A stretch of DNA of 64,000 bases, taken from positions 26,160 to 90,159 of the IMG/VR virus record IMGVR_UViG_3300023184_008808; one strand, written 5' to 3'. Below are positions 1-64,000 of the stretch, one piece after another. Each line of letters opens with the position of its first letter. Positions within the stretch are counted from its first letter, which is position 1. Under the pieces are notes generated by a model that was given only the letters and a program-made list of their open reading frames with translations, searched no databases and was not told where the DNA came from. This DNA comes from a virus. The position numbers and the translations under genes were made by a program.

Positions 1-203
1 CTTTAGCGAGTGGTAGTGGAACTAATGTTGTTGGTGGTTATGTTAACAAACAAGGTTCTCTTGATATTACTAGCATAAATCAATTCAATTTTCAAATTGG
101 AAGACTTCTTGATGGAACAAGTGAGATTTTGACTATTGCCATGGCAGGAACATCAGCAAACACGAAAGTTTTGGCTGATCTATCATGGTTTGAGATTATT
201 TGA
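1..203 (+). CDS. C-terminal end of a fibre-like virion protein (partial)
   Basis: Open frame entering from the left edge (codons from base 3) and stopping with TGA at 201-203. The visible 66 residues are rich in Gly, Ser, Thr and Asn and end in LADLSWFEII, the look of a beta-rich receptor-binding or fibre tip domain. No start is visible. Function is inferred from composition and from the PhoH and virion-type neighbours only. Confidence 0.5.
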   Translation, partial: LASGSGTNVVGGYVNKQGSLDITSINQFNFQIGRLLDGTSEILTIAMAGTSANTKVLADLSWFEII

Positions 204-300
204 TTTATAATTTTTTAAAACTTTTATCATATGCTTTTTATAACTTTAGGGTTTATTTGATTGCCTTAAATAAAAAGCCGTATTAAGTCTTTAAAATAGT

Positions 301-360
301 ATAGTTGATGAATCGACCTTGATTGACGAAAAGCTTTGAGAGGCAGCAATTCTCAACTAT
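301..360 (+). promoter_or_regulatory. Possible structured leader upstream of phoH
   Basis: ATAGTTGA at 301-308 is the exact reverse complement of TCAACTAT at 353-360, closing a 44-base interior that can form smaller hairpins (AATC/GATT near 311-324; TTGAGA/TCTCAA). It lies in the 295-base gap between the fibre-like gene and phoH. It could be a leader or small RNA; no known class was recognised. The rest of 204-498 is AT-rich with nothing else recognisable except the hairpin at 426. Confidence 0.3.
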
Positions 361-425
361 CATTAAATAATTAGCGGTGGTTGAAAAACTAGCTTACAAA
401 TAATTTTGTTTGGTGCATTATTGAT

Positions 426-456
426 AATCCCTTGGTGCAAGCTACGGGATTCTTTC
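426..456 (+). terminator. Hairpin with T-rich tail before phoH
   Basis: AATCCC (426-431) pairs with GGGATT (446-451), followed by CTTTCTTTTC. A short, moderately convincing intrinsic terminator or attenuator 40 bases upstream of the phoH start. Confidence 0.35.
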
Positions 457-498
457 TTTTCATTTACAAAATAATATAGTTCTAACTCTAAATAAGGC

Positions 499-1233
499 AT
501 GTCTAAGCAAAGATCTAAATCTGCCAAATCTTCCAAGGTTGAAAAACCAACAAATCAACCTTCATCTGGAAAGAGACAGCCTTTTCATTTGGAATTCCTT
601 AACCAAGCACAAAAAATGGCTTGGGCAGCCTTTGATCAACACGATGTGTTGTTTTTATTGGGTTCGCCCGGAACAGGTAAGAGTCATCTTGCTTGTGCTT
701 TTGCCATAAGTGAAATTCTTGCTAAAAAGAAAAAGAAAATTGTTTTGACTCGCCCAATTGTTGAAGCTGGCGAGTCTCTTGGTTATTTGCCCGGAACTTT
801 TGAAGAAAAAGTTAATCCATATATGTTGCCACTTTTTGATTGTATGGATCGTTGTTTGGGCACTGAAGGTCCGCAAAGAGAAATAGTAAATAAAAGTGTG
901 GAATTAGCTCCTATTGCATACATGAGGGGACGCACTTTCCACGATGCTGTTTGTATTTTTGACGAAGCTCAAAATGCAACATTTAATCAATTGAAATTGT
1001 TTCTCAGTCGCTTTGGACAAAATAGTAAAGTTATCATTACTGGAGATCCTTTTCAAAGTGATTTAAGGCCTCAAGATCGTGCTCTTATGCAGATAGTTGA
1101 TAAACTTTCATCGTTAAAAGGAATTGGAATAATTAACTTTAAAGCAAGTTCTATCGTGCGTCATCCGCTGATTGGAGCTATTATGGAAAAATTAGAAGGA
1201 AAAAAGGAGGAAGATGGCACTTGTAGTTCCTAA
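499..1233 (+). CDS. phoH: PhoH-like P-loop ATPase
   Basis: PhoH family ATPase, 244 aa. Motifs in order: Walker A GSPGTGKSH (about residue 55), the family segment LTRPIVEAGESLGYLPG (about 84-100), GRTF before Walker B IFDEAQN (about 152-158), the ITGDPFQSDL sensor segment (about 180) and a C-terminal IVRHPLIGAI. All core residues are present, so it should bind and hydrolyse ATP. PhoH proteins are very common in large tailed phages; their role is unsettled (RNA-related helicase or phosphate-stress functions are proposed). The N-terminal 25 residues are Lys/Ser rich. The 3' end overlaps the next gene by 20 bases, whose ribosome site lies inside phoH. Confidence 0.93.
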   Translation: MSKQRSKSAKSSKVEKPTNQPSSGKRQPFHLEFLNQAQKMAWAAFDQHDVLFLLGSPGTGKSHLACAFAISEILAKKKKKIVLTRPIVEAGESLGYLPGTFEEKVNPYMLPLFDCMDRCLGTEGPQREIVNKSVELAPIAYMRGRTFHDAVCIFDEAQNATFNQLKLFLSRFGQNSKVIITGDPFQSDLRPQDRALMQIVDKLSSLKGIGIINFKASSIVRHPLIGAIMEKLEGKKEEDGTCSS

Positions 1234-1630
1234 TGAGGGAGAAATTGAACTCCTTAAAAAAGTTTTAATTAACACTACAGACACAGAAGATTTTCTTTTG
1301 CGTTTGTACAATAATAATTACGCACCAGATGAAAACAGTACATTGACTAGCTTTACAGAGGCTGGTTTTACAAATTATTCTGAGAAAACAATTACTCGGG
1401 GTGATTGGAGCAATCCTCCAACTATGGACCCACTGAATAAGGCTCAATGTCAAGTTACAGTTCAATCTTGGACATGTGGTTTGACTGGCAATACTGTTTA
1501 CGGCTATTACATTGTTGGTAGTGTTTCGGGTAAAATTCTTTGGGCTGAACAATTCAATGTGGCAAGGGTTTTAGCTGATGGTGACATTTTAAATGTGACA
1601 CCTATCTTTAATCTCAGCAGCGCCAACTAA
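1214..1630 (+). CDS. Putative virion structural protein
   Basis: 138 aa, starting with an ATG preceded by AAGGAGGA inside the end of phoH. The pattern (VPNEGE near the start, FTEAGFTNY, QSWTCGLTGNTVYGYY, a late VLADGDILNVTP) matches a small beta-rich protein that I know from many large environmental phages and that is usually annotated as a virion or tail-associated protein; the precise role is unknown. A strong hairpin terminator directly follows, as expected for a highly expressed structural gene. No enzymatic motif. Confidence 0.55.
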   Translation: MALVVPNEGEIELLKKVLINTTDTEDFLLRLYNNNYAPDENSTLTSFTEAGFTNYSEKTITRGDWSNPPTMDPLNKAQCQVTVQSWTCGLTGNTVYGYYIVGSVSGKILWAEQFNVARVLADGDILNVTPIFNLSSAN

Positions 1631-1652
1631 AAATCATTCATATTTTTATATT

Positions 1653-1685
1653 ATCCCCGATTTCAATATTCGGGGATTTACTTTT
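1653..1685 (+). terminator. Intrinsic terminator
   Basis: ATCCCCGA/TCGGGGAT stem (1653-1660 with 1670-1677) and T-rich tail TACTTTTTA. Sits 22 bases after the virion-type gene and before the next plus-strand gene. Confidence 0.7.
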
Positions 1686-1705
1686 TACTGGTCTACATAC
1701 CATAT

Positions 1706-3442
1706 ATGACCACATATAACGAGTTGATGTCTGGTGGAATAGAGAATGGCGATACTGCACTCGTATTTGCTGTATTTAATAATGAATTGATATCGGGCGG
1801 GATAGAAAGTGGCGATACTGCACTTGTATTTGCTGTATTTAATACAGACATGAGTGCTAGTGGCCTTTTGGCAAATGGTTCTGCTATAGTTAGTTGTGAA
1901 ATTAACTTTGCCTCTTCTAGTGGAATTGAAATTGGCGGAGAAGCAATAGTTATAGAAAGAATGGTTTACCGCTCTGATGGTGGTCCTATTCTTACTGGCG
2001 GTGCATCTAGTTTTGTTCTTAGATTGTATTTTGAACAGCAAATCAATTGGAATGTTAATCAAAATATTTTTGTTGACCAAAATTTTTCTTGGGTAACTGG
2101 ACTTCCGCCTTTTCGTTGGTGGCGTGTACAGGGATCTTGTAATTATCCAACAGCAGCTGGAAGTGGATTGCCTACAGGAGATCAATTTCCCGGCGGTCTT
2201 GATGTCATGGGCATAGAAACTGATGATGTTAAGTGTGTTGGTGCAATTGGAAAGCAACAATTTATTCAGCAGATTCTTGCAAGAACAGCATCAGAAGTTT
2301 GTGAAGAGCTAAGAAAAAGTAAGCTAGATTGGCAAATAGTTGGAATGAAAAGATGGAGTCGCCCTGCTGATCCTTCTGTTGTTCAAGCACAAGAGCAAGC
2401 TGGAATAGCTGATTATGGGAATAAATTGGAAGATGTGCCATATCAAACTTTGCCTGCATGTATTGAATTTACTTTTCAAACCAAAGCCATCACTCATATT
2501 CGTGCCACGACAATTTTAATTGATAGTTTGTACTTTTATGCAGGTTCAGGTACTATAAGAACTAGTGGTGCTGCTGATACTGATATTTTAAGTGGCGGAA
2601 CTACTCCAACTGTTGCGTCGTTTAATTATGTTAGCAATGGTCAAATTATTGAGACTGGTGGATCAGCAATAGTAATAAGTTCTGTGGATGTTGATCACAT
2701 TACCGAAATGTTGGTGACAACAACAATTGAAGAAAATGTTGTTTTTACAATTCAAGATAATTTGCCATCAATTATACCGCCATCAAATTCTACTGCTACA
2801 GGTTGTGCAACTTGTGGTGCAATGCCTTTACAAATTTTCTTGCAAAATAATTTGAACAATCCAAGTATTTTATATAATTTCTTGCAACGCAATGGTTATA
2901 CTTTCCCTAATATTATCACGATGAATTATAATGCTAGACTTGAAACATGGGTTTCTCAATTGCATTATGCTGGAATTTCTGATAATGAGTCTTGGAGATT
3001 TAGCTTTGAAATGGGATGTGTGACTGAATATGGTGCTGAAAGTACAGGAACTCCTGCCATTAAGTTTGCAATTAGCATAATGAAAAAAAATATTGATACA
3101 AATACAGATTATGATACACGAATTATTGTTTTGTTTCCTTCAATAGAATTTTGTAGCACTATCAATAACTTTCTTGAGGATTTTCCTTTTTCAATTGATA
3201 TAAAAGCCTTTTTTGTAAATGCTCCAAATTCTATTGCACCAATTACAGTGTTGGTGTATGATAAAATAGGCATTTTTAGTTCAACTTATTGGGCATCTAA
3301 TCCAAACCTTAATTTAAGGTTATCGAGCACAAGTAGTTCTACAATAGAAGAAAAGCTTGATATTACTTCATTTTTACCTAAGCAAAATACTTTAATAGCA
3401 CAGGGGTTAAATATCGCTGAGGCTGCGATTCAATTGGAGTAA
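1706..3442 (+). CDS. Large putative virion protein with glycine-rich repeats
   Basis: 578 aa, no recognised enzyme motif. The N-terminal 110 residues are built from short beta-like repeats, two of them nearly identical 21-residue units (SGGIE-GDTALVFAVFN), with degenerate copies later (SSGIEIGGEAIV, GGSAIVI near residue 320). A central part contains a CATCG Cys cluster (about residue 370). The C-terminus resembles a compact adhesin-like domain. Its place after the virion-type gene suggests a tail, baseplate or decoration protein. The ATG at 1706 has no clear ribosome site; an in-frame ATG at 1727 is an alternative. Confidence 0.5.
   Translation: MTTYNELMSGGIENGDTALVFAVFNNELISGGIESGDTALVFAVFNTDMSASGLLANGSAIVSCEINFASSSGIEIGGEAIVIERMVYRSDGGPILTGGASSFVLRLYFEQQINWNVNQNIFVDQNFSWVTGLPPFRWWRVQGSCNYPTAAGSGLPTGDQFPGGLDVMGIETDDVKCVGAIGKQQFIQQILARTASEVCEELRKSKLDWQIVGMKRWSRPADPSVVQAQEQAGIADYGNKLEDVPYQTLPACIEFTFQTKAITHIRATTILIDSLYFYAGSGTIRTSGAADTDILSGGTTPTVASFNYVSNGQIIETGGSAIVISSVDVDHITEMLVTTTIEENVVFTIQDNLPSIIPPSNSTATGCATCGAMPLQIFLQNNLNNPSILYNFLQRNGYTFPNIITMNYNARLETWVSQLHYAGISDNESWRFSFEMGCVTEYGAESTGTPAIKFAISIMKKNIDTNTDYDTRIIVLFPSIEFCSTINNFLEDFPFSIDIKAFFVNAPNSIAPITVLVYDKIGIFSSTYWASNPNLNLRLSSTSSSTIEEKLDITSFLPKQNTLIAQGLNIAEAAIQLE
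1730..1855 (+). repeat. Two tandem 63-base coding repeats
   Basis: The unit starting at 1730 and the unit starting at 1793 are in register (21 codons) and near-identical over about 55 bases, differing mainly at third positions. They encode the SGGIE(N/S)GDTALVFAVFN repeats of the large virion-type protein, indicating recent duplication. Confidence 0.8.
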
Positions 3443-3445
3443 TTT

Positions 3446-3793
3446 ATGGAATTTTATTTACTTTGTGCGGTTTTGCTTGTTAGTTTAATTTGTTTAACTT
3501 TAACTTTTTTTCTTTCAATCTATGTGGTAAGATCCATGGACAGGACTACGATGATGATTCGTGATTTATCATCTATTATTTCTGAGCCTTTGGCCACACA
3601 AGCATTGACAAATTCAGATGTGGAGTCACAAGTTAAGACTTGGGATCAAAAATACGAGGAAGATCTTGAAATGATTCAGCGACGAATTCGTCAAGCTTCT
3701 GGTCTTACTGATTTGCGGGATGGCACCTCGTATAATACCCCTCCTGCTCCCAATTCTCAAGCAGCTGAAGGCCTTAAAATTGTAGATCGTTGA
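3446..3793 (+). CDS. Small single-pass membrane protein
   Basis: 115 aa. N-terminal hydrophobic helix (about residues 5-28) followed by a charged, probably helical region (about 55-85) and a Pro/Asn-rich tail. Starts 3 bases after the previous stop, with GGAGTAATTT as ribosome site, so it is translationally coupled to the virion-type gene. Function unknown; a lysis or membrane-anchored accessory role is possible but unsupported. Confidence 0.6.
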   Translation: MEFYLLCAVLLVSLICLTLTFFLSIYVVRSMDRTTMMIRDLSSIISEPLATQALTNSDVESQVKTWDQKYEEDLEMIQRRIRQASGLTDLRDGTSYNTPPAPNSQAAEGLKIVDR

Positions 3794-3806
3794 GTTGGCA
3801 TAAAGG

Positions 3807-4832
3807 ATGAGCCAAATGCGTAGCAGTTCCGTAAAATACCGCAACTTAAATAGTTCTAGGCGTTTTGGTGTTGAAATTGAAATGGGTCATGAGATTAAGA
3901 AGAAACAGGTTCAAGTCCTTCTCAACAAACATTCACTTTATCCTACAGTTATAACAAGATATGCTCTTAGTTCTAATAATTTATATTGGCATGTTAAAGA
4001 TGATGCTACTTGCGGGATTCATGGAAGATATGGCCCAAAAGGTGTAGAAATAGCTTCTTATATTGGATCTGGCATAGGTGATATTGATCATATTTCTAAT
4101 ACGGCTGAAAAACTAGCTCAATCAGGATGTCGAGTTAATGACAATTGTGGTTTGCACATTCACGCCGAGGTGCTTGATTTAACTCCTGCTCAAATTGGGG
4201 TTGTTATGGCACATTGGATTAAATTTGAACATTTATTAAGTTTGGCTTTGCCTGTTCGTCGTAGAAACAATGAATTTTGTCGTTACACTATTCATCCTTG
4301 TGCTTCTAGTGCTGATTACTGTGGTAAAATTGTACGACAAGAAACTTATGATGCAATTTCTTTTTGCAATATGATTATGCCTCAAAATATTGCAATTTAT
4401 GATAATCATGATCGTAGGATAAATCTGAATCTTGTTAATTTGGCTCGTAGTTTGTTTCACAAAAACTCTTATCGAAGAACCATGGAACTTCGTTGGCCAG
4501 AAGGAACTCTTGATGCCAGAGATATTCGTTGTTGGCTACATCTTTTTTTAAGTTTTATTGAAAACACAAAGAATCGTTCTATGCCAAAGAATTTGTATTC
4601 TTGCGATCTTGATGAAGGATTGTCTTATCTTGGAATGAATCATGAACGAGGCAAATTTATTATTTTAAGTCAGGGTCTTTTTGAAACAAAAACTTGGTTT
4701 CTTGAAAGAATTTTAAAATTTTACAAAGAAAATGTGGACTTTTCTCATAATCCAATTTATGCTGCATCGGTTGCTATTAGCACTCAAAAGGCTTTACGAA
4801 AGATGTGGCATCCTGTTCGCAAATACAATTGA
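3807..4832 (+). CDS. Amidoligase-like (COOH-NH2 ligase) protein
   Basis: 341 aa resembling the Amidoligase_2 family (glutamine-synthetase-like COOH-NH2 ligases). Visible signatures: RRFGVEIEM near residue 19-27, a VKDDAT...GVEIAS strand pair (about 64-85), CGLHIHAEV (about 114-122) and RTMELRWPEGTLDARDI (about 224-240), matching the family's conserved Glu, His and Arg positions. Such enzymes form ATP-dependent amide or peptide bonds and in bacteria are often paired with gamma-glutamylcyclotransferase-like proteins, one of which lies at 30727. Substrate unknown. The ATG at 3807 has AAGG directly abutting it; the ATG at 3816 (spacing 8 to AAAGGA) is an equally good start. Confidence 0.75.
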   Translation: MSQMRSSSVKYRNLNSSRRFGVEIEMGHEIKKKQVQVLLNKHSLYPTVITRYALSSNNLYWHVKDDATCGIHGRYGPKGVEIASYIGSGIGDIDHISNTAEKLAQSGCRVNDNCGLHIHAEVLDLTPAQIGVVMAHWIKFEHLLSLALPVRRRNNEFCRYTIHPCASSADYCGKIVRQETYDAISFCNMIMPQNIAIYDNHDRRINLNLVNLARSLFHKNSYRRTMELRWPEGTLDARDIRCWLHLFLSFIENTKNRSMPKNLYSCDLDEGLSYLGMNHERGKFIILSQGLFETKTWFLERILKFYKENVDFSHNPIYAASVAISTQKALRKMWHPVRKYN

Positions 4833-4838
4833 AAAGCT

Positions 4839-4856
4839 TTGAAATGTGTATATAAT
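4839..4856 (+). promoter_or_regulatory. Candidate promoter (-10 TATAAT)
   Basis: TATAAT at 4851-4856 within GTATATAATTTAAC, about 50 bases upstream of the first sigma-like gene and in a real intergenic gap. No good -35 seen. Similar ATATAAT boxes occur at 14626-14632 and 22867-22873. Confidence 0.4.
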
Positions 4857-4907
4857 TTAACAACTGAATTACTTTAACTTACTTTCAACATTACCAAGGA
4901 ACTTTAA

Positions 4908-5441
4908 ATGACTACTGCAAATTACCATAATCTTGTATTGAATAATGTTTCTATGGCCAAAAAAATGGCTCGATCTCGCAAGAGATCTACTTATAATATA
5001 ACTTTTGATGAATTGGAATCAGCTGCAATGCTTGGCCTTGTTCAAGCAGCCAATTCTTATGGAGATCAAGAAAAAGATCTTTTTCCTCGTTATGCTAAAT
5101 TTCGCATTTATGGTGCTATGAATGATTATCTTAGGGAACTTGGTTGGGGACCTAGAAATAAATGGTTGAATCGAGATTTTAATTTTTGTATTGAAGAAAT
5201 ACCTGAGGTTATTGTTGATCGTGATACTAATGATTTTTTTGACATATTGTTAGAATGTTTGCCTGTCAACCATCGAGTCATGATGAAAAGATACTATATT
5301 GATGGTGACAAAATCACTAAAATTTCTAATGATTTTAAACTTGCAGAATCAAGAATTTCACAAATACTTACAAATTCTAGATTAAAGCTGCAAGAGGTAT
5401 GGGAAGATAGGCGTTATGAATTGTGGAAATTGGTAGCTTAA
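4908..5441 (+). CDS. Sigma-70 family factor (first of four sigma-like proteins)
   Basis: 177 aa, FliA/sigma-28-like size. Region 2: FDELESAAMLGLVQAANSY (about 29-47), then FPRYAKFRIYGAMNDYLRE (core-binding and -10 recognition helices, about 55-75). Region 4: LPVNHRVMMKRYYIDGDKITKI followed by a helix-turn-helix ending AESRISQILTNSRLKLQE (about 118-166). Predicted to bind host RNA polymerase and redirect it to phage promoters. Good ribosome site AAGGAAC. It has its own upstream TATAAT box. Confidence 0.85.
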   Translation: MTTANYHNLVLNNVSMAKKMARSRKRSTYNITFDELESAAMLGLVQAANSYGDQEKDLFPRYAKFRIYGAMNDYLRELGWGPRNKWLNRDFNFCIEEIPEVIVDRDTNDFFDILLECLPVNHRVMMKRYYIDGDKITKISNDFKLAESRISQILTNSRLKLQEVWEDRRYELWKLVA

Positions 5442-5459
5442 ATAAGGTAGGAGAGCGCT

Positions 5460-6374
5460 ATGAATGCTTTAGTCATTTTATTAGGTTTACTTTTGACTCC
5501 TGATCAAAAATCTGTGAAGTCTCCCATTATTACACCTGATTTAAATCCTTCAAAACAAGAAGTTGAGCCTTCTGTTATAGAAGCACCACTTGAAGATCCA
5601 GAGCTTAAAAATCTTGAATGGAATCGTTATGTCACTAAGAATTTTACAATTCTTAGCATTGACAATGAACGAGGTAAGTTGCTTGCTGAAAACATTGAGG
5701 CCATGAAAGCTTCTGCTTTAGTTAGATGGGGTTTTCCAGATGTAACTTTCACAAAAGAATGTCGAGTATTTTGTGTTCCTTCTTACAGTTTGTTAAAGAA
5801 ATTTTTTAATATTAACTCTGGTCGTGTTCAAAGTCGCAAGGATTTAAATGTAATTTGGTTTGTGCTTGATGATAAACCTAGTAAAGCTATTTTGCCTTTG
5901 ATAACTCAAATTGCTTTGAATGAATATGAAATTGCTCAAAAGACTATTTTGCCTTTTTGGTTTAAGCGTGGGGCTTTTATTTTGAATGGCCCTGTTGCAG
6001 ACATTCGTCAAGAATTAACCAATTTTAATGATATTGCTCGTAAAGAGCAGTTTACTCATACGGCTGAACAAATGCTTGTTAGCACCGAAGAAGAATATAA
6101 CAAGCAAAGTGCCGAAAACAAAAAGATATATGATGAGCAGGCCGTTTGTTTGTGTCTGCTTTTACGCAAAGAGTTTGGAGAAGTAAAGTTGCAGGGTTTT
6201 TTAAGAATTCTCTCTCGTAATAAACCTGATATTGCAATAGCTGTTGTTTATTTTTTCAAAGATTTGGCTAGCTTAGATAAAAGCTATGTTAGATTCATGA
6301 AAGATTTATCTGCGGATATTGTGCGAAATGAAACTCCTGATTCTTATTTGATAATTACACCCGTTCAGAAGTAA
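5460..6374 (+). CDS. Secreted protein resembling inactive MA-type peptidases
   Basis: 304 aa with a short N-terminal hydrophobic segment (LVILLGLLL) that may export it. The body (FTILSIDNERGKLLAENIEAMK, later LPFWFKRGAFI) has the layout of peptidase MA-like/DUF1570-type proteins common in planctomycetes, but where a zinc-binding HExxH would be expected the sequence reads TQIALNEYEIA, so catalysis is unlikely. Family call is tentative. Start has a strong site (GTAGGAGAGCGCT). Confidence 0.45.
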   Translation: MNALVILLGLLLTPDQKSVKSPIITPDLNPSKQEVEPSVIEAPLEDPELKNLEWNRYVTKNFTILSIDNERGKLLAENIEAMKASALVRWGFPDVTFTKECRVFCVPSYSLLKKFFNINSGRVQSRKDLNVIWFVLDDKPSKAILPLITQIALNEYEIAQKTILPFWFKRGAFILNGPVADIRQELTNFNDIARKEQFTHTAEQMLVSTEEEYNKQSAENKKIYDEQAVCLCLLLRKEFGEVKLQGFLRILSRNKPDIAIAVVYFFKDLASLDKSYVRFMKDLSADIVRNETPDSYLIITPVQK

Positions 6375-6382
6375 GGAGCAAC

Positions 6383-6682
6383 ATGTTTTTGCTTTTATCT
6401 TGGCTTATATTTGGTTTACTTGTTGGTTGGATTTCTAAGAAGCTTCATCCGGGCGATGACCCAGTTGGTTTTATTCCTACAGTTGGAATTGGTGTTGCTG
6501 GTTCATTCATAGGAGGAGCAATCAATTGGTTGCTTGGAATGGGTAGTCAACCTTTTCAGGCATCAGGTTTAATTATGTCAATTCTTGGAGGCATCGTGGC
6601 TTGTGCCGTTTGGCGTTGGTATAATTTGAAGTTTTCTGAAAATGGTCCTAAAAGTTTTTTTACAGGCAAGTCACTCCGTTAA
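6383..6682 (+). CDS. GlsB/YeaQ/YmgE-type small membrane protein
   Basis: 99 aa with three hydrophobic segments. The N-terminal SWLIFGLLVGWISKKLHPG, then a GIGVAGSFIGGAI glycine zipper and LGGIVACAVWRWY are characteristic of the transglycosylase-associated (GlsB/YeaQ) family, usually about 82-90 aa. These bacterial proteins respond to envelope stress; in a phage it may be a host-derived membrane modulator. Strong ribosome site AAGGAGC. Confidence 0.85.
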   Translation: MFLLLSWLIFGLLVGWISKKLHPGDDPVGFIPTVGIGVAGSFIGGAINWLLGMGSQPFQASGLIMSILGGIVACAVWRWYNLKFSENGPKSFFTGKSLR

Positions 6683-6707
6683 ATTATCTGAGAGCAAGGA
6701 AAGTTGA

Positions 6708-6929
6708 ATGCTCGACCCCAAAGTTGTTGAAAAGTTGAAAGAAAAATATCCTAATCTTCACCCTTTGCTTTTTCACAGGTCAGTTGAAAGAGCAAAGAGT
6801 AATGGTGATCTTTTTGATATTCTTGATACAGTTCCTGAAAAATATCCTGTGCGATGGTGTGAGCGTGAATGCCGTTGGATAGAGGTTAATGATCTTTATT
6901 TATTAGATGATTTTGAACAACTCCAGTAG
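6708..6929 (+). CDS. Hypothetical protein, 73 aa
   Basis: Acidic small soluble protein without recognised motif. It contains a WCERECRW segment (two Cys) near residue 50. AAGGAAAGTTG ribosome site. Lies in the same plus-strand run as its neighbours (26 and 12 base gaps), suggesting co-transcription. Confidence 0.6.
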   Translation: MLDPKVVEKLKEKYPNLHPLLFHRSVERAKSNGDLFDILDTVPEKYPVRWCERECRWIEVNDLYLLDDFEQLQ

Positions 6930-6940
6930 TAACATTACCT

Positions 6941-7594
6941 ATGCGACTCTATGAAGAATATTTGCAGCGACATGGCATCGTTGATGTTCCATTGGTGCAT
7001 CACTCTTCTTATTCCAGTATTTTTTTAAATTTACCTCATAGCTTAGATTTGCAAAATCTTTCTATATGGGAATCTATTCACAATAACACTAATGTTCGTG
7101 CTGGATTTTTAGAAGTTGTTTGGAGTAAATCAGAAAATCGTCCGGGGCGTTATAATTTAGGATTTTATTATATCGGTCATGATTCTTATTATAATGGAAA
7201 CATAAGATTTAAATATCATAAGGTAGTTGAATTGCTATGGGACGAATATGAGTTTTACATTTTCAATCTTGTAAACTCATTGAACTCTTCTCATTTGTTT
7301 CATAGTGAAAGCAAGGCAATATTAGCTGGTTGGGAGTTGTTTGTGCATGGTTGTGATTACTTTTTCTCTCAACAAAGCGGAGATTTAAAATATCTTTTGT
7401 TTCACAGCTTAGATAAAGAAAATGATGAATCCTATAGATTGGGTTACATCAATGAAGTATTGCGTAGAATTTATAATTCTCAACCTTTGTTAGTAAGATA
7501 TTGGGAAGAAGAAATTTTGAATCGTATACGCAATCAGTCTGAATGGTTGATAAAATTGATTGAATTAAAATGCAAAAAAAATACGCACCAGTAA
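6941..7594 (+). CDS. Hypothetical protein, 217 aa
   Basis: Soluble protein rich in aromatic residues; no catalytic motif recognised. Its last 25 bases overlap the start of the following gene in another frame, so the two are probably translationally coupled and functionally linked. Confidence 0.6.
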   Translation: MRLYEEYLQRHGIVDVPLVHHSSYSSIFLNLPHSLDLQNLSIWESIHNNTNVRAGFLEVVWSKSENRPGRYNLGFYYIGHDSYYNGNIRFKYHKVVELLWDEYEFYIFNLVNSLNSSHLFHSESKAILAGWELFVHGCDYFFSQQSGDLKYLLFHSLDKENDESYRLGYINEVLRRIYNSQPLLVRYWEEEILNRIRNQSEWLIKLIELKCKKNTHQ

Positions 7595-8388
7595 GAGTTA
7601 AAAATCCCTCAGCTAAGAATGTCTTAATTCGATTGTTGCAAGGACAACAACTTAATCTTGTATTTGATAAACCTAATTTTTTAGAATATAAAATTGATAT
7701 TGCAGGATCTTTTCTTGCTGTGGATGATATTATTCAAATAAATTCTGGTTGGGTTGCAAATATAACTCAAAAAAATCAAGATGTTAATTTGGAAAGCGCT
7801 TTATTTTTGGGCGAAATAAGTTTATACAATAATGACAATATAAAAAGTTCTAGCTTGTGTGTTGTAACCAATGCATCGAACAATGATGTTCTGCGAATAG
7901 TTAATCCTACAGACTGCAACATTAGTGTTGAGCCTCATCAAGTTCTTGAAGTTGTGTTTAAAGGAAAAAGTTTGACAGAGCGTTGGGTGCCATTTCCAAG
8001 TGGCAAAGAAATGGTTCTTGAACAAATTCAGCATTCATTTAACAAGTCTTGCAACATTAAAAATTTTGATCTAATATTTGAAGAAACTCATCGATTCAGA
8101 TTTAATGCTGCAAGTATTGAATATTTGTCTGAAAAACCAGTAGGAAAATATGATGGCGGCAATTTATTTTTTACAGGCTTTGGTCGAAATTGTACGCTTG
8201 GTATTACATGTTCTTGGAAAGGAAAAGGACAACTTTATAATGCACTTTTGTTGCCAAAACATATTGGATCAACATCTCCTTTTAAAGGATGGGGTCGCAT
8301 TAAAAAGTGTTTGCATTCTGAAGTTACTTTGTGCAAAATAGATTGTCCATCTATAGAAACAGGTTGTGTTATATTAACATCAGGATAA
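7570..8388 (+). CDS. Hypothetical protein, 272 aa
   Basis: Predicted mostly beta-rich soluble protein with a Cys-rich C-terminal part (several spaced Cys after residue 210). Overlaps the preceding gene by 25 bases. No family recognised. Could belong to a virion or recognition module with its neighbours. Confidence 0.6.
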   Translation: MQKKYAPVRVKNPSAKNVLIRLLQGQQLNLVFDKPNFLEYKIDIAGSFLAVDDIIQINSGWVANITQKNQDVNLESALFLGEISLYNNDNIKSSSLCVVTNASNNDVLRIVNPTDCNISVEPHQVLEVVFKGKSLTERWVPFPSGKEMVLEQIQHSFNKSCNIKNFDLIFEETHRFRFNAASIEYLSEKPVGKYDGGNLFFTGFGRNCTLGITCSWKGKGQLYNALLLPKHIGSTSPFKGWGRIKKCLHSEVTLCKIDCPSIETGCVILTSG

Positions 8389-8392
8389 ATTT

Positions 8393-9052
8393 ATGAAAAT
8401 TGAATTTTTACCTGATAGGAATATAACGCTTGTTTATTGTTCTCCCCCTATTGGTAACTTTGGTCTTGAACATTTTGATGGTCACATTACAGTTTGGGAT
8501 CATTGTCGTGAACAATTTGCTGTTAAATATACAGAAAAAATTGCTGGTTTTTACATGTCTCACAATCAGGGCGTGGGAAATAATATTGCTCGTTTTTTAA
8601 CGAAATTTGAGCGTATTGTAAAGACTAGTGGTCGTTATAAAAATATGAAATATAGTAAATTTGCCAAAACAAATAATCCTTTGATTATTTACATTGAACC
8701 AAGTGATTTTTGGCGGAACTGTTATTTCAAGCGTTCTCTTCTTACAATTCTTGTTCGTTGTGGAATGAATTATGATTTTAAAAAAGACAATTTTGATGAC
8801 GCTCTTTTTAGTGTAGATTATAAAGAATCAACCTATCTTAAAGAAACCAAGCCTGCTGTTTTGCGATTTATGTTTGGATTTACACACTATAACGGTGTTG
8901 TTCCTCCATTTCTTGAAACAACTGTTTTAAAACATGGTTGGCGTGAAGAGTTTCAAAAACTTGATGAAACAGCTATTCGCAATCGTTTAATTTTGCCTCC
9001 CGGAATTAAAAAGCAACCTAATATTGTTGGTGCAGAATCGCTTTGGGTTTAG
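8393..9052 (+). CDS. Hypothetical protein, 219 aa
   Basis: Soluble protein, no recognised motif. Features noted are WRNCYFKRSLLTILVRCGM (about 107-125) and a basic centre. Separated by 4 bases from the upstream gene. Function unknown. Confidence 0.6.
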   Translation: MKIEFLPDRNITLVYCSPPIGNFGLEHFDGHITVWDHCREQFAVKYTEKIAGFYMSHNQGVGNNIARFLTKFERIVKTSGRYKNMKYSKFAKTNNPLIIYIEPSDFWRNCYFKRSLLTILVRCGMNYDFKKDNFDDALFSVDYKESTYLKETKPAVLRFMFGFTHYNGVVPPFLETTVLKHGWREEFQKLDETAIRNRLILPPGIKKQPNIVGAESLWV

Positions 9053-9079
9053 CCTTCCTAGATATGGTAGGAGGTAACC

Positions 9080-9565
9080 ATGAGCGATCAATTAGAAGCA
9101 TTGGCCAGAAAACCAAAAATTGAAGAATCTATTCCTATTTGGATTAAGATTTTTGGTGGTTCTATTGTAAGTGTCCTTTTTCTTTGCATAATTACTGTTG
9201 TTGGATATGTGGTCAATAATCTAAATAGCTTGCAAATTCAAATCAATACCCTTACTTCACAAATGATAACTAAAGATGAAAATACGGCACAACACAAGGT
9301 TATGTGGGACACTTTTATGGGGCAAATTAAAACCACACAAGATACGCTCGCACCAGTTAAAGAACGAGTTAGCACCTGTGAACAACTTGCTAAAGAAAGG
9401 CAAGTAGCAGTAGAAAAAATTGAAGCTAGGCAGATTTTTCAGGAAAAATCGATAGAAACTTTAAATTTTCAATTGCGGGAAGAAATTAAATCTTTGCAAA
9501 AAGATTTACAACTTTTGCGTGAGCGTTTGGCATCTATTGAAGGTAAGATAGCTGAAAAGAAATAA
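9080..9565 (+). CDS. Membrane-anchored coiled-coil protein
   Basis: 161 aa: short cytoplasmic N-terminus, one long hydrophobic helix (about residues 24-48), then about 110 residues of heptad-rich charged helix ending in LLRERLASIEGKIAEKK. Architecture is compatible with a spanin-like or scaffold-like membrane protein but no family signature was seen. Excellent ribosome site GTAGGAGGTAACC. Confidence 0.6.
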   Translation: MSDQLEALARKPKIEESIPIWIKIFGGSIVSVLFLCIITVVGYVVNNLNSLQIQINTLTSQMITKDENTAQHKVMWDTFMGQIKTTQDTLAPVKERVSTCEQLAKERQVAVEKIEARQIFQEKSIETLNFQLREEIKSLQKDLQLLRERLASIEGKIAEKK

Positions 9566-9576
9566 GGGGTTCTGTT

Positions 9577-10374
9577 TTGAAAAATAGCGGACAATGGTTT
9601 TTTACAGCAGATACACATTTTGGACATGCAAACATCATTAAGTATTGCAAACGCCCATTTTTGAACCGTGACCAGTTAGATCTTTGTGATCTTATCAATT
9701 CTGGAACAATTCCTCATACAGATTTAACAGTGACAACTTCGGTTGTTAATGCTATGGATGATTTTATTCTCCATAGCATTAACTCTACAGTTGATAAAGA
9801 TGATAACTTAGTGATCATAGGTGATTTCTGCTTTTCTAAATCTAATCAAATTTTAGAGATAACTCGTAATTATCGTAATCGCATTAAATGTAAAAATGTT
9901 TTTTTAGTATTTGGAAATCATGATCATCGAGATGCTTGCCGTGAGGTATTTACTAACTGTTATGATAACTATTTATTTAAAATTGATGGACATCTAATTT
10001 TCACTACTCATTATCCTTGCAGATCATGGGATCGTGCTAGTCATGGTAGTTGGTGTCTTTATGGTCATGTGCATAATAAGTTTCATCCTTTTGATAACGG
10101 CAGGCTAATGCCTTATGATAATGCTGTTCTTCAAGAGGGATTTAGCTCAATATTAAAAAGACATAACATTCATGAAAGTGCAATTATTGTAAATGATCTT
10201 CTTGCTGCCGTGGCAAGTCTGAACGGATCGGAACTAACTCTTGATGTGGGAGTTGATAATGTTCGAGAAGGAGTGCCTTTTGGCACACCATGGGGCATGA
10301 TCGATTTGCGTATTTATATGCAACAAAAGCAACAAGCATGGCTGTTAAGAAAAAATCGCAATTATAAAAATTAG
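9577..10374 (+). CDS. Calcineurin-like metallophosphoesterase
   Basis: 265 aa with all metallophosphoesterase motifs: ADTHFGHANI (D-x-H, residues about 9-18), IIGDFCF (GD), FGNHDHRD (GNHD), TTHYP and YGHVHNK (GHxH). The DTHFGH pattern is typical of phage and bacterial phosphoesterases sometimes acting on nucleotides or cyclic nucleotides; substrate unknown. A 50-residue C-terminal extension follows the catalytic core. Starts with TTG, supported by ATAAGGGG upstream. Second phosphoesterase of this superfamily at 29157. Confidence 0.85.
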   Translation: MKNSGQWFFTADTHFGHANIIKYCKRPFLNRDQLDLCDLINSGTIPHTDLTVTTSVVNAMDDFILHSINSTVDKDDNLVIIGDFCFSKSNQILEITRNYRNRIKCKNVFLVFGNHDHRDACREVFTNCYDNYLFKIDGHLIFTTHYPCRSWDRASHGSWCLYGHVHNKFHPFDNGRLMPYDNAVLQEGFSSILKRHNIHESAIIVNDLLAAVASLNGSELTLDVGVDNVREGVPFGTPWGMIDLRIYMQQKQQAWLLRKNRNYKN

Positions 10375-10446
10375 TTTTGCTTTACAACCAAACTTATTTT
10401 GAATATAATCATGGTGTTTCGATAATTAAAACCATGAAGTTTAATC

Positions 10447-11022
10447 ATGCAGTCTTTTTCTTTAGTTATAATCCCTGTTGCTCCGAAAGCACAAGATTAT
10501 ATGCATCTTGCTGAAAAGTTTGCTTATATATTTTGCTTGCCACAGGATCGAAGGAATATCAAAGATTCTGAATTTTATTCATTGGCTTGTGTATGGCTAT
10601 GTCGTGCAGTAAAAAAATACACTCATAGTAAGGGTGATTTTGAAAGTTATGCTGGAATGACTATTAGAAATGGTTTGATAAGTCACATCAGATATTTAAA
10701 TCGTAAAAGGCGTAATAAAAAATCTGCTCATCTTGCAGATTTTCAATTAGATAATTTAGTTGATCACAGTAAAAGTGAACTTGATCAGCATTTAGATGAA
10801 GAAGTTAATACTAGACTTGTGGATTTTGTTTTAAAAACCCATAAGAAAGAAACAGATCAAGATAGGGATGATAAAGAGTTGATGTTAGATATTTATTATC
10901 GTGGTAAAACTGTTTTTGATCTCGCAAAGGAACATTCATGCACTCGCATGACTATTTACAACAGGATTCAAAGAATTGTCAATAAGATTCGCCAATGGTA
11001 TTCAGTAGCAGGCAAAAATTGA
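10447..11022 (+). CDS. Sigma-like factor (second)
   Basis: 191 aa. Region 2-like: FYSLACVWLCRAVKKYTHSKGDFESYAGMTIRNGLISHIRYLNRKRRNKK (about 43-92, read in pieces), matching the sigma region 2.1-2.4 layout. C-terminal region 4-like helix-turn-helix: GKTVFDLAKEHSCTRMTIYNRIQRIVNKIRQW. Divergent from bacterial primary sigma factors but the two-domain layout is clear. Upstream TATAAT at 10404-10409 and a TTTACAACCAAA box at 10381; no Shine-Dalgarno is obvious before the ATG. Confidence 0.75.
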   Translation: MQSFSLVIIPVAPKAQDYMHLAEKFAYIFCLPQDRRNIKDSEFYSLACVWLCRAVKKYTHSKGDFESYAGMTIRNGLISHIRYLNRKRRNKKSAHLADFQLDNLVDHSKSELDQHLDEEVNTRLVDFVLKTHKKETDQDRDDKELMLDIYYRGKTVFDLAKEHSCTRMTIYNRIQRIVNKIRQWYSVAGKN

Positions 11023-11054
11023 TGTTGATTTTCAATGTTTAGCCTGTTTATAAA

Positions 11055-11076
11055 ATCACTCTGGTGCAAGAGTGAT
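11055..11076 (+). promoter_or_regulatory. Perfect 8-bp hairpin upstream of secreted-protein gene
   Basis: ATCACTCT (11055-11062), loop GGTGCA, AGAGTGAT (11069-11076). No T-run follows, so it is more likely a leader element or transcript-stabilising hairpin than a terminator. The loop-side CACTCTGG recurs in the terminator after the same gene (11506-11513). Confidence 0.45.
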
Positions 11077-11131
11077 GTAGCATAGGGGCAAGGTGCACCA
11101 CTTGTTCCAAGTTTGTTGGAGATAAACTTTT

Positions 11132-11476
11132 ATGAACAGGATGTTGTTGGGATTGGCTTTGATGTTTGGTCTTGCTTCCGTCAGTGAAGGTGCGCCTTTT
11201 CGCATTTTTAATCGGAATGCAACGAAAAATGATTCTTCTCGTCCTGTGATAAGTGTTTTCTTGGGTTCGGCCCAAGCTGCAGCTAATCACATGGCTTCTA
11301 TGTGCCGAATGGGGCATTTTGGCAATCCGACAGGCGGGTATGAAGGAGTTGGTATGGGTTCATCTCCTCAATCAGCTATTAGTGCTTGTTGCTATTATGG
11401 TAAACGCCCACTTCGTGATTCTGGTGTTGCACAAGGATCTAACGGAATGTGGTACGCCTGCTGTCGTTACAATTAA
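11132..11476 (+). CDS. Small secreted Cys-rich protein of planctomycete type
   Basis: 114 aa. Signal peptide MNRMLLGLALMFGLASVSEG with likely cleavage near SEGA. The mature part has HMASMCRMGHFGN, a GGYEGVGMGSSP motif, SACCYYGKRP and a final MWYACCRYN; the GYEGVG(M/F)GS...CCYYG...YYAC pattern is one I associate with small exported planctomycete proteins of unknown function. Flanked by a leader hairpin and a very strong terminator, so it is probably a separately and highly expressed single-gene unit. Probable host-derived gene. Confidence 0.7.
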   Translation: MNRMLLGLALMFGLASVSEGAPFRIFNRNATKNDSSRPVISVFLGSAQAAANHMASMCRMGHFGNPTGGYEGVGMGSSPQSAISACCYYGKRPLRDSGVAQGSNGMWYACCRYN

Positions 11477-11494
11477 CGATAAGGCATAATTCTT

Positions 11495-11560
11495 GGATGG
11501 ACAAACCACTCTGGCAGGAAACACATTGTGTGTTGGTGGTTTGTTCATCCTTGTTTTATT
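11495..11560 (+). terminator. Strong terminator after secreted-protein gene
   Basis: 15-bp stem GGATGGACAAACCAC (11495-11509) with GTGGTTTGTTCATCC (11536-11550), one G-U pair, an inner AACACA/TGTGTT hairpin in the loop, then TTGTTTTATT. The following gap to 11783 is AT-rich; the only thing in it is a possible 18-codon frame with GTG start at 11609 (site TATGGAGA), too short to call. Confidence 0.85.
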
Positions 11561-11783
11561 CTTGAATAAAATTTTGATTTTAAATTAAAGAAATATGGAG
11601 ATCAATAAGTGGCTGAAGATAGAGTAAAGTGTGGAAGATTGATGTATAAACGCAAGCAGAGATAAAAGTCAAAAAGAAAAAGAAAATGTAATGGTTTGGC
11701 TAAGAGTGCCTTTTTAACCCTTTTCTTTTTTCTTTTGGCAATTTACAATTGTACAAGATTACTTTTAATTTAAGGATTGTTTT

Positions 11784-12593
11784 ATGAATCCTATTTTTTC
11801 TGTTGAACAAAAGGTTATATTTAGAAATCAAGATGTTGTCATTAAAGCTGTCGGCAAATGTGCTGATGGTAAGCCCAAATATTATTGCAATATGGGTTTG
11901 GTAGGCCTTGGGATGTGGATTCCTGAATCTCAATTGCAAAGTGGCAATTCTCAAGGTCCGCCAATTGTTTCTTTCAACAGGCGCATGCCTCACCTATGTA
12001 TTGTTGATAATTTTTATAAAAACCCTGATGAAATCAGGGCTTTGGCATTAGAGCAACATTATGAGGCTGACATTCGTTTTTATAAAGGAAAGCGAACTAA
12101 AGATCGTTTTCTTTGGCCATTCTTAAAGGAAGAATTTGAGCGCATTCTTGGTCGTCCTATTGTTGATTGGTTAAACCAGCCTGCAAATGGCTGTTTCCAA
12201 ATTACTGGTTATGATGATCCGCTTGTTTATCATAGTGATAATCAAAGTTATGCTGCTGCTATTTATCTAACTCCTCATGCACCAGTTAGTGCTGGAACTA
12301 GTTTTTGGCAAGATAAAAAACATCATGCTCGTCGGCCAACCGATCACCCGATGGAATATGATCGTTATCCAGATGATGAAACTCGCAAACAAGTTTACCT
12401 AGAAGTTTACACAGAATATAATATTACACACCCAGATAACTGGGAACTTGTGGATAAGGTGGGAGCAGTTTATAATCGTCTTGCTATTTGGGATGCTCAA
12501 ATGATTCATTCGGCAAGCACTTATGAAGGGTTGCCCAGTGATGCTGTTGATAAATCAAGATTGGTTCAATTGTTTTTTTTCACTGTAAAGTAA
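11784..12593 (+). CDS. 2OG-Fe(II) oxygenase-like protein (DUF6445 type)
   Basis: 269 aa. Residues 1-52 form a small extra domain; from about 68 (MPHLCIVDNFYKNPDEIRALA) the protein follows the DUF6445 pattern: HSDNQSYAAAIYLTP (iron-ligand-type HxD near residue 152), GTSFWQDK, RLAIWDAQMIHSAS (distal His) and a final RLVQLFFF with the Arg that binds 2-oxoglutarate in related enzymes. Predicted non-haem iron hydroxylase; substrate unknown. Ribosome site TTAAGGATT; followed by a clear terminator. Confidence 0.65.
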   Translation: MNPIFSVEQKVIFRNQDVVIKAVGKCADGKPKYYCNMGLVGLGMWIPESQLQSGNSQGPPIVSFNRRMPHLCIVDNFYKNPDEIRALALEQHYEADIRFYKGKRTKDRFLWPFLKEEFERILGRPIVDWLNQPANGCFQITGYDDPLVYHSDNQSYAAAIYLTPHAPVSAGTSFWQDKKHHARRPTDHPMEYDRYPDDETRKQVYLEVYTEYNITHPDNWELVDKVGAVYNRLAIWDAQMIHSASTYEGLPSDAVDKSRLVQLFFFTVK

Positions 12594-12600
12594 TATGTCA

Positions 12601-12632
12601 AAGCCTCTTCAAAATGAAGGGGCTTTATTTTT
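12601..12632 (+). terminator. Intrinsic terminator
   Basis: AAGCCTCTTC/GAAGGGGCTT 10-bp stem (12601-12625) with 5-base loop, then TATTTTTAG. Eight bases after the oxygenase stop. Confidence 0.8.
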
Positions 12633-12646
12633 AGGTTTAAATTTTT

Positions 12647-13009
12647 ATGAGTAATTCTCAAAAGTTTGCAAATACTATTGAATCTCTTATGCACGCCATG
12701 GCTGAGGATATAGTGAAAGAGAGATTGGTTGATGTGTTGAAAAATATTGATTGGAGTCGAGAAATTGAAAAACGCATTGATCTTTATAGTCTTATTTGTG
12801 ACAAGATAGATTTAATTGAATTGGTTAAAAATGAAGTTGATTGGGAAAAGTTGGCCCATGAACAATTGATGCCAAAAGCTTTAGTCCAATTTCGCTCACT
12901 ACATGAACTTTCGATGGTAAAATCTGTTGTTGAAAAATCACAAGTGTCAATTGCTCGTAAGCATAATACTTTTTGGAAGCGGTTGTGTTGGTTTTTTAGA
13001 GGGGTCTGA
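12647..13009 (+). CDS. Hypothetical helical protein, 120 aa
   Basis: Predicted all-helical, acidic/amphipathic, with repeated short segments of the form (I/L)DW(S/E)(R/K) at residues about 41-46, 53 and 77. No family recognised. Ends 1 base before a 35-residue membrane protein gene with which it is probably co-translated. Confidence 0.55.
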   Translation: MSNSQKFANTIESLMHAMAEDIVKERLVDVLKNIDWSREIEKRIDLYSLICDKIDLIELVKNEVDWEKLAHEQLMPKALVQFRSLHELSMVKSVVEKSQVSIARKHNTFWKRLCWFFRGV

Positions 13010-13010
13010 T

Positions 13011-13118
13011 ATGACTTCTGTTGAAGAATGGCAGATTACTGTCATATTAGTTGGAATTATAGTAATTGGTCCTTTGGCTTATATTTGTCTTTTAAAAAAG
13101 TGGTTTGGTGAAGAGTAA
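13011..13118 (+). CDS. Tiny single-pass membrane protein
   Basis: 35 aa: MTSVEEWQ, then a hydrophobic helix TVILVGIIVIGPLAYICLL, then KKWFGEE. Chosen start is the ATG at 13011 with GAGGGG 6 bases upstream; a longer in-frame reading from 12927 would run inside the preceding gene and lacks a site. Function unknown. Confidence 0.55.
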   Translation: MTSVEEWQITVILVGIIVIGPLAYICLLKKWFGEE

Positions 13119-13126
13119 ATATTTTA

Positions 13127-13240
13127 GAGCATTCGTGCTTCGATGCCACCAATGACCATCAGTGCAGTCTAGGATGACCTCTAGCTTAAATTGTGAGAGC
13201 CTCGGCTCAAAACATGCTGATAGAGGTGGATCTTTTTTGA
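13127..13240 (+). terminator. Structured element ending in a terminator-like hairpin
   Basis: Three nested elements: a GCAT-CG/CGATGC hairpin (13129-13146), then a long-range stem ACCTCTA (13177-13183) with TAGAGGT (13221-13227), enclosing a GC-rich GAGAGCC/GGCTC interior, then GGATCTTTTTTG. Either the terminator of the upstream operon or the 3' end of a small RNA. Confidence 0.45.
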
Positions 13241-13258
13241 TTGTTTAGTTTTTTTGAT

Positions 13259-13366
13259 ACACAAGCTGCTGAAGTTTTATTTTTCTCAGCGTGAGAGTTT
13301 GTTTGCTTATTGATTTGTTTTCTTTGATTTTTATGCTCACACGGGATGCCATATCCCAGCTTGTGT
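13259..13366 (+). ncRNA. Candidate multibranched structured RNA
   Basis: No open frame here. A perfect 10-bp closing stem ACACAAGCTG (13259-13268) with CAGCTTGTGT (13357-13366) encloses three smaller stems: a GCTGA/TCAGC pairing (13268-13272 with 13286-13290), GTGAG/CTCAC (13291-13295 with 13336-13340) and GGGAT-GCCAT-ATCCC (13343-13357). One or two bases are shared between adjacent stems at the junction, so not all can close fully at once. T-rich sequence follows. No known RNA class recognised; strand is assumed from flanking genes. Confidence 0.45.
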
Positions 13367-13505
13367 TTAATTTTTAATGTCTTTTTAGTTAAAAAAATAA
13401 AAAATCATGTATATAATTTTGATGAACTGTTTTTAAAACAGCATCATTTTTTAAATTTGATAACTAAATTTGATAGCAGAATACTAAATTTTAAAAGCAA
13501 AAAAC

Positions 13506-13514
13506 TGCTATAAT
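13506..13514 (+). promoter_or_regulatory. Extended -10 promoter
   Basis: TGC TATAAT at 13506-13514, a consensus extended -10, in a gene-free AT-rich region. It is placed correctly to transcribe the short terminated unit that follows. Confidence 0.6.
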
Positions 13515-13519
13515 TAGAC

Positions 13520-13605
13520 CTTGTATAACTTATAGTTAATATTATTTTAAAGACGAAAGTCGAAAAATCCTTTGGCGACATAGAGCACCAAAGGATTTTT
13601 TATTT
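13520..13605 (+). ncRNA. Candidate small RNA ending in a strong terminator
   Basis: Between the extended -10 at 13506 and a perfect 13-bp terminator stem (AAAAATCCTTTGG 13563-13575 with CCAAAGGATTTTT 13588-13600) there is no convincing open frame, only a GAC-GAAA-GTC mini-hairpin with a GNRA loop (13552-13561). A transcript of about 85 nt is predicted. Alternatively it is a leader/attenuator of the tRNA-clpS unit. Confidence 0.45.
13563..13605 (+). terminator. Strong intrinsic terminator
   Basis: Perfect 13-bp stem with 12-base loop and a T-run at 13596-13600 followed by TATTTG. Confidence 0.8.
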
Positions 13606-13630
13606 GATTCACCATACTATTTTTTGTCAT

Positions 13631-13701
13631 GCCCTTTTAGTTAAATGGTATAACGGCTGACTTGTAATCAGCGGTTGCCAGTTCGATTCTGGCATAGGGC
13701 T
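13631..13701 (+). tRNA. tRNA-Thr (anticodon TGT)
   Basis: Cloverleaf: acceptor GCCCTTT with ATAGGGC (one U-U mismatch), D arm around TAGTTAAATGGTATAAC, anticodon stem GCTGA/TCAGC with loop CTTGTAA (anticodon TGT at 13663-13665), T arm GCCAG-TTCGATT-CTGGC. CCA is not encoded; discriminator base T. The anticodon reads ACA/ACG-type Thr codons, which suits the AT-rich codon use of this genome. The only tRNA gene found in the window. Confidence 0.93.
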
Positions 13702-13733
13702 TAAAATTTAATCTCTACAATCAAACAAAACTG

Positions 13734-13742
13734 TGGTATGAT
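13734..13742 (+). promoter_or_regulatory. Extended -10 promoter for clpS
   Basis: TGG TATGAT at 13734-13742, about 75 bases upstream of the clpS start and downstream of the tRNA; a CTACAATCAAA box lies at 13715-13725. Confidence 0.45.
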
Positions 13743-13817
13743 ATACTTGCAGATGGCATGAGGCCCTTAATTAGCAATATAAAAATTTAATCAAATCCAC
13801 ACGGAGTTGTATGGGCC

Positions 13818-14129
13818 ATGAATACTGCAACAATTGAAGAAACTGAAACAATAGTAAAAAAACAACCACCTTACAATCTTATTCTTTTAAATGATGATGA
13901 TCATACGGAAAGTTATGTAATTAGTATGTGCATGAAGCTTTTTGGATATTCCAAAACAAAAGGTAAAAATATTGCCCTAGAGGTTCATAATACTGGTCGT
14001 TCAATCATATACACTGGATCATTTGAAGTTGTGGAATTAAAACAAGAGCAAGTTCATTCTTTTGGTCGAGATATATTTGTCATGCGTTGTAAGGGAAGCA
14101 TGACAGCAGTTATTGAAAAAGTTGTTTAA
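13818..14129 (+). CDS. clpS: ClpS-type adaptor for Clp protease
   Basis: 103 aa, normal ClpS length. Core: PPYNLILLNDDDHTESYV with the NDD substrate-pocket motif (about residues 26-28), then MKLFGYSKTKGKNIALEVHNTGR containing the pocket His, and a C-terminal VHSFGRDIF...CKGSM segment. By eye-alignment the E. coli gatekeeper Met40 position is Glu here (NDD-DHTE), so N-degron preference may differ. ClpS delivers substrates with destabilising N-termini to ClpAP-type proteases. Own promoter and GGAG site (13803). The phage also encodes ClpX (27871). Confidence 0.88.
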   Translation: MNTATIEETETIVKKQPPYNLILLNDDDHTESYVISMCMKLFGYSKTKGKNIALEVHNTGRSIIYTGSFEVVELKQEQVHSFGRDIFVMRCKGSMTAVIEKVV

Positions 14130-14236
14130 ATGCGTCTAAATAACGAATTTATAATTCTTATTTATTGAAAATTTTATGTTTTGATTCTGAAAAACTAATC
14201 TTATAATAGCATATTGATCTTTATTGAAGAGGCAGT

Positions 14237-14479
14237 ATGATTTATTCAAAGTTAGTTGAAGCATTCACCATGTTTATTGGTGCAATTATAGTGCTTCTTA
14301 TTTGTTTTGGTCTCTTTGGATGGCTTATTCAAATTTTGTGGAATGAGTGTCTTGTTCCAGCAGTCTCTATTTGTCAGCCAATTTCATTCTTTCAATCCAT
14401 TGGTTTGATTTGCTTGTTGCACCTATTGACAAAACTTGCATATTTAGATTTGAAAAATCAACCTAAGAAAGAAGAGTGA
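14237..14479 (+). CDS. Small two-helix membrane protein
   Basis: 80 aa with two hydrophobic segments (about 11-35 and 45-68) and a basic tail KNQPKKEE. TATAAT at 14202-14207 lies 30 bases upstream and GAGG before the ATG. Its stop overlaps the start of the next small membrane gene (TGATG). Holin-like topology but not recognisable as a known holin. Confidence 0.6.
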   Translation: MIYSKLVEAFTMFIGAIIVLLICFGLFGWLIQILWNECLVPAVSICQPISFFQSIGLICLLHLLTKLAYLDLKNQPKKEE

Positions 14480-14601
14480 TGTATATTTTTTTAAATTCAA
14501 ATGTTTTTTTTATGCATCTTTTGATTATTGCAGGTCTTGTTTTTTTTTGCTCTTTAATTATTTGGATTATTGATTTGTTTCAAAAACATGAAGAAGATTA
14601 A
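14479..14601 (+). CDS. Tiny single-pass membrane protein
   Basis: 40 aa, start codon overlapping the previous TGA. One hydrophobic helix (MHLLIIAGLVFFCSLIIWII) and a charged tail QKHEED. The coupling supports translation; function unknown, perhaps partner of the preceding membrane protein. Confidence 0.5.
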   Translation: MYIFLNSNVFFMHLLIIAGLVFFCSLIIWIIDLFQKHEED

Positions 14602-14751
14602 ATTATATGCAATCAATTGTTAAAAAAGCATATAATTTAAAGATGAATGAGATAATAAAATATAAATAGCTATTTTATATGATTAAAAATAAAAGTCTTT
14701 TGAACCTCAAATCAAATCCTAAAAACCTTAAATCTTGCTCTATATAAATTT

Positions 14752-15189
14752 ATGAATCGTCTTCATAAATTTATTGAATATGCATCGCTAAGAGACTCTG
14801 AATCTCAAGATTTAGTCTTTGAAGATTTTAGATCAAAAACACCTCTGTACCCTATGGGATACGGGGGCATTGGTCTTTATCCGTTATCTTGGTTTATTCC
14901 TTATTCTGCAGATGCAATTCTTTATATAACTCAAGATGAGCGTTTGTATTGCAATGGTGATGGGCCTCCTTTTGATATTAGGCACATACCCGGTCATGAG
15001 CAATACGGAGACAAAATAAATAATGGCGAAAAAAAGCCTTTTGATATTACAGACCTACCGGGCAAACCAGTAAAGCCTAAAGGCACACCTCTTCCCGGCG
15101 TTGTCAAACCTTATACTAATTTTGTTAAACTTGTAACTAATGTACGCTCATATATTGATAAGAAAAAGTGGAAAATGCCACCTGCATAA
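14752..15189 (+). CDS. Putative internal virion protein with capsid-targeting-like leader
   Basis: 145 aa. N-terminus MNRLHKFIEYASL...DLVFE|DF resembles T4-type capsid-targeting peptides: a short amphipathic aromatic start and a hydrophobic-hydrophobic-x-Glu site at residues 21-24. The rest is Pro/Gly rich, with two FDI(R/T)..PG repeats (FDIRHIPG, FDITDLPG) and PYPMGYGG-like aromatic stretches, suggesting an extended structural role. Adjacent to another leader-bearing protein. No clear ribosome site before the ATG; ATATAAT boxes lie upstream (14626). Confidence 0.5.
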   Translation: MNRLHKFIEYASLRDSESQDLVFEDFRSKTPLYPMGYGGIGLYPLSWFIPYSADAILYITQDERLYCNGDGPPFDIRHIPGHEQYGDKINNGEKKPFDITDLPGKPVKPKGTPLPGVVKPYTNFVKLVTNVRSYIDKKKWKMPPA

Positions 15190-15220
15190 ATGAAAAATTA
15201 TGGTTGTAATTGGAGTTTTT

Positions 15221-16984
15221 ATGTTTAATTTTATTGATTTTCTGCATGAGCGTGATGACAATCTTTATATGAATTTTTTTGATATAATTATTGAACGCTC
15301 TGAATCAGAAATTGAAAATATTCAACCAAAAGATGGGCATTGGAAGAAGATTCAATCGGGCTTTGGTGAATATGTTTTCAATGTTGAAGGTGACGATTGT
15401 GTAATCTATGGCGTAAAGAATGACCCTTGTTATAAAGTTACCATTTCAGGCAATGATAATGATCACAACTATGGTGTAAGTATTGCTTTTACTCGTGGAA
15501 GCAGTTATTCTGATTATCGTGGAGAATTTGGTTCTAAGGTATTTGATGGTGTTCATAAGGCGATTTATGAATATATCAAGCAAAATAAGCCAATAGCTTT
15601 AAATTGGTCACCAATATCACGCACTTCTGTAAATCCTGTAACTGGTGCAATTACAAATCCAGAAGCTCGTTCTAAAGCTTATGAAATTTGGTCGATAAAA
15701 TCTTTATTCCCAGAAAAATATGTTTCTTTTAAGCCTAATCTTTGGATTAGTAGAGAACTATATGACAAGTTTTATGTGCCCCAAGGATTTCCAGCAGTTC
15801 CCAAAGATTTAACTTCCGAATCTACTCCGGGAAATAAGAATAAATTTCTTAAAAAGATGCGTGAGGAACATAATAATCCTGAAAATCGTCAAGCCAGAGT
15901 TCGAGCTTCTGATGCTGTTGATCAATATAGGGCAACTCGTGAGCGAGAAGAAGCAGAAAGACAGCGTCAAGAAGAGCAACGGCGGTTAGATCAAATGATT
16001 AGTGATCCTAATCATAATCCAAATAATTTAGCAGTTGGCTCAAATGTTTATCTTGATATTGATGAAAATAATTATCGCACTAAAAGTTTAAATAGTAATT
16101 TCTATACTTCTTATGAACTTAGAAATCATAAAAATTATTTTGAAGATTACAACAGTGACAAATGTAAAATATTAAATTTCAAAATTAAAAAATTTGATGA
16201 TAAGTTTTTTTTGGTTTCTACAATTAAATTTGCAGCAAATTTAAATGATAACTATGAATTTGATGTTTTAGTTGGAGATTTAAAAAAATATAGTTCAGAA
16301 CATGAAGAAGAGTTTAAACTCAAAGCTAAAGAAGAGTTGCAAAAATTTATTGATGATGCGAGATACAATCCTAACAATTTTAAAGTTGGTTCAAAAGTTA
16401 TTATGCAGCAACATGCAATGGCAGGTTTTGTTCAGCCTTTGTTGGGTGCAGTTGGTACGATAGAAAAAATATCATTTGATTATGATAGAGATTATTTATA
16501 CGCAGATATTATTTGGAATTCTGATGAATCATTAACTGACATTGCTCGTCGAACAATTTCTCAATTTCCTAAAGCAACCAAAATGAATATTTCTCAGGGA
16601 AGACTTCTATTGGCTACACCACAAAACATTGAAAAATTAAAAAACGATATTGAACAAAAAGATCAACAACTTCAAGTACGGCGTCAAGAAGAAGAAGAGC
16701 GTCGTCGTCGTCAAGAAGAAGAGGAAAAGCGTCGTCGGGAAGAAGAAGAACGCTTTCAGCAACGCTCTGCTACTCGTGCAGAACGAGGAGCTCAAATAGA
16801 TACTCTTGGTTTTTCTGTTGGTCAACAGGTTACTGTGACGGCTGGGCCTCATGCTGGCAAGAGTGGTCAAATTCGTGAATTTAGAAGAATGGAAACAACA
16901 TCTGGATCTCCATCAACTGTAGCTATAATAATAAGTAACAATACTCCATTTATTGTTAACACTAGACTTCTAAGGGCTAATTAA
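15221..16984 (+). CDS. Large putative internal virion protein with KOW-like C-terminus
   Basis: 587 aa from the ATG at 15221 (TTGGAG site); the earlier in-frame ATG at 15200 lacks one. N-terminus MFNFIDFLHERDD resembles the leader of four other proteins here. Residues about 60-150 contain a domain common in T4-like and jumbo phage hypotheticals (SGF-x-EYVF...GSKVFDGVHKAI...LNWSPIS), also seen in the 43002 gene. A charged coiled coil (about 215-245), two small barrel-like segments, an RRQEEEE-rich stretch (about 488-515) and a C-terminal KOW-like VGQQVTVTAGPHAGKSGQI follow. Catalytic activity unknown. Confidence 0.55.
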   Translation: MFNFIDFLHERDDNLYMNFFDIIIERSESEIENIQPKDGHWKKIQSGFGEYVFNVEGDDCVIYGVKNDPCYKVTISGNDNDHNYGVSIAFTRGSSYSDYRGEFGSKVFDGVHKAIYEYIKQNKPIALNWSPISRTSVNPVTGAITNPEARSKAYEIWSIKSLFPEKYVSFKPNLWISRELYDKFYVPQGFPAVPKDLTSESTPGNKNKFLKKMREEHNNPENRQARVRASDAVDQYRATREREEAERQRQEEQRRLDQMISDPNHNPNNLAVGSNVYLDIDENNYRTKSLNSNFYTSYELRNHKNYFEDYNSDKCKILNFKIKKFDDKFFLVSTIKFAANLNDNYEFDVLVGDLKKYSSEHEEEFKLKAKEELQKFIDDARYNPNNFKVGSKVIMQQHAMAGFVQPLLGAVGTIEKISFDYDRDYLYADIIWNSDESLTDIARRTISQFPKATKMNISQGRLLLATPQNIEKLKNDIEQKDQQLQVRRQEEEERRRRQEEEEKRRREEEERFQQRSATRAERGAQIDTLGFSVGQQVTVTAGPHAGKSGQIREFRRMETTSGSPSTVAIIISNNTPFIVNTRLLRAN

Positions 16985-17001
16985 AATTTGGAGATTTTTC
17001 T

Positions 17002-17754
17002 TTGAACAGACCTTTGCTTATATTGAGCATGCCAAATTGTGGTTCAGACTGGCTTGTATCTACTATTCAGAAAAGCAATCTAGATTTAATTTATAATAGA
17101 GAATTTTTCAATCCAGCCGTTAATATTCAACACAGAGATGTTATTAAGCAAGCATTTGGTAGTGAGTATGTTGGCAATTATAAAAATATAGCACATTTTG
17201 ATTATGAATCTTGTGACAAGGTTTTTAAACAAACTTGGGAAAAGACAAATTTTAATTTTACAAAAGAAAATTATTCAGCGTTTAAGATTCCTTATTTTTT
17301 TGATAAATTCTTTTGTTTTGCTTTTATTCGAGATGTTAGACAATCTCTTCCGGGATCTCGTACCATACAAGTTTCTTCTTGGTATGATGCAATTTATCAA
17401 TCTATGTTGTGTAATTTAGATAGTTTGTCCGATTGGATTAAAGATGCCATAAAAAAATTCACAAGTGAAAATCGTTCAACTTATGAAGAAAATGTGTTTG
17501 CTTTTTTGTTGTATCAAAAAATATTAGTTGAAATGTGCAAAGTTCATGGAATCACCGTTATAGAGTACAAAAATCTCATGCAATTTGATCGTGATAAATT
17601 AACTGACTATTTAAAGATTTTTGAAAATTATCTCAATGTTAAATCATGGGTTAATCATATAGTTAGCAGTCGAAAAAATCATAGACGGAATTTTAATTCA
17701 ACTAATGGTGAATGGATTTTACAAAAATTTTCTGATTTAAAGTGTGGAACATGA
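17002..17754 (+). CDS. Sulfotransferase-like protein
   Basis: 250 aa. The N-terminus LILSMPNCGSDWLVSTIQ fits the sulfotransferase 5'-phosphosulfate loop (family form ...R.GTTWL), and FAFIRDVRQSLPGS (about 111-124) fits the 3'-phosphate-binding segment, so PAPS-dependent sulfation is plausible though divergent. TTG start with TTTGGAG 9 bases upstream. Its last 4 bases overlap the peptidyl-tRNA hydrolase start (ATGA), and a 2OG oxygenase follows 10 bases later, making a three-gene operon. Confidence 0.6.
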   Translation: MNRPLLILSMPNCGSDWLVSTIQKSNLDLIYNREFFNPAVNIQHRDVIKQAFGSEYVGNYKNIAHFDYESCDKVFKQTWEKTNFNFTKENYSAFKIPYFFDKFFCFAFIRDVRQSLPGSRTIQVSSWYDAIYQSMLCNLDSLSDWIKDAIKKFTSENRSTYEENVFAFLLYQKILVEMCKVHGITVIEYKNLMQFDRDKLTDYLKIFENYLNVKSWVNHIVSSRKNHRRNFNSTNGEWILQKFSDLKCGT

Positions 17755-18155
17755 GCGTAAAGCAAGTTATTGTGTGGCGACATGATTTAAATTGTCGAAT
17801 GGGTAAAAAAATGGCACAGGCTGGACATGCAGCTTTGGCTGATTTTTTTTCTAGCTTTCAAAATCATGTTGATGCTTATGGAAATGTTTCATTTCAAATG
17901 ACCGCAGAGCAATTTGAATGGTATCTTAATAATCGAAAAAAGATAGTTCTTAGGGTTGATAGTGAATCAGATTTATTGCTTCTAAAGCAACGAGGCGAAG
18001 AAATGGGGCTTCCTGTTTATTTGATCACAGACGATGGTTTGACCGAATGGGAAAATCCTACCAATACTTGTTTAGCTATTGGGCCTGCCAATGAAGCTGC
18101 AATAGATTTATTGACTGGAGAAAACGGACCCTTAGGAAAATTAAAACTATTATAG
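17751..18155 (+). CDS. Peptidyl-tRNA hydrolase 2 (PTH2)
   Basis: 134 aa from the ATG at 17751. PTH2 signatures: KQVIVWRHDL, CRMGKKMAQAGHAAL (catalytic Lys/His region), then LPVYLITDDGLTEW and CLAIGPANEAAIDLLTG near the end, as in archaeal/eukaryotic-type Pth2 domains. Releases peptides from peptidyl-tRNA. In a phage this could recycle tRNAs during heavy translation or after ribosome stalling. ATGA overlap with the sulfotransferase-like gene. Confidence 0.9.
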   Translation: MSVKQVIVWRHDLNCRMGKKMAQAGHAALADFFSSFQNHVDAYGNVSFQMTAEQFEWYLNNRKKIVLRVDSESDLLLLKQRGEEMGLPVYLITDDGLTEWENPTNTCLAIGPANEAAIDLLTGENGPLGKLKLL

Positions 18156-18165
18156 GAATGCTTAT

Positions 18166-18663
18166 ATGTATTTTTATTTCCCGCAAATGTTAAAAGCTGA
18201 TCAATGTGATATGTTGAATCAGTTTGCTTTTGAAAAATTGAAAAACAACCAGATGGAATGTGAGTCTCAAAAAGAATGTCTTGGTAGATCATATGGAATT
18301 GGAGGCTTGCCTCCATTCGAAGGACTTCTTCATCAATTAACACCAATCATAGAAAACGCAACAGGCATTAAGGGATTAGAGGCTCAAAACTCTTTTGTAA
18401 GATTTTATTTTAATGGTGGAAAAATGCTCCGCCATGTAGATCGTGCAGGTTTAGATATAACATTGTCTCTTTGCACTTATAGTAACATTGAAAAGCCATG
18501 GCCTTTATATTTTGAGGTTGATGGAAAAATTGCTTCAGTGAATACTCAGGTAGGAGATGGAGTTATGATAGCTGGTACTAAAATGCATCACTGGCGTGAT
18601 GATTTGATTTGCAATGAAGATCAGTTTGTTATTCAATCTTTTTATCACTGGCGCATACCTTAA
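18166..18663 (+). CDS. 2OG-Fe(II) oxygenase
   Basis: 165 aa. Iron ligands visible: H90-x-D92 in MLRHVDRAG and distal His in TKMHHWRDD (141/142) with Arg144 as the 2-oxoglutarate anchor; SFVRFYFNGG precedes as in prolyl-hydroxylase-like folds. Predicted hydroxylase of unknown substrate. Ribosome site AGGAATGC. Third gene of the sulfotransferase-PTH2-oxygenase run. A different, DUF6445-type oxygenase is encoded at 11784. Confidence 0.75.
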   Translation: MYFYFPQMLKADQCDMLNQFAFEKLKNNQMECESQKECLGRSYGIGGLPPFEGLLHQLTPIIENATGIKGLEAQNSFVRFYFNGGKMLRHVDRAGLDITLSLCTYSNIEKPWPLYFEVDGKIASVNTQVGDGVMIAGTKMHHWRDDLICNEDQFVIQSFYHWRIP

Positions 18664-18724
18664 TACGGTAAAAAAGCTTGTAATACTCCTGACATAAATC
18701 AATAAATATGTCAATGGAGGTTTT

Positions 18725-19336
18725 GTGATAGCTAACCGTAAAGTGCTCGTTCTCAATAAATCGTGGCAACCGGTTTCGGTTGTCACATTAGAAAAAGCCC
18801 TTTCTAAATTGCTTGCAACATATTCAGATGGCACGCCTAAAGCCAAAATAATTGATGCTGTTCATGATTTTGCTAATTACACTTGGGAAGATTGGAGTAA
18901 ATTAAAGCCATCTGAAAATGAATTAAAAATTCGTACAGTAACTGCAGTCTTTCGAGTTCCTGAAATTATACAATATACAAAATACAATCGTCCTCCAATG
19001 CATCGAGTGAGCTATAACCGTCGAACAATATATCGTCGTGACAATTATACATGTCAATATTGTGGTAAATCTAAGAATACGAATGAAATATCTCTTGATC
19101 ATGTTATTCCAAGATGTCAAGGTGGTTTAACATGTTGGGAAAATATTGTTGTAGCGTGTACTGATTGCAATTCTCGCAAAGCAGGTCGAACCCCAGAGCA
19201 AGCAAGAATGAAGCTGCTCAAAAAGCCTATTCGTCCAAAATACAATTTTTTAATTGAAGATATAAGGGTTGATAGTTGGCAAACTTTTATAGGCGAAGCT
19301 TATTGGAATTGTGAATTAGAAAACGATATGGACTAG
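18725..19336 (+). CDS. HNH endonuclease
   Basis: 203 aa. Zn-binding CxxC pair (CQYCGK, ACTDCNSRKAG) brackets the HNH core SLDHVIPRCQGG...ENIV, all catalytic His/Asn positions present. N-terminal part VLVLNKSWQPVSVVTLEKAL is the usual start of the stand-alone bacterial/phage HNH family (about 170-200 aa). GTG start at 18725 with AATGGAGG 5 bases before. Possible roles are packaging, homing or host DNA cleavage; no intron context is seen. Confidence 0.9.
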   Translation: MIANRKVLVLNKSWQPVSVVTLEKALSKLLATYSDGTPKAKIIDAVHDFANYTWEDWSKLKPSENELKIRTVTAVFRVPEIIQYTKYNRPPMHRVSYNRRTIYRRDNYTCQYCGKSKNTNEISLDHVIPRCQGGLTCWENIVVACTDCNSRKAGRTPEQARMKLLKKPIRPKYNFLIEDIRVDSWQTFIGEAYWNCELENDMD

Positions 19337-19428
19337 ATTATTTTAACATTTTAGATTATATTCTTTAAGTTGTTTGTTTTTATTTTTAAAACGCAATTGG
19401 CGTTTGGCAACTTTTTGGATATTTGATC

Positions 19429-20601
19429 ATGACATCTTTTATCACGATTGCAGCATCTTTGGTTGGATTATTTGCTTTCGTTCGTTACATCATTCTTGTT
19501 GAGGTGCGTGTTGATAGTAATACATACAAAATGATTTATGATTATTTTTTAAATGAATCTAAATTTATTGTTACCGAAGAATTCACAACAAAAGTGCGTC
19601 ATCCAATTCAATATACAATAATTAGCATGTCTAAAAAAGCACCGTGGTTTTATCTTAGTCATAACGAGCGTTTAATGCAAGCTGGTTGGCAATCTAAAGA
19701 TTTTGTAACTGTTATTACATGTATGCGTTGGAACTATAACACTTTAAGGCATTTTCTTAATGTTACTTTGAAAGAAATTGCTCTTGCCACAAATGGCGTT
19801 CCTGTTCAAATTTTATTGCCCTATCATGCTGATAAAATTGGTGCTCTTAAGAATCAAGCTCCAGAACCTATTGTTGATTCTTTTTTGTGGAAAGATATTG
19901 ATGAAGAGGTTTCTCAAGTGGTTGCTGGAAAACGACAAAAAACTGGAGCTTTGTTGTATGGCCCTCCGGGAAATGGAAAGACCAGTTTGGTTAAGTATCT
20001 TTGTACTAAATATCGATTGCCGATCATGATTTTTACTTTAGATCCTCAATGGAACAATCATGATTTGCTTTTAGTTTTTTCTAACATTCCTCCAAATTGC
20101 ATAGTTTTAATGGAAGACTTTGACAATTATTTCAAAGGCCGAGAATGTCTTTTTGGTGGTTCAGAAAAGAACATGGTGCGTTTCACTTATGATGTTATTT
20201 TGAATGGACTAGATGGTGTTTTTAACTCATACGAAGGTGTAATCTTCATCATGACAGTTAACAACATTGATCATGTTGATGCGGCACTTAAGGATCGCCC
20301 TAGTCGTTTTAAATATACAAAGAACTTTGGCAATCCTTCGTTGGAAGTGAGAAGAAAATTACTGAATGGAGATTGGGCAGATAAATCAGAAGGTCTTAAT
20401 CTTGATCAAATATTTCGCTTGCAAGAATATCAACGAGATGGCCACAGCTTTGTTGAATCCATGCGTAGATTAGAGCAAGAGTTAACTCCGCTTATTGAGC
20501 AAAAAGCTAAAAGCATTTATGAAAAAAGACTTTCTTTAGGTATTGATGGCACAGCAAATGAAGATTGGGTTAATGCTGAAAAAGAACTCACATTAAAGTA
20601 A
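19429..20601 (+). CDS. BCS1-like membrane-anchored AAA ATPase
   Basis: 390 aa from the ATG at 19429 (an earlier TTG at 19423 is in frame). N-terminal transmembrane helix (about 3-25), a BCS1-type middle region, then AAA core: Walker A YGPPGNGKTSL (about 181-191), Walker B IVLMEDFDNYF (about 224-234), VNNIDHVDAALKDRPSRF (sensor 1 and arginine finger region). Layout equals Bcs1/AFG-type ATPases known from jumbo phages and bacteria. Role unknown; may remodel a membrane or virion complex. Confidence 0.8.
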   Translation: MTSFITIAASLVGLFAFVRYIILVEVRVDSNTYKMIYDYFLNESKFIVTEEFTTKVRHPIQYTIISMSKKAPWFYLSHNERLMQAGWQSKDFVTVITCMRWNYNTLRHFLNVTLKEIALATNGVPVQILLPYHADKIGALKNQAPEPIVDSFLWKDIDEEVSQVVAGKRQKTGALLYGPPGNGKTSLVKYLCTKYRLPIMIFTLDPQWNNHDLLLVFSNIPPNCIVLMEDFDNYFKGRECLFGGSEKNMVRFTYDVILNGLDGVFNSYEGVIFIMTVNNIDHVDAALKDRPSRFKYTKNFGNPSLEVRRKLLNGDWADKSEGLNLDQIFRLQEYQRDGHSFVESMRRLEQELTPLIEQKAKSIYEKRLSLGIDGTANEDWVNAEKELTLK

Positions 20602-21496
20602 AGTCTATTGATTCAATTTCAAGAAGTGATTTCGGAAAAGAATCACCATTTGCAAATTCTGGATTTGTGCTTTTCATCCATTTCTCTTTGATGCGCTTTT
20701 GAATTGTTGGATTTTGAATGAAGAAGAATTCTACATCACGCTTATTTATGTTTTCTCTAAGAATGCTAAGTCCTGCATCGGCAAAAAGTTTTTTATATGA
20801 TTGAATTGGGTCAAAAAGTTTTTGCACTGGTTGAGTTTTTATGCCCATTTTGAGCAATTCTTCTTCATTAAATACAAGATGTATAAATGCTTTGTTGAGA
20901 TCTTTATAAGCATGTGCTCCATTGCGACTACACCAAGGGTGACAACGCACAAAAACTCTTCCGCTTTCACTTTTTATTGATTTAATTTTATTGAAGTTAA
21001 TATTTTCACAATGATCAATCACATCATTTAAAATGATGACATCATATGGCCCCATGTCAATCACATCTTGCCAATTGGTTGTATATTTTAAACAATCCAT
21101 TTTTTCAAAATCATTCCATTTATTATCTTTAAGATCAAATCCAATTGCCATTTGAGGAAAGAAAAGATTCGCTATAACAAATGGCAAATACCCAGAGCCA
21201 GTTCCAAAATCTAAAACTTTTTTATCTATAATATCAGATGTAACAAGAGTGCTGATAATATTGGAAGCTTGATTTACTTTATCTTCAAAGCTATTTTGGT
21301 TAATAAAATCAGCATCAACGGCTTCTGGCCAATCTTTTGATTTGCAAAGAATTCTAAGTTCTGTTATTTCTCGTAATCTATCCTCTTCGTTTTCAGGATT
21401 TTTTTGAAACACTCCTTTAGTTTCAGCTAAATTTTTCATAAAAGCAAGCATGCTTTCAAGCTGAGAGATAAAGGTGTTTATTGTTTTGATTTCCAT
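20588..21496 (-). CDS. SAM-dependent methyltransferase
   Basis: 302 aa. Rossmann motif I KKVLDFGTGSGYLP (about 103-116), motif II GFDLKD, and YDVIILNDVIDH (motif IV). C-terminal part carries VFVRCHPWCSRNGAHAY and a LNKAFIHLVF segment shared almost word for word with the second methyltransferase (61162), so these are paralogues. About 100 residues precede the Rossmann core. Minus strand among plus-strand genes; its 3' end overlaps the AAA gene by 14 bases. Substrate unknown (small molecule, sugar or fibre-linked group). Confidence 0.8.
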   Translation of the reverse strand: MEIKTINTFISQLESMLAFMKNLAETKGVFQKNPENEEDRLREITELRILCKSKDWPEAVDADFINQNSFEDKVNQASNIISTLVTSDIIDKKVLDFGTGSGYLPFVIANLFFPQMAIGFDLKDNKWNDFEKMDCLKYTTNWQDVIDMGPYDVIILNDVIDHCENINFNKIKSIKSESGRVFVRCHPWCSRNGAHAYKDLNKAFIHLVFNEEELLKMGIKTQPVQKLFDPIQSYKKLFADAGLSILRENINKRDVEFFFIQNPTIQKRIKEKWMKSTNPEFANGDSFPKSLLEIESIDFTLM

Positions 21497-21556
21497 GTTT
21501 TTGTTCTCTGTTACTTATCTTAAATTATAGTTTGTTTAATATGAATCGGGGTAGTT

Positions 21557-22087
21557 GTGGAAGATTTTCGTATTTCTTCGCCTTTTGTGTTGTCTGTTGT
21601 TTTTGATCTTACATCTCAACGAGAAGCAGGCGGTAAAAAGTATTTTGATATAATCGTTCAAAAACTTAGGGAATTTACCACAAATGGCTCACAAAACATT
21701 GTTTATGTAGCGCATCCAGATAATAAAATGCCTCGAAATGCTTCGGAAAGTCATGCTCAATTGATTCAATATGTTGAGCCAGTTTCTAGGTCAATGAGAG
21801 ATGAAATCAGGAGAGCAGTAACTACTATTGGTGAATATTCAGATGATGTTCGCAAACGAGTTATTTTTTTTACAGATAGATATAAATCTACTATGAGTTC
21901 ACAGTTTTTGTCTGGTTTTTTGGAGAACAAAGGAAGACACTATGATTGTGATATCATTCTTTGTGCAGTGGGAAATTATGCTGATTACAAAAATTTAGAA
22001 TCTTTGGCTTCTAAAAATGATGCAAAAGCAATAAAAGTCGTCACTGAAGAGCAAATCATCAATTTTTTAAAGAGGCTTGAAGACTAA
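21557..22087 (+). CDS. vWA-like domain protein
   Basis: 176 aa. Predicted alpha/beta protein with an initial strand FVLSVVFDLTSQREAG (MIDAS-like DxTxS position, D-L-T-S-Q), a KRVIFFTDRYKST strand and CDIILCAVGNYADY, typical of von Willebrand A folds, though the MIDAS is imperfect. GTG start at 21557. Its stop overlaps the glycosyltransferase start (TAATG), so both are co-translated. Confidence 0.5.
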   Translation: MEDFRISSPFVLSVVFDLTSQREAGGKKYFDIIVQKLREFTTNGSQNIVYVAHPDNKMPRNASESHAQLIQYVEPVSRSMRDEIRRAVTTIGEYSDDVRKRVIFFTDRYKSTMSSQFLSGFLENKGRHYDCDIILCAVGNYADYKNLESLASKNDAKAIKVVTEEQIINFLKRLED

Positions 22088-22866
22088 TGGCAGATATAGT
22101 AGCAATAAATCGAACTGTAGTTGCAGACAGTTTTAATATGCAGCCTGTTGAAATTATCATCCCTTTTTATAATCAGTCTACTAAAGTGGTGAATTTGATT
22201 CAGGATATTTTTTTGACTGTTCAGCGGAATCGTTATTTGATAACTTTGGTTGATGATGGATCTAAAAATCCAGATTTTATTAAGCAGTTAGAAGAAAAGA
22301 AAATTCCCGGTCTTCGCTTTATCATTCATGAAAAAAATAGTGGTTTTGGTGCCGCTGTTAACAATGCTTTAAGATATCCTTTTAGTGATAATATAAACTG
22401 GGTTTGCATACTTCATTCTGATGTGCGAATTAGTGATGCTAATTGGCTTTACAATCTTGGCACTTCGATGAATAAATTAAAAAGTAAAGGTGTAAAAATG
22501 ATAGCACCTTTAACAAACAACCCGGTTGTAGACAATCCATTGTTGAAAGCAGATAAGGCAACTTATAAGGATGATATTATTTTGACTGAAGGATTTTTAC
22601 CATTTTACTGTGTTTTTGCTCATAGACAATTGTTTAACACTGTTGGTTTATTGCCCGAATACCCATATGCAGGTGTGGAGGTCGAAGTTTATGCTAAGGC
22701 CATGAAGGAAAAGGGTTTTTTTCAAGCTGTTTGTAATTCTAGTTGGGTTCAGCATGAGGGTCGTGGAACACTTAAACATTTAGATAACAATAAAAAGGTG
22801 CAAGAAATATTGCGAAAAGTAAAAGAGTCTAAGCTTGAAAAGCCTGAAAATAAAGCACAAGAATAG
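22087..22866 (+). CDS. Family 2 glycosyltransferase
   Basis: 259 aa GT-A enzyme: VEIIIPFYNQ, TLVDDGSKNP (nucleotide-binding), EKNSGFGAAVNNAL, then ILHSDVRI (DxD-like), and a late YPYAGVEVEVYAKAM acceptor region with QHEGRGT. Likely transfers a sugar to DNA, a virion protein or host surface glycan. Coupled to the preceding gene by TAATG; AGAGG site. Confidence 0.85.
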   Translation: MADIVAINRTVVADSFNMQPVEIIIPFYNQSTKVVNLIQDIFLTVQRNRYLITLVDDGSKNPDFIKQLEEKKIPGLRFIIHEKNSGFGAAVNNALRYPFSDNINWVCILHSDVRISDANWLYNLGTSMNKLKSKGVKMIAPLTNNPVVDNPLLKADKATYKDDIILTEGFLPFYCVFAHRQLFNTVGLLPEYPYAGVEVEVYAKAMKEKGFFQAVCNSSWVQHEGRGTLKHLDNNKKVQEILRKVKESKLEKPENKAQE

Positions 22867-22904
22867 TATATAATATGAGTTAAGCTTATAAAGGAGACAC
22901 TCTC

Positions 22905-23060
22905 ATGCGCTGCAAAAAAGATGACGGAACATATACAATGACTACTTGGAAATATTTCACAGCCCAATGTACTCGCAATCAACAGGCTTTAGGCATTTGC
23001 TCCGGTACTTCAGGTGCTTTTGTACCTGCAATTACCGTTTGTCTTCAAAGACTGTTCTAA
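22905..23060 (+). CDS. Small Cys-containing protein, 51 aa
   Basis: 51 codons, perfect context: TATATAAT at 22866-22873, AAAGGAGAC ribosome site and a strong terminator 28 bases after the stop, so a single-gene highly expressed unit. Sequence MRCKKDDGTYTMTTWKYFTA then QCTRNQQALGICSGTSGAF with four Cys overall. No family recognised; may be a phage-encoded modulator of a host process. Confidence 0.6.
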   Translation: MRCKKDDGTYTMTTWKYFTAQCTRNQQALGICSGTSGAFVPAITVCLQRLF

Positions 23061-23087
23061 TATAGAATAAAATGCCCCAATTACCTA

Positions 23088-23119
23088 GACGACCTACTTT
23101 AAAGTAGGTCGTTTTTTTT
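23088..23119 (+). terminator. Strong intrinsic terminator
   Basis: ACGACCTACTTT (23089-23100) pairs perfectly with AAAGTAGGTCGT (23101-23112), followed by a run of T to 23118. Confidence 0.9.
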
Positions 23120-23234
23120 GTTTCTAGTTGATCTTGATTTTGTTTTATTTTTAGATTAGGGTTTGCTATCTTTTGGTTTGCTTGACCAAAATTGCTTTTT
23201 TCATTTTAAATCATCAAGCGAAAGGATTTGTAAG

Positions 23235-23432
23235 ATGTTGCTTTTAAAGCGCAGAATCGATCAAAGCATTATGGTGGGGGATATGAAAGTTACCGTTATA
23301 AAGATAACTCAGAACGAAGTCATGTTGGGAATTGATGGTGATAGACGAGTAATTGTTCATCGTAAAGAAATTTACGATAAAATTCAAAAGGAAAACAATG
23401 TCAAAACCGAGAAGTTGCCCGCACTGTCATGA
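23235..23432 (+). CDS. csrA: CsrA-type RNA-binding regulator (copy 1)
   Basis: 65 aa from the ATG at 23235 (AAAGGA site); the in-frame ATG at 23163 is too far upstream and unlike the family. MLLLKRRIDQSIMVGDMKVTV, then NEVMLGIDGDRRVIVHRKEIYDKI: the L4 and R44 RNA-contact positions of CsrA are represented by Leu4 and the VHRKEI helix start. CsrA binds A(N)GGA in leader hairpins and blocks or stabilises translation. Overlaps a zinc-ribbon ORF by 35 bases. A second csrA lies at 26413-26634 on the other strand. Confidence 0.92.
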   Translation: MLLLKRRIDQSIMVGDMKVTVIKITQNEVMLGIDGDRRVIVHRKEIYDKIQKENNVKTEKLPALS

Positions 23433-23751
23433 AATTTTACCAATCAGCAATGGCTTTACTTTTGACCATACATTGAACCTAGTTTGTTCCTCTTGTAGCA
23501 AAGTTGTTTATCAAGCTCAACAGGTGTCAATCTCAAGGAATGAGGGTTTAAATAGTGATTTCAATAATAACGCAGATATACAACTATCTGAACAAGGAGC
23601 TTTTTGCAGGGAGTTTGTCCTCACCTCAAATTCAATATCGAATGAATCGCAAATATGCGATGCGGTGGGAGAGCGAGACGAACATCTTGCACATAGGGGC
23701 CGATTTCATCGATTTAAATCTTATAAACACTGGAATCTTCTTAATCCATGA
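23398..23751 (+). pseudogene. Zinc-ribbon ORF, probably frameshifted at its end
   Basis: From ATG 23398 (AAAAGGAAAAC site): MSKPRSCPHCHEILP...LVCSSCSKVVYQAQ, a Cys4 zinc ribbon of about 45 residues; the remaining frame runs out of phase across the SprT-like gene to 23751 and looks like shadow sequence. At 23544-23550 lies GGGTTTA, an X-XXY-YYZ slippery heptamer in the correct phase. A -1 shift there reaches TAG at 23553-23555, which overlaps the GTG start of the next gene (TAGTG), the coupling style used elsewhere here. So the natural end is likely around residue 52, either by -1 frameshifting or because one base was inserted. Confidence 0.5.
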
Positions 23752-24187
23752 AATGGTTCATATCTTAAATAAAAATAAGAACATTGTTGATGTTTCTGCC
23801 AACCAATATCACAAATTGGAATTTGCTTCTGTTGCAGCAAACCTTGGATTCTATGTTTTGCGACACAAAACTCAAGGCTGGAGCATCACTCAAACAAATA
23901 TACCTTCTTCTTTAAAAGAGGATCATATTGATCCTGTTCCAGAAAAATTAAATAAACTTATCTTTGTTCTTAAAAATATTCCAGTTAGTGTAAAGAATTT
24001 TGAAAAACAAATGAAGAATTTTATTGATTTAAGGAATCAATCTAAGCCAATAAAGTCTTTCTTTTTAAAATACCAATGTCAATGTCCTCCGCCATATAAC
24101 AGCATTCGATCTGGCCGTCGCCCAGATAGTCCAAATGCTCCTGAAGTTTTTTGTAAAAAATGTCAATCTGACTTTGTTTGTTCTTAG
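23555..24187 (+). CDS. SprT-like zinc metallopeptidase
   Basis: 210 aa from GTG 23555. N-terminal LNKELFAGSLSSPQIQYR is the SprT opening; IHEMVHILN (about residues 64-72) is the HExxH zinc site (H-E-M-V-H); a C-terminal Cys pair set (CQCPPPY...FCKKCQSDFVC) forms a zinc ribbon as in SprT/Spartan proteins. SprT-like proteases act on DNA-protein crosslinks; a phage version may clear host proteins from DNA. The third zinc ligand could be a downstream His near YHKLEF. Confidence 0.8.
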   Translation: MISIITQIYNYLNKELFAGSLSSPQIQYRMNRKYAMRWESETNILHIGADFIDLNLINTGIFLIHEMVHILNKNKNIVDVSANQYHKLEFASVAANLGFYVLRHKTQGWSITQTNIPSSLKEDHIDPVPEKLNKLIFVLKNIPVSVKNFEKQMKNFIDLRNQSKPIKSFFLKYQCQCPPPYNSIRSGRRPDSPNAPEVFCKKCQSDFVCS

Positions 24188-24540
24188 TGAATGCTAGCTT
24201 CTGGATCAAATCGTTTTATGATTTTTATGTAAATGATATACAAAAGAATAGTAGTAATGGTAAATTCAAGGAAACTGCCAATGAATTTACCAATTTCAAA
24301 GTCCATACCATTAGTCGGGCTAAAAATTAACAGTCTCCAATCGCCGCCAGTTGCTGTTACTGTAAATTTTATGATTGGCATGATGATAGATTCAGAGATT
24401 GCCGTCACAAATTTTTGCATAGAATTTGCCATGATTAGTGCAAGAGCCATGGCAAACAAGTTTTTACCAAAGGCAAATTTCTTGTAATCGTTAAATTCTT
24501 GCTGAATTTTCTCGGTGTTTACAAACTTTTTTTCTTCCAT
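24184..24540 (-). CDS. MscL-like mechanosensitive channel protein
   Basis: 118 aa. FNDYKKFAFGKNLFAMALALIMANSMQ corresponds to the MscL N-terminal helix and TM1, ISESIIMPII to the conserved post-TM1 motif, then TGGDW and EIGKFIGSFLEFTITTILLYIIYIKIIKRF as TM2 and exit. Length and two-helix plan match MscL (about 130 aa) though the sequence is divergent. Minus strand, 4-base 3' overlap with the SprT-like gene. Could act as osmotic valve, holin-like pore or membrane factor in infection. Confidence 0.65.
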   Translation of the reverse strand: MEEKKFVNTEKIQQEFNDYKKFAFGKNLFAMALALIMANSMQKFVTAISESIIMPIIKFTVTATGGDWRLLIFSPTNGMDFEIGKFIGSFLEFTITTILLYIIYIKIIKRFDPEASIH

Positions 24541-24611
24541 GTTTTATTTACGACAGACAGCTTTACAAAAAATAACTTCTTAGGTAAGATCACTTCATGT
24601 AATCGTCCAGA

Positions 24612-24721
24612 GCGAGGTGATGGAGCCTCGCTGTCTGACACGCCGCCTGTTTAGGCGTCAAATTTACCTTTGGAGTGTTTCCAAGGGAGTTTCGTGTGTC
24701 CATTCGTTAAGGATAACAAGT
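24612..24721 (+). promoter_or_regulatory. Structured leader with CsrA-type sites
   Basis: Hairpin GCGAGG-TGATGGAG-CCTCGC (24612-24631) presents AUGGA, matching the CsrA core A(N)GGA, in its loop. A second stem ACGCC/GGCGT (24640-24658) follows, then further GGA motifs (TTTGGAG, AAGGGAG) and the ribosome site AAGGAT next to the ParB-like start at 24722. Multiple GGA sites with one overlapping the Shine-Dalgarno is the layout of CsrA-repressed mRNAs. Confidence 0.5.
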
Positions 24722-25969
24722 ATGATGAAGAATATTGATTCGCAAGATTTCCCAATGCAGCGTTTACCTCAAGGATGTAAACATTTATATGGAAATCTTT
24801 TCATGGTTCCTTTTAGTGCCATCAAAACCCCTGATGCAAAAGAATCATCAGAAGGTTCATATAAATTTAAAAATCCTCGAATGTTGGTAGAACGGGGACA
24901 AGCAGATTTGCTTGATAAAAAGCTTTGTAAAGATTTACGGGATAGTATCAAACATCGAACTTTGCTTAATCCACTCGTTTGTCGTTGGGTTGAAGATGGC
25001 GAAAAGCTTGTTCCAATGATCCTTGGTGGAGATCGTCGTTATCGTTCCCTTGATTATCTTATTCGCAAAAAAGAAGAAGTTACTGATCCACGAGGTGTTT
25101 CCGTTGAAAATGGAACATGGACTTATCAGAAAATTACAGCTGATCAAGCTTATGAATATGTTCTGTGCCAAGTTTTTGCAGTCAGTGATGATCTTGAAGC
25201 TCTTGCCCTTTCTTGGGCAGAGAACAAGACTCGTATTAACTTGACAGATGGTCATGAAATTGCAGAAGTCATTAAATTGCGTGAAGCTAATGCTACTGAT
25301 GGTCAAATTCTTGACATTTTACAACAAGACCAAAAATGGCTTGCAGAAACTGATCGTTTGATCGATGGTCTTGATTCAAATAGTCTTGCCGATCTTTTGG
25401 AAGGTCGAATTGATCGTGGTTCTGCTGAGGAACTCGTCAAAATTGAAGATGTCGAAATGCGTAATCAAGTTCGAACTATGGCTACCGAGGCTGCTGCCGA
25501 AACTTGTGAACGCAAAATTGAGCGAATTAAGAAAAAAATGGATAAGTCTATGGAAGCCTTAGAATTGGCAGAAGGCTCTGTAGCCTTTGCTTCTAGTGAA
25601 GAAGACTTAAATGATGCAAATAACGACCTTTCTCTTGCAAAGGCAGATGTTCGTAAATTAACTGACAAAGCTAAAGAAGTTCGTCCTGTAGCAACAGCTA
25701 AGCATATTAGAAGTGCCGCAGAACAAATGGGTGGCAGTACTCCTCGAAAAAGGGCTAAAACTGAATCTGCTTCTAAATTAAAAGGTTTAAGTATTAAAAA
25801 AGGTGTTGAATATATCAACGGTTTAATTCGAAATAATGGTTCTTGTCATAGTGGGACTTTTAAAGCTCATATTGATGCTTTGCGTTTAGTTAACAAATTG
25901 TTAACTGAAAATGTTTTGACAGGAAATGATGATTGGGAAAGCACTTTGCGTAATCACTACGGAAAGTAA
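24722..25969 (+). CDS. ParB-like domain protein
   Basis: 415 aa from ATG 24722 (AAGGATAACAAGT); an upstream in-frame start at 24617 falls inside the leader hairpins. ParB N-terminal domain: region from PFSAIKTPD through KHRTLLNPLVCRW to MILGGDRRYRSLDYLI (about residues 28-115; the GGDRRYR box is diagnostic). The middle resembles the ParB helix-turn-helix domain (GHEIAEVIKLREANATDGQILDIL). Residues about 250-310 are a charged coiled coil. No ParA is adjacent. Probably DNA-binding, in partition, condensation or transcription. Confidence 0.8.
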   Translation: MMKNIDSQDFPMQRLPQGCKHLYGNLFMVPFSAIKTPDAKESSEGSYKFKNPRMLVERGQADLLDKKLCKDLRDSIKHRTLLNPLVCRWVEDGEKLVPMILGGDRRYRSLDYLIRKKEEVTDPRGVSVENGTWTYQKITADQAYEYVLCQVFAVSDDLEALALSWAENKTRINLTDGHEIAEVIKLREANATDGQILDILQQDQKWLAETDRLIDGLDSNSLADLLEGRIDRGSAEELVKIEDVEMRNQVRTMATEAAAETCERKIERIKKKMDKSMEALELAEGSVAFASSEEDLNDANNDLSLAKADVRKLTDKAKEVRPVATAKHIRSAAEQMGGSTPRKRAKTESASKLKGLSIKKGVEYINGLIRNNGSCHSGTFKAHIDALRLVNKLLTENVLTGNDDWESTLRNHYGK

Positions 25970-25989
25970 TTAAGTTTTTTAAAAAATAT

Positions 25990-26032
25990 AAGATAAAGCT
26001 CGGTTTTAATATCGAGCTTTATCTTTTTGTTT
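25990..26032 (+). terminator. Intrinsic terminator
   Basis: AGATAAAGCTCG (25991-26002) pairs with CGAGCTTTATCT (26013-26024), tail TTTTGTTTTTT. Follows the ParB-like gene. Confidence 0.85.
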
Positions 26033-26052
26033 TTTAAGGCATACATAATTTA

Positions 26053-26364
26053 ATGATCCAAGTTTGTCCGCATTGCGGCTACCAACTTCAGCATATCTTA
26101 AAAGATGGGCTCACAAATTGCTCCCATTGCAATCAGGTTTTTGATTCTAGCGATTTAAATCAATTATTATCAGCAGCTTGGCATATTCGTCGTCAAAATT
26201 GGTCTCTTGAGCAATTAAAATGGCATTTAAAAATAGACGATGCTCTAGCTATACTTGTTTATACATTTGTTTCTGATCATGGCTATACTCACGAAGAGTT
26301 TTTAAATTTATTGAAAAAACTCGGAGTAGCACATAAGTCATATATCAAATATAACAACGAATAA
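26053..26364 (+). CDS. Small zinc-ribbon protein
   Basis: 103 aa. CPHCGYQLQHI and CSHCNQVF form a Cys4 ribbon (Cys 5, 8, 23, 26 by eye), followed by a helical C-terminal region without known motif. Likely nucleic-acid or protein binding; function unknown. Confidence 0.6.
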   Translation: MIQVCPHCGYQLQHILKDGLTNCSHCNQVFDSSDLNQLLSAAWHIRRQNWSLEQLKWHLKIDDALAILVYTFVSDHGYTHEEFLNLLKKLGVAHKSYIKYNNE

Positions 26365-26368
26365 AAGA

Positions 26369-26392
26369 AACCCCTATAAAAGGGGTTATATT
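26369..26392. terminator. Short bidirectional terminator between convergent genes
   Basis: AACCCCT (26369-26375), loop ATAAA, AGGGGTT (26381-26387), flanked by A-rich left and T-rich right sequence; lies between the plus-strand zinc-ribbon gene and minus-strand csrA copy 2. Confidence 0.6.
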
Positions 26393-26412
26393 ATCAATAT
26401 AAATTTAAAAAA

Positions 26413-26634
26413 TCATGCTGTTTCTGCTGAAATTTGCCCAATAGGAGCACGAGGGTCAATCTCGATGTTATTTCCTTCAAGTTCTGAACGCAACACAGTG
26501 ATCTTTTTATCAGCTTCAATGCCTATTCTGACCTTGTTGCGATTATCAATACGGACCACGGTGATTTTGATATCTTCCATGCCGGGGCCTTTAAGAATAA
26601 TCGTTTCATCCTTTTTTCGACTTAGTACGAGCAT
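26413..26634 (-). CDS. csrA: CsrA-type RNA-binding regulator (copy 2)
   Basis: 73 aa from the start at 26634 (GAAAGGAAG site). MLVLSRKKDETIILKGPG is nearly the CsrA consensus, then IKITVVRIDNRNKVRIGIEADKKITVLRSEL, with an EG insertion-like tail. More canonical than copy 1, so it probably has a separate origin (host-like) rather than being a recent duplicate. Its own leader carries two AAGGA motifs, a hint of autoregulation. Confidence 0.93.
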   Translation of the reverse strand: MLVLSRKKDETIILKGPGMEDIKITVVRIDNRNKVRIGIEADKKITVLRSELEGNNIEIDPRAPIGQISAETA

Positions 26635-26736
26635 TTTACTTCCTTTCGTGCCTGATTCCTTGAGCCAAGCTGTACTCACTATCTAAGGAGTTAGTTATCG
26701 ATTTTTTTTATTGATATGGACAGTATTTTTATTTTT

Positions 26737-26751
26737 TGCTATACAATCAAA
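26737..26751 (+). promoter_or_regulatory. Candidate promoter box TGC-TATACAATCAAA
   Basis: TGC TATACA at 26737-26745 resembles an extended -10 and is also one copy of the (T/A)TACAATCAAA motif seen upstream of several genes here. It is about 120 bases upstream of the putative regulator gene. Confidence 0.35.
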
Positions 26752-26862
26752 GTAAATAGGCGTTTAATAATATTGATGACTCATCGGGAGAGTTATCAAA
26801 TGTGTTGTTAGTATTTGTCCGTGACTAACAGCATTTCAGGTACGGACGGGAATAGGTGCAAT

Positions 26863-27324
26863 ATGTCTCAGTGGCAAAATCAGTTGAATGCGTTGAAGAT
26901 TGAGATCGAAACTAAGTCAAAGCAATTGGCTCTTATTGAGCAGTTAATTGCTTTGGAAGCTAAACATACTCATGGTGAGGATGTAAAGGATCTTCCTGTT
27001 TTTGGTGCTACTGCTAATGATAGTGACGAAGATAATGAGAAGACCAGCAAGCGACGAGTTGCTAATCTTTCAAAGCTTCGCCGAGAACTTTCTGATAATG
27101 AAAAGAATATGAAGCTTCCTTCACTTCTTATTATGCTTGGTCAGCAAAACGCTGGTCGTTCTGTCACTTATAAAGAGCTTGCCGAAATGGTGCAAGAATC
27201 TGGATATTCAACCGAGTCGAAGAATTTTAGCAACATGGTTTATCAGAGCTTACAAAAGCTTGTTAATCGTGGTTTTTATACAAAGAATGATGAAACTCGT
27301 GAATATCAATATGTTGGAAAATAA
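26863..27324 (+). CDS. Putative winged-helix regulator
   Basis: 153 aa from ATG 26863; a longer in-frame reading from a TTG at 26815 is less likely. N-terminal coiled coil (about 5-35), charged linker, then LPSLLIMLGQQNAGRSVTYKELAEMVQESGY...NMVYQSLQKLVNRGFY, a winged-helix-like DNA-binding fold. Resembles small planctomycete chromosomal regulators. Followed 35 bases later by another putative regulator. Target unknown. Confidence 0.5.
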   Translation: MSQWQNQLNALKIEIETKSKQLALIEQLIALEAKHTHGEDVKDLPVFGATANDSDEDNEKTSKRRVANLSKLRRELSDNEKNMKLPSLLIMLGQQNAGRSVTYKELAEMVQESGYSTESKNFSNMVYQSLQKLVNRGFYTKNDETREYQYVGK

Positions 27325-27359
27325 TTACCTTTTTAACCTTTTTAATGAGGAAGTGTCAT

Positions 27360-27731
27360 ATGGAAAATTCAGAAAAGAAAATCATAAAAACACATTTTGT
27401 TAGAGATGTCTTGGAAAGGATCGGGGCTTTTGATAAAAATTGCCCTGATGATTGGCGTCAACAGGTAATTCAAGCTTTACAGAATGAAGGAATCCAAATG
27501 CATCCTAATGCCATATATGGGGTGCGTCAGAGGGCTATGAACAAGATGAAGCAATTGCATCGAGTTTTGAGCCGAAAAAAACAACATGGTCAAGATGCTT
27601 TGTTTGATTCTCGAAATTCTAAACAGCTTACAATTGCTGATTTACTTGCGTTTCAGCAATTTTCTAAAAGTTTTGGTGGAATTGATAAGGTTAAAAATGC
27701 CATTAGAGCTATGGAGGCTTTAATTCAATAA
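27360..27731 (+). CDS. Putative regulator, 123 aa
   Basis: Starts at ATG 27360 with GAGGAAG 7 bases upstream. Begins MENSEKKIIKTHFVRDVLERI; the pattern FVRDVLERIGAF...PDDWRQQVIQALQNEGI...IYGVRQRA is that of small planctomycete proteins annotated as hypothetical regulators (helical domain ending in an R-rich helix). DNA binding is inferred. Ends before a strong terminator. Confidence 0.45.
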   Translation: MENSEKKIIKTHFVRDVLERIGAFDKNCPDDWRQQVIQALQNEGIQMHPNAIYGVRQRAMNKMKQLHRVLSRKKQHGQDALFDSRNSKQLTIADLLAFQQFSKSFGGIDKVKNAIRAMEALIQ

Positions 27732-27757
27732 TTTTAACCTAAAACAATTAAATAAAG

Positions 27758-27784
27758 GGCGCTCTTTGAGCGCCTTTTTTTATT
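27758..27784 (+). terminator. Intrinsic terminator
   Basis: GGCGCTC (27758-27764), TTT loop, GAGCGCC (27768-27774), then a T-run to 27781. Clean and strong. Confidence 0.9.
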
Positions 27785-27829
27785 TTTAGGCACTATTTAA
27801 ATATTGGCGTGTATTTATTTTAGATTTTT

Positions 27830-27838
27830 TGGTATAGT
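27830..27838 (+). promoter_or_regulatory. Extended -10 promoter for clpX
   Basis: TGG TATAGT at 27830-27838 about 33 bases upstream of the clpX start, just after a terminator, so clpX heads its own transcript. Confidence 0.5.
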
Positions 27839-27870
27839 ACTTTCGTTCAACATGTCTTTTTGAGGTTAGC

Positions 27871-29142
27871 ATGAGTAAAAAGAAAAGCCCAGTCTGTGAT
27901 TACTGTGGCAAACCCAGTTCTCAGGTTGGCCTATTAGTAGAAAGTCCTGTCTCTGATAAAGAACAAAATGGACGACCTGCTGGTGGTAAGGTTTATATTT
28001 GTGGCAGTTGTGTTGATATATGCCAAACTATGGTTGTTCAAAAGATGAAATCTCCTTCTTTAACATTTATTTCTAATCATATTCCTTCTCCCAAGCAAAT
28101 TGTTGCTTATCTTGATAAGTCTATCATTGGACAAGATAGTGCTAAAAAAGCTTTGGCTGTAGCCATTACAAATCATTACAAAAGACTTCAAGATAATAAT
28201 TTAGATCGGGATGATGATCTTTTTGCTGATGTTACTCTTGAAAAAAGCAATATTCTTCTCATCGGTCCAACTGGTTGTGGCAAAACATCTCTTGCTCGCA
28301 CATTAGCACACATATTAAAAGTTCCATTTGCAATTGGTGATGCAACCACATTGACAGAGGCGGGTTATGTTGGCGAAGATGTAGAAAATCTTGTTTTAAA
28401 ATTATTACGAGAGGCAGATTTTAAAGTTGAATTGGCTCAAACTGGAATTATTTTTTTAGATGAGTTAGACAAAATTGGTAAAACTTCACAAAATGTTTCG
28501 ATTACTAGAGATGTAAGCGGTGAAGGAGTTCAACAAGCTTTGTTGAAAATGCTTGAAGGCACAACTTGTAATGTTCCACCGGGAGGGGGCAGGAAACATC
28601 CCGAACAACAATACATTCAAATTGATACAACAAACATTTTATTTATTTGTGGCGGTGCTTTTGTTGGTCTCGATGAGATTATTCGTCGTCGTATTGGCAA
28701 AGCCACCATGGGTTTTAATCCCTCTGCAAAAAAAGATGAAAACGAATGGATTTTGGAATATGTAACCGAGGACGATCTTATTGAGTATGGTCTTATTCCT
28801 GAAATTATTGGTCGTCTTCCTGTTATTACTCCTTTGAAGGGTCTTGATGAAGAAGCGATGATTAAGATATTGACTGAACCAAAAGATGCTTTAGTCAAAC
28901 AATATCAGAAAATGTGTCATAAAGATAATGTTAAACTAATGTTTACAAACGAGGCATTGTCTTTGATTGCTAAAAAGGCTATAGATAAAGGCACTGGAGC
29001 TCGTGGTCTCAGAAGCGTCATGGAAAGTTTCATGATAGAAATTATGTACCATTTATCAGATCATGATGGAGAAAGCGTTGTAGTAACAAAAGAAGTCGTT
29101 GAAGGTGGAACAGCTATTTTTACAAAAAATAGAGCAGCTTAA
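27871..29142 (+). CDS. clpX: ClpX, AAA+ unfoldase of Clp protease
   Basis: 423 aa, full length. N-terminal zinc finger CDYCGK...CGSC (Cys 9, 12, 44, 47), Walker A GPTGCGKT (132-139), pore loop GYVG (165-168), Walker B IIFLDELD (193-200), RKH loop (241-243), ClpP-docking loop reading MGF (280-282) instead of IGF, and sensor 2 GTGARGLRS. All functional elements are kept, so it should unfold proteins and probably dock host ClpP. No clpP in the window. With the ClpS at 13818 it suggests takeover or tuning of host proteolysis. GAGG site. Confidence 0.95.
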
Positions 29143-29156
29143 CTCTGGTATCTTAA

Positions 29157-29807
29157 ATGACGCAAATATTGAGACTCATCGGTGATTGTCATGGGAAGAT
29201 GTATGAATATTTAAATATTGCTAAAGAAGCTGATTTCTCTATCCAATTAGGTGATTTAGGATTCAGATATGATTTGCTTACAAAACTTTCCTCTGACAGT
29301 CACAAAGTTTTAGGTGGAAATCATGATAATTATGAAAAAATAAATAATATATTTGTTAATCAGACATCTCATTTTCTTGGTGATTATGGTTTGCATGTAG
29401 TGCCCGGTGAAGCTCCTATTTATTTTGTAAGGGGCGGGCATAGTATTGATAAAGAATATAGGAAAATTGGTATAGATTGGTGGCCTGACGAGCAGCTATC
29501 TTATGTCAAGATGGTAGAAGCTTTGGATGCGTACATAGCATCCAAGCCGCAAATTGTAATTTCTCATGAATGTCCGAAGAGAATTATACCTGAGGTAAGT
29601 ACTTTGTCCTTGTGGAAAGGCAATCCTATACCTCCCAGTGCAACTTCTCTTATGCTGGACTATATGTTTGATGTTTATAAACCAAAGTATTGGTTTTTTG
29701 GTCATCATCACAAAAGTTGGCAGGCAACAGTAGAAGGAACAAATTTTATTTGTTTAGATGAGTTAGAAGAATATGACATCTTTTTGTCTAACCCTTTGGG
29801 AAATTAG
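29157..29807 (+). CDS. Calcineurin-like metallophosphoesterase (second)
   Basis: 216 aa. Motifs IGDCHGK (GDxHG), QLGDLGF (GDxG), GGNHDN (GNHD), VISHECP and FFGHHHKS (GHxH), all metal ligands present. Shorter than and not closely similar to the 9577 protein. Directly follows clpX (14 bases). Substrate unknown; nucleotides or phosphoproteins are possible. Confidence 0.85.
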   Translation: MTQILRLIGDCHGKMYEYLNIAKEADFSIQLGDLGFRYDLLTKLSSDSHKVLGGNHDNYEKINNIFVNQTSHFLGDYGLHVVPGEAPIYFVRGGHSIDKEYRKIGIDWWPDEQLSYVKMVEALDAYIASKPQIVISHECPKRIIPEVSTLSLWKGNPIPPSATSLMLDYMFDVYKPKYWFFGHHHKSWQATVEGTNFICLDELEEYDIFLSNPLGN

Positions 29808-29812
29808 GAAAC

Positions 29813-30418
29813 ATGGATTATAAAGTTGCAACTTATTTCAGTTCAGAAAATTGGGAATCTCAAGGCCTTAATTGGCTTAGAACTGCAAAATCGCTTTCAC
29901 TTACTGGATATATTATAGGATATAATCTTTCTGAAGAAGCCACATCTAAGATTAGTCAATTAGGTTTTATTTGTCTTCCTCTTAAAGAAGATGAAAACAA
30001 TCGTGTGAAAATTTTTCAAAAGTTTATTTCACAATTGAAGCCTCAAGAGCGTTGTATGTGGCTTACTCCTAGTCTTTTGCCTAAAGCTAACTTTGAAACA
30101 GAGTCAGATTTAGTTTGTGAATTAACTAAATCTGATATTTTTAATCTTACAGAGCCTGTAACAAATTTATATGATCGTGCTGCAATGATTGAATCTTTGC
30201 GTGAAAAAATTGAAAAAAAATATTCTGGTTATTTTTCAACTCGATATGTTCTTGCAACCAGTGAATTCTGGCATGGATTTTTAGGTTGTTTGCAATATAT
30301 GCAAGAAAAAAGTTATTTTGATGCTAATACATCAACAGAAGAACTGATTCTGAATTTTTTTACTGCTTTTGCCAATCGGTTTACTGTTGAGGTGAAAGAC
30401 TATGATTCAGTTATTTGA
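29813..30418 (+). CDS. Hypothetical protein, 201 aa
   Basis: Soluble alpha/beta protein with VATYFSSENWESQGLNWLRTAK at the start (motif read in pieces), reminiscent of the first strand of glycosyltransferase-like or putative nucleotide-diphospho-sugar folds, but no DxD is seen. Overlaps the next gene by 17 bases. Confidence 0.5.
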   Translation: MDYKVATYFSSENWESQGLNWLRTAKSLSLTGYIIGYNLSEEATSKISQLGFICLPLKEDENNRVKIFQKFISQLKPQERCMWLTPSLLPKANFETESDLVCELTKSDIFNLTEPVTNLYDRAAMIESLREKIEKKYSGYFSTRYVLATSEFWHGFLGCLQYMQEKSYFDANTSTEELILNFFTAFANRFTVEVKDYDSVI

Positions 30419-30623
30419 TAATGCAACCAGTTTTGAGAAGCATCGTTTAATGCTTACTTTTAGATATTTTGGCTTAAGCTTTAATCTAATTTTGGCAGAA
30501 GCTTTATTGCGTTTGGATCGTAAATTTCAAATAGATTCCTTGTGTCCTTTGCCACAAGACGAATTAAGCAAGAAACTTTTAGAGATTTATAGTTACTACT
30601 ATAAAACATGTTCTTCCAAATGA
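30402..30623 (+). CDS. Hypothetical helical protein, 73 aa
   Basis: Small, mainly helical; GAGG site before the ATG and 17-base overlap with the upstream gene suggest coupling. No motif recognised. Confidence 0.5.
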   Translation: MIQLFDNATSFEKHRLMLTFRYFGLSFNLILAEALLRLDRKFQIDSLCPLPQDELSKKLLEIYSYYYKTCSSK

Positions 30624-30730
30624 TGTATGAACTAGGTTCTTTTGTATTTTTTATAATAGCCGTAGGTTTATCATGTCTCACAATTATGTGTCTGACTGAT
30701 ATGGCCTCTTATGGCAGGAGAGACGAATGA
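30608..30730 (+). CDS. Tiny membrane protein upstream of GGCT
   Basis: 40 aa (ATG 30608; ATG 30620 also possible). One hydrophobic helix FVFFIIAVGLSCLTIMCL, then DMASYGRRDE. Its TGA overlaps the ATG of the cyclotransferase gene (ATGA), supporting translation, but it has no clear ribosome site. Confidence 0.4.
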   Translation: MFFQMMYELGSFVFFIIAVGLSCLTIMCLTDMASYGRRDE

Positions 30731-31158
30731 CTATGCTTTTGTTTGTTTATGGTACATTAAAAAACGGTCATGTACGCAATAATGCGTTAGATCAATGTCG
30801 TTATTTGGGAACAGCAATAACTGTTTCAAAATATGGAATGTACCATTATGGTGGATTCCCAGCAGTAATTGATGAATCTTGCCCCAGTGCTCGTTCAGGA
30901 ATGTCTTTAGATACCAAAATTCATGGCGAATTATGGGAAGTAGGACACGATGATCTTATAAGTTTAGATCGCATAGAAGGTGTAGATTCTAATTTATTTA
31001 ATCGTAAACTTATTGATCTTGAAAGCGTTACTTTATTTCGTCATCCTCTTTCTAAAGAAGTTTGGTCTTTGTTAGAGAACAAAAAAGCAGAAGCATATCT
31101 TTTTATGCAAGATTTGCGTGGATCTGCTCAGCTTAATGGTTTTTGGCCAAGAAAATAA
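30727..31158 (+). CDS. Gamma-glutamylcyclotransferase-like (AIG2/GGCT) protein
   Basis: 143 aa. LFVYGTLKNGHVRN (the family's YGTL loop), YHYGGFPAV, GELWEV...LDRIEGV (catalytic Glu region) and AEAYLF. Cleaves gamma-glutamyl amides with release of 5-oxoproline. In bacteria such proteins often accompany amidoligases; this phage encodes one at 3807. GCAGGAGAG ribosome site; ATGA overlap with the preceding small membrane gene. Confidence 0.88.
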   Translation: MTMLLFVYGTLKNGHVRNNALDQCRYLGTAITVSKYGMYHYGGFPAVIDESCPSARSGMSLDTKIHGELWEVGHDDLISLDRIEGVDSNLFNRKLIDLESVTLFRHPLSKEVWSLLENKKAEAYLFMQDLRGSAQLNGFWPRK

Positions 31159-31178
31159 TTATTATGTAGAGGGGTGAT

Positions 31179-31547
31179 ATGGAATTTTTAGGTTTTAATG
31201 GTGGCCTCATTATTGGGGCTTTGCTTGCTTCTATTATTTATTTTTTTCATCGTCTTTCTCTTCTCCGATCTCTTCGTCAAGCGGAATCAAGATCGGTTAT
31301 GGCTGATTTGGAGCTTGCAACTACTGCACAGTTAAAAAAAGAATTAAGAAATCGTCCCAATAATCCATTTGTTTATGTAACACCAATTACTGAAAAATTT
31401 ATGCAAGGTGTTCAAGTTGAATTTAATGCTATAAATGCTTATAATGCGGTTTCAATGCTTCATTTGGCAACAATGCTTATTCGTAATGAGATGAAGAACA
31501 AAGGATTGGAAGTTCCAGATCTTCCTATTTATTTTTCAGAAGACTGA
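31179..31547 (+). CDS. Membrane-anchored protein, 122 aa
   Basis: One N-terminal helix (GGLIIGALLASIIYFF, about 8-23) and a mostly helical soluble part. No family recognised. AGAGGGG site. Between the cyclotransferase and a glycosyltransferase, same strand. Confidence 0.55.
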   Translation: MEFLGFNGGLIIGALLASIIYFFHRLSLLRSLRQAESRSVMADLELATTAQLKKELRNRPNNPFVYVTPITEKFMQGVQVEFNAINAYNAVSMLHLATMLIRNEMKNKGLEVPDLPIYFSED

Positions 31548-31554
31548 GGTTTCT

Positions 31555-32697
31555 ATGTTTGTTAAAAAAGCGAAGATTTGTCTTAACACAATGGTTGCAA
31601 ATGAGTCACACATAATTATTCGCATGTTGGAGTCTTGTTATAAATATATTGATTATTGGGTTATTCAAGATAATGGATCTACAGATGGCACTCAAGATTT
31701 GATTGAAAATTTTTTTAATCAAAAGAATATACCCGGATTTCTTTATTCCACTCCATGGAATTTTCCCGGCATCAATCGTGATCACGCTCTTCAAACATGT
31801 TTGAGTCATGATCATGGTTGTGATTGGATTCTTAGAATCGATGCTGACGAAGCTCTTGTTGTAGATGATGCTTTTGATTGGTCTATTCTCGATAACAAAA
31901 GCGTTCAAAGCTTTCAAATTTTTGCTCAACAAAATAATTTTAATTATTATCGTTGTTGGCTATGGAACTCTAAATTACCGTGGCGCTTCAAGCATGATAA
32001 ACGCCATGAAACAATTTATTTAGATCAGCAAAATATTGGCGAAAGTTTTCAACGAGTTAATTTACCTACTAGTTTTCGTCATATTGTTTACAGTGATGGC
32101 CAGACATGGCGTAACACAACAAAGTTTTTTACTGATGCGTTAGAGTTAGAAAAAGATTTGTTGAATCAAAAGAGCATGGCCACAGATCTTTATCATCTTT
32201 TTTATTTGGCTAAAAGTTATCGTGATGCCGCTTTTGATTTTCGAAGTACATTTCCTTTTGGTGAGGATCAATTGATTGAATGTTGTCGGCGATCTATTTT
32301 TTATTTTAAAAAACATTTAGACTTAACCCATCAATTTCATGAATTTAAAAAGCCTAAATTTTGGGATGAAACTGCTTATGTTTGTATGGTATTTATTGGT
32401 GAGCTATATGATCGTTTAAAAGACGACACAAGCGCTTTATACTACTATTCTAATGCAGAACAGTTTTGCGATAGACGCAATGAACATTTGGTAAAACAAG
32501 CAGAATTATACAGTCGCAATGGAGATCGTATCAATTTTTTTGCATGTACTTCTCGTTTGATAAATGAAAAAAAACTTAACCCCTGTCCAGAATTAAGTTT
32601 TTTCGTTAATAACATGGCATATGTTAATACTGGAAATTACATTAACGATTTGCACACATTAGCTTGCATGTTGAACAACACACTTACAGCCAACTAA
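31555..32697 (+). CDS. Glycosyltransferase, GT2/SunS-like
   Basis: 380 aa. CLNTMVANESHIIIRMLES (the SunS-type opening), VIQDNGSTDGT (nucleotide site), then DWILRIDADEAL (DxD at about 100). The C-terminal 170 residues look like helical-hairpin (TPR-like) repeats as in SunS-family glycosyltransferases that bind peptide acceptors. Substrate may be a protein or fibre. GACTGAGG site. Confidence 0.8.
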   Translation: MFVKKAKICLNTMVANESHIIIRMLESCYKYIDYWVIQDNGSTDGTQDLIENFFNQKNIPGFLYSTPWNFPGINRDHALQTCLSHDHGCDWILRIDADEALVVDDAFDWSILDNKSVQSFQIFAQQNNFNYYRCWLWNSKLPWRFKHDKRHETIYLDQQNIGESFQRVNLPTSFRHIVYSDGQTWRNTTKFFTDALELEKDLLNQKSMATDLYHLFYLAKSYRDAAFDFRSTFPFGEDQLIECCRRSIFYFKKHLDLTHQFHEFKKPKFWDETAYVCMVFIGELYDRLKDDTSALYYYSNAEQFCDRRNEHLVKQAELYSRNGDRINFFACTSRLINEKKLNPCPELSFFVNNMAYVNTGNYINDLHTLACMLNNTLTAN

Positions 32698-32751
32698 TTT
32701 TAAATATTTTTTAAAATCTTGCATGTTGTTTGGGTGCATCAAAATGAGGGT

Positions 32752-32782
32752 ATATACTCCTTATAAGTAATGAGGAGTATAT
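32752..32782 (+). promoter_or_regulatory. Inverted repeat overlapping the ribosome site of a sigma-like gene
   Basis: ATATACTCC (32752-32760) is the exact reverse complement of GGAGTATAT (32774-32782); loop of 13 bases. The right arm contains GGAG, the Shine-Dalgarno of the gene starting at 32786. An RNA hairpin would hide the ribosome site; as DNA it is also a plausible operator. Confidence 0.55.
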
Positions 32783-32785
32783 TTA

Positions 32786-33736
32786 ATGAACCATGATTTA
32801 AATCAGCGTGCTCAAAAGCTTGTTCAGACAACTATTCGTTGTTTTCATCATTCTTCTTTTGATGATGTTAAAGAACACAAGTCTATTACAGCTGAAATTC
32901 CAGAATTTGAAGCGTTTCAAAAAGGTATAAGTAAAATTCTTAAAATTCGTTCTGGTAAGGTCAATCCTGAAATGCTTCCTTGTTATGAAAGTCCTCTTTT
33001 AAATTTCGCACAAGAGCAACATCTTTTTCGAAAAATGAATTATTACAAGTATAGAGCTAAAACTATTATTGCTTCTATCAATTATGATGATCCTTGTTAT
33101 CAAAAAATTAAAAACGCTGAAAATTTTATTGAAAAGTCTATCGAGGTACGCAATCAAATTGCACAATCAAACTTTAGACTTGCAACTCAGATTATGAAAC
33201 ATCGCATGAGTTTTAACAAAGAATTATATCAAAGTGATTTAATGCTTTCAGATGCTTATTTTGATGTTCTAAAAGCTGTTGATTACTTTAATTGGACTTT
33301 AGGATATCGCTTTAGCACATACGCTACATGGGTTATAAAAAAGAATTATTTTAGGGATGCTAAATTAAAAGCAAATCTTTCAGAAAAATTCAACAGTCTT
33401 GACGATCAAAATGCAGATATGATTGAAGGTCGTAGTTCTGGCATAGAAGAGGAAAAGGCTCACATTACTCGTCAAAAGCTTATCTTTAAACTGATTGGAG
33501 TAATGGTTAGGGAAAATCTTGGAACTGATCGTGTGCGACAAGCTTTTGTTTTAGAAAACTATTACGGCGTTAATGGTCGTGATAGAAAGACTCTTGAGCA
33601 AATTAGCGAAGAGATTGGCGTCACCAAGGAAAGAGTTAGACAATTAAAAGAAAAAGGTCTCGAATGGATTAGAGAACGAGTGACGCAACTAGATCTTGAT
33701 TATGATAATGATGCCCCAGAGGAAAGCTTGTTTTAG
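32786..33736 (+). CDS. Sigma-70 family factor (third, largest group)
   Basis: 316 aa. N-terminal about 120 residues without motif, then region 2: NFRLATQIMKHRMSFNKE...LMLSDAYFDVLKAVDYFNWTLGYRFSTYATWVIKKNYFR (core-binding and -10 recognition, about 128-190), region 3, and region 4 YGVNGRDRKTLEQISEEIG-VTKERVRQLKEKGLEWIRE (classic helix-turn-helix, about 255-295). Closest of the four to bacterial group 2/3 sigma factors. Its ribosome site lies within an inverted repeat. Confidence 0.9.
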   Translation: MNHDLNQRAQKLVQTTIRCFHHSSFDDVKEHKSITAEIPEFEAFQKGISKILKIRSGKVNPEMLPCYESPLLNFAQEQHLFRKMNYYKYRAKTIIASINYDDPCYQKIKNAENFIEKSIEVRNQIAQSNFRLATQIMKHRMSFNKELYQSDLMLSDAYFDVLKAVDYFNWTLGYRFSTYATWVIKKNYFRDAKLKANLSEKFNSLDDQNADMIEGRSSGIEEEKAHITRQKLIFKLIGVMVRENLGTDRVRQAFVLENYYGVNGRDRKTLEQISEEIGVTKERVRQLKEKGLEWIRERVTQLDLDYDNDAPEESLF

Positions 33737-33757
33737 ACTTTAAAAAGTCAACAGCAT

Positions 33758-33773
33758 TGATATAATAGCCCCT
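33758..33773 (+). promoter_or_regulatory. Extended -10 abutting the RNA ligase start
   Basis: TGA TATAAT at 33758-33766, seven bases before the ATG at 33774, so the transcript would begin at or next to the start codon; no Shine-Dalgarno is present. Confidence 0.4.
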
Positions 33774-34910
33774 ATGTTCACTTTAAAAGAAGCCTACGAA
33801 GCTCTTGTTGACAGAACTGAATTTGCTGTTAAGCAAACTAAGGATACTGTTTGTTTTGATTATATAATTGTTCTTTCTGACTCTTTTTTGCCAGAAGACA
33901 ATAGTGAAGAGGCTAAGCGAAAAGCATGGATTCGTCGCAATATGCGAGGAGTTACTTTTTGCTTGCATACGCAAGAAATATTATCATTACCTTTGCACAA
34001 GTTTTATAACTTGAATCAAAATCCTCAGTCAGCTTTTCACTTATACCAAAATCAACAAGCTACTATTTATGAAAAATTAGATGGTAGCATGATTCATTTT
34101 TATTTGCTTAAAGGTGATTTAGTAGCATCAACATGTCGCTCTATAGATACAGTTCAAGCCAAAGAAGCTTTGTCTATAGCACAAAACAATACTAAGCTTA
34201 AAAATGAAATTTTAGAGTCTATACAAAATGGATTGACTCCTATATTTGAATTTGTATCTCCTAAAAATCAAATTGTTGTTCAGTATAATCAACAACGACT
34301 TGTTTATCTTATTTCTAGAAATCGTAAAACTGGTAAATATATTTTTGAAGATAAGTATTCTGATAAGGCCAAGGTTTTCAATATTGCTTTTCCTTATATT
34401 TTTGATTTTTTAAACATAAAAGAATTTGAAGGATATGTTTGTCATTTTGAAAATGGCGAAATTCTTAAGTTAAAAACTCCTTGGTATGTTGAACGACACC
34501 GTGCTGTAGATTTTTTGATTAAGCCTCTTTATAAGCTTTATGAAGTTGCTCTCGATGGCTATATGGATGATATTATTGGTTTAGCTGCCGATTCTTATAA
34601 ACATAAATTAACTTTAATTCATGATGAAGTTCAAAAAGATATATTGAACCATAAAAAAGAAATACAAAACAATTTTGATAATTTAATTATTTCATTGGGC
34701 ACACAACATCAGTCTTTAAATGACAGGCTACAAGATAAAGCTCACAGAAAAAAGTTTGTTCAGTGTGTAAAGGATTCTAAGCAAGACATATCAATCATGA
34801 TGTGTCTATATCAAGGGCAAGAATTTGATAAAATACTGAAGAAAAAGCTTCTTGAAAATTATACTGCACAATATAAAGTAAAAATTTGGGAAGACAATAA
34901 TTTTAAATAA
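33774..34910 (+). CDS. T4 Rnl1-type RNA ligase
   Basis: 378 aa, similar to T4 RNA ligase 1 (374 aa). Motif I KLDGS with adenylated Lys101, motif III-like PIFEFVSPKNQIVV, motif IV/V EGYVCHFENGEILKLKTPWY. C-terminal helical domain as in Rnl1. Rnl1 reseals tRNAs cut by anticodon nucleases, together with a phosphatase/kinase. A HAD phosphatase (42345) and a 2H phosphoesterase (47794) are also encoded. Possible leaderless mRNA (extended -10 directly before ATG). Confidence 0.9.
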   Translation: MFTLKEAYEALVDRTEFAVKQTKDTVCFDYIIVLSDSFLPEDNSEEAKRKAWIRRNMRGVTFCLHTQEILSLPLHKFYNLNQNPQSAFHLYQNQQATIYEKLDGSMIHFYLLKGDLVASTCRSIDTVQAKEALSIAQNNTKLKNEILESIQNGLTPIFEFVSPKNQIVVQYNQQRLVYLISRNRKTGKYIFEDKYSDKAKVFNIAFPYIFDFLNIKEFEGYVCHFENGEILKLKTPWYVERHRAVDFLIKPLYKLYEVALDGYMDDIIGLAADSYKHKLTLIHDEVQKDILNHKKEIQNNFDNLIISLGTQHQSLNDRLQDKAHRKKFVQCVKDSKQDISIMMCLYQGQEFDKILKKKLLENYTAQYKVKIWEDNNFK

Positions 34911-34920
34911 ACTTTAGTTC

Positions 34921-35042
34921 TGCTTTACAATCAAAATTACAAATGGTAATATTGCTCTGCCAAAGAAATTCAGTCTGGCCTCACATAGAGTGGTAGGGTT
35001 AGTTTCTACTGAATTGATTGGTTTAATTGGAGTTGATATATT
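34921..35042 (+). promoter_or_regulatory. Leader of the gene at 35043 with TTTACAATCAAA box
   Basis: TGCTTTACAATCAAA at 34921-34935, one copy of a motif recurring upstream of several genes; then a 7-bp AATTCAG/CTGAATT stem enclosing about 35 bases (about 34969-35015); ribosome site AATTGGAG before the ATG at 35043. Confidence 0.35.
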
Positions 35043-35918
35043 ATGCCGACTAATCGTTCTGGCATTCGTGGTGTGCGTGTTACCTCTACTGCTTCTCAAG
35101 TTCTTGATGAACTGACTAATTTAGTTCCTCAAAAGAATCCTGAGACCAAGAAGCCAGTTGAGTGGCAACTGCCTCTTACCCCAGAAGCTCAATCTTTGGC
35201 TAATAATTGGGCTGATGCCAAAGAGCTTTCTGATCCAATTGTCAAAAGATTAGAAAAAGAGCGCAATGAATTCAATGCTTATGCTTTGCGTATCGTTGCT
35301 GAGCGTATTTTGAAATTTAAAAGTAAGCCTAGCAATCCATTAGTAATTACCAAACGAGCAGATGGAAAAGATGATCATAAATTTAAGTGGCTTTTTTGCG
35401 ACAGTTTGAGTTTAGATTTTCCTGCTGTTCCTGAAGGTGTCGCTGTTCGTGATCATCACATTAAAGTTTTTGAAGATCATGGATTGCATCCTGTAGATGC
35501 CGCATCCTTGGTTGACAATGAATTAGATTTTTGTCCGGTTGTTGGATTCAAGTCGTTTAGCGAACTTCTTGATGGAATTTATAAAAATCGAGATTTTGTC
35601 GAATCTTCAACTGAGCAGAAAGCTGCTGGCATGAAACTGCGTGATCTTGTGAAGTGGGATGGCAGCGGTCCTGTTCCGCAACCCTTGACTGCAGAGGAAA
35701 AAAATCTGGTATTAGAGCGAAGTTCTAATACAAAAGTTAAGGCAGGTTTTTTGAACAGGGTTGCTAATTATTGTAGGTCGTTGGATCAAATCATGGCTGT
35801 TTTCAAGCTTATACAGCCCAAGATTTATCCCTCTTATTTAGATTATGCCTCTAGCGATGACGCTGCTGGCAAGCTAGCTAGGAAGAAAGATGCTTTGAAC
35901 GGCATTTTCGGCTTATAA
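35043..35918 (+). CDS. Hypothetical protein, 291 aa, probably abundant
   Basis: Soluble, Lys/Asp rich, no recognised family. Features include FDPxxxxLD-type strands, a FCPVVGFKSFSELLDGIYKNRDF stretch (about 160-182, in pieces) and a C-terminal helical region. GGAG site, long leader and a perfect 18-bp terminator suggest high expression, e.g. an abundant DNA-binding or virion protein, but nothing in the sequence decides this. Confidence 0.55.
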   Translation: MPTNRSGIRGVRVTSTASQVLDELTNLVPQKNPETKKPVEWQLPLTPEAQSLANNWADAKELSDPIVKRLEKERNEFNAYALRIVAERILKFKSKPSNPLVITKRADGKDDHKFKWLFCDSLSLDFPAVPEGVAVRDHHIKVFEDHGLHPVDAASLVDNELDFCPVVGFKSFSELLDGIYKNRDFVESSTEQKAAGMKLRDLVKWDGSGPVPQPLTAEEKNLVLERSSNTKVKAGFLNRVANYCRSLDQIMAVFKLIQPKIYPSYLDYASSDDAAGKLARKKDALNGIFGL

Positions 35919-35932
35919 TTTAGCTGAGTATT

Positions 35933-35981
35933 AGAATGGAATCCGATATGGTAATTTTCATATCGGATTCCATTCTTTACA
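35933..35981 (+). terminator. Perfect 18-bp terminator
   Basis: AGAATGGAATCCGATATG (35933-35950), loop GTAATTTT, exact complement at 35959-35976, then TTTAC. The most stable hairpin in the left half of the window. Confidence 0.75.
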
Positions 35982-35995
35982 TATGGAGGCAAAAT

Positions 35996-36559
35996 ATGTT
36001 GCGAGATGATTTGTTGGATTGTAAAACTCTTGAAGAAAAATCTAAAATAATTTGGCAGCATTACGAAAAGCGTAAATTAGATAGTAATTTAGAACCCAAC
36101 TGGACACACGCTGCTTATGATTTAGTTCTTCGCTACAACGAAAATCCTTCTGCTTTAAAGAACGAAGAATCAAGCGTTCTTAAAGAGTTGATTTACAGTC
36201 ACGAAATGCTTGATGGTACTGAAGTTCAGTCTTTTCCTCACATTCCTCGTAGTCCTGTTCGTATCATGCATGATGGTTGGAAAATTGGAACTCCTACATG
36301 GATTTTCATGGGCAGAAGTCTTAATTTTAATTTAATTCGTTCTTTGGGCAATGACTGGATTGCAGTTGGTCGTGAAGTTCCAGCAGATCTTTGTCATCTT
36401 TTTGATCCAACCATGCCCAAAATTGCTTGGATCGCTTACAACATCAATGATCAAATGGGACTCAATGCTCAAACAGCCAATTGTATCGGCCCAGCTTTAT
36501 ATTTTAATGAACTTATTGAAGCATTGGAGAAACAAACCAAGAAGAAATTTTCGATCTAA
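35996..36559 (+). CDS. Hypothetical protein, 187 aa
   Basis: Start at ATG 35996, preceded by ATGGAGGC; the longer frame from 35936 begins inside the terminator hairpin and is rejected. Soluble, no motif recognised (contains SPVRIMHDGWKIGTPTW, about 79-95). Function unknown. Confidence 0.6.
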   Translation: MLRDDLLDCKTLEEKSKIIWQHYEKRKLDSNLEPNWTHAAYDLVLRYNENPSALKNEESSVLKELIYSHEMLDGTEVQSFPHIPRSPVRIMHDGWKIGTPTWIFMGRSLNFNLIRSLGNDWIAVGREVPADLCHLFDPTMPKIAWIAYNINDQMGLNAQTANCIGPALYFNELIEALEKQTKKKFSI

Positions 36560-36576
36560 ACAATAAGTGTTTTTTA

Positions 36577-36591
36577 TGGTAAAATATTTCC
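36577..36591 (+). promoter_or_regulatory. Extended -10 abutting an ATG
   Basis: TGG TAAAAT at 36577-36585, six bases before the ATG at 36592; no Shine-Dalgarno, suggesting a leaderless message. Confidence 0.35.
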
Positions 36592-37263
36592 ATGGAAATA
36601 AAATATAATTTTAAAGGCCGTCTAAAAGTAAATGCTTATAAATCCATGGATTGTGATGTACAAATGCATGTAAGCGTTCTTGAAGATGATCCTTGGGAAT
36701 CTTTGGCTGATAAGAATAAACTCAATACTATTTATCCTATTGATCAATATGTGGATGGCATTAGAGTGGCTGGTGAATTGTCTTTTTTTGATCAGATCAG
36801 TTCTCCTATGAAAATTAGTCGTGGAACTGGTGCTGGCATGAGTGAAAGCGTTGAGTTGGAGCTTTATTACTCTGACGAGCCAAATATTACGAGTCGAATT
36901 AAAATTGTTTTTCTTGAAAAAACTGCTACTATTCGCATACAAGGAAACTACAACGAAAATAAAATATATTGGCAATTTTGCATTATTGGTACGCCATTGG
37001 CTGATGGCATGAATATTTTTCCAGATGATTTTACCGGTAGCAATACACTAAAAGTTTATTCTTGCAACGACTTTAGAGGCGTTTGGCCTTACCCTGTTTC
37101 TTCAATAATAGTAGCTTCAAATGTCAAAGAAGCTAAGAGAATATTGTTGCATGAATTGAATCGTGCTGGTATTCCTATTGAAGATTCTGGTCATTTTACT
37201 TTCATCAAACTTGATTTGTCGAAGTCGGGTTGTTTTATTCTTAACGATGGCAAGGTGTTATAA
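36592..37263 (+). CDS. Hypothetical protein, 223 aa
   Basis: Predicted mainly beta protein, no recognised motif. Followed by two small genes with 1 and 6 base gaps. The start is supported by the extended -10 rather than by a ribosome site, so the initiation codon is less certain. Confidence 0.55.
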   Translation: MEIKYNFKGRLKVNAYKSMDCDVQMHVSVLEDDPWESLADKNKLNTIYPIDQYVDGIRVAGELSFFDQISSPMKISRGTGAGMSESVELELYYSDEPNITSRIKIVFLEKTATIRIQGNYNENKIYWQFCIIGTPLADGMNIFPDDFTGSNTLKVYSCNDFRGVWPYPVSSIIVASNVKEAKRILLHELNRAGIPIEDSGHFTFIKLDLSKSGCFILNDGKVL

Positions 37264-37264
37264 A

Positions 37265-37456
37265 ATGAATATTACAATTGATGTAACAGATTTAACCGAA
37301 GCTATTTTAGATTTTTTTTCACATGGAGATCAAGTTTTAATCGTAAACCAAGGTGTATTTACCAATATGCATATTCGTCTTTTTGATGATATTTTTTTGG
37401 TAAAAAATGTTTCTAATGGTCGTGAGCGTCAACTTCTGACAATAAAGAAACTCTAA
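37265..37456 (+). CDS. Hypothetical protein, 63 aa
   Basis: Start ATG 37265, one base after the previous stop. Small alpha/beta protein, MNITIDVTDLTEAILDFF then LIVNQGVFTNMHIRLFDD. Function unknown. Confidence 0.45.
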   Translation: MNITIDVTDLTEAILDFFSHGDQVLIVNQGVFTNMHIRLFDDIFLVKNVSNGRERQLLTIKKL

Positions 37457-37462
37457 TAATGT

Positions 37463-38098
37463 ATGTCATATTCTAAAAAGATTTTGGTTAGCAAGCGTCT
37501 AAAAGGACCCGGATTTATTGCAAATCCGTCTAGCGTTGTTTATGTGTTCAGAAACACTCTTAAAGGTTCTATAGGTGTTTGTCTTAGCGGTGAAAATATT
37601 GGCCCTTTAAATAAGTCCAATATGAGGGACATTCTTAACGCTCCGCCAGACATTTTTGTGCGAGCCAAAGAAATAATCATTGGTGGTGATATTGAATTTC
37701 CTATTTATTTAGGTGGACCAAATCGCACTGAAGGTCTTTATTTCCTTCACGGATATCCTGAATTTGCAAATGTCACCAAGTTAGATCATGTTCCTGAAAA
37801 AGTTAAAAACAATAAAATTAAAAAGGATTCTGTTGCTGCTGAAGGAGTTTACTTTGGAACTCCTTATACTTTTGGCCATCTTCTTGAATCGGGTCATGTT
37901 GCCGAAGAAAAAATGCGCTTTTTTACTGGTCAATGTAAATGGCACGCTGGACAGCTGGAAACAGAAATACAGGCAGGATTCTGGGAAGTTTGTGAGCCAG
38001 AACCTTGCCTGTTTTTTAATTTGAAAGCTTGTCAGAAGTTACTTGAAATTGAAGAAAACAAAAAAAATATGTTTCCTTTTAATTTTTCTGTTAACTAA
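37463..38098 (+). CDS. YqgE/AlgH-like protein (DUF179)
   Basis: 211 aa. Segment IYLGGPNRTEGLYFLHG (about 92-108; family GGPV..lf.LH) and RFFTGQCKWHAGQLETEIQAGFWEV (about 151-175; family flGYAGWgpGQLe.Ei) are diagnostic for YqgE/AlgH. Typical size 180-190 aa. Bacterial roles are poorly defined. Probably captured from the host. The ATG at 37463 has no clear ribosome site. Confidence 0.8.
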   Translation: MSYSKKILVSKRLKGPGFIANPSSVVYVFRNTLKGSIGVCLSGENIGPLNKSNMRDILNAPPDIFVRAKEIIIGGDIEFPIYLGGPNRTEGLYFLHGYPEFANVTKLDHVPEKVKNNKIKKDSVAAEGVYFGTPYTFGHLLESGHVAEEKMRFFTGQCKWHAGQLETEIQAGFWEVCEPEPCLFFNLKACQKLLEIEENKKNMFPFNFSVN

Positions 38099-38137
38099 CA
38101 ACATGGGGCTGATATTATCAGTTCCTAAATTTTTAAT

Positions 38138-39199
38138 TTAAGGAATATTAGCGATATCGCCAGAATCAGGTGTTAATATACCTCTGAGAGCTTGTGGGCT
38201 AATAGTATCACTTATGAATAGAACATGTCCATCACCAAATACTGCATTGCAGCCACCACTGTGAAAACTGAATGGCTCATCATTTGCACCACAGTTGTTT
38301 AAATTCCAAGGGCAAGTAGATGGACCGCCCAACGGAGTAGAGTTGTTGTTGATTTTGGCTTGAGTGCTGGTGGTAGACTGGTGAGGTCCAGAAACACCAT
38401 TGCCAACATCAGGTTCTCCCCATCGATAATTGTTCCTAAGCCCACTAGGAGATTTATCGATGCAATCAGCACAAGCATCAGCATAGCTGGAAACCATGAA
38501 AGGAGCTATTGATTCATGGTTTTTACCTGCGTCTTCAATAATGGCAACAGTATTGCTTGTTCCATCGATAACACCAGCAATGCGACGAGGACTCATTTTT
38601 GTGTAAAAAGCTGTATGGTTGGAACTACCAGCAGTAATTGCTACAGTAGGTGCAGCACCGTTATGCAAAGTTAAAAGTCCCGCAGTGCGATATGTTGCAG
38701 TTGTTGCTGGAGTGCTTAGAGTAGATCTAGCACCAGTATTGGGATCAATATCACAATAAGCCACAGGCATATAGTCTGCCTGACCATAATTCAAAGGATC
38801 ATCTTTACTATATCCATTGCTAGGACATGTAAAAGTCTTAATCTTGTTTTTATATGCTGCAATATTGCTAGGATGATTATATCGTAAATTGATGTTAATT
38901 GACTTATAGACAGTTTCTTGTTCGACTAATGGTAAAAGTTGAGTGTAGGTTGAATGGACATCCATCCAAGTAGAAGGCGGTGAAGTTGGTGAATTGCCTT
39001 CGCCACTTGTTGGAAAGTAACCGTAAATGCTTTCGAATGAATGTAAACCTAAACCTATTTGTTTAAGATTATTAGTACAACTCATTCGATTCGCAGCTTC
39101 ACGAACTTTCTGTACTGCTGGAAGTAGCAGGCCGATTAGGATGGCTATAATTGCTATTACAACCAGCAATTCAATCAGCGTAAAACCTTTTCTTTTCAT
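38138..39199 (-). CDS. DUF1559 protein with type IV pilin-like N-terminus
   Basis: 353 aa from ATG 39199 (GAAAGGG site). [21 protein letters not shown] is a textbook type III prepilin leader (cleavage after Gly, E+5), followed by [18 protein letters not shown] and a C-terminal DUF1559 domain ending [20 protein letters not shown]. This family is strongly expanded in Planctomycetota and is the clearest host marker here. Prepilin peptidase and pilin assembly genes are absent, so the product presumably uses host machinery. Minus strand, convergent to the YqgE-like gene. Confidence 0.93.
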
Positions 39200-39425
39200 G
39201 TGATCAAACCCTTTCATTTTGGTTTTAAATTCATTAGACACTTCTACATAGCCGATTATATTGCGAAGTAATATGTGTTTTAGACGAGTCTTTTGTGAAA
39301 CTTGTATGAAGTACTTTTATTGAACAATTATTGTTCAATAGACTTTTTTTATTATGTGTATTTTTAACTATTGGTTTTTATGAATTTAGCTTCTTATAAT
39401 TGAACATAATTTAAGAGGCCAGATT

Positions 39426-39680
39426 ATGGATGACTTGCTTCCTTTTGTAAATCCTGAGATTTGTTTTTCTTTGCAGCGTGAAGTTGCAAACATATCAGAC
39501 ATTGAATTTGTCAAAAGGCAACTCAAATTACTTAAAAAGAAAAATCCTGTTATAGGTCTTTGGATCAAAGATTTTTCTAAAAAATCTAAGGACAGAATGT
39601 TTACGATGGTCTGTGCTTTGATGGTTTATAGAATGCTAGAAGTTCAATACGAAATCGATGATATGAATGAATTTATTTGA
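39426..39680 (+). CDS. Hypothetical protein, 84 aa
   Basis: Small helical, basic centre (KRQLKLLKKKNP). Ribosome site AAGAGG. The upstream gap (39200-39425) is AT-rich intergenic DNA between divergent genes containing an AACAATTA/TTGTTCAA-like short palindrome (about 39315-39335) but nothing else recognised. Confidence 0.55.
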   Translation: MDDLLPFVNPEICFSLQREVANISDIEFVKRQLKLLKKKNPVIGLWIKDFSKKSKDRMFTMVCALMVYRMLEVQYEIDDMNEFI

Positions 39681-39749
39681 ATTCTTGGTTTATGAGATTT
39701 TTGAAATTTGTATGTGTACATATTTCAAAGTCTTTGGCCAAGGAGTGAT

Positions 39750-40145
39750 ATGGAGCCCATCGATGACCGCACCTTAGGCGAAAAGTTAAGTGATAGTGTC
39801 GCTAAATTTGGTGGATCATGGTGGTTTATAGGATTTGGTGCAGGTTTCATTGTTGTTTGGGTTTTTCTTAATGTTTGTGTAATTATTTGGGATGATTATC
39901 CTTTTGTTTTGTTGAATCTTTTTCTGTCTTTAGTTGCAGCATTTCAAGCGCCATTTATTCTAATGGCTCAGCGTCGTGTAGAAATGAAACAGGATGCTAT
40001 TTACAGAACTTTATTTAGAGAAATAAAGGAATTAGTTGAAGTAGATTTAAGCATTGAGCATGAGGTTCTTGAAAGCAATAAAAAATTAGAACAAGAGCTT
40101 GAAGCTATTAAATCTATGATAGTAGAAAAAAAAGAGACATTATGA
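39750..40145 (+). CDS. DUF1003 membrane protein
   Basis: 131 aa from ATG 39750 (CAAGGAGTGAT). GSWWFIGFGAGFIVVWVFLN (TM1), WDDYPFVLLNLFLSLVAAFQAPFILMAQRR (DUF1003 core, read in pieces) followed by a charged coiled-coil tail. DUF1003 proteins are small bacterial inner-membrane proteins of uncertain function. Ends with ATGA overlap into the HNH gene. Confidence 0.85.
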   Translation: MEPIDDRTLGEKLSDSVAKFGGSWWFIGFGAGFIVVWVFLNVCVIIWDDYPFVLLNLFLSLVAAFQAPFILMAQRRVEMKQDAIYRTLFREIKELVEVDLSIEHEVLESNKKLEQELEAIKSMIVEKKETL

Positions 40146-41035
40146 AGTTAAGAGCTACTGCCACAATTATGTGGGATTTTGATACAGATTTACCTTATGC
40201 ACAGGCTATGGAAATTGCCAAGCATCATCTTGATGAAATTCCCATTCATGATAATATGAAAGATGTGCGTCTTTTAATTCAACTTGATAAACTTCGTAAC
40301 AAAGTTGAAAAGGTTAGAATTGGAGAATTTCAATTTGATGAAGTATTTCCTTATTTTAGCAATGAAAACAATAAAAAAGAATATATTGTAAATGATATAA
40401 GTTATATTGTTAAAATGAATTCTGATAGATATTTTCTTTTTAAAAATCAGAGTTCATGTGTTTCTTGTGGCCTTAAAGGAACTCGTATTTTTCTTGAATG
40501 TCTTCCAAACGATGAAGCACCTCATTTTAATCTATATGGCGAAGAAGAAGAAAAATTAGTTTTATTTACAAAAGATCACATTAAAGCAAAATGTTTTGGT
40601 GGAAAGAATGAATTGAGTAATTATCAAACTATGTGCAGTATATGCAATAGTTTGAAGGCATATAGCAATTTAACAGTTGATGCTGTAAAAAGTCTTAGAA
40701 ATTTATATAACAAAAATAAAAATAAATTAACCAAGAAGAAATTGCATGTTCTTCTTGAACAAGAAAGAACAAAATTGCAGCAACCTTGGTTGTTAGAACT
40801 ACAAGCTGAAGACTTTCCTCCAAATAAAGATTCGATGCGAGTGAAAAGGTCTTTTAAGGTAGTCGAATTTAATGGCGAATTGTTTTCAGAAACAAATACA
40901 TCTTATGATGCAAATGTTGTTGGAATCGTTAATGAAGGTGCATATTTAGAGCCTATGGTAGAAATTAACAAAGAAGTGTATTGTAAAGCTTGGAAAGATA
41001 AAATTATAAGAGTTAGTCTTTCCTTGTTGCGTTAA
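40142..41035 (+). CDS. HNH endonuclease (second)
   Basis: 297 aa. CVSCG and CSICNSLKA zinc pairs bracket DHIKAKCFGGKNELSNYQTMC (about 141-161, in pieces), the HNH core with catalytic Asp-His. About 100 extra residues on each side distinguish it from the stand-alone HNH at 18725. ATGA coupling with the DUF1003 gene is unusual for a homing nuclease and argues for a resident function such as packaging or DNA processing. Confidence 0.8.
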   Translation: MKLRATATIMWDFDTDLPYAQAMEIAKHHLDEIPIHDNMKDVRLLIQLDKLRNKVEKVRIGEFQFDEVFPYFSNENNKKEYIVNDISYIVKMNSDRYFLFKNQSSCVSCGLKGTRIFLECLPNDEAPHFNLYGEEEEKLVLFTKDHIKAKCFGGKNELSNYQTMCSICNSLKAYSNLTVDAVKSLRNLYNKNKNKLTKKKLHVLLEQERTKLQQPWLLELQAEDFPPNKDSMRVKRSFKVVEFNGELFSETNTSYDANVVGIVNEGAYLEPMVEINKEVYCKAWKDKIIRVSLSLLR

Positions 41036-41086
41036 GAATTGATTTTTGCAGCACTAAATATTTGCAGATAAACAAAGAGGAGTGCC

Positions 41087-41671
41087 ATGCAACTTGAACC
41101 TTGGGAAATTGAACTGCGTCAGCAGTTAGGATTGGAACAACAAATAAACACTTCAGATACTGTTGCTTCAACAAAAATAGATTTTACTAATGGCACAATG
41201 ACTTTTGTATTTTTGCTTATTGTTTTAGCATGTGCTACGCTTTATGTTTATGATGATAAAACTGGTGGTCATTTTAAAAATTGGACATTAAGCCATTTTC
41301 ATACAAATAAAATAGAATCTCCTTCTTCAACATACCCTGTTGATCCTGTTGAGCCTAAGATTACACAACCAATTGAGCCATCTTTCAAAGACGCTGAAAT
41401 TGCAAAGATAAAAAATGAATTGACAAAGTTCAATTTAGAAAATAAAACAAAATATGACGAGATTACAGCTAAATTAAATGTCACCAGCCATAAGGTTGGT
41501 CTTATGGGCGTAATTCTTAATGAGAATTTTAATATTCTAGATCAAAATAAAAATGTTCACAAATTGATGTTTTTTAATAGAGATTGGACTTTAGATCGTA
41601 TGCCTAGTTACATAGAATTAAGCGAAGATGATATCGAATACTTAAAGAAATTTGTTAAAGAAGGTCAATAA
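41087..41671 (+). CDS. Membrane-anchored coiled-coil protein
   Basis: 194 aa. Transmembrane helix about 40-58 (TFVFLLIVLACATLYVY), Pro-rich linker, then a helical coiled coil and a C-terminal helix. AAGAGGAG site. Overlaps the 3' end of the minus-strand amidohydrolase-like gene by 7 bases (convergent). Confidence 0.55.
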   Translation: MQLEPWEIELRQQLGLEQQINTSDTVASTKIDFTNGTMTFVFLLIVLACATLYVYDDKTGGHFKNWTLSHFHTNKIESPSSTYPVDPVEPKITQPIEPSFKDAEIAKIKNELTKFNLENKTKYDEITAKLNVTSHKVGLMGVILNENFNILDQNKNVHKLMFFNRDWTLDRMPSYIELSEDDIEYLKKFVKEGQ

Positions 41672-42357
41672 CTTGGATAATTTCCTGATCCACTCCAACT
41701 CTTTGCTCTAGTAACTGCTTGAATTACATCTGCCAAATAGTCTGCAGTGATAATTGCTAGTTCTTTGTCAGAACGAATTGATCGTATAATTTCAATTTGC
41801 ATAGAAAATACATCCATGCATTTATCCCATTTGCGAAAATATTGGTTCATATTGCTTCGTGCCCATCCACTCATGGCACCGCCACTTTTGCCTTCATAGG
41901 CATGTATTTTGAACTCCATGCACTTGTATAAGAAAAGATTTTTCATCCATAATTCGCAAGTGTAACTATCAGGTTTGCCAGCACCATACCCAATAACTAA
42001 ATCCATCTTAGGATCTTTGGCGATTTTTCTATGACGATCACCCATTCCATGAATGTGATAAATATAGGCATTATGTCCAGTCATGTTAATTTCATCTTTG
42101 AATCGTATGATTGGATCTAAAAACTCTTCACGAACAACATCTTCTCTGCAATGGTAAATGTTGTTACAGTCAGCTTTATCGTTTTCGTAGCTGTACTCGT
42201 CACTTCTTTCCCATCCATTGTTTATTACTGCATAAGCATTTAATTTTTCGGCTATGATTCGAGCAATAAGCCCTGTGTTTTCGTCGTCTAGCTCATAACC
42301 ATGTGGTGCAACAATAATGGCGGGGAAGGTTCCTTGTAATACACTCACTCTTTCCAT
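41665..42357 (-). CDS. N-formylglutamate amidohydrolase-like (or poly-gamma-glutamate hydrolase-like) protein
   Basis: 230 aa. PAIIVAPHGYELDDENTG near residues 12-29 (metal-binding His/Asp), HIHGMGDRH (about 100-108), VIGYGAGKPDS and a LAIITADYLADVI tail fit the zinc amidohydrolase fold shared by N-formylglutamate deformylases and phage poly-gamma-glutamate hydrolases. Substrate could be a gamma-glutamyl polymer, which would fit the amidoligase/cyclotransferase theme; this is inference. Overlaps the HAD gene by 13 bases. Confidence 0.55.
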   Translation of the reverse strand: MERVSVLQGTFPAIIVAPHGYELDDENTGLIARIIAEKLNAYAVINNGWERSDEYSYENDKADCNNIYHCREDVVREEFLDPIIRFKDEINMTGHNAYIYHIHGMGDRHRKIAKDPKMDLVIGYGAGKPDSYTCELWMKNLFLYKCMEFKIHAYEGKSGGAMSGWARSNMNQYFRKWDKCMDVFSMQIEIIRSIRSDKELAIITADYLADVIQAVTRAKSWSGSGNYPSY

Positions 42358-42734
42358 ACAAAATATCCATCAGGGGTAACTTGAATGGCTTCAATTCCAT
42401 ATTTATTTGCCGATTGTAAATTCTCTACTTCATCATCATAGTGTCGCATTGCTCCAATTATTTTTAAAATCGGACCTTTAGGCTGATGGTTTGTATAATA
42501 GCAATCTTTAATTGGTAAGTTATGCTTATTTATAAAAACTTGAATAGAAACTCTTTCAGGTTCATTTTTTTGTATCCAATCCTCGCTTTCATGTTGAGGA
42601 TTGCGAGAAGTTACAATAACGCATTGATAGCCAGAATTATGGTATTCAAATAGCTTATTGATCATGATTTTATGGTCATTTCCATTTTCCATTCTAAGTG
42701 TGTTGTCAAAATCAAAACTAACAGTTTTCTGCAT
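42345..42734 (-). CDS. HAD-superfamily phosphatase
   Basis: 129 aa. Motif I FDFDNTL (catalytic Asp), motif II VTSRN, and RHYDDEVEN as motif IV acidic pair. Small cap-less HAD like phage polynucleotide-phosphatase or nucleotidase domains. Could provide the 3'-phosphatase step of tRNA repair with the RNA ligase, or act on nucleotides; the sequence does not decide. Confidence 0.75.
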   Translation of the reverse strand: MQKTVSFDFDNTLRMENGNDHKIMINKLFEYHNSGYQCVIVTSRNPQHESEDWIQKNEPERVSIQVFINKHNLPIKDCYYTNHQPKGPILKIIGAMRHYDDEVENLQSANKYGIEAIQVTPDGYFVWKE

Positions 42735-42805
42735 GTTGTTTTCCTTAAAAATGTTTTTTAGAAAGCTAAATATCTAACCGAGGCATATTTTAATAAAGGT
42801 GGTTA

Positions 42806-42988
42806 ATGATTAAAGTTAAAGAAGGCTTGGCAACACTTGATTTGACAAAGAAATCGCCTGCTGATGTATATGAGTTTCTTCAAGCTCTTCTTTCTGCTCG
42901 TTATAGATTAAATCTTAAAGGTTATAGCGTAACAGTAAAAAAATCATATATCACAAAAAAAGATAGTCGCAAAAGTCAATTTGCATAA
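42806..42988 (+). CDS. Hypothetical small basic protein, 60 aa
   Basis: Lys-rich; AAAGGTGG site. Possible nucleic-acid binding from charge only. 13 bases before the large leader-bearing gene. Confidence 0.5.
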   Translation: MIKVKEGLATLDLTKKSPADVYEFLQALLSARYRLNLKGYSVTVKKSYITKKDSRKSQFA

Positions 42989-43001
42989 ATAGGAGATAGA
43001 A

Positions 43002-44798
43002 GTGAAAAGTTTTAAAAATTGGTTATCAGTGAATGGCGATTTATTTTGGGAAATGACCAATTTAAAAACTGCTGATACATCGCACATTCATTTAGAGCCA
43101 GTAGGAGAGGATTTTGACCGTGACAGTGCCGAGGAAGATTGCCGCTACGCTGTAGAGCGCAATTTTGATTATAGTTCTTTTTACGAAAATGAAGGCATTT
43201 ACGAATTTCCAGAAGATGATCCAGATTTTCAAACACCTACTGTAGAAATATGGGAAGAAGATCATCCTGAGCCTGAATCATCTGATTATGAAGATGAAGA
43301 AGAATTTAATTCTGCTCATGAAGAATGGACAGATGAGCGTGATGCCACCGAGGAAAATTACAATAGGGCTGTTTCAAAATGGGAAAGAGAAAAGAGCAGA
43401 AAAGAAGAAGCTGCTCAAGAAGCTGCTCAAGAAGCCATGCAATCAGATGTAGATGATTGCGTTTCTGAACAAGAGTCAAATTACGAAAATGAAGCCAAAG
43501 GCTTTACTCATAGTTTTAAACACGACGGAGATGATTTTAAGGTATCCTTAGAGAATGAAAATGTTCGTTTTGAAGGCAATACAATTGACAATGTTTATAA
43601 TGTGACCTTTAGTGGCCCTCAAGGTTACAGTTCTACTGGAAAAGCTGGATCTGAAGCTTCTACTATTTATGGCAAGCTAATTTTAGCAATTAAAAAATTG
43701 ATAGATGATCATGAAGTGAATGGTTTGTCATTTAGTCCTGCTGAACCTGCTATGCGTATCATGTATACTCGTTTTTATAATTCTTTTATGAAAGATCATT
43801 TTGTTAGAGTTAAAAGAGATTTGTATATCAAAAGAGAAATTGTGAAAGATATTTTAGAAAAAGCAAAATCTTCCAATCAATATGTTGCTAAGAACATTTT
43901 GTCGAATATTGCAGATGCTCATAGAGAAAATAAAAGGGAAGTTGATAAAGCAAAAGCTCAGAAAGTTGAAAAACGAATAGCAACTCGTATAGGACAACAA
44001 CTTATAGGACAGTTTGTTCCCTTATATGGGCGTGATAAGCCATTTTTGGTTATCGATTTCAATCCAACTACAGCTGTGTTTCAAGTTTCCGACCCAGATT
44101 CTTGGATGTCATTTAGCACAATAGGTCAAAATTTTTACACATTAGCTCTTCCTTTTTCAAAGTTAAAACCAGCTGATATGCAAAAAGATTTTCCTCAAAT
44201 GGTTGAATTGTTTGATTATGAAGATAAAGAATCTTTTCCTTTATATGCTTTAGCTAAAGCTAGCAACATTTATGGTTTTGATAAACCAGATAATTCTAAT
44301 TTTGCACAAAAAGTTAAAGACACTGTTGCAAAAATTCGCACATGGTATAATTCACCAATTAGTGATAACAACAATCAAACTCATAAAGATTTTATTCACC
44401 AGTCACATCCTCAAGTAGCAAAAGTTCTTGAAGATTATGCAAGGAAAATAGGAATTGATTTAAATACTTCTCAATCTTCTCGTGTTGCTCAAACTCCTAG
44501 TGTTGCTCAAACTCCTAGTGTTGCTCAAACTCCTAGTGTTGCTCAAACTCCTAGTGTTGCTCCTGCTTCTACACCAGCATTTTCAACTTCTGCACCGGCT
44601 TCTACGACTCCTTCAACACATACATTTGCTAATATTCCAGAACCATCATCATGGACTCCAGCAAGCCAACATATTTCACAGCCATATCAAAGTTCTCATG
44701 GAGACATGACACAAACTTCTCAGTTGGCAACATTAGCCCCCAATTCTGTAAGTGCCCCACAAGGTAAAGGCGATTTGCGTAGGCGGACTCAGAAGTAA
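43002..44798 (+). CDS. Large putative internal virion protein with capsid-targeting-like leader
   Basis: 598 aa, GTG start with AGGAGA site. N-terminus MKSFKNWLSVNGDLFWE|M has the leader plus LFWE cleavage-like site (residues 14-17). Then an acidic segment (about 30-150), a domain also found in the 15221 gene (YNVTFSGP...GSEASTIYGKLILAIKKLI...LSFSPAEP), a KRxIKREIVKDIL helical part, and a Ser/Ala/Pro-rich tail with four SVAQTP repeats. Likely packaged virion protein; activity unknown. Confidence 0.55.
   Translation: MKSFKNWLSVNGDLFWEMTNLKTADTSHIHLEPVGEDFDRDSAEEDCRYAVERNFDYSSFYENEGIYEFPEDDPDFQTPTVEIWEEDHPEPESSDYEDEEEFNSAHEEWTDERDATEENYNRAVSKWEREKSRKEEAAQEAAQEAMQSDVDDCVSEQESNYENEAKGFTHSFKHDGDDFKVSLENENVRFEGNTIDNVYNVTFSGPQGYSSTGKAGSEASTIYGKLILAIKKLIDDHEVNGLSFSPAEPAMRIMYTRFYNSFMKDHFVRVKRDLYIKREIVKDILEKAKSSNQYVAKNILSNIADAHRENKREVDKAKAQKVEKRIATRIGQQLIGQFVPLYGRDKPFLVIDFNPTTAVFQVSDPDSWMSFSTIGQNFYTLALPFSKLKPADMQKDFPQMVELFDYEDKESFPLYALAKASNIYGFDKPDNSNFAQKVKDTVAKIRTWYNSPISDNNNQTHKDFIHQSHPQVAKVLEDYARKIGIDLNTSQSSRVAQTPSVAQTPSVAQTPSVAQTPSVAPASTPAFSTSAPASTTPSTHTFANIPEPSSWTPASQHISQPYQSSHGDMTQTSQLATLAPNSVSAPQGKGDLRRRTQK
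44484..44561 (+). repeat. Four perfect 18-base tandem repeats
   Basis: Units of GTTGCTCAAACTCCTAGT at 44484, 44502, 44520 and 44538, then a partial fifth. They encode VAQTPS hexapeptide repeats in a low-complexity tail; identity implies recent slippage and possible length variation. Confidence 0.9.
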
Positions 44799-44853
44799 TT
44801 ATAAATAACTTAAAATATTTTTAAATAGGCTATAAATAAGATAAGAGGTGATC

Positions 44854-45276
44854 ATGAAATCTATTCAAGAATTTAAATTTGGAATTAAGAATGAAGCTAC
44901 TGAAGGTTCTTTAGGAATTGGCAAGATTGTAAGCAAGCTTTTTGAAGCACGCAATGTTGCTCACCATGCACATTTGATGGTTAAGGGAACAGGCTCTTAT
45001 GCTAAGCACAAAGCTCTTCAGGGTTTCTATGAGGGAATTATACCGCTTGCCGATTCACTTTTTGAAACTTATGCTGGCCAATATGGCTTGGTTAATTTCG
45101 ATAAGAATGGTAGTGCTGGAGACGAAGATATCATTAGGTATCTAGAAAACTTAAGTAAAATGTTGATTAACTCTCATGAGATTATTGATAAAAGAGATAG
45201 CCATCTTCATAACATTTTAGATGAAATTGTTGGATTTGTAAATGCAACACTTTATAAATTAAAATTCTTACAGTAA
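44854..45276 (+). CDS. DUF5856-like helical (Dps/ferritin-like) protein
   Basis: 140 aa from ATG 44854 (AGAGGTG site). RNVAHHAHLMVKGTGSYAKHKALQGFYEGIIPLADSLFETY (read in pieces) is the DUF5856 core known from T4-like cyanophages, a four-helix bundle with Dps-like His/Glu spacing. A 33-residue N-terminal extension MKSIQEFKFGIKNEA... resembles the other leaders, so it may be packaged. Ends at a bidirectional terminator. Confidence 0.7.
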   Translation: MKSIQEFKFGIKNEATEGSLGIGKIVSKLFEARNVAHHAHLMVKGTGSYAKHKALQGFYEGIIPLADSLFETYAGQYGLVNFDKNGSAGDEDIIRYLENLSKMLINSHEIIDKRDSHLHNILDEIVGFVNATLYKLKFLQ

Positions 45277-45293
45277 CAAACAAATTTACTAAA

Positions 45294-45332
45294 TAAAAAA
45301 ACCTCAAGTATAAAGCTTGAGGTTTTTTTATT
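45294..45332. terminator. Bidirectional terminator
   Basis: ACCTCAAG...CTTGAGGT stem (45301-45322) with A-run at 45294-45300 and T-run at 45324-45329, between convergent genes. Confidence 0.85.
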
Positions 45333-45377
45333 TATATTTTGATTTAAATAATCAAGTTGCCAATCCATCACATGTTT

Positions 45378-46328
45378 TCAATCTACTTGGTAAAAGTAAA
45401 TTGCTTTCAAAGGCTTTGGACTAACATTTATGTCAATTGCTTCTTTTATGAAAATAAGTATACTGTTATAGTTTCGATTAAGTGTCGGCTCTACTTCAGA
45501 ATAAGAAATATATTGTTTGGATTTTTTACCCCACTGCATCTGAATGCTACATGATCCTGTTGCATAAAACCAATCGGTATCATTTCCTGTACTTTCATTT
45601 TTATTTGTTTCTGATGTGAGATAGCCATTTGCACTTATCATTTTGTTTATGATTTTATAAATTTTTTCCCTATCTTCATTTACACAAATTTCTGGGGGTA
45701 ATATTTTTTCTCCCGGAGCGTGATTATTTAATACTGCTTTAAATTTTTGATTTTCTGCCCATTGCATCAAAGCCAATGTTGCTGATGATGTTTGAGGATT
45801 CATTTTTTTATATGTTGGGAAAGAAGTCATTGGGTCTATATCTTCTATTGTATTAGATTTTAGATATGTGTCAGGAGAAGCTACAGGAACAAAATAAACA
45901 TCTCTGTTATCTAAAAGATATTTTATTTCTGATTTTGTTTCATAATCTGTGAGAAGTTTGTGTATTATGTGCATGTTCATAAGAACTGGAAATTCTTCAT
46001 TGCCCACAAGACCTGAGTGAATAAGAACTTTGGGTTTGTTTTTTGCACCAATTCTAAAATAATTACATGAAGTGCCTTTAGTAGTTTTCCCATAAACGCC
46101 AATTTCAGTATTGCTCGGCGATTCTTGATGCCAGCGATTAAGTTGTTGGATAATGTGTTGATAACTTTTATATTGTTCTGTAGGCAATGAAATTGACTCA
46201 GTTTTTACAATAATTTTATGTTCAGTTTCAATTGGTTTAGTGATTTTTTGATTATATGTTGTAACTATACCGCCAGTAAGGGCGATAAAGAGAATTGTAA
46301 ACCCTGTCCTGAGTTTTGTTGAATCCAT
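45378..46328 (-). CDS. M14 carboxypeptidase-like protein with altered zinc site
   Basis: 316 aa. N-terminal signal/anchor helix (TGFTILFIALTGGIVTTY). KPKVLIHSGLVGNEEFPV (about 97-114) aligns with the M14 HxxE motif but Val replaces the His of HGNE (codon GTG); AVLNNHAPGEKILPP keeps the third ligand His, and YISYSEVEP may hold the catalytic Glu. Likely secreted; activity in doubt unless the neighbouring His substitutes. Divergent peptidases of this family act on cell-wall or gamma-linked peptides. Confidence 0.55.
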   Translation of the reverse strand: MDSTKLRTGFTILFIALTGGIVTTYNQKITKPIETEHKIIVKTESISLPTEQYKSYQHIIQQLNRWHQESPSNTEIGVYGKTTKGTSCNYFRIGAKNKPKVLIHSGLVGNEEFPVLMNMHIIHKLLTDYETKSEIKYLLDNRDVYFVPVASPDTYLKSNTIEDIDPMTSFPTYKKMNPQTSSATLALMQWAENQKFKAVLNNHAPGEKILPPEICVNEDREKIYKIINKMISANGYLTSETNKNESTGNDTDWFYATGSCSIQMQWGKKSKQYISYSEVEPTLNRNYNSILIFIKEAIDINVSPKPLKAIYFYQVD

Positions 46329-46349
46329 TGCATTCTCCTCTTGCTACAA

Positions 46350-46826
46350 TTATTTACTTTTTCTCCAGCCTCCGCCATGTTTTTTATACCATTTAGCCGC
46401 TGCAGCGTTGCTGTATGCTGAAGGATGTACATCGAAGTGATTTCTGGCCCAAGACTGAGCTCTTGACCACAATTCAGGGTTGGTTGGCTCATTATTGCCT
46501 TCACGAATGAGTATGAAATCTTCAAAAGAAACAGTTTCTTTATGGCTTACAAAATTTGGCGTTCGACCTTTAGATTTTTCTGTTTCTTTGCGTTCAACTC
46601 GACGCTTCTGTTCTGTGGCACGCTTCTTTTCTTTTTTACTCATGCTAGTAGCCTCTTTTGCAGGACGGCATTTAGGATAAGCCTTTTGTTTATCGCCTTC
46701 ACGGCCTTCAGCAGAGGCTCCACATTCTGGGTGTTTGCCACCTTTGACTCTGGAAATATCAACCCAGCGTTCTCGGAACCATTTGCCTAATCCAGAATCT
46801 TTATAAACTTCATTATGATTATTCAT
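46350..46826 (-). CDS. Conserved phage hypothetical with DUF5872-like N-terminus
   Basis: 158 aa. YKDSGLGKWFRERWVDISR...GGKHPECGASAEG (about 8-45) followed by a long Lys/Arg-rich helix and a C-terminal ANAAAAKWYKKHGGGWRK; I recognise the opening from many large-phage hypotheticals (DUF5872-like). C-terminal segment resembles a small DNA-binding or structural module. Role unknown. Confidence 0.55.
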   Translation of the reverse strand: MNNHNEVYKDSGLGKWFRERWVDISRVKGGKHPECGASAEGREGDKQKAYPKCRPAKEATSMSKKEKKRATEQKRRVERKETEKSKGRTPNFVSHKETVSFEDFILIREGNNEPTNPELWSRAQSWARNHFDVHPSAYSNAAAAKWYKKHGGGWRKSK

Positions 46827-46873
46827 ATTGCTATCTATGCAAAATACATGTTTGTTTTATAAATTTTTGAATT

Positions 46874-46932
46874 GATCCCCAATCATATTTAAAAAGTTAA
46901 ATATATTGATTCTTTTCAAATATGATTGGGGA
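46874..46932. promoter_or_regulatory. 16-bp perfect inverted repeat between divergent genes
   Basis: ATCCCCAATCATATTT (46874-46889) and its exact complement AAATATGATTGGGGAT (46917-46932), loop 27 bases, in the gap between the minus-strand gene starting at 46826 and a plus-strand gene at 47004. No T-run, so an operator, cruciform or regulatory RNA hairpin is likely. Confidence 0.55.
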
Positions 46933-47003
46933 TAAAAAATAAAATTTATTTTAATTAAAATTTTATTTTTATAAATATTTATAACCCAACAAGCAGGAGG
47001 CTT

Positions 47004-47147
47004 ATGATTTTAACAATTATCTTTTTTTTAATTTTATTTCTTTGGATAAAATTATTTTTATCAGTTCAACACAATAGTTCTCGTGCTAACTTAATTGCAT
47101 ATTTAAAAATTTTACAGATTCGTTCAAAAAATAAAAAAAACTTATAG
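47004..47147 (+). CDS. Small membrane protein
   Basis: 47 aa. Excellent site GCAGGAGGCTT; hydrophobic N-terminal helix (ILTIIFFLILFLWIKLFL), then a basic tail RSKNKKNL. The only plus-strand gene in this stretch, convergent to the nucleotidyltransferase gene. Function unknown. Confidence 0.55.
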   Translation: MILTIIFFLILFLWIKLFLSVQHNSSRANLIAYLKILQIRSKNKKNL

Positions 47148-47155
47148 CTTGGCTT

Positions 47156-47770
47156 TTATCCTGCAGCTTGTACATATTGCCAAATTGTTTGTGCGTCCAT
47201 ATCTTCGCTTAGATGTTTTTTAACGGCTTTGAGATGATTTTTTAAAGACGCCTTGTCAATTACTTTAGCTAATTTAAAGGCGTCATCTAAATCTTTTTCT
47301 CGACCATTTGCGAATTTGATGATAGTTAACACAGCAGGATCGATAATCGGCACATTAAATCCGCCAATCATTGCGTTTGTTGCGGTTTGTAAAACATAAC
47401 GATTAAGAGCAGGATTTCCAACTTTCACATCGAGAAAATCAGCATCGAGTTCATGACAAGTAATACCACCAGATTCAAGTTCACGAGGCAAAATAAGTGT
47501 GCTATGGCTTAAGCCTTCTTGAGTAAGAGCTTGTTCAACCATTTGAATATTGGGGCACATAAAATCAACATCTGGTGTAATTGCACGGTTTACATAATGT
47601 GCAACAGCCATGCCACCGACCAAAACACAACCTAATTTGTGTTTGTTTACAAAATCAAATGCATTTTTTATTTTAGCCTGAGCAGTTGGGCTTTGCACTG
47701 CCATTTCGTGAAACAATGTTTCACTATCAAATCCTTCACGATCTAAAACCCATTCTGTAAATTTCTTCAT
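47156..47770 (-). CDS. Nucleotidyltransferase (AbiEii-like) with capsid-targeting-like leader
   Basis: 204 aa. Leader MKKFTEWVLDREGFDSETLFHE|M (LFHE site, residues 19-22), then a minimal nucleotidyltransferase fold: LVGGMAVAHYVNRAITPDVDF (GG at 52-53, DxD at 67/69) and PAVLTIIKFANGREKDLDDAFKL typical of AbiEii-like NTases. AbiEii toxins modify tRNA or other RNAs. No AbiEi-like antitoxin partner was seen. Leader suggests the protein enters with the virion. Confidence 0.7.
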   Translation of the reverse strand: MKKFTEWVLDREGFDSETLFHEMAVQSPTAQAKIKNAFDFVNKHKLGCVLVGGMAVAHYVNRAITPDVDFMCPNIQMVEQALTQEGLSHSTLILPRELESGGITCHELDADFLDVKVGNPALNRYVLQTATNAMIGGFNVPIIDPAVLTIIKFANGREKDLDDAFKLAKVIDKASLKNHLKAVKKHLSEDMDAQTIWQYVQAAG

Positions 47771-47793
47771 GTTTATCTCCTAGTGTGCTTATC

Positions 47794-48606
47794 TTACCCC
47801 AAAAGTGGTTCGACTATATACTCAAAAATGCCATATGTTCTTAAAATACTTTCTTTGATGCCGTATTGCTGCTTATATGTTCTATCATGTTGAATGCTGG
47901 TGCTACTTATAGGCTTGCCTTTTTTGCGGTCTGTAGTGATTATGTCGCCTAAATCTACACCGTAAGCATATCCAATTGTAATATGTGTTTTATAATTAGG
48001 AGGTAAAGGTGGAAGGTTCAATGCTTGTCTAACCTCTGATATATTAGGACAAGAAACGCTAAGTAAAGCAACTAAAGGCTTGCCTGAAAAATATTTTGCC
48101 ACCCCATAGATTACAAATGGTCGTGGGCCAATGTTCACAGGCATGCTAATCCCATTTCCTTGGGCATCAAAAAGAGGATTGCCGTTTGGAAGCTTTATTT
48201 TTTTTAGAGTTTCTATTTTAGAGGCTACATTTTCTTTATCTTCAAAAACATGTGCTAAAGCACTTCCAAGAGCCACGGTGATGTGTGACTCACCTGTATG
48301 CATTAAATCGGTTTGATGAGGGTTTTCTGAGGCTTTACAGGCATATCCGTTAAATGCTGACGAATCTGGACGACATTCAATGCCTTGTTTTGAAATTTGT
48401 CTGCGAAATGAAGATAAAATCCCTCCCAATCGAGATTCTTCTCGTTTGATAGGCACATAAATCATAGGAGGGCCAGAAAACCCCTTCCCGCTTCCATAAT
48501 TAAGTGTTTCTGATTTTCCATTTCCTAGGATTGGAGTTAATTCGCCGAAATAGCCCCAATCAGCCCCATCACTTTCGATGAAGCGAAAAAATTCTGCAAA
48601 GTTCAT
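47794..48606 (-). CDS. 2H phosphoesterase-like protein with capsid-targeting-like leader
   Basis: 270 aa. Leader MNFAEFFRFIESDGADWGYFGE|L (YFGE at 19-22). Two H-x-T motifs, ESHITVAL (His108) and KTHITIGYA (His208), 100 residues apart, mark the 2H superfamily (cyclic phosphodiesterases and RNA 2'-5' ligase-like enzymes), with two-lobe layout. Predicted to act on cyclic phosphate or 2',3'-ends of RNA. Adjacent to a leader-bearing nucleotidyltransferase in the same operon. Confidence 0.7.
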   Translation of the reverse strand: MNFAEFFRFIESDGADWGYFGELTPILGNGKSETLNYGSGKGFSGPPMIYVPIKREESRLGGILSSFRRQISKQGIECRPDSSAFNGYACKASENPHQTDLMHTGESHITVALGSALAHVFEDKENVASKIETLKKIKLPNGNPLFDAQGNGISMPVNIGPRPFVIYGVAKYFSGKPLVALLSVSCPNISEVRQALNLPPLPPNYKTHITIGYAYGVDLGDIITTDRKKGKPISSTSIQHDRTYKQQYGIKESILRTYGIFEYIVEPLLG

Positions 48607-48614
48607 GTAATTAT

Positions 48615-48845
48615 TTAGAGTTGTTCTGCAAAATCTGCAACATTTTGTGGGCTGTCAAAATGGGTACGAAACATATTTTCAATGTCCCAAGGCCCTATTT
48701 TAAATGCTTCGCTTATGTCTTCAATACAGTTAAGTTTTATGCCAATTTTTTCAGCTGCATCTTTAATGCAATGGTAAACAGTAAAATGGCGATTAAACTG
48801 ACGCTTATCGGCACGAATAGCCTCACATAGCTCTTTAATTTTCAT
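48615..48845 (-). CDS. Hypothetical protein, 76 aa
   Basis: Start ATG 48845 (AAAGG site); a GTG at 48854 is an alternative. Helical acidic protein with HCIKDAAEKIGIKLN. Eight bases before the 2H gene, so operon member. Function unknown. Confidence 0.5.
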   Translation of the reverse strand: MKIKELCEAIRADKRQFNRHFTVYHCIKDAAEKIGIKLNCIEDISEAFKIGPWDIENMFRTHFDSPQNVADFAEQL

Positions 48846-48875
48846 TTTTTGCACCTTTACTGTGAGTTTCCTGTG

Positions 48876-48962
48876 TCAAGAATCAAAGGTGTTTTTTCGA
48901 CCAACCACAAATAAAGCATTGGATTTTTCATTGTCTAGAATTTCCTTGACATATTCAACCAT
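48876..48962 (-). CDS. Possible 28-aa protein
   Basis: ATG overlaps the TAA of the preceding gene (TAATG); sequence begins MVEYVKEILDNEKSNALF. Coupled translation possible; too short to be sure. Confidence 0.3.
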   Translation of the reverse strand: MVEYVKEILDNEKSNALFVVGRKNTFDS

Positions 48963-49552
48963 TACTTTTTTTCCTTATTTTCTGATTTAGAATCATTCTT
49001 TTTTTCATTTGAACTTTTATTTTTAATACTTTCTTTTTGTTGCTTTTCTTTTCTTTCAAAGTACACGCTCCAGAGATTGGCTGCATCGTTTTTTTCACTT
49101 GGACCACTGCCTAAAACAGGGCCAAAATCAGTACGAAAATCTTTGTACTTGTTACGAGCAATATGAATACATGATTCTCTGGCTGCATTGGATACTAATT
49201 GATTGCTATCAGACAAAAGATGAATCAAACATGCATCATCTTTAAGTGCAAGTCCATAAGCCCAAGCGACAGCAACTCTATGATGGAAATCGCTGCTTTT
49301 TACAGCTATTTCATACATTTCATTATTGTTTTCTTTTTGTATTGTCTTTGCCATTTGCATGCAATATTGGCTAATAGCAGCAATTTGCTGTGCTGTATAA
49401 GCTTGTTGTTGCTGTTGTTGAAATTGCTGGTTTTGATTGTCTATTTCTACCCGACCGGGTAGGTTTAGATTTTGCCCTCAGCCAGCCTTAGCTTTTTGCG
49501 GATAAAAAAACAATGCACTACTAAGCAATATAACTTTAAAAATTTTCATCAT
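48962..49552 (-). pseudogene. Secreted HEAT-like protein gene with in-frame TGA
   Basis: Starting at ATG 49552 with AGGAG site: signal peptide MMKIFKVILLSSALFFYPQKAKAG, ending exactly at an AKA-G cleavage-like site, then an in-frame TGA (49480-49478), then the same frame stays open through GQNLNLPGRVEID, a Gln-rich stretch and the body KTIQKENNNEMYEIAVKSSDFHHRVAVAWAYG...SNAARESCIHIARN. Codon by codon reading shows no other stop. So one nonsense codon separates leader from mature protein: mutation, sequencing error or stop readthrough. Body looks like HEAT-type helical repeats plus a Lys/Asn/Ser-rich tail. Confidence 0.6.
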
Positions 49553-49600
49553 ATGTTCTCCTGTGACTAAATTACCAAAAAAGCAAAAGTTTGTAAAAAA

Positions 49601-49789
49601 TTACTTGTATTTAATTTGCAAGTAATAATCTGAATCATCATCATTGAAGGGATTGTTGGCGTGCACTTCCATTTTGCTGCCATCGTCAAATTCAATAATT
49701 AAAACTTCAACATCTTGTTCAATCTGTTGTGCAGTCTTTATTGTAGGAAGCTGTTTAATTTTGGCTATTTTTTTTCCGATCAAGTCCAT
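49601..49789 (-). CDS. Hypothetical protein, 62 aa
   Basis: Start at 49789 with GAAAGGA site (an upstream in-frame ATG at 49849 lacks one). Small beta-rich protein with IIEFDDGSKMEVHANNPF. Function unknown. Confidence 0.5.
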   Translation of the reverse strand: MDLIGKKIAKIKQLPTIKTAQQIEQDVEVLIIEFDDGSKMEVHANNPFNDDDSDYYLQIKYK

Positions 49790-49886
49790 GCTAAATTCCT
49801 TTCTACATGGGAGAATTATTAAATTGATACATAAATTTACCACATACATATTTCAAAGTAAAGAGCTTTTTTATATTGGAGAGGAT

Positions 49887-50147
49887 ATGGCCAGTTTAGC
49901 ACTTTTAGTAACTTTAATGATATTTGGAATTTTTTTATTTGGGCCTTTTATTTACTTTATTTGTTTATTGCCTTTCTTGCCCATATTTTTTAAAAAATTG
50001 TTGGCAGTGATTTCTATTGCAGTAGGCATTTATTGGATTTTTTTGCCAGTTAGTATTATGAGATTTATTGGTTTGTTGCCTATATTTTGCGGTTGGAAAA
50101 TTCTAGATAATTGTAAATTTAATTCGGAGAGCAAAAACCATGAATAG
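49887..50147 (+). CDS. Small multi-pass membrane protein
   Basis: 86 aa from ATG 49887 (TTGGAGAGGAT); an earlier in-frame ATG at 49644 would cross the divergent gene and is rejected. Two or three hydrophobic segments. Overlaps the next gene by 8 bases. Confidence 0.55.
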   Translation: MASLALLVTLMIFGIFLFGPFIYFICLLPFLPIFFKKLLAVISIAVGIYWIFLPVSIMRFIGLLPIFCGWKILDNCKFNSESKNHE

Positions 50148-50502
50148 TAAGCGTTTAGATGAATTGGCTAAGTTGGCTGGTTTGGGAGCTAAAGATAAAA
50201 AAGAAATTGTTGAATTTGCTAAGAAGCGTTATGGCGGGGCTTCAAAGATTGCGGATGATGCTCATGAAAAAGGTGGCGTAGCTTTATTGACTTACGAACA
50301 TTTTAAAGTCAAACTTCCATATTACAAGGAAGTTGCTGAAGGTGATTTTGATTTTGATACTTTAAAAAATCAATACACAAAGCTTTGCTCTGAGTTGCAT
50401 TCTTATATGGATGATATTGAAAAAGTGTCGCCAACAAAATTTCAACATCTTTTAGGAAAGATGGAAGTTATTGGCGAACTTTTAATCCAAAGTAAAGTTT
50501 AA
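50140..50502 (+). CDS. Hypothetical helical protein, 120 aa
   Basis: Mostly helical, no recognised motif (LAGLGAKDKKEIVEFAKKRYGG opening, read in pieces). GGAG site 11 bases before ATG. Convergent with the CAP lipoprotein gene (4-base overlap). Confidence 0.55.
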   Translation: MNSKRLDELAKLAGLGAKDKKEIVEFAKKRYGGASKIADDAHEKGGVALLTYEHFKVKLPYYKEVAEGDFDFDTLKNQYTKLCSELHSYMDDIEKVSPTKFQHLLGKMEVIGELLIQSKV

Positions 50503-50927
50503 TTACCAAAGACCGTACACCAATAAGGTTGGCCTCTAGAATTACGAGCCATTCCAAAGCCAATTTTGCCAAATGATTTGTTAAGAATGTTGGCTCTGTG
50601 ACCTCGTGAATTCATCCAATCTTTAGTGGCTTCTGCTTCATCTGTTTGATTCCAAGCAATGTTTTCGCCTGCTGTATTATATTTTCCCATAAGAACATTT
50701 ATGTCTGAATGTTTTAAATTGTTTTTTTTAGCCATCCATTCAGCGTGTTTTTGAGCATACTCACAAAGGTAATTGTCGAGCGTGAAATTTTGAAGTCCTC
50801 TTTGTTCTCGTTGCTCATTATGAAGTTTAAGTAAAATATCATTGTTTGCAGTTGGTAGCAGATTTTGCCCACATCCAAGGATGAATAGAAGAAAAATTAA
50901 GACAATATTTTTTATAATTTTTTGCAT
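50499..50927 (-). CDS. CAP/SCP-family lipoprotein
   Basis: 142 aa. Lipobox LFILGCGQ after a hydrophobic leader (Cys19), so membrane anchored. CAP core: LLKLHNEQREQRG, KHAEWMAKK...LKHSD, AGENIAWN and RGHRANILN (His, Glu and His of the CAP cavity present). CAP lipoproteins occur in bacteria (YkwD-like) and some phages; function may involve cell-wall or host surface binding. Confidence 0.85.
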   Translation of the reverse strand: MQKIIKNIVLIFLLFILGCGQNLLPTANNDILLKLHNEQREQRGLQNFTLDNYLCEYAQKHAEWMAKKNNLKHSDINVLMGKYNTAGENIAWNQTDEAEATKDWMNSRGHRANILNKSFGKIGFGMARNSRGQPYWCTVFGN

Positions 50928-50959
50928 ATGCCTCCTGATGTATATATCAGGAGATTGTG

Positions 50960-51367
50960 CTAGTCTTTTATATTTTTTGATTCATACTTTTTTTCAAATG
51001 CTTTTAGTTCATGATATTTTTGAACAATTTCTTTTGATGGAGCCACAAAACAATATGTGGTATAATCTTCGTCTATTTCAAGAACTGGAATTTGTAATGT
51101 ATTTTTTATTGATATGGTAGCCTCATAAAGGCCACAAAGCATCAAATGTCTTCCTAGATCTAAAAATGCTTTAAATGAAATGATAACGATCCAGATGCTT
51201 ACTACTGTTACTTCGATGGCAGTGCCTGTGCTTATAACAGAGATCCATCCTCCTAAAGATAATGCTAATACAACTAACACAGGATGGAACAAAAAACTTT
51301 TTGGTTTTTTGTTTTCTTGATTTAAGATGTCTGCATATTGATCGAATGTAATAAAATTAGTGTTCAT
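50960..51367 (-). CDS. Membrane protein, 135 aa
   Basis: Two hydrophobic segments (about 29-48 and 50-66) between hydrophilic ends; no family recognised. Lies between the CAP lipoprotein gene and a bidirectional terminator. Confidence 0.5.
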   Translation of the reverse strand: MNTNFITFDQYADILNQENKKPKSFLFHPVLVVLALSLGGWISVISTGTAIEVTVVSIWIVIISFKAFLDLGRHLMLCGLYEATISIKNTLQIPVLEIDEDYTTYCFVAPSKEIVQKYHELKAFEKKYESKNIKD

Positions 51368-51422
51368 GTTTTTGTATAAGAGTTGATATATAAAATGTTT
51401 TCATCAAAGGCTAAAACCAATG

Positions 51423-51464
51423 AAACAAAATGGGAGAGATCATAAGGTCTCTCCCATTTTGTTT
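51423..51464. terminator. Strong bidirectional terminator
   Basis: 17-bp perfect stem (51423-51439 with 51448-51464): core TGGGAGAGA/TCTCTCCCA flanked by AAACAAAA/TTTTGTTT. Terminates the minus-strand operon starting upstream. Confidence 0.8.
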
Positions 51465-51467
51465 TTT

Positions 51468-51797
51468 TTAATCTTCATGCTGACAACACTTGTCAGGAGG
51501 AGTGTCCTTGTGTTTTGCACAAGTTCCCTCTTTTTCATGTTTTCCGCCACATCCGCCGTTCCCATCACAATCTTTGGTGTGATTGTGTTGTAGATTTTTT
51601 ACTACAGGACATTTACTTTCAGCATTTTCTGCTGATTTCATATGTTCATCAAGCATGTGCAGCAAACCAAAAGCCATTCTCTGAGCTTCAGTGCAATCAT
51701 CATGCTTTTCTGGGTAAGGTGGATCGCTACGAAGTTCGACATGAACTCCTTCATCATTTACCATTTCATCACGAAATAAAATCGTTACAGTAGCCAT
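51468..51797 (-). CDS. Cys/His-rich C-terminal protein, 109 aa
   Basis: N-terminal helical part, then a His/Cys-rich tail (HNHTKDCDGNGGCGGKHEKEGTCAKH, in pieces, ending DKCCQHED) that looks metal-binding. No family recognised. First gene of a minus-strand run. Confidence 0.5.
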   Translation of the reverse strand: MATVTILFRDEMVNDEGVHVELRSDPPYPEKHDDCTEAQRMAFGLLHMLDEHMKSAENAESKCPVVKNLQHNHTKDCDGNGGCGGKHEKEGTCAKHKDTPPDKCCQHED

Positions 51798-51815
51798 AAT
51801 GATTCCTTTTACAAA

Positions 51816-52373
51816 TTACTTGGTTGGTTTGTTAGACTCTTCTTTGGAAGCATTTGGCTTAACAGGAGAAGGTGTAGGAATAGGAATTGCAGACTCTTCT
51901 TTCTGATTCTTTTGCGATTTATCAGATTGGAATGCCTTACGGGCAGAGTCTTCACGACGAAGAGGTGAATTTGCAGGACAATTCATGTCTTCAGTAGCTT
52001 TGTGATAGCCATCTTCATAAGAGGATTCTCTAACATAATTAACTTGTTCAAGTCCTCTTTCGTATCCAGCATGCCAAATAGCACTGTGAGCATTCTTTTC
52101 AGGAGGATAGTTTTGGGCTGCTATAGACATGCCTTCAATTCTTCCTTGTTGGTATCCAAGTTCATTTAACTTTTCATGAGTGTTGTTCATATAACTCATG
52201 ATCATTTCGTTGAAGGTATCATCAACGATACGATCACGCTCCCTAGAAAGATCTCGCATCGTATTAAGACGGGAGATTTGAGATTGAAGTGCAAGATTGT
52301 AGCCAATCGACAAAGTTGCTGCTACAGTTGCCACGAACGCAAAAAGGGTGGTTCCCCGAGTGAAAGTGCTCAC
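51816..52373 (-). CDS. Membrane-anchored protein, 185 aa
   Basis: Start is GTG 52373 preceded by GAGGAG at spacing 9; the longer ATG at 52439 lacks a site. N-terminal membrane helix (FAFVATVAATLSIGYNLAL), then charged helical region and a Pro/Ser-rich tail. Possibly a host-membrane or virion accessory protein. Confidence 0.55.
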   Translation of the reverse strand: MSTFTRGTTLFAFVATVAATLSIGYNLALQSQISRLNTMRDLSRERDRIVDDTFNEMIMSYMNNTHEKLNELGYQQGRIEGMSIAAQNYPPEKNAHSAIWHAGYERGLEQVNYVRESSYEDGYHKATEDMNCPANSPLRREDSARKAFQSDKSQKNQKEESAIPIPTPSPVKPNASKEESNKPTK

Positions 52374-52477
52374 AGTTATCGCTCCTCGATATATATGTTC
52401 GAGCGACCACCTTAGTCGCCCATCAACACACTTTCTCATACCAAAGAAAAAGAATCAAGTGAGGAAATGAATTATTT

Positions 52478-52915
52478 TTATTTTTTTAAGGGAATGCGTC
52501 TTCGCATTGGAATCATCGATTCGCCATATATGTCAAGATTGTTTTGTGCAAAGCTTTCCCCTGTCAATTCAAGAGCAATTTCTGCTTCTTGATCATTCAT
52601 TCTTTCAGCATCAGATGTGAAAATATTGCATAATTCACCCATAATAGGCGAATTATCTTTCTCATATTTAATGAGTTGTAAAACAACAGTTCCATTTTTG
52701 ACTAAAGCTTCAAGAAGATCATTGTGAGTGTATTCGCAAAAATTGTTGGGATATTGCTCATCATTTCGTCGTTTGATGAGCCATCTACTAGATGGGTCTT
52801 CATCATCATTGTCAGCTATGTGTGACAAATGTGTCTCAGCTGTGTTTATTGCGTTAGATGGGCTATTTGCAGTCTTGGGAACCGGATCATAACTCAGATG
52901 CACGAAGCATTTCAT
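52478..52915 (-). CDS. Hypothetical protein, 145 aa
   Basis: Start at 52915 preceded by CTGGAGG. Acidic soluble protein with CEYTHNDLLEALVKNGTVVLQLIKYE (about 62-87, in pieces). No motif recognised. Upstream 52931-53114 is AT-rich gap with nothing recognised. Confidence 0.5.
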   Translation of the reverse strand: MKCFVHLSYDPVPKTANSPSNAINTAETHLSHIADNDDEDPSSRWLIKRRNDEQYPNNFCEYTHNDLLEALVKNGTVVLQLIKYEKDNSPIMGELCNIFTSDAERMNDQEAEIALELTGESFAQNNLDIYGESMIPMRRRIPLKK

Positions 52916-53114
52916 GATTTCCTCCAGCATATTTGCCCATGTCAGAAATTCGTATCTATATTTCTGACAATTAAGACAAATACATTATCTAAAAGTATAT
53001 AGAGTTCATAATGTAGGAGGATTAGAACTATTTTATTTGATTTTAAACGCTAAACAAAAATATTTCCATTTTAACCTTAAAGGAAAATTGCTTAAATATT
53101 ATTTTTTATCTAAA

Positions 53115-53546
53115 TTAACATTCTAATGGATCTATTTTTAAATATAGTTGTAAAGGTGCTTCGTTAAAATAAAACTTAAGATAAGGGCACAACCAAGCAC
53201 ATTGCCCTGTCATAAGTCCTTTCAAATTCATTTCTGTAACTTTATAAATCCAACCATCATATTTGGGCTCTAAATATTCAAAAAAAACATCAGAGTTAGG
53301 AAAGTAGTTTTGAGAAAATCGCAATAAAAATCCATTTTCAAAATCAGGTATATTTTTTAATTTGCAGCCAATTACCAAAAGTCGATCAGCACCTACAACC
53401 ATTGGGCTTAATGTAAATTCAGTCATTCCTGCAGGAGCAAGTTGATACATTTGTCCTTTGTGTTCAAACTTCCAGTTGCCATTGTGTTGAATGCATTTAA
53501 AAGTGTTTACACCGATTTTATCAAATTCTGTTTTTAAGTTTTCCAT
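53115..53546 (-). CDS. Hypothetical protein, 143 aa
   Basis: Soluble alpha/beta protein, some Trp/Cys (AWLCPYLKFYF). No family recognised. Part of a closely packed minus-strand block. Confidence 0.55.
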   Translation of the reverse strand: MENLKTEFDKIGVNTFKCIQHNGNWKFEHKGQMYQLAPAGMTEFTLSPMVVGADRLLVIGCKLKNIPDFENGFLLRFSQNYFPNSDVFFEYLEPKYDGWIYKVTEMNLKGLMTGQCAWLCPYLKFYFNEAPLQLYLKIDPLEC

Positions 53547-53572
53547 ATATAAATTTCAACCTTTATGTGCAT

Positions 53573-54034
53573 TTAAGTATTGCGTTTTTTTACTTCTCGA
53601 ATTTTCTTCTGGTAGGTATCTAAAATTTCTACAGCTTTAGTTTCTTTTGCTGGTTCAAGCATAACTCTTAAAAAGAATTTATGGTCACGATTTTTTTTGC
53701 AAATTCGTCCTTTAATCATCATATGTGGCAATGAGAGTTTTTCATTTCCAAATCCAAAAGATGCAACAGCACAGTTTTCAACTACTACGCCTGAATTTTG
53801 AGCAAATTCTCCAGCATCAAAAACAAATGGGCTCCATGTTTGTAAGCCATCTTTATTGCCTCCATATATTTCTTGGAAAACTGGTGCAATATATATTTCC
53901 CATATTTTCATTCGATGATTATATAAAGCTTTGCAATTAAAATGATTGCAGGAACATTTATATTCCCACTTTTCAGAAATTACTTCGATTAAGTTGTCGA
54001 TCCAATGAGGAATTTTTTTATTTTTATTATTCAT
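53573..54034 (-). CDS. Hypothetical protein, 153 aa
   Basis: Contains CSCNHFNCKALYNH near residue 28-40, a Cys/His cluster compatible with a small metal site, then a beta-rich part. Co-linear with 54045 and 54293. Function unknown. Confidence 0.5.
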   Translation of the reverse strand: MNNKNKKIPHWIDNLIEVISEKWEYKCSCNHFNCKALYNHRMKIWEIYIAPVFQEIYGGNKDGLQTWSPFVFDAGEFAQNSGVVVENCAVASFGFGNEKLSLPHMMIKGRICKKNRDHKFFLRVMLEPAKETKAVEILDTYQKKIREVKKRNT

Positions 54035-54044
54035 AAATTGCTCT

Positions 54045-54296
54045 TTAAATTATGAAGCTTTTGCTTGTAATCTCTTGATTGTTTTTATTATATGCGACTG
54101 CACGCAACTTTGGCGGGGGCATCCCAATTGTTTTATAGTTATTTTGAATAGTACCTGCTAAGCTGACCACAGCTTCTTTTGAAAGTTGCAATTCTTTCTT
54201 TTGATTTTCTGTCTTTATTTTGTCTGTGTCACAATCCAAAAGACAGGCAAAACGCATGCTATCAACAAATAGTAACATCCAATATTGTGGCTTCAT
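54045..54296 (-). CDS. Hypothetical protein, 83 aa
   Basis: ATGA overlap with the previous gene (54293-54296). Helical protein, no motif recognised. Confidence 0.5.
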   Translation of the reverse strand: MKPQYWMLLFVDSMRFACLLDCDTDKIKTENQKKELQLSKEAVVSLAGTIQNNYKTIGMPPPKLRAVAYNKNNQEITSKSFII

Positions 54297-54802
54297 GATT
54301 GTTGCCTATAGGGTAAAATAAGCCAGTAAATTATTGATTCGTCATAACTAAAAGGAACCATTTCAAGTTCAGGACAAATTAGCCCTGCTGCTCTATATTC
54401 TTTTAAAATAGCATCACAAATGTTTTGTGCCTCCTTTTGAGACTTAATTTGCAATTCTCCAGTTTGAGGCGATGTGGTAAAACAATCATTGAGATCGTCA
54501 GCAACAACGAATCGTTTGTTTTTACAAAAACGCACAGCCCATTTGTTTTCTTGTTGTTGATTTCCGCATAAATTATTTGCAAACATGAGGTGAGTGGCTA
54601 AAGTTTCTTGGGCTATTTTATAAGCCTTCTCAAAATTTATTTGACGAGAAACAACACTTCCGCAGTATTTAACTTGCTCTTTGAGTTCTTCCCATATTTT
54701 TTCTGGCACTATTTCAAAATTGCTAGAACGCAATTGATTTTGATATTGGACAAGCAAATGTTGAACTAAGGGTTCAAATTTAGGTTTTATTAGGGTTTGC
54801 AT
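54293..54802 (-). CDS. Hypothetical protein, 169 aa
   Basis: Start taken at 54802 (MQTLIKPKF); a longer reading from 54895 overlaps the upstream gene. Helical, no family recognised. Confidence 0.5.
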   Translation of the reverse strand: MQTLIKPKFEPLVQHLLVQYQNQLRSSNFEIVPEKIWEELKEQVKYCGSVVSRQINFEKAYKIAQETLATHLMFANNLCGNQQQENKWAVRFCKNKRFVVADDLNDCFTTSPQTGELQIKSQKEAQNICDAILKEYRAAGLICPELEMVPFSYDESIIYWLILPYRQQS

Positions 54803-54836
54803 GTTTGATTCTACCACATCAATTTTTGTTTGTAAT

Positions 54837-55097
54837 TTAAAATGGAATTTCTTCTTTTTCTTCTTGATTAAATATTTTGCAAGACTTTTGACCATAGGTT
54901 GTACAGATATCGTCTACAATCAATTGTCTTTGTCCCAAAGAAAAAGAATGTGCACTAATAATCATTAAAATGATATCTTTCAATACCCATTCGGGACTTT
55001 CTCCTGATTTTAAAACAATATTGTCCAACAGATTGATCAATTGATTGATCTGATCTTCTTTCATAAAACTTATTTTAGAATCTTTTATTCTTGGCAT
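54837..55097 (-). CDS. Hypothetical protein, 86 aa
   Basis: TAATG overlap with the SNF2 gene stop (55097), so co-translated with it. Helical, no motif; may be a helicase partner. Confidence 0.5.
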   Translation of the reverse strand: MPRIKDSKISFMKEDQINQLINLLDNIVLKSGESPEWVLKDIILMIISAHSFSLGQRQLIVDDICTTYGQKSCKIFNQEEKEEIPF

Positions 55098-57289
55098 TAG
55101 GCTACCCCTGATTTTTTTTGGAATATAGCTGGATAAGTTTTAGCTAGTTGTCGGTGATATCGAGCTAAAATACAATATCCAGCTTGAACCTCTTTTTCAG
55201 TTTCCAAGCCAGCACTCAAAAGTAAATGAGCTACAACGGCATCTGGCTTATTAAAGCCTACATTGTCTTTTTCACGAGCTCCATCACATACTGCAAGCAT
55301 TTGTTTGAAAGCATCCCTGACATCTTTTACTTGTTCAGATGTTAGCGTAGGAATATTTTGAGCATAACGAGAAACTTCACGAGCGTGAATCTCATCTACT
55401 TTGCTTTTTGCATAAGCTTTGGTTTTCGCTGCATTTTCATCAGCTTTCGTTTTTTCAATTTCCTTTTGGCGTTCAAGAACCCTTGCCATACGGGCTTCAA
55501 ATTCAGTTTCTGTTTCTGTAATAGGTTCAGAGCCAACTGGAAGGCCTTGTTTTTTCTCTCCATTGATTGTCTTATCGATAGATCGATTGATCGTATCAAT
55601 CTTTTCAACAAGTAATTTTTGAACATGCAAATCAAGCGGATGATCTGATACCATACGAACAATTTCAACTTTATTTGCAGTTTGTCCGATTCGGCAAATT
55701 CGATCTTCAGCTTGCCAATTAGAAGCAGGAGTCCAATCGAGATCGACAAAAAGAGCTTTCCAAGCATGAGTCAGAGTGAGTCCAACGCCACCTGCACGAA
55801 TGCTGATTCCAACGCCTTTTAGATGACCAGCTTGAAACTCACGCACGATTTCTTGACGACGCTCTGGACTAGTATCACCAGTAATGATTGCCCAACCAGA
55901 ACGACCAAGTAAAGCATCTAGAGGTGCGAGATGGGCTGAAAAGACAACAAGAGGACAATCCTGTTCTTCAGCATTCTCAACATAAGTTAACATTTCATTG
56001 ATGCGTGACTTGGCCAAATCAGCACGAAGTTCAGCAAATTGTTCGAAAGGAGGAAGATTGTTGGTATTCACAACAACGCCTTCCCATTGTTGCCACATCT
56101 CATCAAGCTTGGCTTTCAGTGCCTTATTATCTGTGCCAACTAAAAGAGAGGTATATGTCTTGCTTGGAAGGTCAGGCAAAACCTCTTCACGACGACGACG
56201 AAGCATAACTCGACGCAAAAGCTCAGGCACAATAGGCTGAGGCTTTCCATAATTGGTCACAGATATTCCACGACGACTAACAGTATTGCGAGTTGCGTTA
56301 AATAATGTTTGGAAACGCTCATACGAACCAAATGCTTCTTTAGCCAATCCAAGCGTATCAAGAACGCCAAATAAATCTTCGGGACGGTTTGTCAAAGGAG
56401 AGCCAGTCAAGCCAGTAACTTTGGCACACAAGGAGGCTATCTCCTTGGTCTTGCGTGTACGAGCAGCTTTACGATTTTTATAATCGTGAGCTTCGTCGAT
56501 AATTAGATGAACATTCATTGCTTTTGAATTTTTGGATTTTAGATCATTACGATATTCAGCCAAGCGTGACCAATAAGCTTGCATAGGTTCACGAGTTTGG
56601 CGTGTGGGAGTGTTAAATTCTTCAGAAAGAATTTCATTGTTGATGATGACAACTTCACCTTTGTCTGGCCAACGAAAACTTTCACGACCATTAAGTACTA
56701 CTGGGGTAAGATCTGGACGCCATTTTTTGACTTCATCCACCCAGTTGTATTTAAGTCCAGCACGGCAAATAACCATTGCTGCACCATCATGGGGAATACC
56801 CATAAGTGATTGCACAGATTTGCCAAGACCCATTTCATCGCCCAGAAGTGCTTTCTTTTTATGAGCAAGGAAATTAACCCCAGTCACCTGAAAAGGATAA
56901 AGCCCTAAACTTGCAGCTTTTTCAGCTTGGCTTGTCATAGCAACAGTTCGAAGATTTGGTGCAACTTCAAGTCCGATTCGGTCTGCAATTTCAAGTATAC
57001 GGGCACGATCAGCCATCTCAAGGCTTACGCTCCACCATTTATTTTCTTTATCCCATCGAGCCTTTGGGAGGCTTTTAATGAGAGGAATGTTGTTTGGTTC
57101 ATAGCCCATGATGATTTTGCCATCGCTAGTTAAAACACGATGTTGTTGAGCAGCAGAGTCAGTGATTTTATGGGGAACACATTCGGAGCAGAAAACCGAC
57201 CACTTGCCTTCAATTTTTTCGGCAAAGCCAGCTTCTACGGCTAGTTCAGTTTTGCAGGTTTTGCATTTGCCAGAATAACGATTACGCAT
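55097..57289 (-). CDS. SNF2-family helicase (SMARCAL1-like)
   Basis: 730 aa. N-terminal Cys4 zinc finger (CKTCKTE...FCSECVPH), a HARP-like segment (about 60-110: SLPKARWDKENKWWSV), then SNF2 motifs: LYPFQVTGVNFLAHKKKALLGDEMGLGKSV (Q motif and motif I), HLIIDEAHDYKN (II), LTGSPLTN (III), LRRVMLRRRREEVLPDLP, VFSAH (IV), GVGISIRAGGVGLTLT (V) and DWTPASNWQAEDRICRIGQ (VI). Full helicase core kept. SMARCAL1-type enzymes anneal and remodel forked DNA; common in large phages. Confidence 0.93.
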   Translation of the reverse strand: MRNRYSGKCKTCKTELAVEAGFAEKIEGKWSVFCSECVPHKITDSAAQQHRVLTSDGKIIMGYEPNNIPLIKSLPKARWDKENKWWSVSLEMADRARILEIADRIGLEVAPNLRTVAMTSQAEKAASLGLYPFQVTGVNFLAHKKKALLGDEMGLGKSVQSLMGIPHDGAAMVICRAGLKYNWVDEVKKWRPDLTPVVLNGRESFRWPDKGEVVIINNEILSEEFNTPTRQTREPMQAYWSRLAEYRNDLKSKNSKAMNVHLIIDEAHDYKNRKAARTRKTKEIASLCAKVTGLTGSPLTNRPEDLFGVLDTLGLAKEAFGSYERFQTLFNATRNTVSRRGISVTNYGKPQPIVPELLRRVMLRRRREEVLPDLPSKTYTSLLVGTDNKALKAKLDEMWQQWEGVVVNTNNLPPFEQFAELRADLAKSRINEMLTYVENAEEQDCPLVVFSAHLAPLDALLGRSGWAIITGDTSPERRQEIVREFQAGHLKGVGISIRAGGVGLTLTHAWKALFVDLDWTPASNWQAEDRICRIGQTANKVEIVRMVSDHPLDLHVQKLLVEKIDTINRSIDKTINGEKKQGLPVGSEPITETETEFEARMARVLERQKEIEKTKADENAAKTKAYAKSKVDEIHAREVSRYAQNIPTLTSEQVKDVRDAFKQMLAVCDGAREKDNVGFNKPDAVVAHLLLSAGLETEKEVQAGYCILARYHRQLAKTYPAIFQKKSGVA

Positions 57290-57387
57290 CTTTGAGTCTC
57301 CTTGTTAGTTGTGTATTCCTTAACACATGCTCATCGACTGCTTGTCGTTTTTGGTCTAAGTTTTTTTTAATTTAATCAAAAATTATA

Positions 57388-57420
57388 AAGGGGCGTCGGT
57401 AAAATCCCGATGCCCCTTAT
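57388..57420 (-). terminator. Terminator (minus strand)
   Basis: 12-bp stem AAGGGGCGTCGG/CCGATGCCCCTT (57388-57418; one G-U), T-rich on the minus-strand side. Follows the acyl-carrier-protein operon reading leftward. Confidence 0.75.
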
Positions 57421-57437
57421 TAAGAATCATTACCAAT

Positions 57438-57659
57438 TCAAACCGCCACTTGATTAGATTTAATGATTTGGATTAGATCATCAACACTTTCTATTTTTCC
57501 TGTTTTCTCTATTTTTATGTTAAATTTATCTTCAACTTGATAGATTAAATCAATAGCATCAAGAGAATCTAATGATTGAAATATGTTTTTAAATGTTTCG
57601 GGATTTTTATCTTCAGTTTGGAAAAAATCCTTTAAAAAATCTAATACCTGTTCCTTCAT
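57438..57659 (-). CDS. Acyl carrier protein-like
   Basis: 73 aa from ATG 57659 (AGGAGAA site). SLDSLDAIDLIYQVEDKFNIKI is the ACP signature: DSLD with the phosphopantetheinyl Ser, followed by helix III. No ligase, synthase or transferase gene adjacent. May donate acyl groups to a phage-encoded modification or be a mimic of host ACP. Confidence 0.85.
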   Translation of the reverse strand: MKEQVLDFLKDFFQTEDKNPETFKNIFQSLDSLDAIDLIYQVEDKFNIKIEKTGKIESVDDLIQIIKSNQVAV

Positions 57660-57715
57660 AATTCTTTCTCCTGAAAGATACCACAAATTATCCAAGCCGT
57701 TCTTGGATTTTCTTT

Positions 57716-58630
57716 TTATTGTTCATTAAGCCATGATCCATCATTCAGATATGGCGTCATGCAAATCTTTTCCATAATATTTAAAAAGTCAGATATTTCA
57801 TCTAATTTTTCATTTTTAAATTTAGCAAGCATAAGATAGTGCTCTGTTTTTTCTTTAAAAATTGGAGTACCAAAATGTTGATTTATACAATCGATCAATT
57901 TATCTTTATAAGAAGCATCTATTGATTTATCTTTTACAAGTTCATTTATAAATTCACATGCCTTTTGTTTAGCGTCAGTCCACTCAATGTGTTTATTAGA
58001 TAAATTGTCAATAATATTGAATTTCTTTTGCATAAGTAACGCCATAATTGCTCGGCTTATTAAAAAGCTGATTTGTTCTTGACTCAAGTCTTTTTTGATA
58101 TTTGGAAAGTTTGCTATAATATTTTCAACCTCACCGCCATAAGTTGGATCATCAATAATGGGTTTCATATTCCATATGTGCCGTAGAAAATCAGGAATGT
58201 CACCTTTTAATTTTTCTTCATTTGAATCTTCATGAAAAGTTATTCCTTCATCAATCCATCGAATTTTATTTTTTTCGACGATATAAGGAGAAATGACGGA
58301 AGAAGTTTTGCCGTTTTTGTCAATTCGAAATGTCAATAAACATTCTAGCTTATCTGATTTTGTGCTTGCTTGATCTAAGTTTTCACTATCTTTGAGTGTG
58401 GAAACTTTTGCATCATAGCTTAGCACAAGACTTTCGGATTCAAACCCTATACGACACATCACGCAAGCCTGCATCATTTGATCTCGGTCTAAAGATGGAG
58501 CGATGGCGATAGCCATGGGTCCATCTTTGCCCTCCACAGTTATGTGTGGATGCATTTCTTTTTTACTTTCAAAAAATCTATTTTTCAATTCTTTGGCAAC
58601 TATAACAGCATTTTTCATTTCATCGTTCAT
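57716..58630 (-). CDS. Hypothetical protein, 304 aa
   Basis: Helical, soluble, no motif recognised. Contains IAIAPSLDRDQMMQACVMC (about 51-69). Strong AAGGAG-type site upstream of 58630. Between ACP and UvdE genes. Confidence 0.55.
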   Translation of the reverse strand: MNDEMKNAVIVAKELKNRFFESKKEMHPHITVEGKDGPMAIAIAPSLDRDQMMQACVMCRIGFESESLVLSYDAKVSTLKDSENLDQASTKSDKLECLLTFRIDKNGKTSSVISPYIVEKNKIRWIDEGITFHEDSNEEKLKGDIPDFLRHIWNMKPIIDDPTYGGEVENIIANFPNIKKDLSQEQISFLISRAIMALLMQKKFNIIDNLSNKHIEWTDAKQKACEFINELVKDKSIDASYKDKLIDCINQHFGTPIFKEKTEHYLMLAKFKNEKLDEISDFLNIMEKICMTPYLNDGSWLNEQ

Positions 58631-58681
58631 TTGTTTCTCCTTTAAGAATCACACTATACCCTTTTTTTTCAATGATGTAAA

Positions 58682-59584
58682 TCAATTCTGAGCCAACTCG
58701 CTTAATAGTTTGTTCACAGCTAATTCTTTTGCTTTTGCTTCAACTTCAACAGTCATTTTTTTATTTTTCCAGCAACTAGGAAAATCTTTAAAATTTATGT
58801 AATCGTGATGATTGGCTTCTTTTTCCCATCCATAACCATTGATAGGGCTACTTATGTGAAAAAGAGGTTCTCTGTTCCAAGTTTTAATTGCTAGTTCTGT
58901 TGCTTCTTCAATAAGAATATCGTCGGATAAAACACGATGATGATGAACATCATATACTAAAGGTATTCCTAAGGTATCGCAAATAGGCAACAAATCGCTA
59001 GGAGTATAAACTGTGTCATCGTTTTCTACTGTTAGTTTTTTTCTGGCCTCAATGCTTAGTTTATAAAAATTGTTTCCAAAATCGTTTAAAGCTTTTTTCT
59101 TATCTCCGTAAGCACCACCGCCGTGAATGTTGATTACATCTGCATTCACCCAAGCAGCAACTTCGGTCTGGTATTCTATTTCGGCAATACTATTCTGCAC
59201 TACAGTTGGATTAGGGCTGTTTAAAACGACAAACTGGTCTGGGTGAAAACAAGTTCTAATATCATTTTCAATAGCGTATTTTCCACATGCTTGGTATGTT
59301 GATATTATGTTTTGCCAATCATTTAAATCCTTTATTTGATAACCAACATCTTTGTGTGTTTTGCAAGGTAAAATACCACTATTGATACGGAAAGATCCAA
59401 TGCTGTTATTTTTGCAAAACTTTAAAGCTTCCATAAGAGAATTTGCATTTTCTTGACAAAGACTTGAAAGCTTTTTTATAGCTTCACTTCTATCCATCTT
59501 TGAAATATGAGTAACAGTAGTGGTTTTGAATTTAATTGCTTGTTCTTTAAACATACAGCACAAGCCTAGCCTAATTTTATCCAT
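58682..59584 (-). CDS. uvsE: UV damage endonuclease (UvdE/UvsE)
   Basis: 300 aa. RLGLCCMFK opening, FRINSGILP, CFHPDQFVVLNSP (metal His/Glu region), INIHGGGAYGDKKKALNDF, TVENDD and YDVHHHR, all UvdE metal-site signatures. Normal length. Nicks DNA 5' of UV photoproducts, starting repair. Consistent with a phage of light-exposed water. Confidence 0.92.
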   Translation of the reverse strand: MDKIRLGLCCMFKEQAIKFKTTTVTHISKMDRSEAIKKLSSLCQENANSLMEALKFCKNNSIGSFRINSGILPCKTHKDVGYQIKDLNDWQNIISTYQACGKYAIENDIRTCFHPDQFVVLNSPNPTVVQNSIAEIEYQTEVAAWVNADVINIHGGGAYGDKKKALNDFGNNFYKLSIEARKKLTVENDDTVYTPSDLLPICDTLGIPLVYDVHHHRVLSDDILIEEATELAIKTWNREPLFHISSPINGYGWEKEANHHDYINFKDFPSCWKNKKMTVEVEAKAKELAVNKLLSELAQN

Positions 59585-59607
59585 GATTGCTCCGCATATA
59601 TAAAGTA

Positions 59608-59847
59608 ATGATTAGGAATACCATCATCCTTATTTTAGGACTCTTGATATTGTTGATTCTTGGTGGTGTAGCCATTTACGATTATTGGTTATTCATCAAT
59701 AATCATCCAACCATTTCAATTGTAATTCGTCAATTTTCTGACAGTCATTCCCACAAACCTCACATATTTGTTTTCATAGGCGTGGTTGTAGGAGTGACTA
59801 TCGGATTGATTGTTGGCTTTATTCTTGGTCATTTATTTTGGCAATAG
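59608..59847 (+). CDS. Two-helix membrane protein
   Basis: 79 aa from ATG 59608 (a TTG at 59587 also in frame). Two hydrophobic helices (about 4-24 and 53-75) with a short loop, small-holin-like in shape. Divergent from the UvdE gene and overlapping the sigma gene end (29 bases). Weak ribosome site, so translation is uncertain. Confidence 0.45.
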   Translation: MIRNTIILILGLLILLILGGVAIYDYWLFINNHPTISIVIRQFSDSHSHKPHIFVFIGVVVGVTIGLIVGFILGHLFWQ

Positions 59848-60823
59848 TTGCCGCAACTTTTTTACGAGCGACCTTAAGAATTTGAGTGATACGCATGCGT
59901 CCATAGGGCTTTCCTGTTCTAGGAGCAATATGCTTTTGCCCCACAGCAGTCTGCCATCCACGATAAGGATTCATTGCTGTTTCAATAAGTTCTCTTTCAA
60001 GCGAGTTGAGGTTGCTACGATCAAGAATTTGTTGTGTCGTAAGTTTTTCAACTAGAACATCATTTTCAATGTTTTCGTTGATGTTAATCCTATAAGCAGT
60101 ATAGTCATGGCAAGCTTCCGCTTCACCTTCAGACGATGATTGCATGAAAGAACTAGCTGGAGTTGCCCTTTTAAGGACTTGAGTTAAATGTAACTTATCT
60201 TCGTCACTAAGATCAATACTTTTTGCAATATCGTCAAATGAAGCACCACTAACTGATTCTTGCTTTGCTTTATTGAATTTACTCAACAAGCTTATGCTGG
60301 CATTGCTGAGATGGCTAAGAAAAGAACCTTGTTGATTAGTCACATTGCTAAGGCGATTCTTTAAAGACCAAAAAATATAGGTGCAAATATCTGCTCTTCC
60401 GTCATCATTGTAACGATAAATGCTTTCAACAATTTGAATGTAAGCTTCCTGCAAAAAATCTTCAAAGGTTAATCCAGTGGTGGTGTTGTCTTTAGTCCAC
60501 ATCCGAGCGTGACGCTTGGCTAAGGCTGAAAAACCTTCCAACATAGCCTCTTCGACAGATCGCCCACCCAGTTCAGAGTGATTTTTACGAACTGCTTGGA
60601 TGACAGGCAGATCGGCACAGAATTCGGCTTGTTGTTCTGGGTTTAGTTGTAAAAGAATAGTTTCAGGACTTTGCATAGCTGCATTACGAAGTGCCCTAAA
60701 TTTTACCGAAGGTAGTGATTTTGACCATTTTAAAAGGGCTTGGTTTGCCTTAGACAATACGCTGATAGCAAAAGTCTTTTCGGTTTCTGAAAGCTTACGA
60801 TATGGTATTTCTGCAAAGTCCAT
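59819..60823 (-). CDS. Sigma-70 family factor (fourth)
   Basis: 334 aa. Region 2: FEDFLQEAYIQIVESIYRYNDDGRADICTYIFWSLKNRL (about 123-161, in pieces), then ASISLLSKF...FDDIAKSIDLSDEDKLHLTQVLKRATP (region 3-like) and a C-terminal QQILDRSNLNSLERELIETAMNPYRG...GRMRITQILKVARKK, a region-4-like helix-turn-helix with an unusual insert. The upstream 338 bases hold an operator-like palindrome. Confidence 0.75.
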   Translation of the reverse strand: MDFAEIPYRKLSETEKTFAISVLSKANQALLKWSKSLPSVKFRALRNAAMQSPETILLQLNPEQQAEFCADLPVIQAVRKNHSELGGRSVEEAMLEGFSALAKRHARMWTKDNTTTGLTFEDFLQEAYIQIVESIYRYNDDGRADICTYIFWSLKNRLSNVTNQQGSFLSHLSNASISLLSKFNKAKQESVSGASFDDIAKSIDLSDEDKLHLTQVLKRATPASSFMQSSSEGEAEACHDYTAYRININENIENDVLVEKLTTQQILDRSNLNSLERELIETAMNPYRGWQTAVGQKHIAPRTGKPYGRMRITQILKVARKKVAATIAKINDQE

Positions 60824-60891
60824 CGATCTTACTCCTTAATGATTTTAGGTCGTTTCCCTAAAGACCCATCGATAGCATCCCGCATTCAGTC

Positions 60892-60921
60892 TGATTTTTT
60901 TGAAAAATTTTTCAAAAATCA
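60892..60921 (-). promoter_or_regulatory. Palindrome upstream of the fourth sigma gene
   Basis: TGATTTTTTTGAAAAA with complement TTTTTCAAAAATCA (one side has two extra T) around a GAAAAATTTTTC core, 70-100 bases upstream of the start at 60823. Operator or attenuator candidate. The rest of 60824-61161 is AT-rich with short repeats of TTGGATTGA/TCAATCCAA. Confidence 0.4.
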
Positions 60922-61161
60922 TTCCGTTGCACTTGTGGTCACAACTGCCAATAGTTGTTTAAACTTTCCACAAGTTGGATTGACCATACATCGTTTTATT
61001 CGATAGAACACTCGAAAAATTTAAAACATTTTTATTGAATTGACTTTACAATCAACCTAAGTTCAATCCAACAAAAGATTTAAAATTTTTTATAAATGAA
61101 TGAATTTTACTAAAGCTTATGAAAATGAGCTTTGAATCTTGTTGATTTTTTTAAAGTTGGA

Positions 61162-62079
61162 TTATTGAATGGAAAGCGTGTAATCATTAAAAGTCTGTGA
61201 CAACTGCCATTCGGGAAATTTTCCCTCATATTCTTTAAGAGGCAAGCGTTTCATGATTTCTTGCCTGCGAAAAAAAGGTTCAATTGCACAAGTTATTACA
61301 TTTTCTGAATTTAAGCGTAGCCCTGCATCTTGAAACCATTTTTTTTGGGTAACAACAGGAAAATAACATTTATAAATTGGTTCTAATTTGATTCCCATGA
61401 TTTCAAATTCTTCGGGCGTGAAAATTAAATGAACCCAAGCTTTATTTAGTTTTTGATAAAGATGTCCGCTATGGCGTCCCATCCAAGTGTGACATCGGAC
61501 AAATATTTTTGCTTTTTCTGAACATAAACTTTTAACTTGTTTTAAAGCGTAAAGCGGATCTGCAGTATGATCAAGAACATCATATAAAATGATAAAATCA
61601 TATGGACCATTAGCTTGAATTTTAGAAAAATCAGTAGTTAACAGATAAGGGCTAGGATTATCCCATACAAGCCGACCAGATTGTTTTATATCATAGCCAA
61701 CAGAAAGAATTGATGTTTTAGCGGCTTCTGCACTAACATGACCTTCACCACAACCAAAATCTAATACTTTTTTATTTTTTATATCATAATTGATATAATC
61801 GATTATATTTTGAGCTCTTTCAATTTTATCTTCTTCTGTTTCAGAGCAAATTAACAAAGGAGATACTGCCTCAGGCCATTCAGAACTTTGAAGTAAATCA
61901 ATCAAGACTTGTGTTTCGGGGCTGAATTTGCTTTTATCAATTTCCATATCAATTTTCTCTTGTGGATAAAGTGATGGTTGGGTCTTTTGTTGATTTTCGC
62001 TTAACGCTGAAGCAATGCTGTTATATTTAATTCTAGGCGGAGTAGTTTTTCTAAGACCTTGTGTGCAAGCACATGCCAT
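61162..62079 (-). CDS. SAM-dependent methyltransferase (second, paralogue of 20588)
   Basis: 305 aa. Extra N-terminus MACACTQGLRKTTPPR, then KKVLDFGCGEGHVSAEAA (motif I, about 103-120), GYDIKQSG, YDFIILYDVLDH (motif IV), and FVRCHTWMGRHSGHLYQKLNKAWVHLIF, near-identical to the equivalent segment of the 20588 protein. Adjacent to fibre genes, so possibly modifies a fibre or a surface sugar. Substrate unknown. Confidence 0.8.
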   Translation of the reverse strand: MACACTQGLRKTTPPRIKYNSIASALSENQQKTQPSLYPQEKIDMEIDKSKFSPETQVLIDLLQSSEWPEAVSPLLICSETEEDKIERAQNIIDYINYDIKNKKVLDFGCGEGHVSAEAAKTSILSVGYDIKQSGRLVWDNPSPYLLTTDFSKIQANGPYDFIILYDVLDHTADPLYALKQVKSLCSEKAKIFVRCHTWMGRHSGHLYQKLNKAWVHLIFTPEEFEIMGIKLEPIYKCYFPVVTQKKWFQDAGLRLNSENVITCAIEPFFRRQEIMKRLPLKEYEGKFPEWQLSQTFNDYTLSIQ

Positions 62080-62082
62080 AAA

Positions 62083-62907
62083 CTAATCCACCAATTCAAG
62101 AACTTTTGGTTCTTTGCCGATATAAATTTCATAAACTCTAATTGCTTTGCTTCCATACAAAGTAAACTCATCTCCATGTTTTAATGGTCTGTCTACACAT
62201 TGAATATAAACTGTGCAATCTTCTAAATTCTTTATTATGTGATCAATAGAATCTGGTAATGGTTGACTATAGATGGTTGGATAGTCAATTAGATTTACTC
62301 TAAAAGTATATTTTGGTAAAGGATAGTTTTCGGAAGACTCTGAGAGTTCTAAAAATGTAAATCTTGAAATATCACTATCATCTTGATCAGCATCAAAACC
62401 AACTCTATAAGGGCCAGCAGGCAGGCGTTCATTGAGGGTTAATGTGGTTATCAAAGTGTCATTAACACTTGCTCCATCATAAATATCAACTGTTACAATG
62501 CTATTTTTGGGGATATATTTTATTTTAAAAGTATAAGTGTTGCCTATTGTTAATCCAATTGGGCCTTCACCACCAGACGATTGACCATCAAGTTCTGGAG
62601 TTCCGCAATTAACATTCATTGAAATACGAGTTGGATGAGGTCCCCACGACCACTCAGGTTCGTAAGCTGTATTGTAGATGCAAACTCCATGATCTGCACA
62701 GTTTCCATGTACTATGCTATAAATGATTGTAGTTTCTGCCTCTGACTTATAATCAAAATTAGTGCGAATTGGATATGCCACCCCGTCTGCATTTCCATAA
62801 AAAAACATTCCATCCACTCCAAAACCAAAATTTACACCTTCTGTTGGTTTGTCTGCAGTGGGATAGTAACTTAGCCAAGTGGGTTTTGATGTAAGATAGC
62901 TTCGCAT
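62083..62907 (-). CDS. Putative fibre/adhesin domain protein
   Basis: 274 aa, four bases upstream of the methyltransferase gene. Beta-rich with SGGEGPIGLTIGNTYTFKIKY, DGASVNDTLITTLTLN (lectin- or concanavalin-like), and a C-terminal HIIKNLEDCTVYIQCVDRPLKHG. No exact family. Position next to the collagen-like fibre suggests a receptor-binding component. Confidence 0.55.
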   Translation of the reverse strand: MRSYLTSKPTWLSYYPTADKPTEGVNFGFGVDGMFFYGNADGVAYPIRTNFDYKSEAETTIIYSIVHGNCADHGVCIYNTAYEPEWSWGPHPTRISMNVNCGTPELDGQSSGGEGPIGLTIGNTYTFKIKYIPKNSIVTVDIYDGASVNDTLITTLTLNERLPAGPYRVGFDADQDDSDISRFTFLELSESSENYPLPKYTFRVNLIDYPTIYSQPLPDSIDHIIKNLEDCTVYIQCVDRPLKHGDEFTLYGSKAIRVYEIYIGKEPKVLELVD

Positions 62908-63037
62908 AATTTTCCTCTCATTCCAAATCTTAATTTATCTATGATTTTGTATTAAATATCCGTTCGAAGGTTTGGATGTAATTTTTAAACACACCTTTTG
63001 TTAAATTTTCAAATTTAAAGCGATATAAATATTCCAA

Positions 63038-64000
63038 TCAAGTACTTGAGGTTAAAATCCATCGAGATTGATTAGTGGAACTACCTATTGTTAAACCGCC
63101 AACATAAATAAATGTTGCTGATGCGTTTACGCCAATTGTTTTGTTTGCTACGCCTAAAACAAAACGATTACTTGCTGTTGAAGCACTATCTTCTTGTGTA
63201 AATGTTTGATTTTTTGTAGTGTTATTTATTACAACAATATATCTGCCGATTACTCCATTTGCCAAACCAGAAACTGAACTTGCTGTTGTGCCTGTCAAAC
63301 AGAAAAAAGCACCTGCTGAAATATTATAGTTGTCAATATTTGAAGCAGATGGAATATCAGTACCCTGAGTAAAAGTAACTGTAGCTCCAACCCCTCCCTG
63401 AGAACCTTGATTTCCCTGAAAACCTTGATTTCCCTGAAAACCTTGAGAACCCTGATTGCCTTGTGCTCCAGTTGAACCCTGTGCCCCTTGTGCTCCAGTT
63501 GAACCCTGATTGCCTTGTGCTCCAGTTGAACCCTGTGCCCCTTGTGCCCCCTGAGCAACAGCAGAACCAGAAATTCCTTGAAACCCTTGATTCCCTTGAT
63601 TCCCTTGAGCACCAGTTGAGCCTTGATTGCCTTGAGCACCAGTTAAGCCCTGATTGCCTTGGAAACCTTGAGAGCCTTGATTCCCTTGAGCACCAGTTGA
63701 GCCTTGATTGCCTTGAGCACCAGTTAAGCCCTGATTGCCTTGGAAACCTTGAGAGCCTTGGTTACCTTGAGCACCAGTTAAGCCCTGATTGCCTTGGAAA
63801 CCTTGAGAGCCTTGGTTACCTTGAGCACCAGTTGAGCCTTGGTTGCCTTGAGAGCCTTGATTGCCTTGAGCACCAGTTGAGCCTTGGTTGCCTTGAGAAC
63901 CTTGGTTGCCTTGAGCACCAGTTGAGCCTTGGTTGCCTTGAGAGCCTTGGTTGCCTTGAGCACCAGTTAAGCCTTGGTTACCTTGAGCACCAGTTGAGCC
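63038..64000 (-). CDS. Collagen-like tail fibre (partial, N-terminus off the right edge)
   Basis: Open frame continuing past 64000. About 200 residues of Gly-X-Y repeats (GAQGNQGSTGAQGNQGSQG and variants) without interruption except a short GSAVAQG segment, then a C-terminal globular domain (GVGATVTFTQG... ending WILTSST) of about 120 residues resembling phage fibre tips. Typical long tail fibre or collagen-like adhesin. The repeat lacks Met, so internal frame starts seen elsewhere are not real. Confidence 0.85.
   Translation of the reverse strand, partial: GSTGAQGNQGLTGAQGNQGSQGNQGSTGAQGNQGSQGNQGSTGAQGNQGSQGNQGSTGAQGNQGSQGFQGNQGLTGAQGNQGSQGFQGNQGLTGAQGNQGSTGAQGNQGSQGFQGNQGLTGAQGNQGSTGAQGNQGNQGFQGISGSAVAQGAQGAQGSTGAQGNQGSTGAQGAQGSTGAQGNQGSQGFQGNQGFQGNQGSQGGVGATVTFTQGTDIPSASNIDNYNISAGAFFCLTGTTASSVSGLANGVIGRYIVVINNTTKNQTFTQEDSASTASNRFVLGVANKTIGVNASATFIYVGGLTIGSSTNQSRWILTSST
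63390..64000 (-). repeat. Collagen-like Gly-X-Y repeat DNA
   Basis: Nested 9- and 18-base repeats on the minus strand encoding GAQ, GNQ, GST, GSQ and GLT triplets. High identity between units suggests slippage and length polymorphism; assembly across it should be regarded with care. Confidence 0.9.

Follow-up and report, generated by a model that had tools for sequence, protein, structure and literature searches.

In phage T4, a ten-residue tag can load foreign proteins into the head, but the natural cargo known for it is small. For packaging, the first ten residues of the internal protein IPIII are enough. Residues 4 and 7 of the leader serve targeting, residues 8 and 10 serve processing, and cleavage by gp21 follows L/I-x-E (PMC9026906). 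In the T4 record, the leader of IPIII is MKTYQEFIAEA and that of IPI is MKTFKEF. Among the 2H families, 2H-SAK is the 2H domain of the "Swiss Army Knife" (SAK) proteins and has an RNA-repair context. T4 also encodes Acb1 (57B, PF23474), an anti-CBASS 2H nuclease of 152 aa and the most thoroughly studied of the 2H enzymes that counter host defense, with the tetrad H44, T46, H113, and T115 (PMC9117128). Further 2H domains occur in injected polyvalent proteins, which are multidomain, fused to MuF or portal proteins, or solo forms without a tie to a T4-type leader (PMC5512222), and in large (jumbo) phages with 2H, RNA ligase, and nucleotidyltransferase (NTase) genes, where RNA repair is predicted and the usual partner NTase is RlaP (PMC7824862). 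Descriptions or predictions already exist for 2H enzymes in phages, for capsid tags on T4 internal proteins, and for multidomain proteins with injected 2H domains.

We analyzed a window of 64,000 nucleotides, part of a 90,159-base virus record; the DNA polymerase led to related records as long as 189 kb. It encodes a candidate 2H phosphoesterase with an N-terminal leader. The protein resembles Acb1 in its HxT/HxT tetrad chemistry but is 270 aa long and carries the leader. It has in common with the polyvalent proteins the idea of a 2H domain delivered with phage DNA, whereas here a single domain with a short leader occurs in a genome with an Rnl1-type ligase. Compared with the jumbo phages, which likewise combine 2H, RNA ligase, and NTase genes, the partner NTase is of the DUF2204 family, and no RlaP was found in the clade.

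The candidate 2H phosphoesterase and its neighbors

The candidate gene (47794..48606, minus strand) was identified from the ORF list and a Pfam 2H-SAK match; the opposite (plus) strand over the same positions is full of stops. The initial annotation had reported two H-x-T motifs 100 residues apart, at His108 and His208, and this turned out to be exact. The first, H108-I-T110, lies at 48277..48285 (minus strand, context ESHITVALG) and the second, H208-I-T210, at 47977..47985 (minus strand, context YKTHITIGY). A hydrophobic residue follows each H-x-[ST] (HITV at 108 and HITI at 208), while an extra H-Q-T at residue 97 is poorer and lacks the hydrophobic context. A loose HxT pair arose in 215 of 200,000 shuffles of the same protein (0.1%), and the candidate was the single ORF with the pair among 1,013 non-overlapping clade ORFs of at least 120 aa, taken from the window's genome and its relatives. 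Since the shuffle rate predicts about one chance pair per 1,013 proteins of similar composition, the pair by itself is suggestive and not proof.

The Pfam model 2H-SAK (PF22547) matched the full-length protein with 18.8 bits (E=0.0021) and its core, residues 46-232, with 20.2 bits (E=7.6e-4), both below the curated gathering cut-off of 27 bits. Both HxT motifs align inside the match, which spans profile positions 28-119 of 124. It was the only relevant Pfam match, and nothing outscored it, whether another 2H-superfamily model or an unrelated family. Unlike the multidomain SAK proteins, the protein stands alone, with a capsid-type leader and a C-terminal extension of about 60 residues. On the motifs together with this sub-threshold match over both, the membership of the 2H superfamily proposed earlier is very likely, with the score under the 2H-SAK cut-off as its shortfall. 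That the pair is coincidental and the protein no 2H phosphoesterase at all is quite unlikely: the pair does turn up in shuffles, the Pfam score is sub-threshold, and the AlphaFold models were unusable, but the one relevant Pfam match is to a 2H family and covers both motifs where they are expected.

The AlphaFold predictions, run on the single sequence without an alignment, had pLDDT values of 33.6 and 43.7, and the Foldseek list obtained from the better model was discarded as noise. No relatives of the protein were found in IMG/VR, GenBank phages, plasmids, or GTDB genomes, nor in the records of 20 phages sharing the DNA polymerase III alpha, by pattern- and filter-based searches that miss distant relatives; a PF22547 genome search likewise gave no signal for G000 itself, although hmmscan gives 18.8 bits. 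Two plasmid matches were rejected as chance, one of them being antisense to an annotated gene. The PF13563 2H family was absent from the clade, and a tagged 166-residue protein of the related phage G004 matched 2H-SAK weakly (14.9 bits), its second motif being YMT, with the His lost.

The NTase gene (47156..47770, minus strand) lies 23 bp downstream of the candidate 2H gene on the same strand and encodes 204 aa with a leader of its own. Its catalytic signature, GGMAVAHYVNRAITPDVD (47564..47617, minus strand), is an intact Pol-beta-type GG-x13-D-V-D at residues 52-69, accompanied by a third acidic strand. The adjoining NTase of the initial annotation is thus real, but its AbiEii label is not: only DUF2204 (PF09970) matched, with 25.1 bits against a cut-off of 20.3, and AbiEii did not. 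The NTase had no PADLOC match, neither it nor the 2H protein matched a toxin-antitoxin or defense family, and searches for relatives of the NTase found none. Directly upstream of the 2H gene lies a 79-aa ORF without a leader (48615..48854, minus strand), with a weak sub-threshold NUMOD1 match.

These three ORFs form a block between a pair of genes, for an M14 zinc carboxypeptidase (45378..46328, minus strand) and a DUF5872 protein, on one side and a gene for a 132-aa protein (48962..49360, minus strand) on the other. Both conserved flanks have orthologues in the related phage G003, 40% identical for the peptidase (G003:141822-142763) and 49% identical for the 132-aa protein (G003:145839-146273), and since neither the NTase nor the 2H gene has a counterpart between them, the site is a variable slot. 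The two genes might constitute a unit delivered as virion cargo in which, for instance, the NTase modifies tRNA ends or a protein and the 2H protein reverses the modification. Their 23-bp spacing on one strand, the leaders on both, and the lack of a G003 counterpart of the block that they form with the 79-aa ORF would fit such a unit, against which stand the absence of toxin-antitoxin or defense family matches for either gene and the fact that we know of no 2H enzyme that reverses nucleotidylation. We regard it as very improbable.

The DUF5872 ORF of the window (46350-46826, minus strand) has an internal leader-like stretch, VSFEDFILIREGNNE, and may be two genes or a rearranged form of the DUF5872 protein that carries the tag in G003 and G004. 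A leader-bearing DUF5872 protein elsewhere in the clade (L048:4555-5808) contains a probable intein.

An N-terminal leader in the window and across the clade

Leaders had been noted earlier on both proteins; they are present and recur across the clade beyond chance. That of the 2H protein, MNFAEFFRFIESDGADWGYFGE (residues 1-22; 48541..48606, minus strand), contains the candidate protease sites FIE11 and FGE22, and that of the NTase, MKKFTEWVLDREGFDSETLFHE (residues 1-22; 47705..47770, minus strand), contains FHE22. On the plus strand of the window, a 598-aa protein (43002..44798) bears the leader MKSFKNWLSVNGDLFWE with an x-E site at LFWE17, and a 587-aa protein (15221..16984) has the leader-like N terminus MFNFIDFLHERDD. 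The 598-aa protein is related to a tandem array in G007 (L068:4280-12785), where nine related proteins, encoded on one strand, have leaders of the MRFxEWLRIDEL type or MISFYDMWLRIDEL.

We scanned for the motif M-x(1-3)-aromatic-x-x-aromatic-hydrophobic followed by an acidic residue. It was present at 57 of the 1,063 protein starts but only 16 of the 4,616 methionines inside proteins (odds ratio, 16; p=2e-28, a value inflated because two records overlap and one phage has a tandem paralogue array). The excess at starts was present in each record alone, with p ranging from 0.02 to 7.5e-9 and standing at 0.0096 for the window's genome. Alignment of 66 tagged, otherwise dissimilar clade proteins gave the consensus MxxFKxWLxxxE, and positions outside the selection were also biased: K at +1 in 35 of 64 proteins, E, Q, N, or D at +2 in 49 of 64, W over F or Y at +3 in 40 of 64, and E at +8 in 32 of 64. 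Within the first 32 residues, each protein had about 1.4 hydrophobic-x-E sites, compared with about 0.5 further on, although the selection favored acidic residues in that first stretch.

The core common to the dissimilar clade proteins, aromatic-x-x-aromatic-aliphatic at residues 3-8, resembles the leaders of T4 IPI and IPIII, which likewise have aromatic residues at i and i+3, an aliphatic or aromatic residue at i+4, an early Glu, and candidate x-E cleavage sites. The leader of the 2H protein, M-x-F-x-x-F-F, has Phe instead of an aliphatic residue at i+4, and its sites FIE11 and FGE22 differ from the canonical L/I-x-E. Two other features set T4 apart: here the mature part is a probable enzyme unrelated to the internal proteins, and the gp21 and gp23 families were not found in these contigs. 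Terminase_6N, a gp21-type protease (PF03420), and a gp23-type capsid protein all failed to score above cut-off in the incomplete contigs, and the head module is probably outside them or too diverged. From the sequence likeness, we consider it likely that the leader is a capsid-targeting signal of the T4 type, and cleavage at the x-E sites near residue 20 is plausible. The virion delivery proposed in the initial annotation gains support from a leader that is common to dozens of dissimilar proteins and matches the T4 tag at the positions of importance in T4.

The leader could instead dock its protein onto some other structure of the phage or, as an amphipathic peptide, anchor it in a membrane, in which case the enzyme would act in the producing cell. 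The head genes and prohead protease that escaped recognition in these contigs speak for such a role, while the likeness to IPI and IPIII reaches the very residues shown to be important in T4, and the hydrophobic-x-E sites are enriched in the first 32 residues, albeit under a selection that favored acidic residues there; all told, we judge it unlikely.

The tagged proteins of the clade include two polynucleotide kinases (phrog_505; AAA_33), a tRNA nucleotidyltransferase (PolyA_pol, 1.9e-24; phrog_2244), another nucleotidyltransferase, a C39 peptidase, ParB-like proteins, an ankyrin protein, and many proteins without a family. A leader-bearing, release-factor-like protein of G009 (L085:14571-15017) has a GGQ motif and an RF-1 domain (1.3e-20), which suggests that ribosome rescue may be a delivered function. 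Two other tagged proteins (L068:17367-18308 and L070:125-2296) contain the stretches LYHGT and VYHRT, which recall ADP-ribosyltransferases but are not backed by any Pfam match; such proteins would be a parallel to the packaged T4 Alt.

Possible roles of the 2H protein

The window also encodes a T4 Rnl1-type RNA ligase of 378 aa (33774..34910, plus strand) with the motif EKLDGS (Pfam PF09511, 1e-16) and a 52% identical orthologue in G003. The ligase is untagged and lies about 13 kb from the 2H gene, in a different transcription unit of the same genome. HAD_SAK_2 was represented in the clade by one clear protein, in G008, without a leader.

The best reading of these data, to which we assign a probability of about 0.4, is that the protein is a 2H enzyme that is packaged in the capsid, injected, and directed at the 2',3'-cyclic phosphate ends of RNA. 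Computation established the ORF, the two motifs, the signature of the NTase, the ligase gene, and the leader with its recurrence across the clade; we infer the fold, packaging, cleavage, injection, substrate, and pathway. At head assembly, the leader would draw the 2H protein into the prohead core, where a phage prohead protease would cut after hydrophobic-x-E, FGE22 being the best candidate site. The mature enzyme would be injected with the DNA, alongside the co-encoded DUF2204 NTase, and in the new host its two HxT motifs would bring about metal-independent hydrolysis of RNA 2',3'-cyclic phosphate ends, the likeliest substrates being tRNAs cut by host anticodon nucleases. The NTase could then complete the opened ends, ready for sealing by the phage Rnl1-type ligase.

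Of the roles raised in the initial annotation, the repair of tRNA ends is the one that we favor, because of the 2H-SAK match, the NTase partner, the Rnl1-type ligase in the same genome, and the clade's tagged kinases and tRNA NTase. Comparative genomics of jumbo phages predicts that 2H enzymes found with RNA ligases clear cyclic ends before ligation (PMC7824862). According to Iyer et al., on the other hand, neither the 2H domains of injected proteins nor their solo counterparts ever occurred together with RNA ligases, and an RNase or a nucleotide-signal role is favored for the injected domains (PMC5512222). Findings of our own also count against this reading: the ligase, though in the genome, is outside the 2H operon; the 2H-SAK-like protein of G004 lacks the second His; the 2H-SAK score is sub-threshold; the searches above gave no relatives; and the packaging machinery was not recognized in these contigs.

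A delivered 2H enzyme might alternatively degrade defense signals (cyclic or 2'-5' oligonucleotides), with an action like that of Acb1 but from outside the Acb1 family. Acb1, which has a 2H fold, relies on the same HxT/HxT tetrad (PMC9117128); an enzyme that arrives with the DNA would be well timed against an early signal; and signal degradation has been proposed for injected 2H domains (PMC5512222). In BLASTP, the second motif region aligned with T4 Acb1, at chance level only. The Acb1 profile (PF23474) did not match the 2H protein at E<=10, while the positive control, T4 57B, scored 2.7e-60; the HxT spacing is 100 here versus 69 in Acb1 (H44 and H113); and RNA ends are what the partner NTase suggests, as do the tagged kinase and tRNA NTase of the clade. 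Because Acb1 is a different Pfam family, unmatched here, these results make it less likely that the protein is an Acb1 but not that it works like one. The removal of alarm signals put forward earlier thus draws no support from the Acb1 profile, and in its Acb1-like form we hold it to be a rival of somewhat low probability. Apyc1, which had been named as a comparator, is unsuitable, being a Zn2+-binding cyclic-nucleotide enzyme and not a 2H protein.

The protein could also be a delivered RNase, similar to Usb1/Mpn1, whose trimming or cutting of host RNA would produce cyclic-phosphate ends, so that it would be an effector of host takeover and not of repair. An RNase role has been put forward for injected 2H domains (PMC5512222), yet no Usb1-family profile matched the protein and the genome-encoded ligase fits repair better, so that this role seems distinctly improbable.

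Extending the repair reading to the clade as a whole, we can suggest only tentatively, and with some doubt, that these large phages pack a modular kit for RNA repair and translation rescue (2H enzyme, NTases, kinases, and release-factor-like protein) into their capsids by means of the T4-type tag, through which damage from tRNA-cutting defenses would be reversed from the start of infection, before phage gene expression.

Clade features, novelty, and meaning

Several other features were recorded in the clade. A DUF1559 protein with a prepilin N-methylation motif (4.6e-44) is conserved across it (window 38138-39241, minus strand; G003:136006-137073; G007:150582-151673). The DUF1559 family is typical of Planctomycetes and their relatives, hinting at a Planctomycetes-type host; a scan for DUF1559 relatives for host placement found none. 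Neighboring genes that by eye resemble the bacterial set of PrkA kinase, YeaH/DUF444, and SpoVR are conserved in the phages (L042/L043 in G003, L061 in G007, and L075 in G004), and in G003 and G004 a probable intein lengthens the SpoVR-like ORF. Another probable intein lies inside the P-loop of a PhoH-like protein (G003:76660-78426), while the PhoH-like ORF of the window (499-1233) is without the insert. G003 also has a tmRNA gene (L043:10666-11016, tag DETVHALAA) and a tRNA call with the anticodon CTA (amber; L046:4191-4264), and TAG is still the stop codon in about 15% of its long ORFs.

Among open-licence papers, we found none that connects capsid-targeting sequences with RNA-repair enzymes, and none that describes a T4-type tag either on a probable 2H enzyme or on so broad an RNA-repair-like set within one clade.

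If the tag recurs on dozens of proteins, the head cargo of uncultured phages would become readable from their genome sequence. The cargo list, which comprises RNA repair, a tRNA nucleotidyltransferase, kinases, peptidases, and a release-factor-like protein, would then, if true, predict the host defenses that these phages meet first, and it would provide naturally occurring enzymes that can be loaded into capsids. As to the 2H enzyme itself, whether an injected 2H domain serves RNA repair or the destruction of alarm signals would become a directly testable question.
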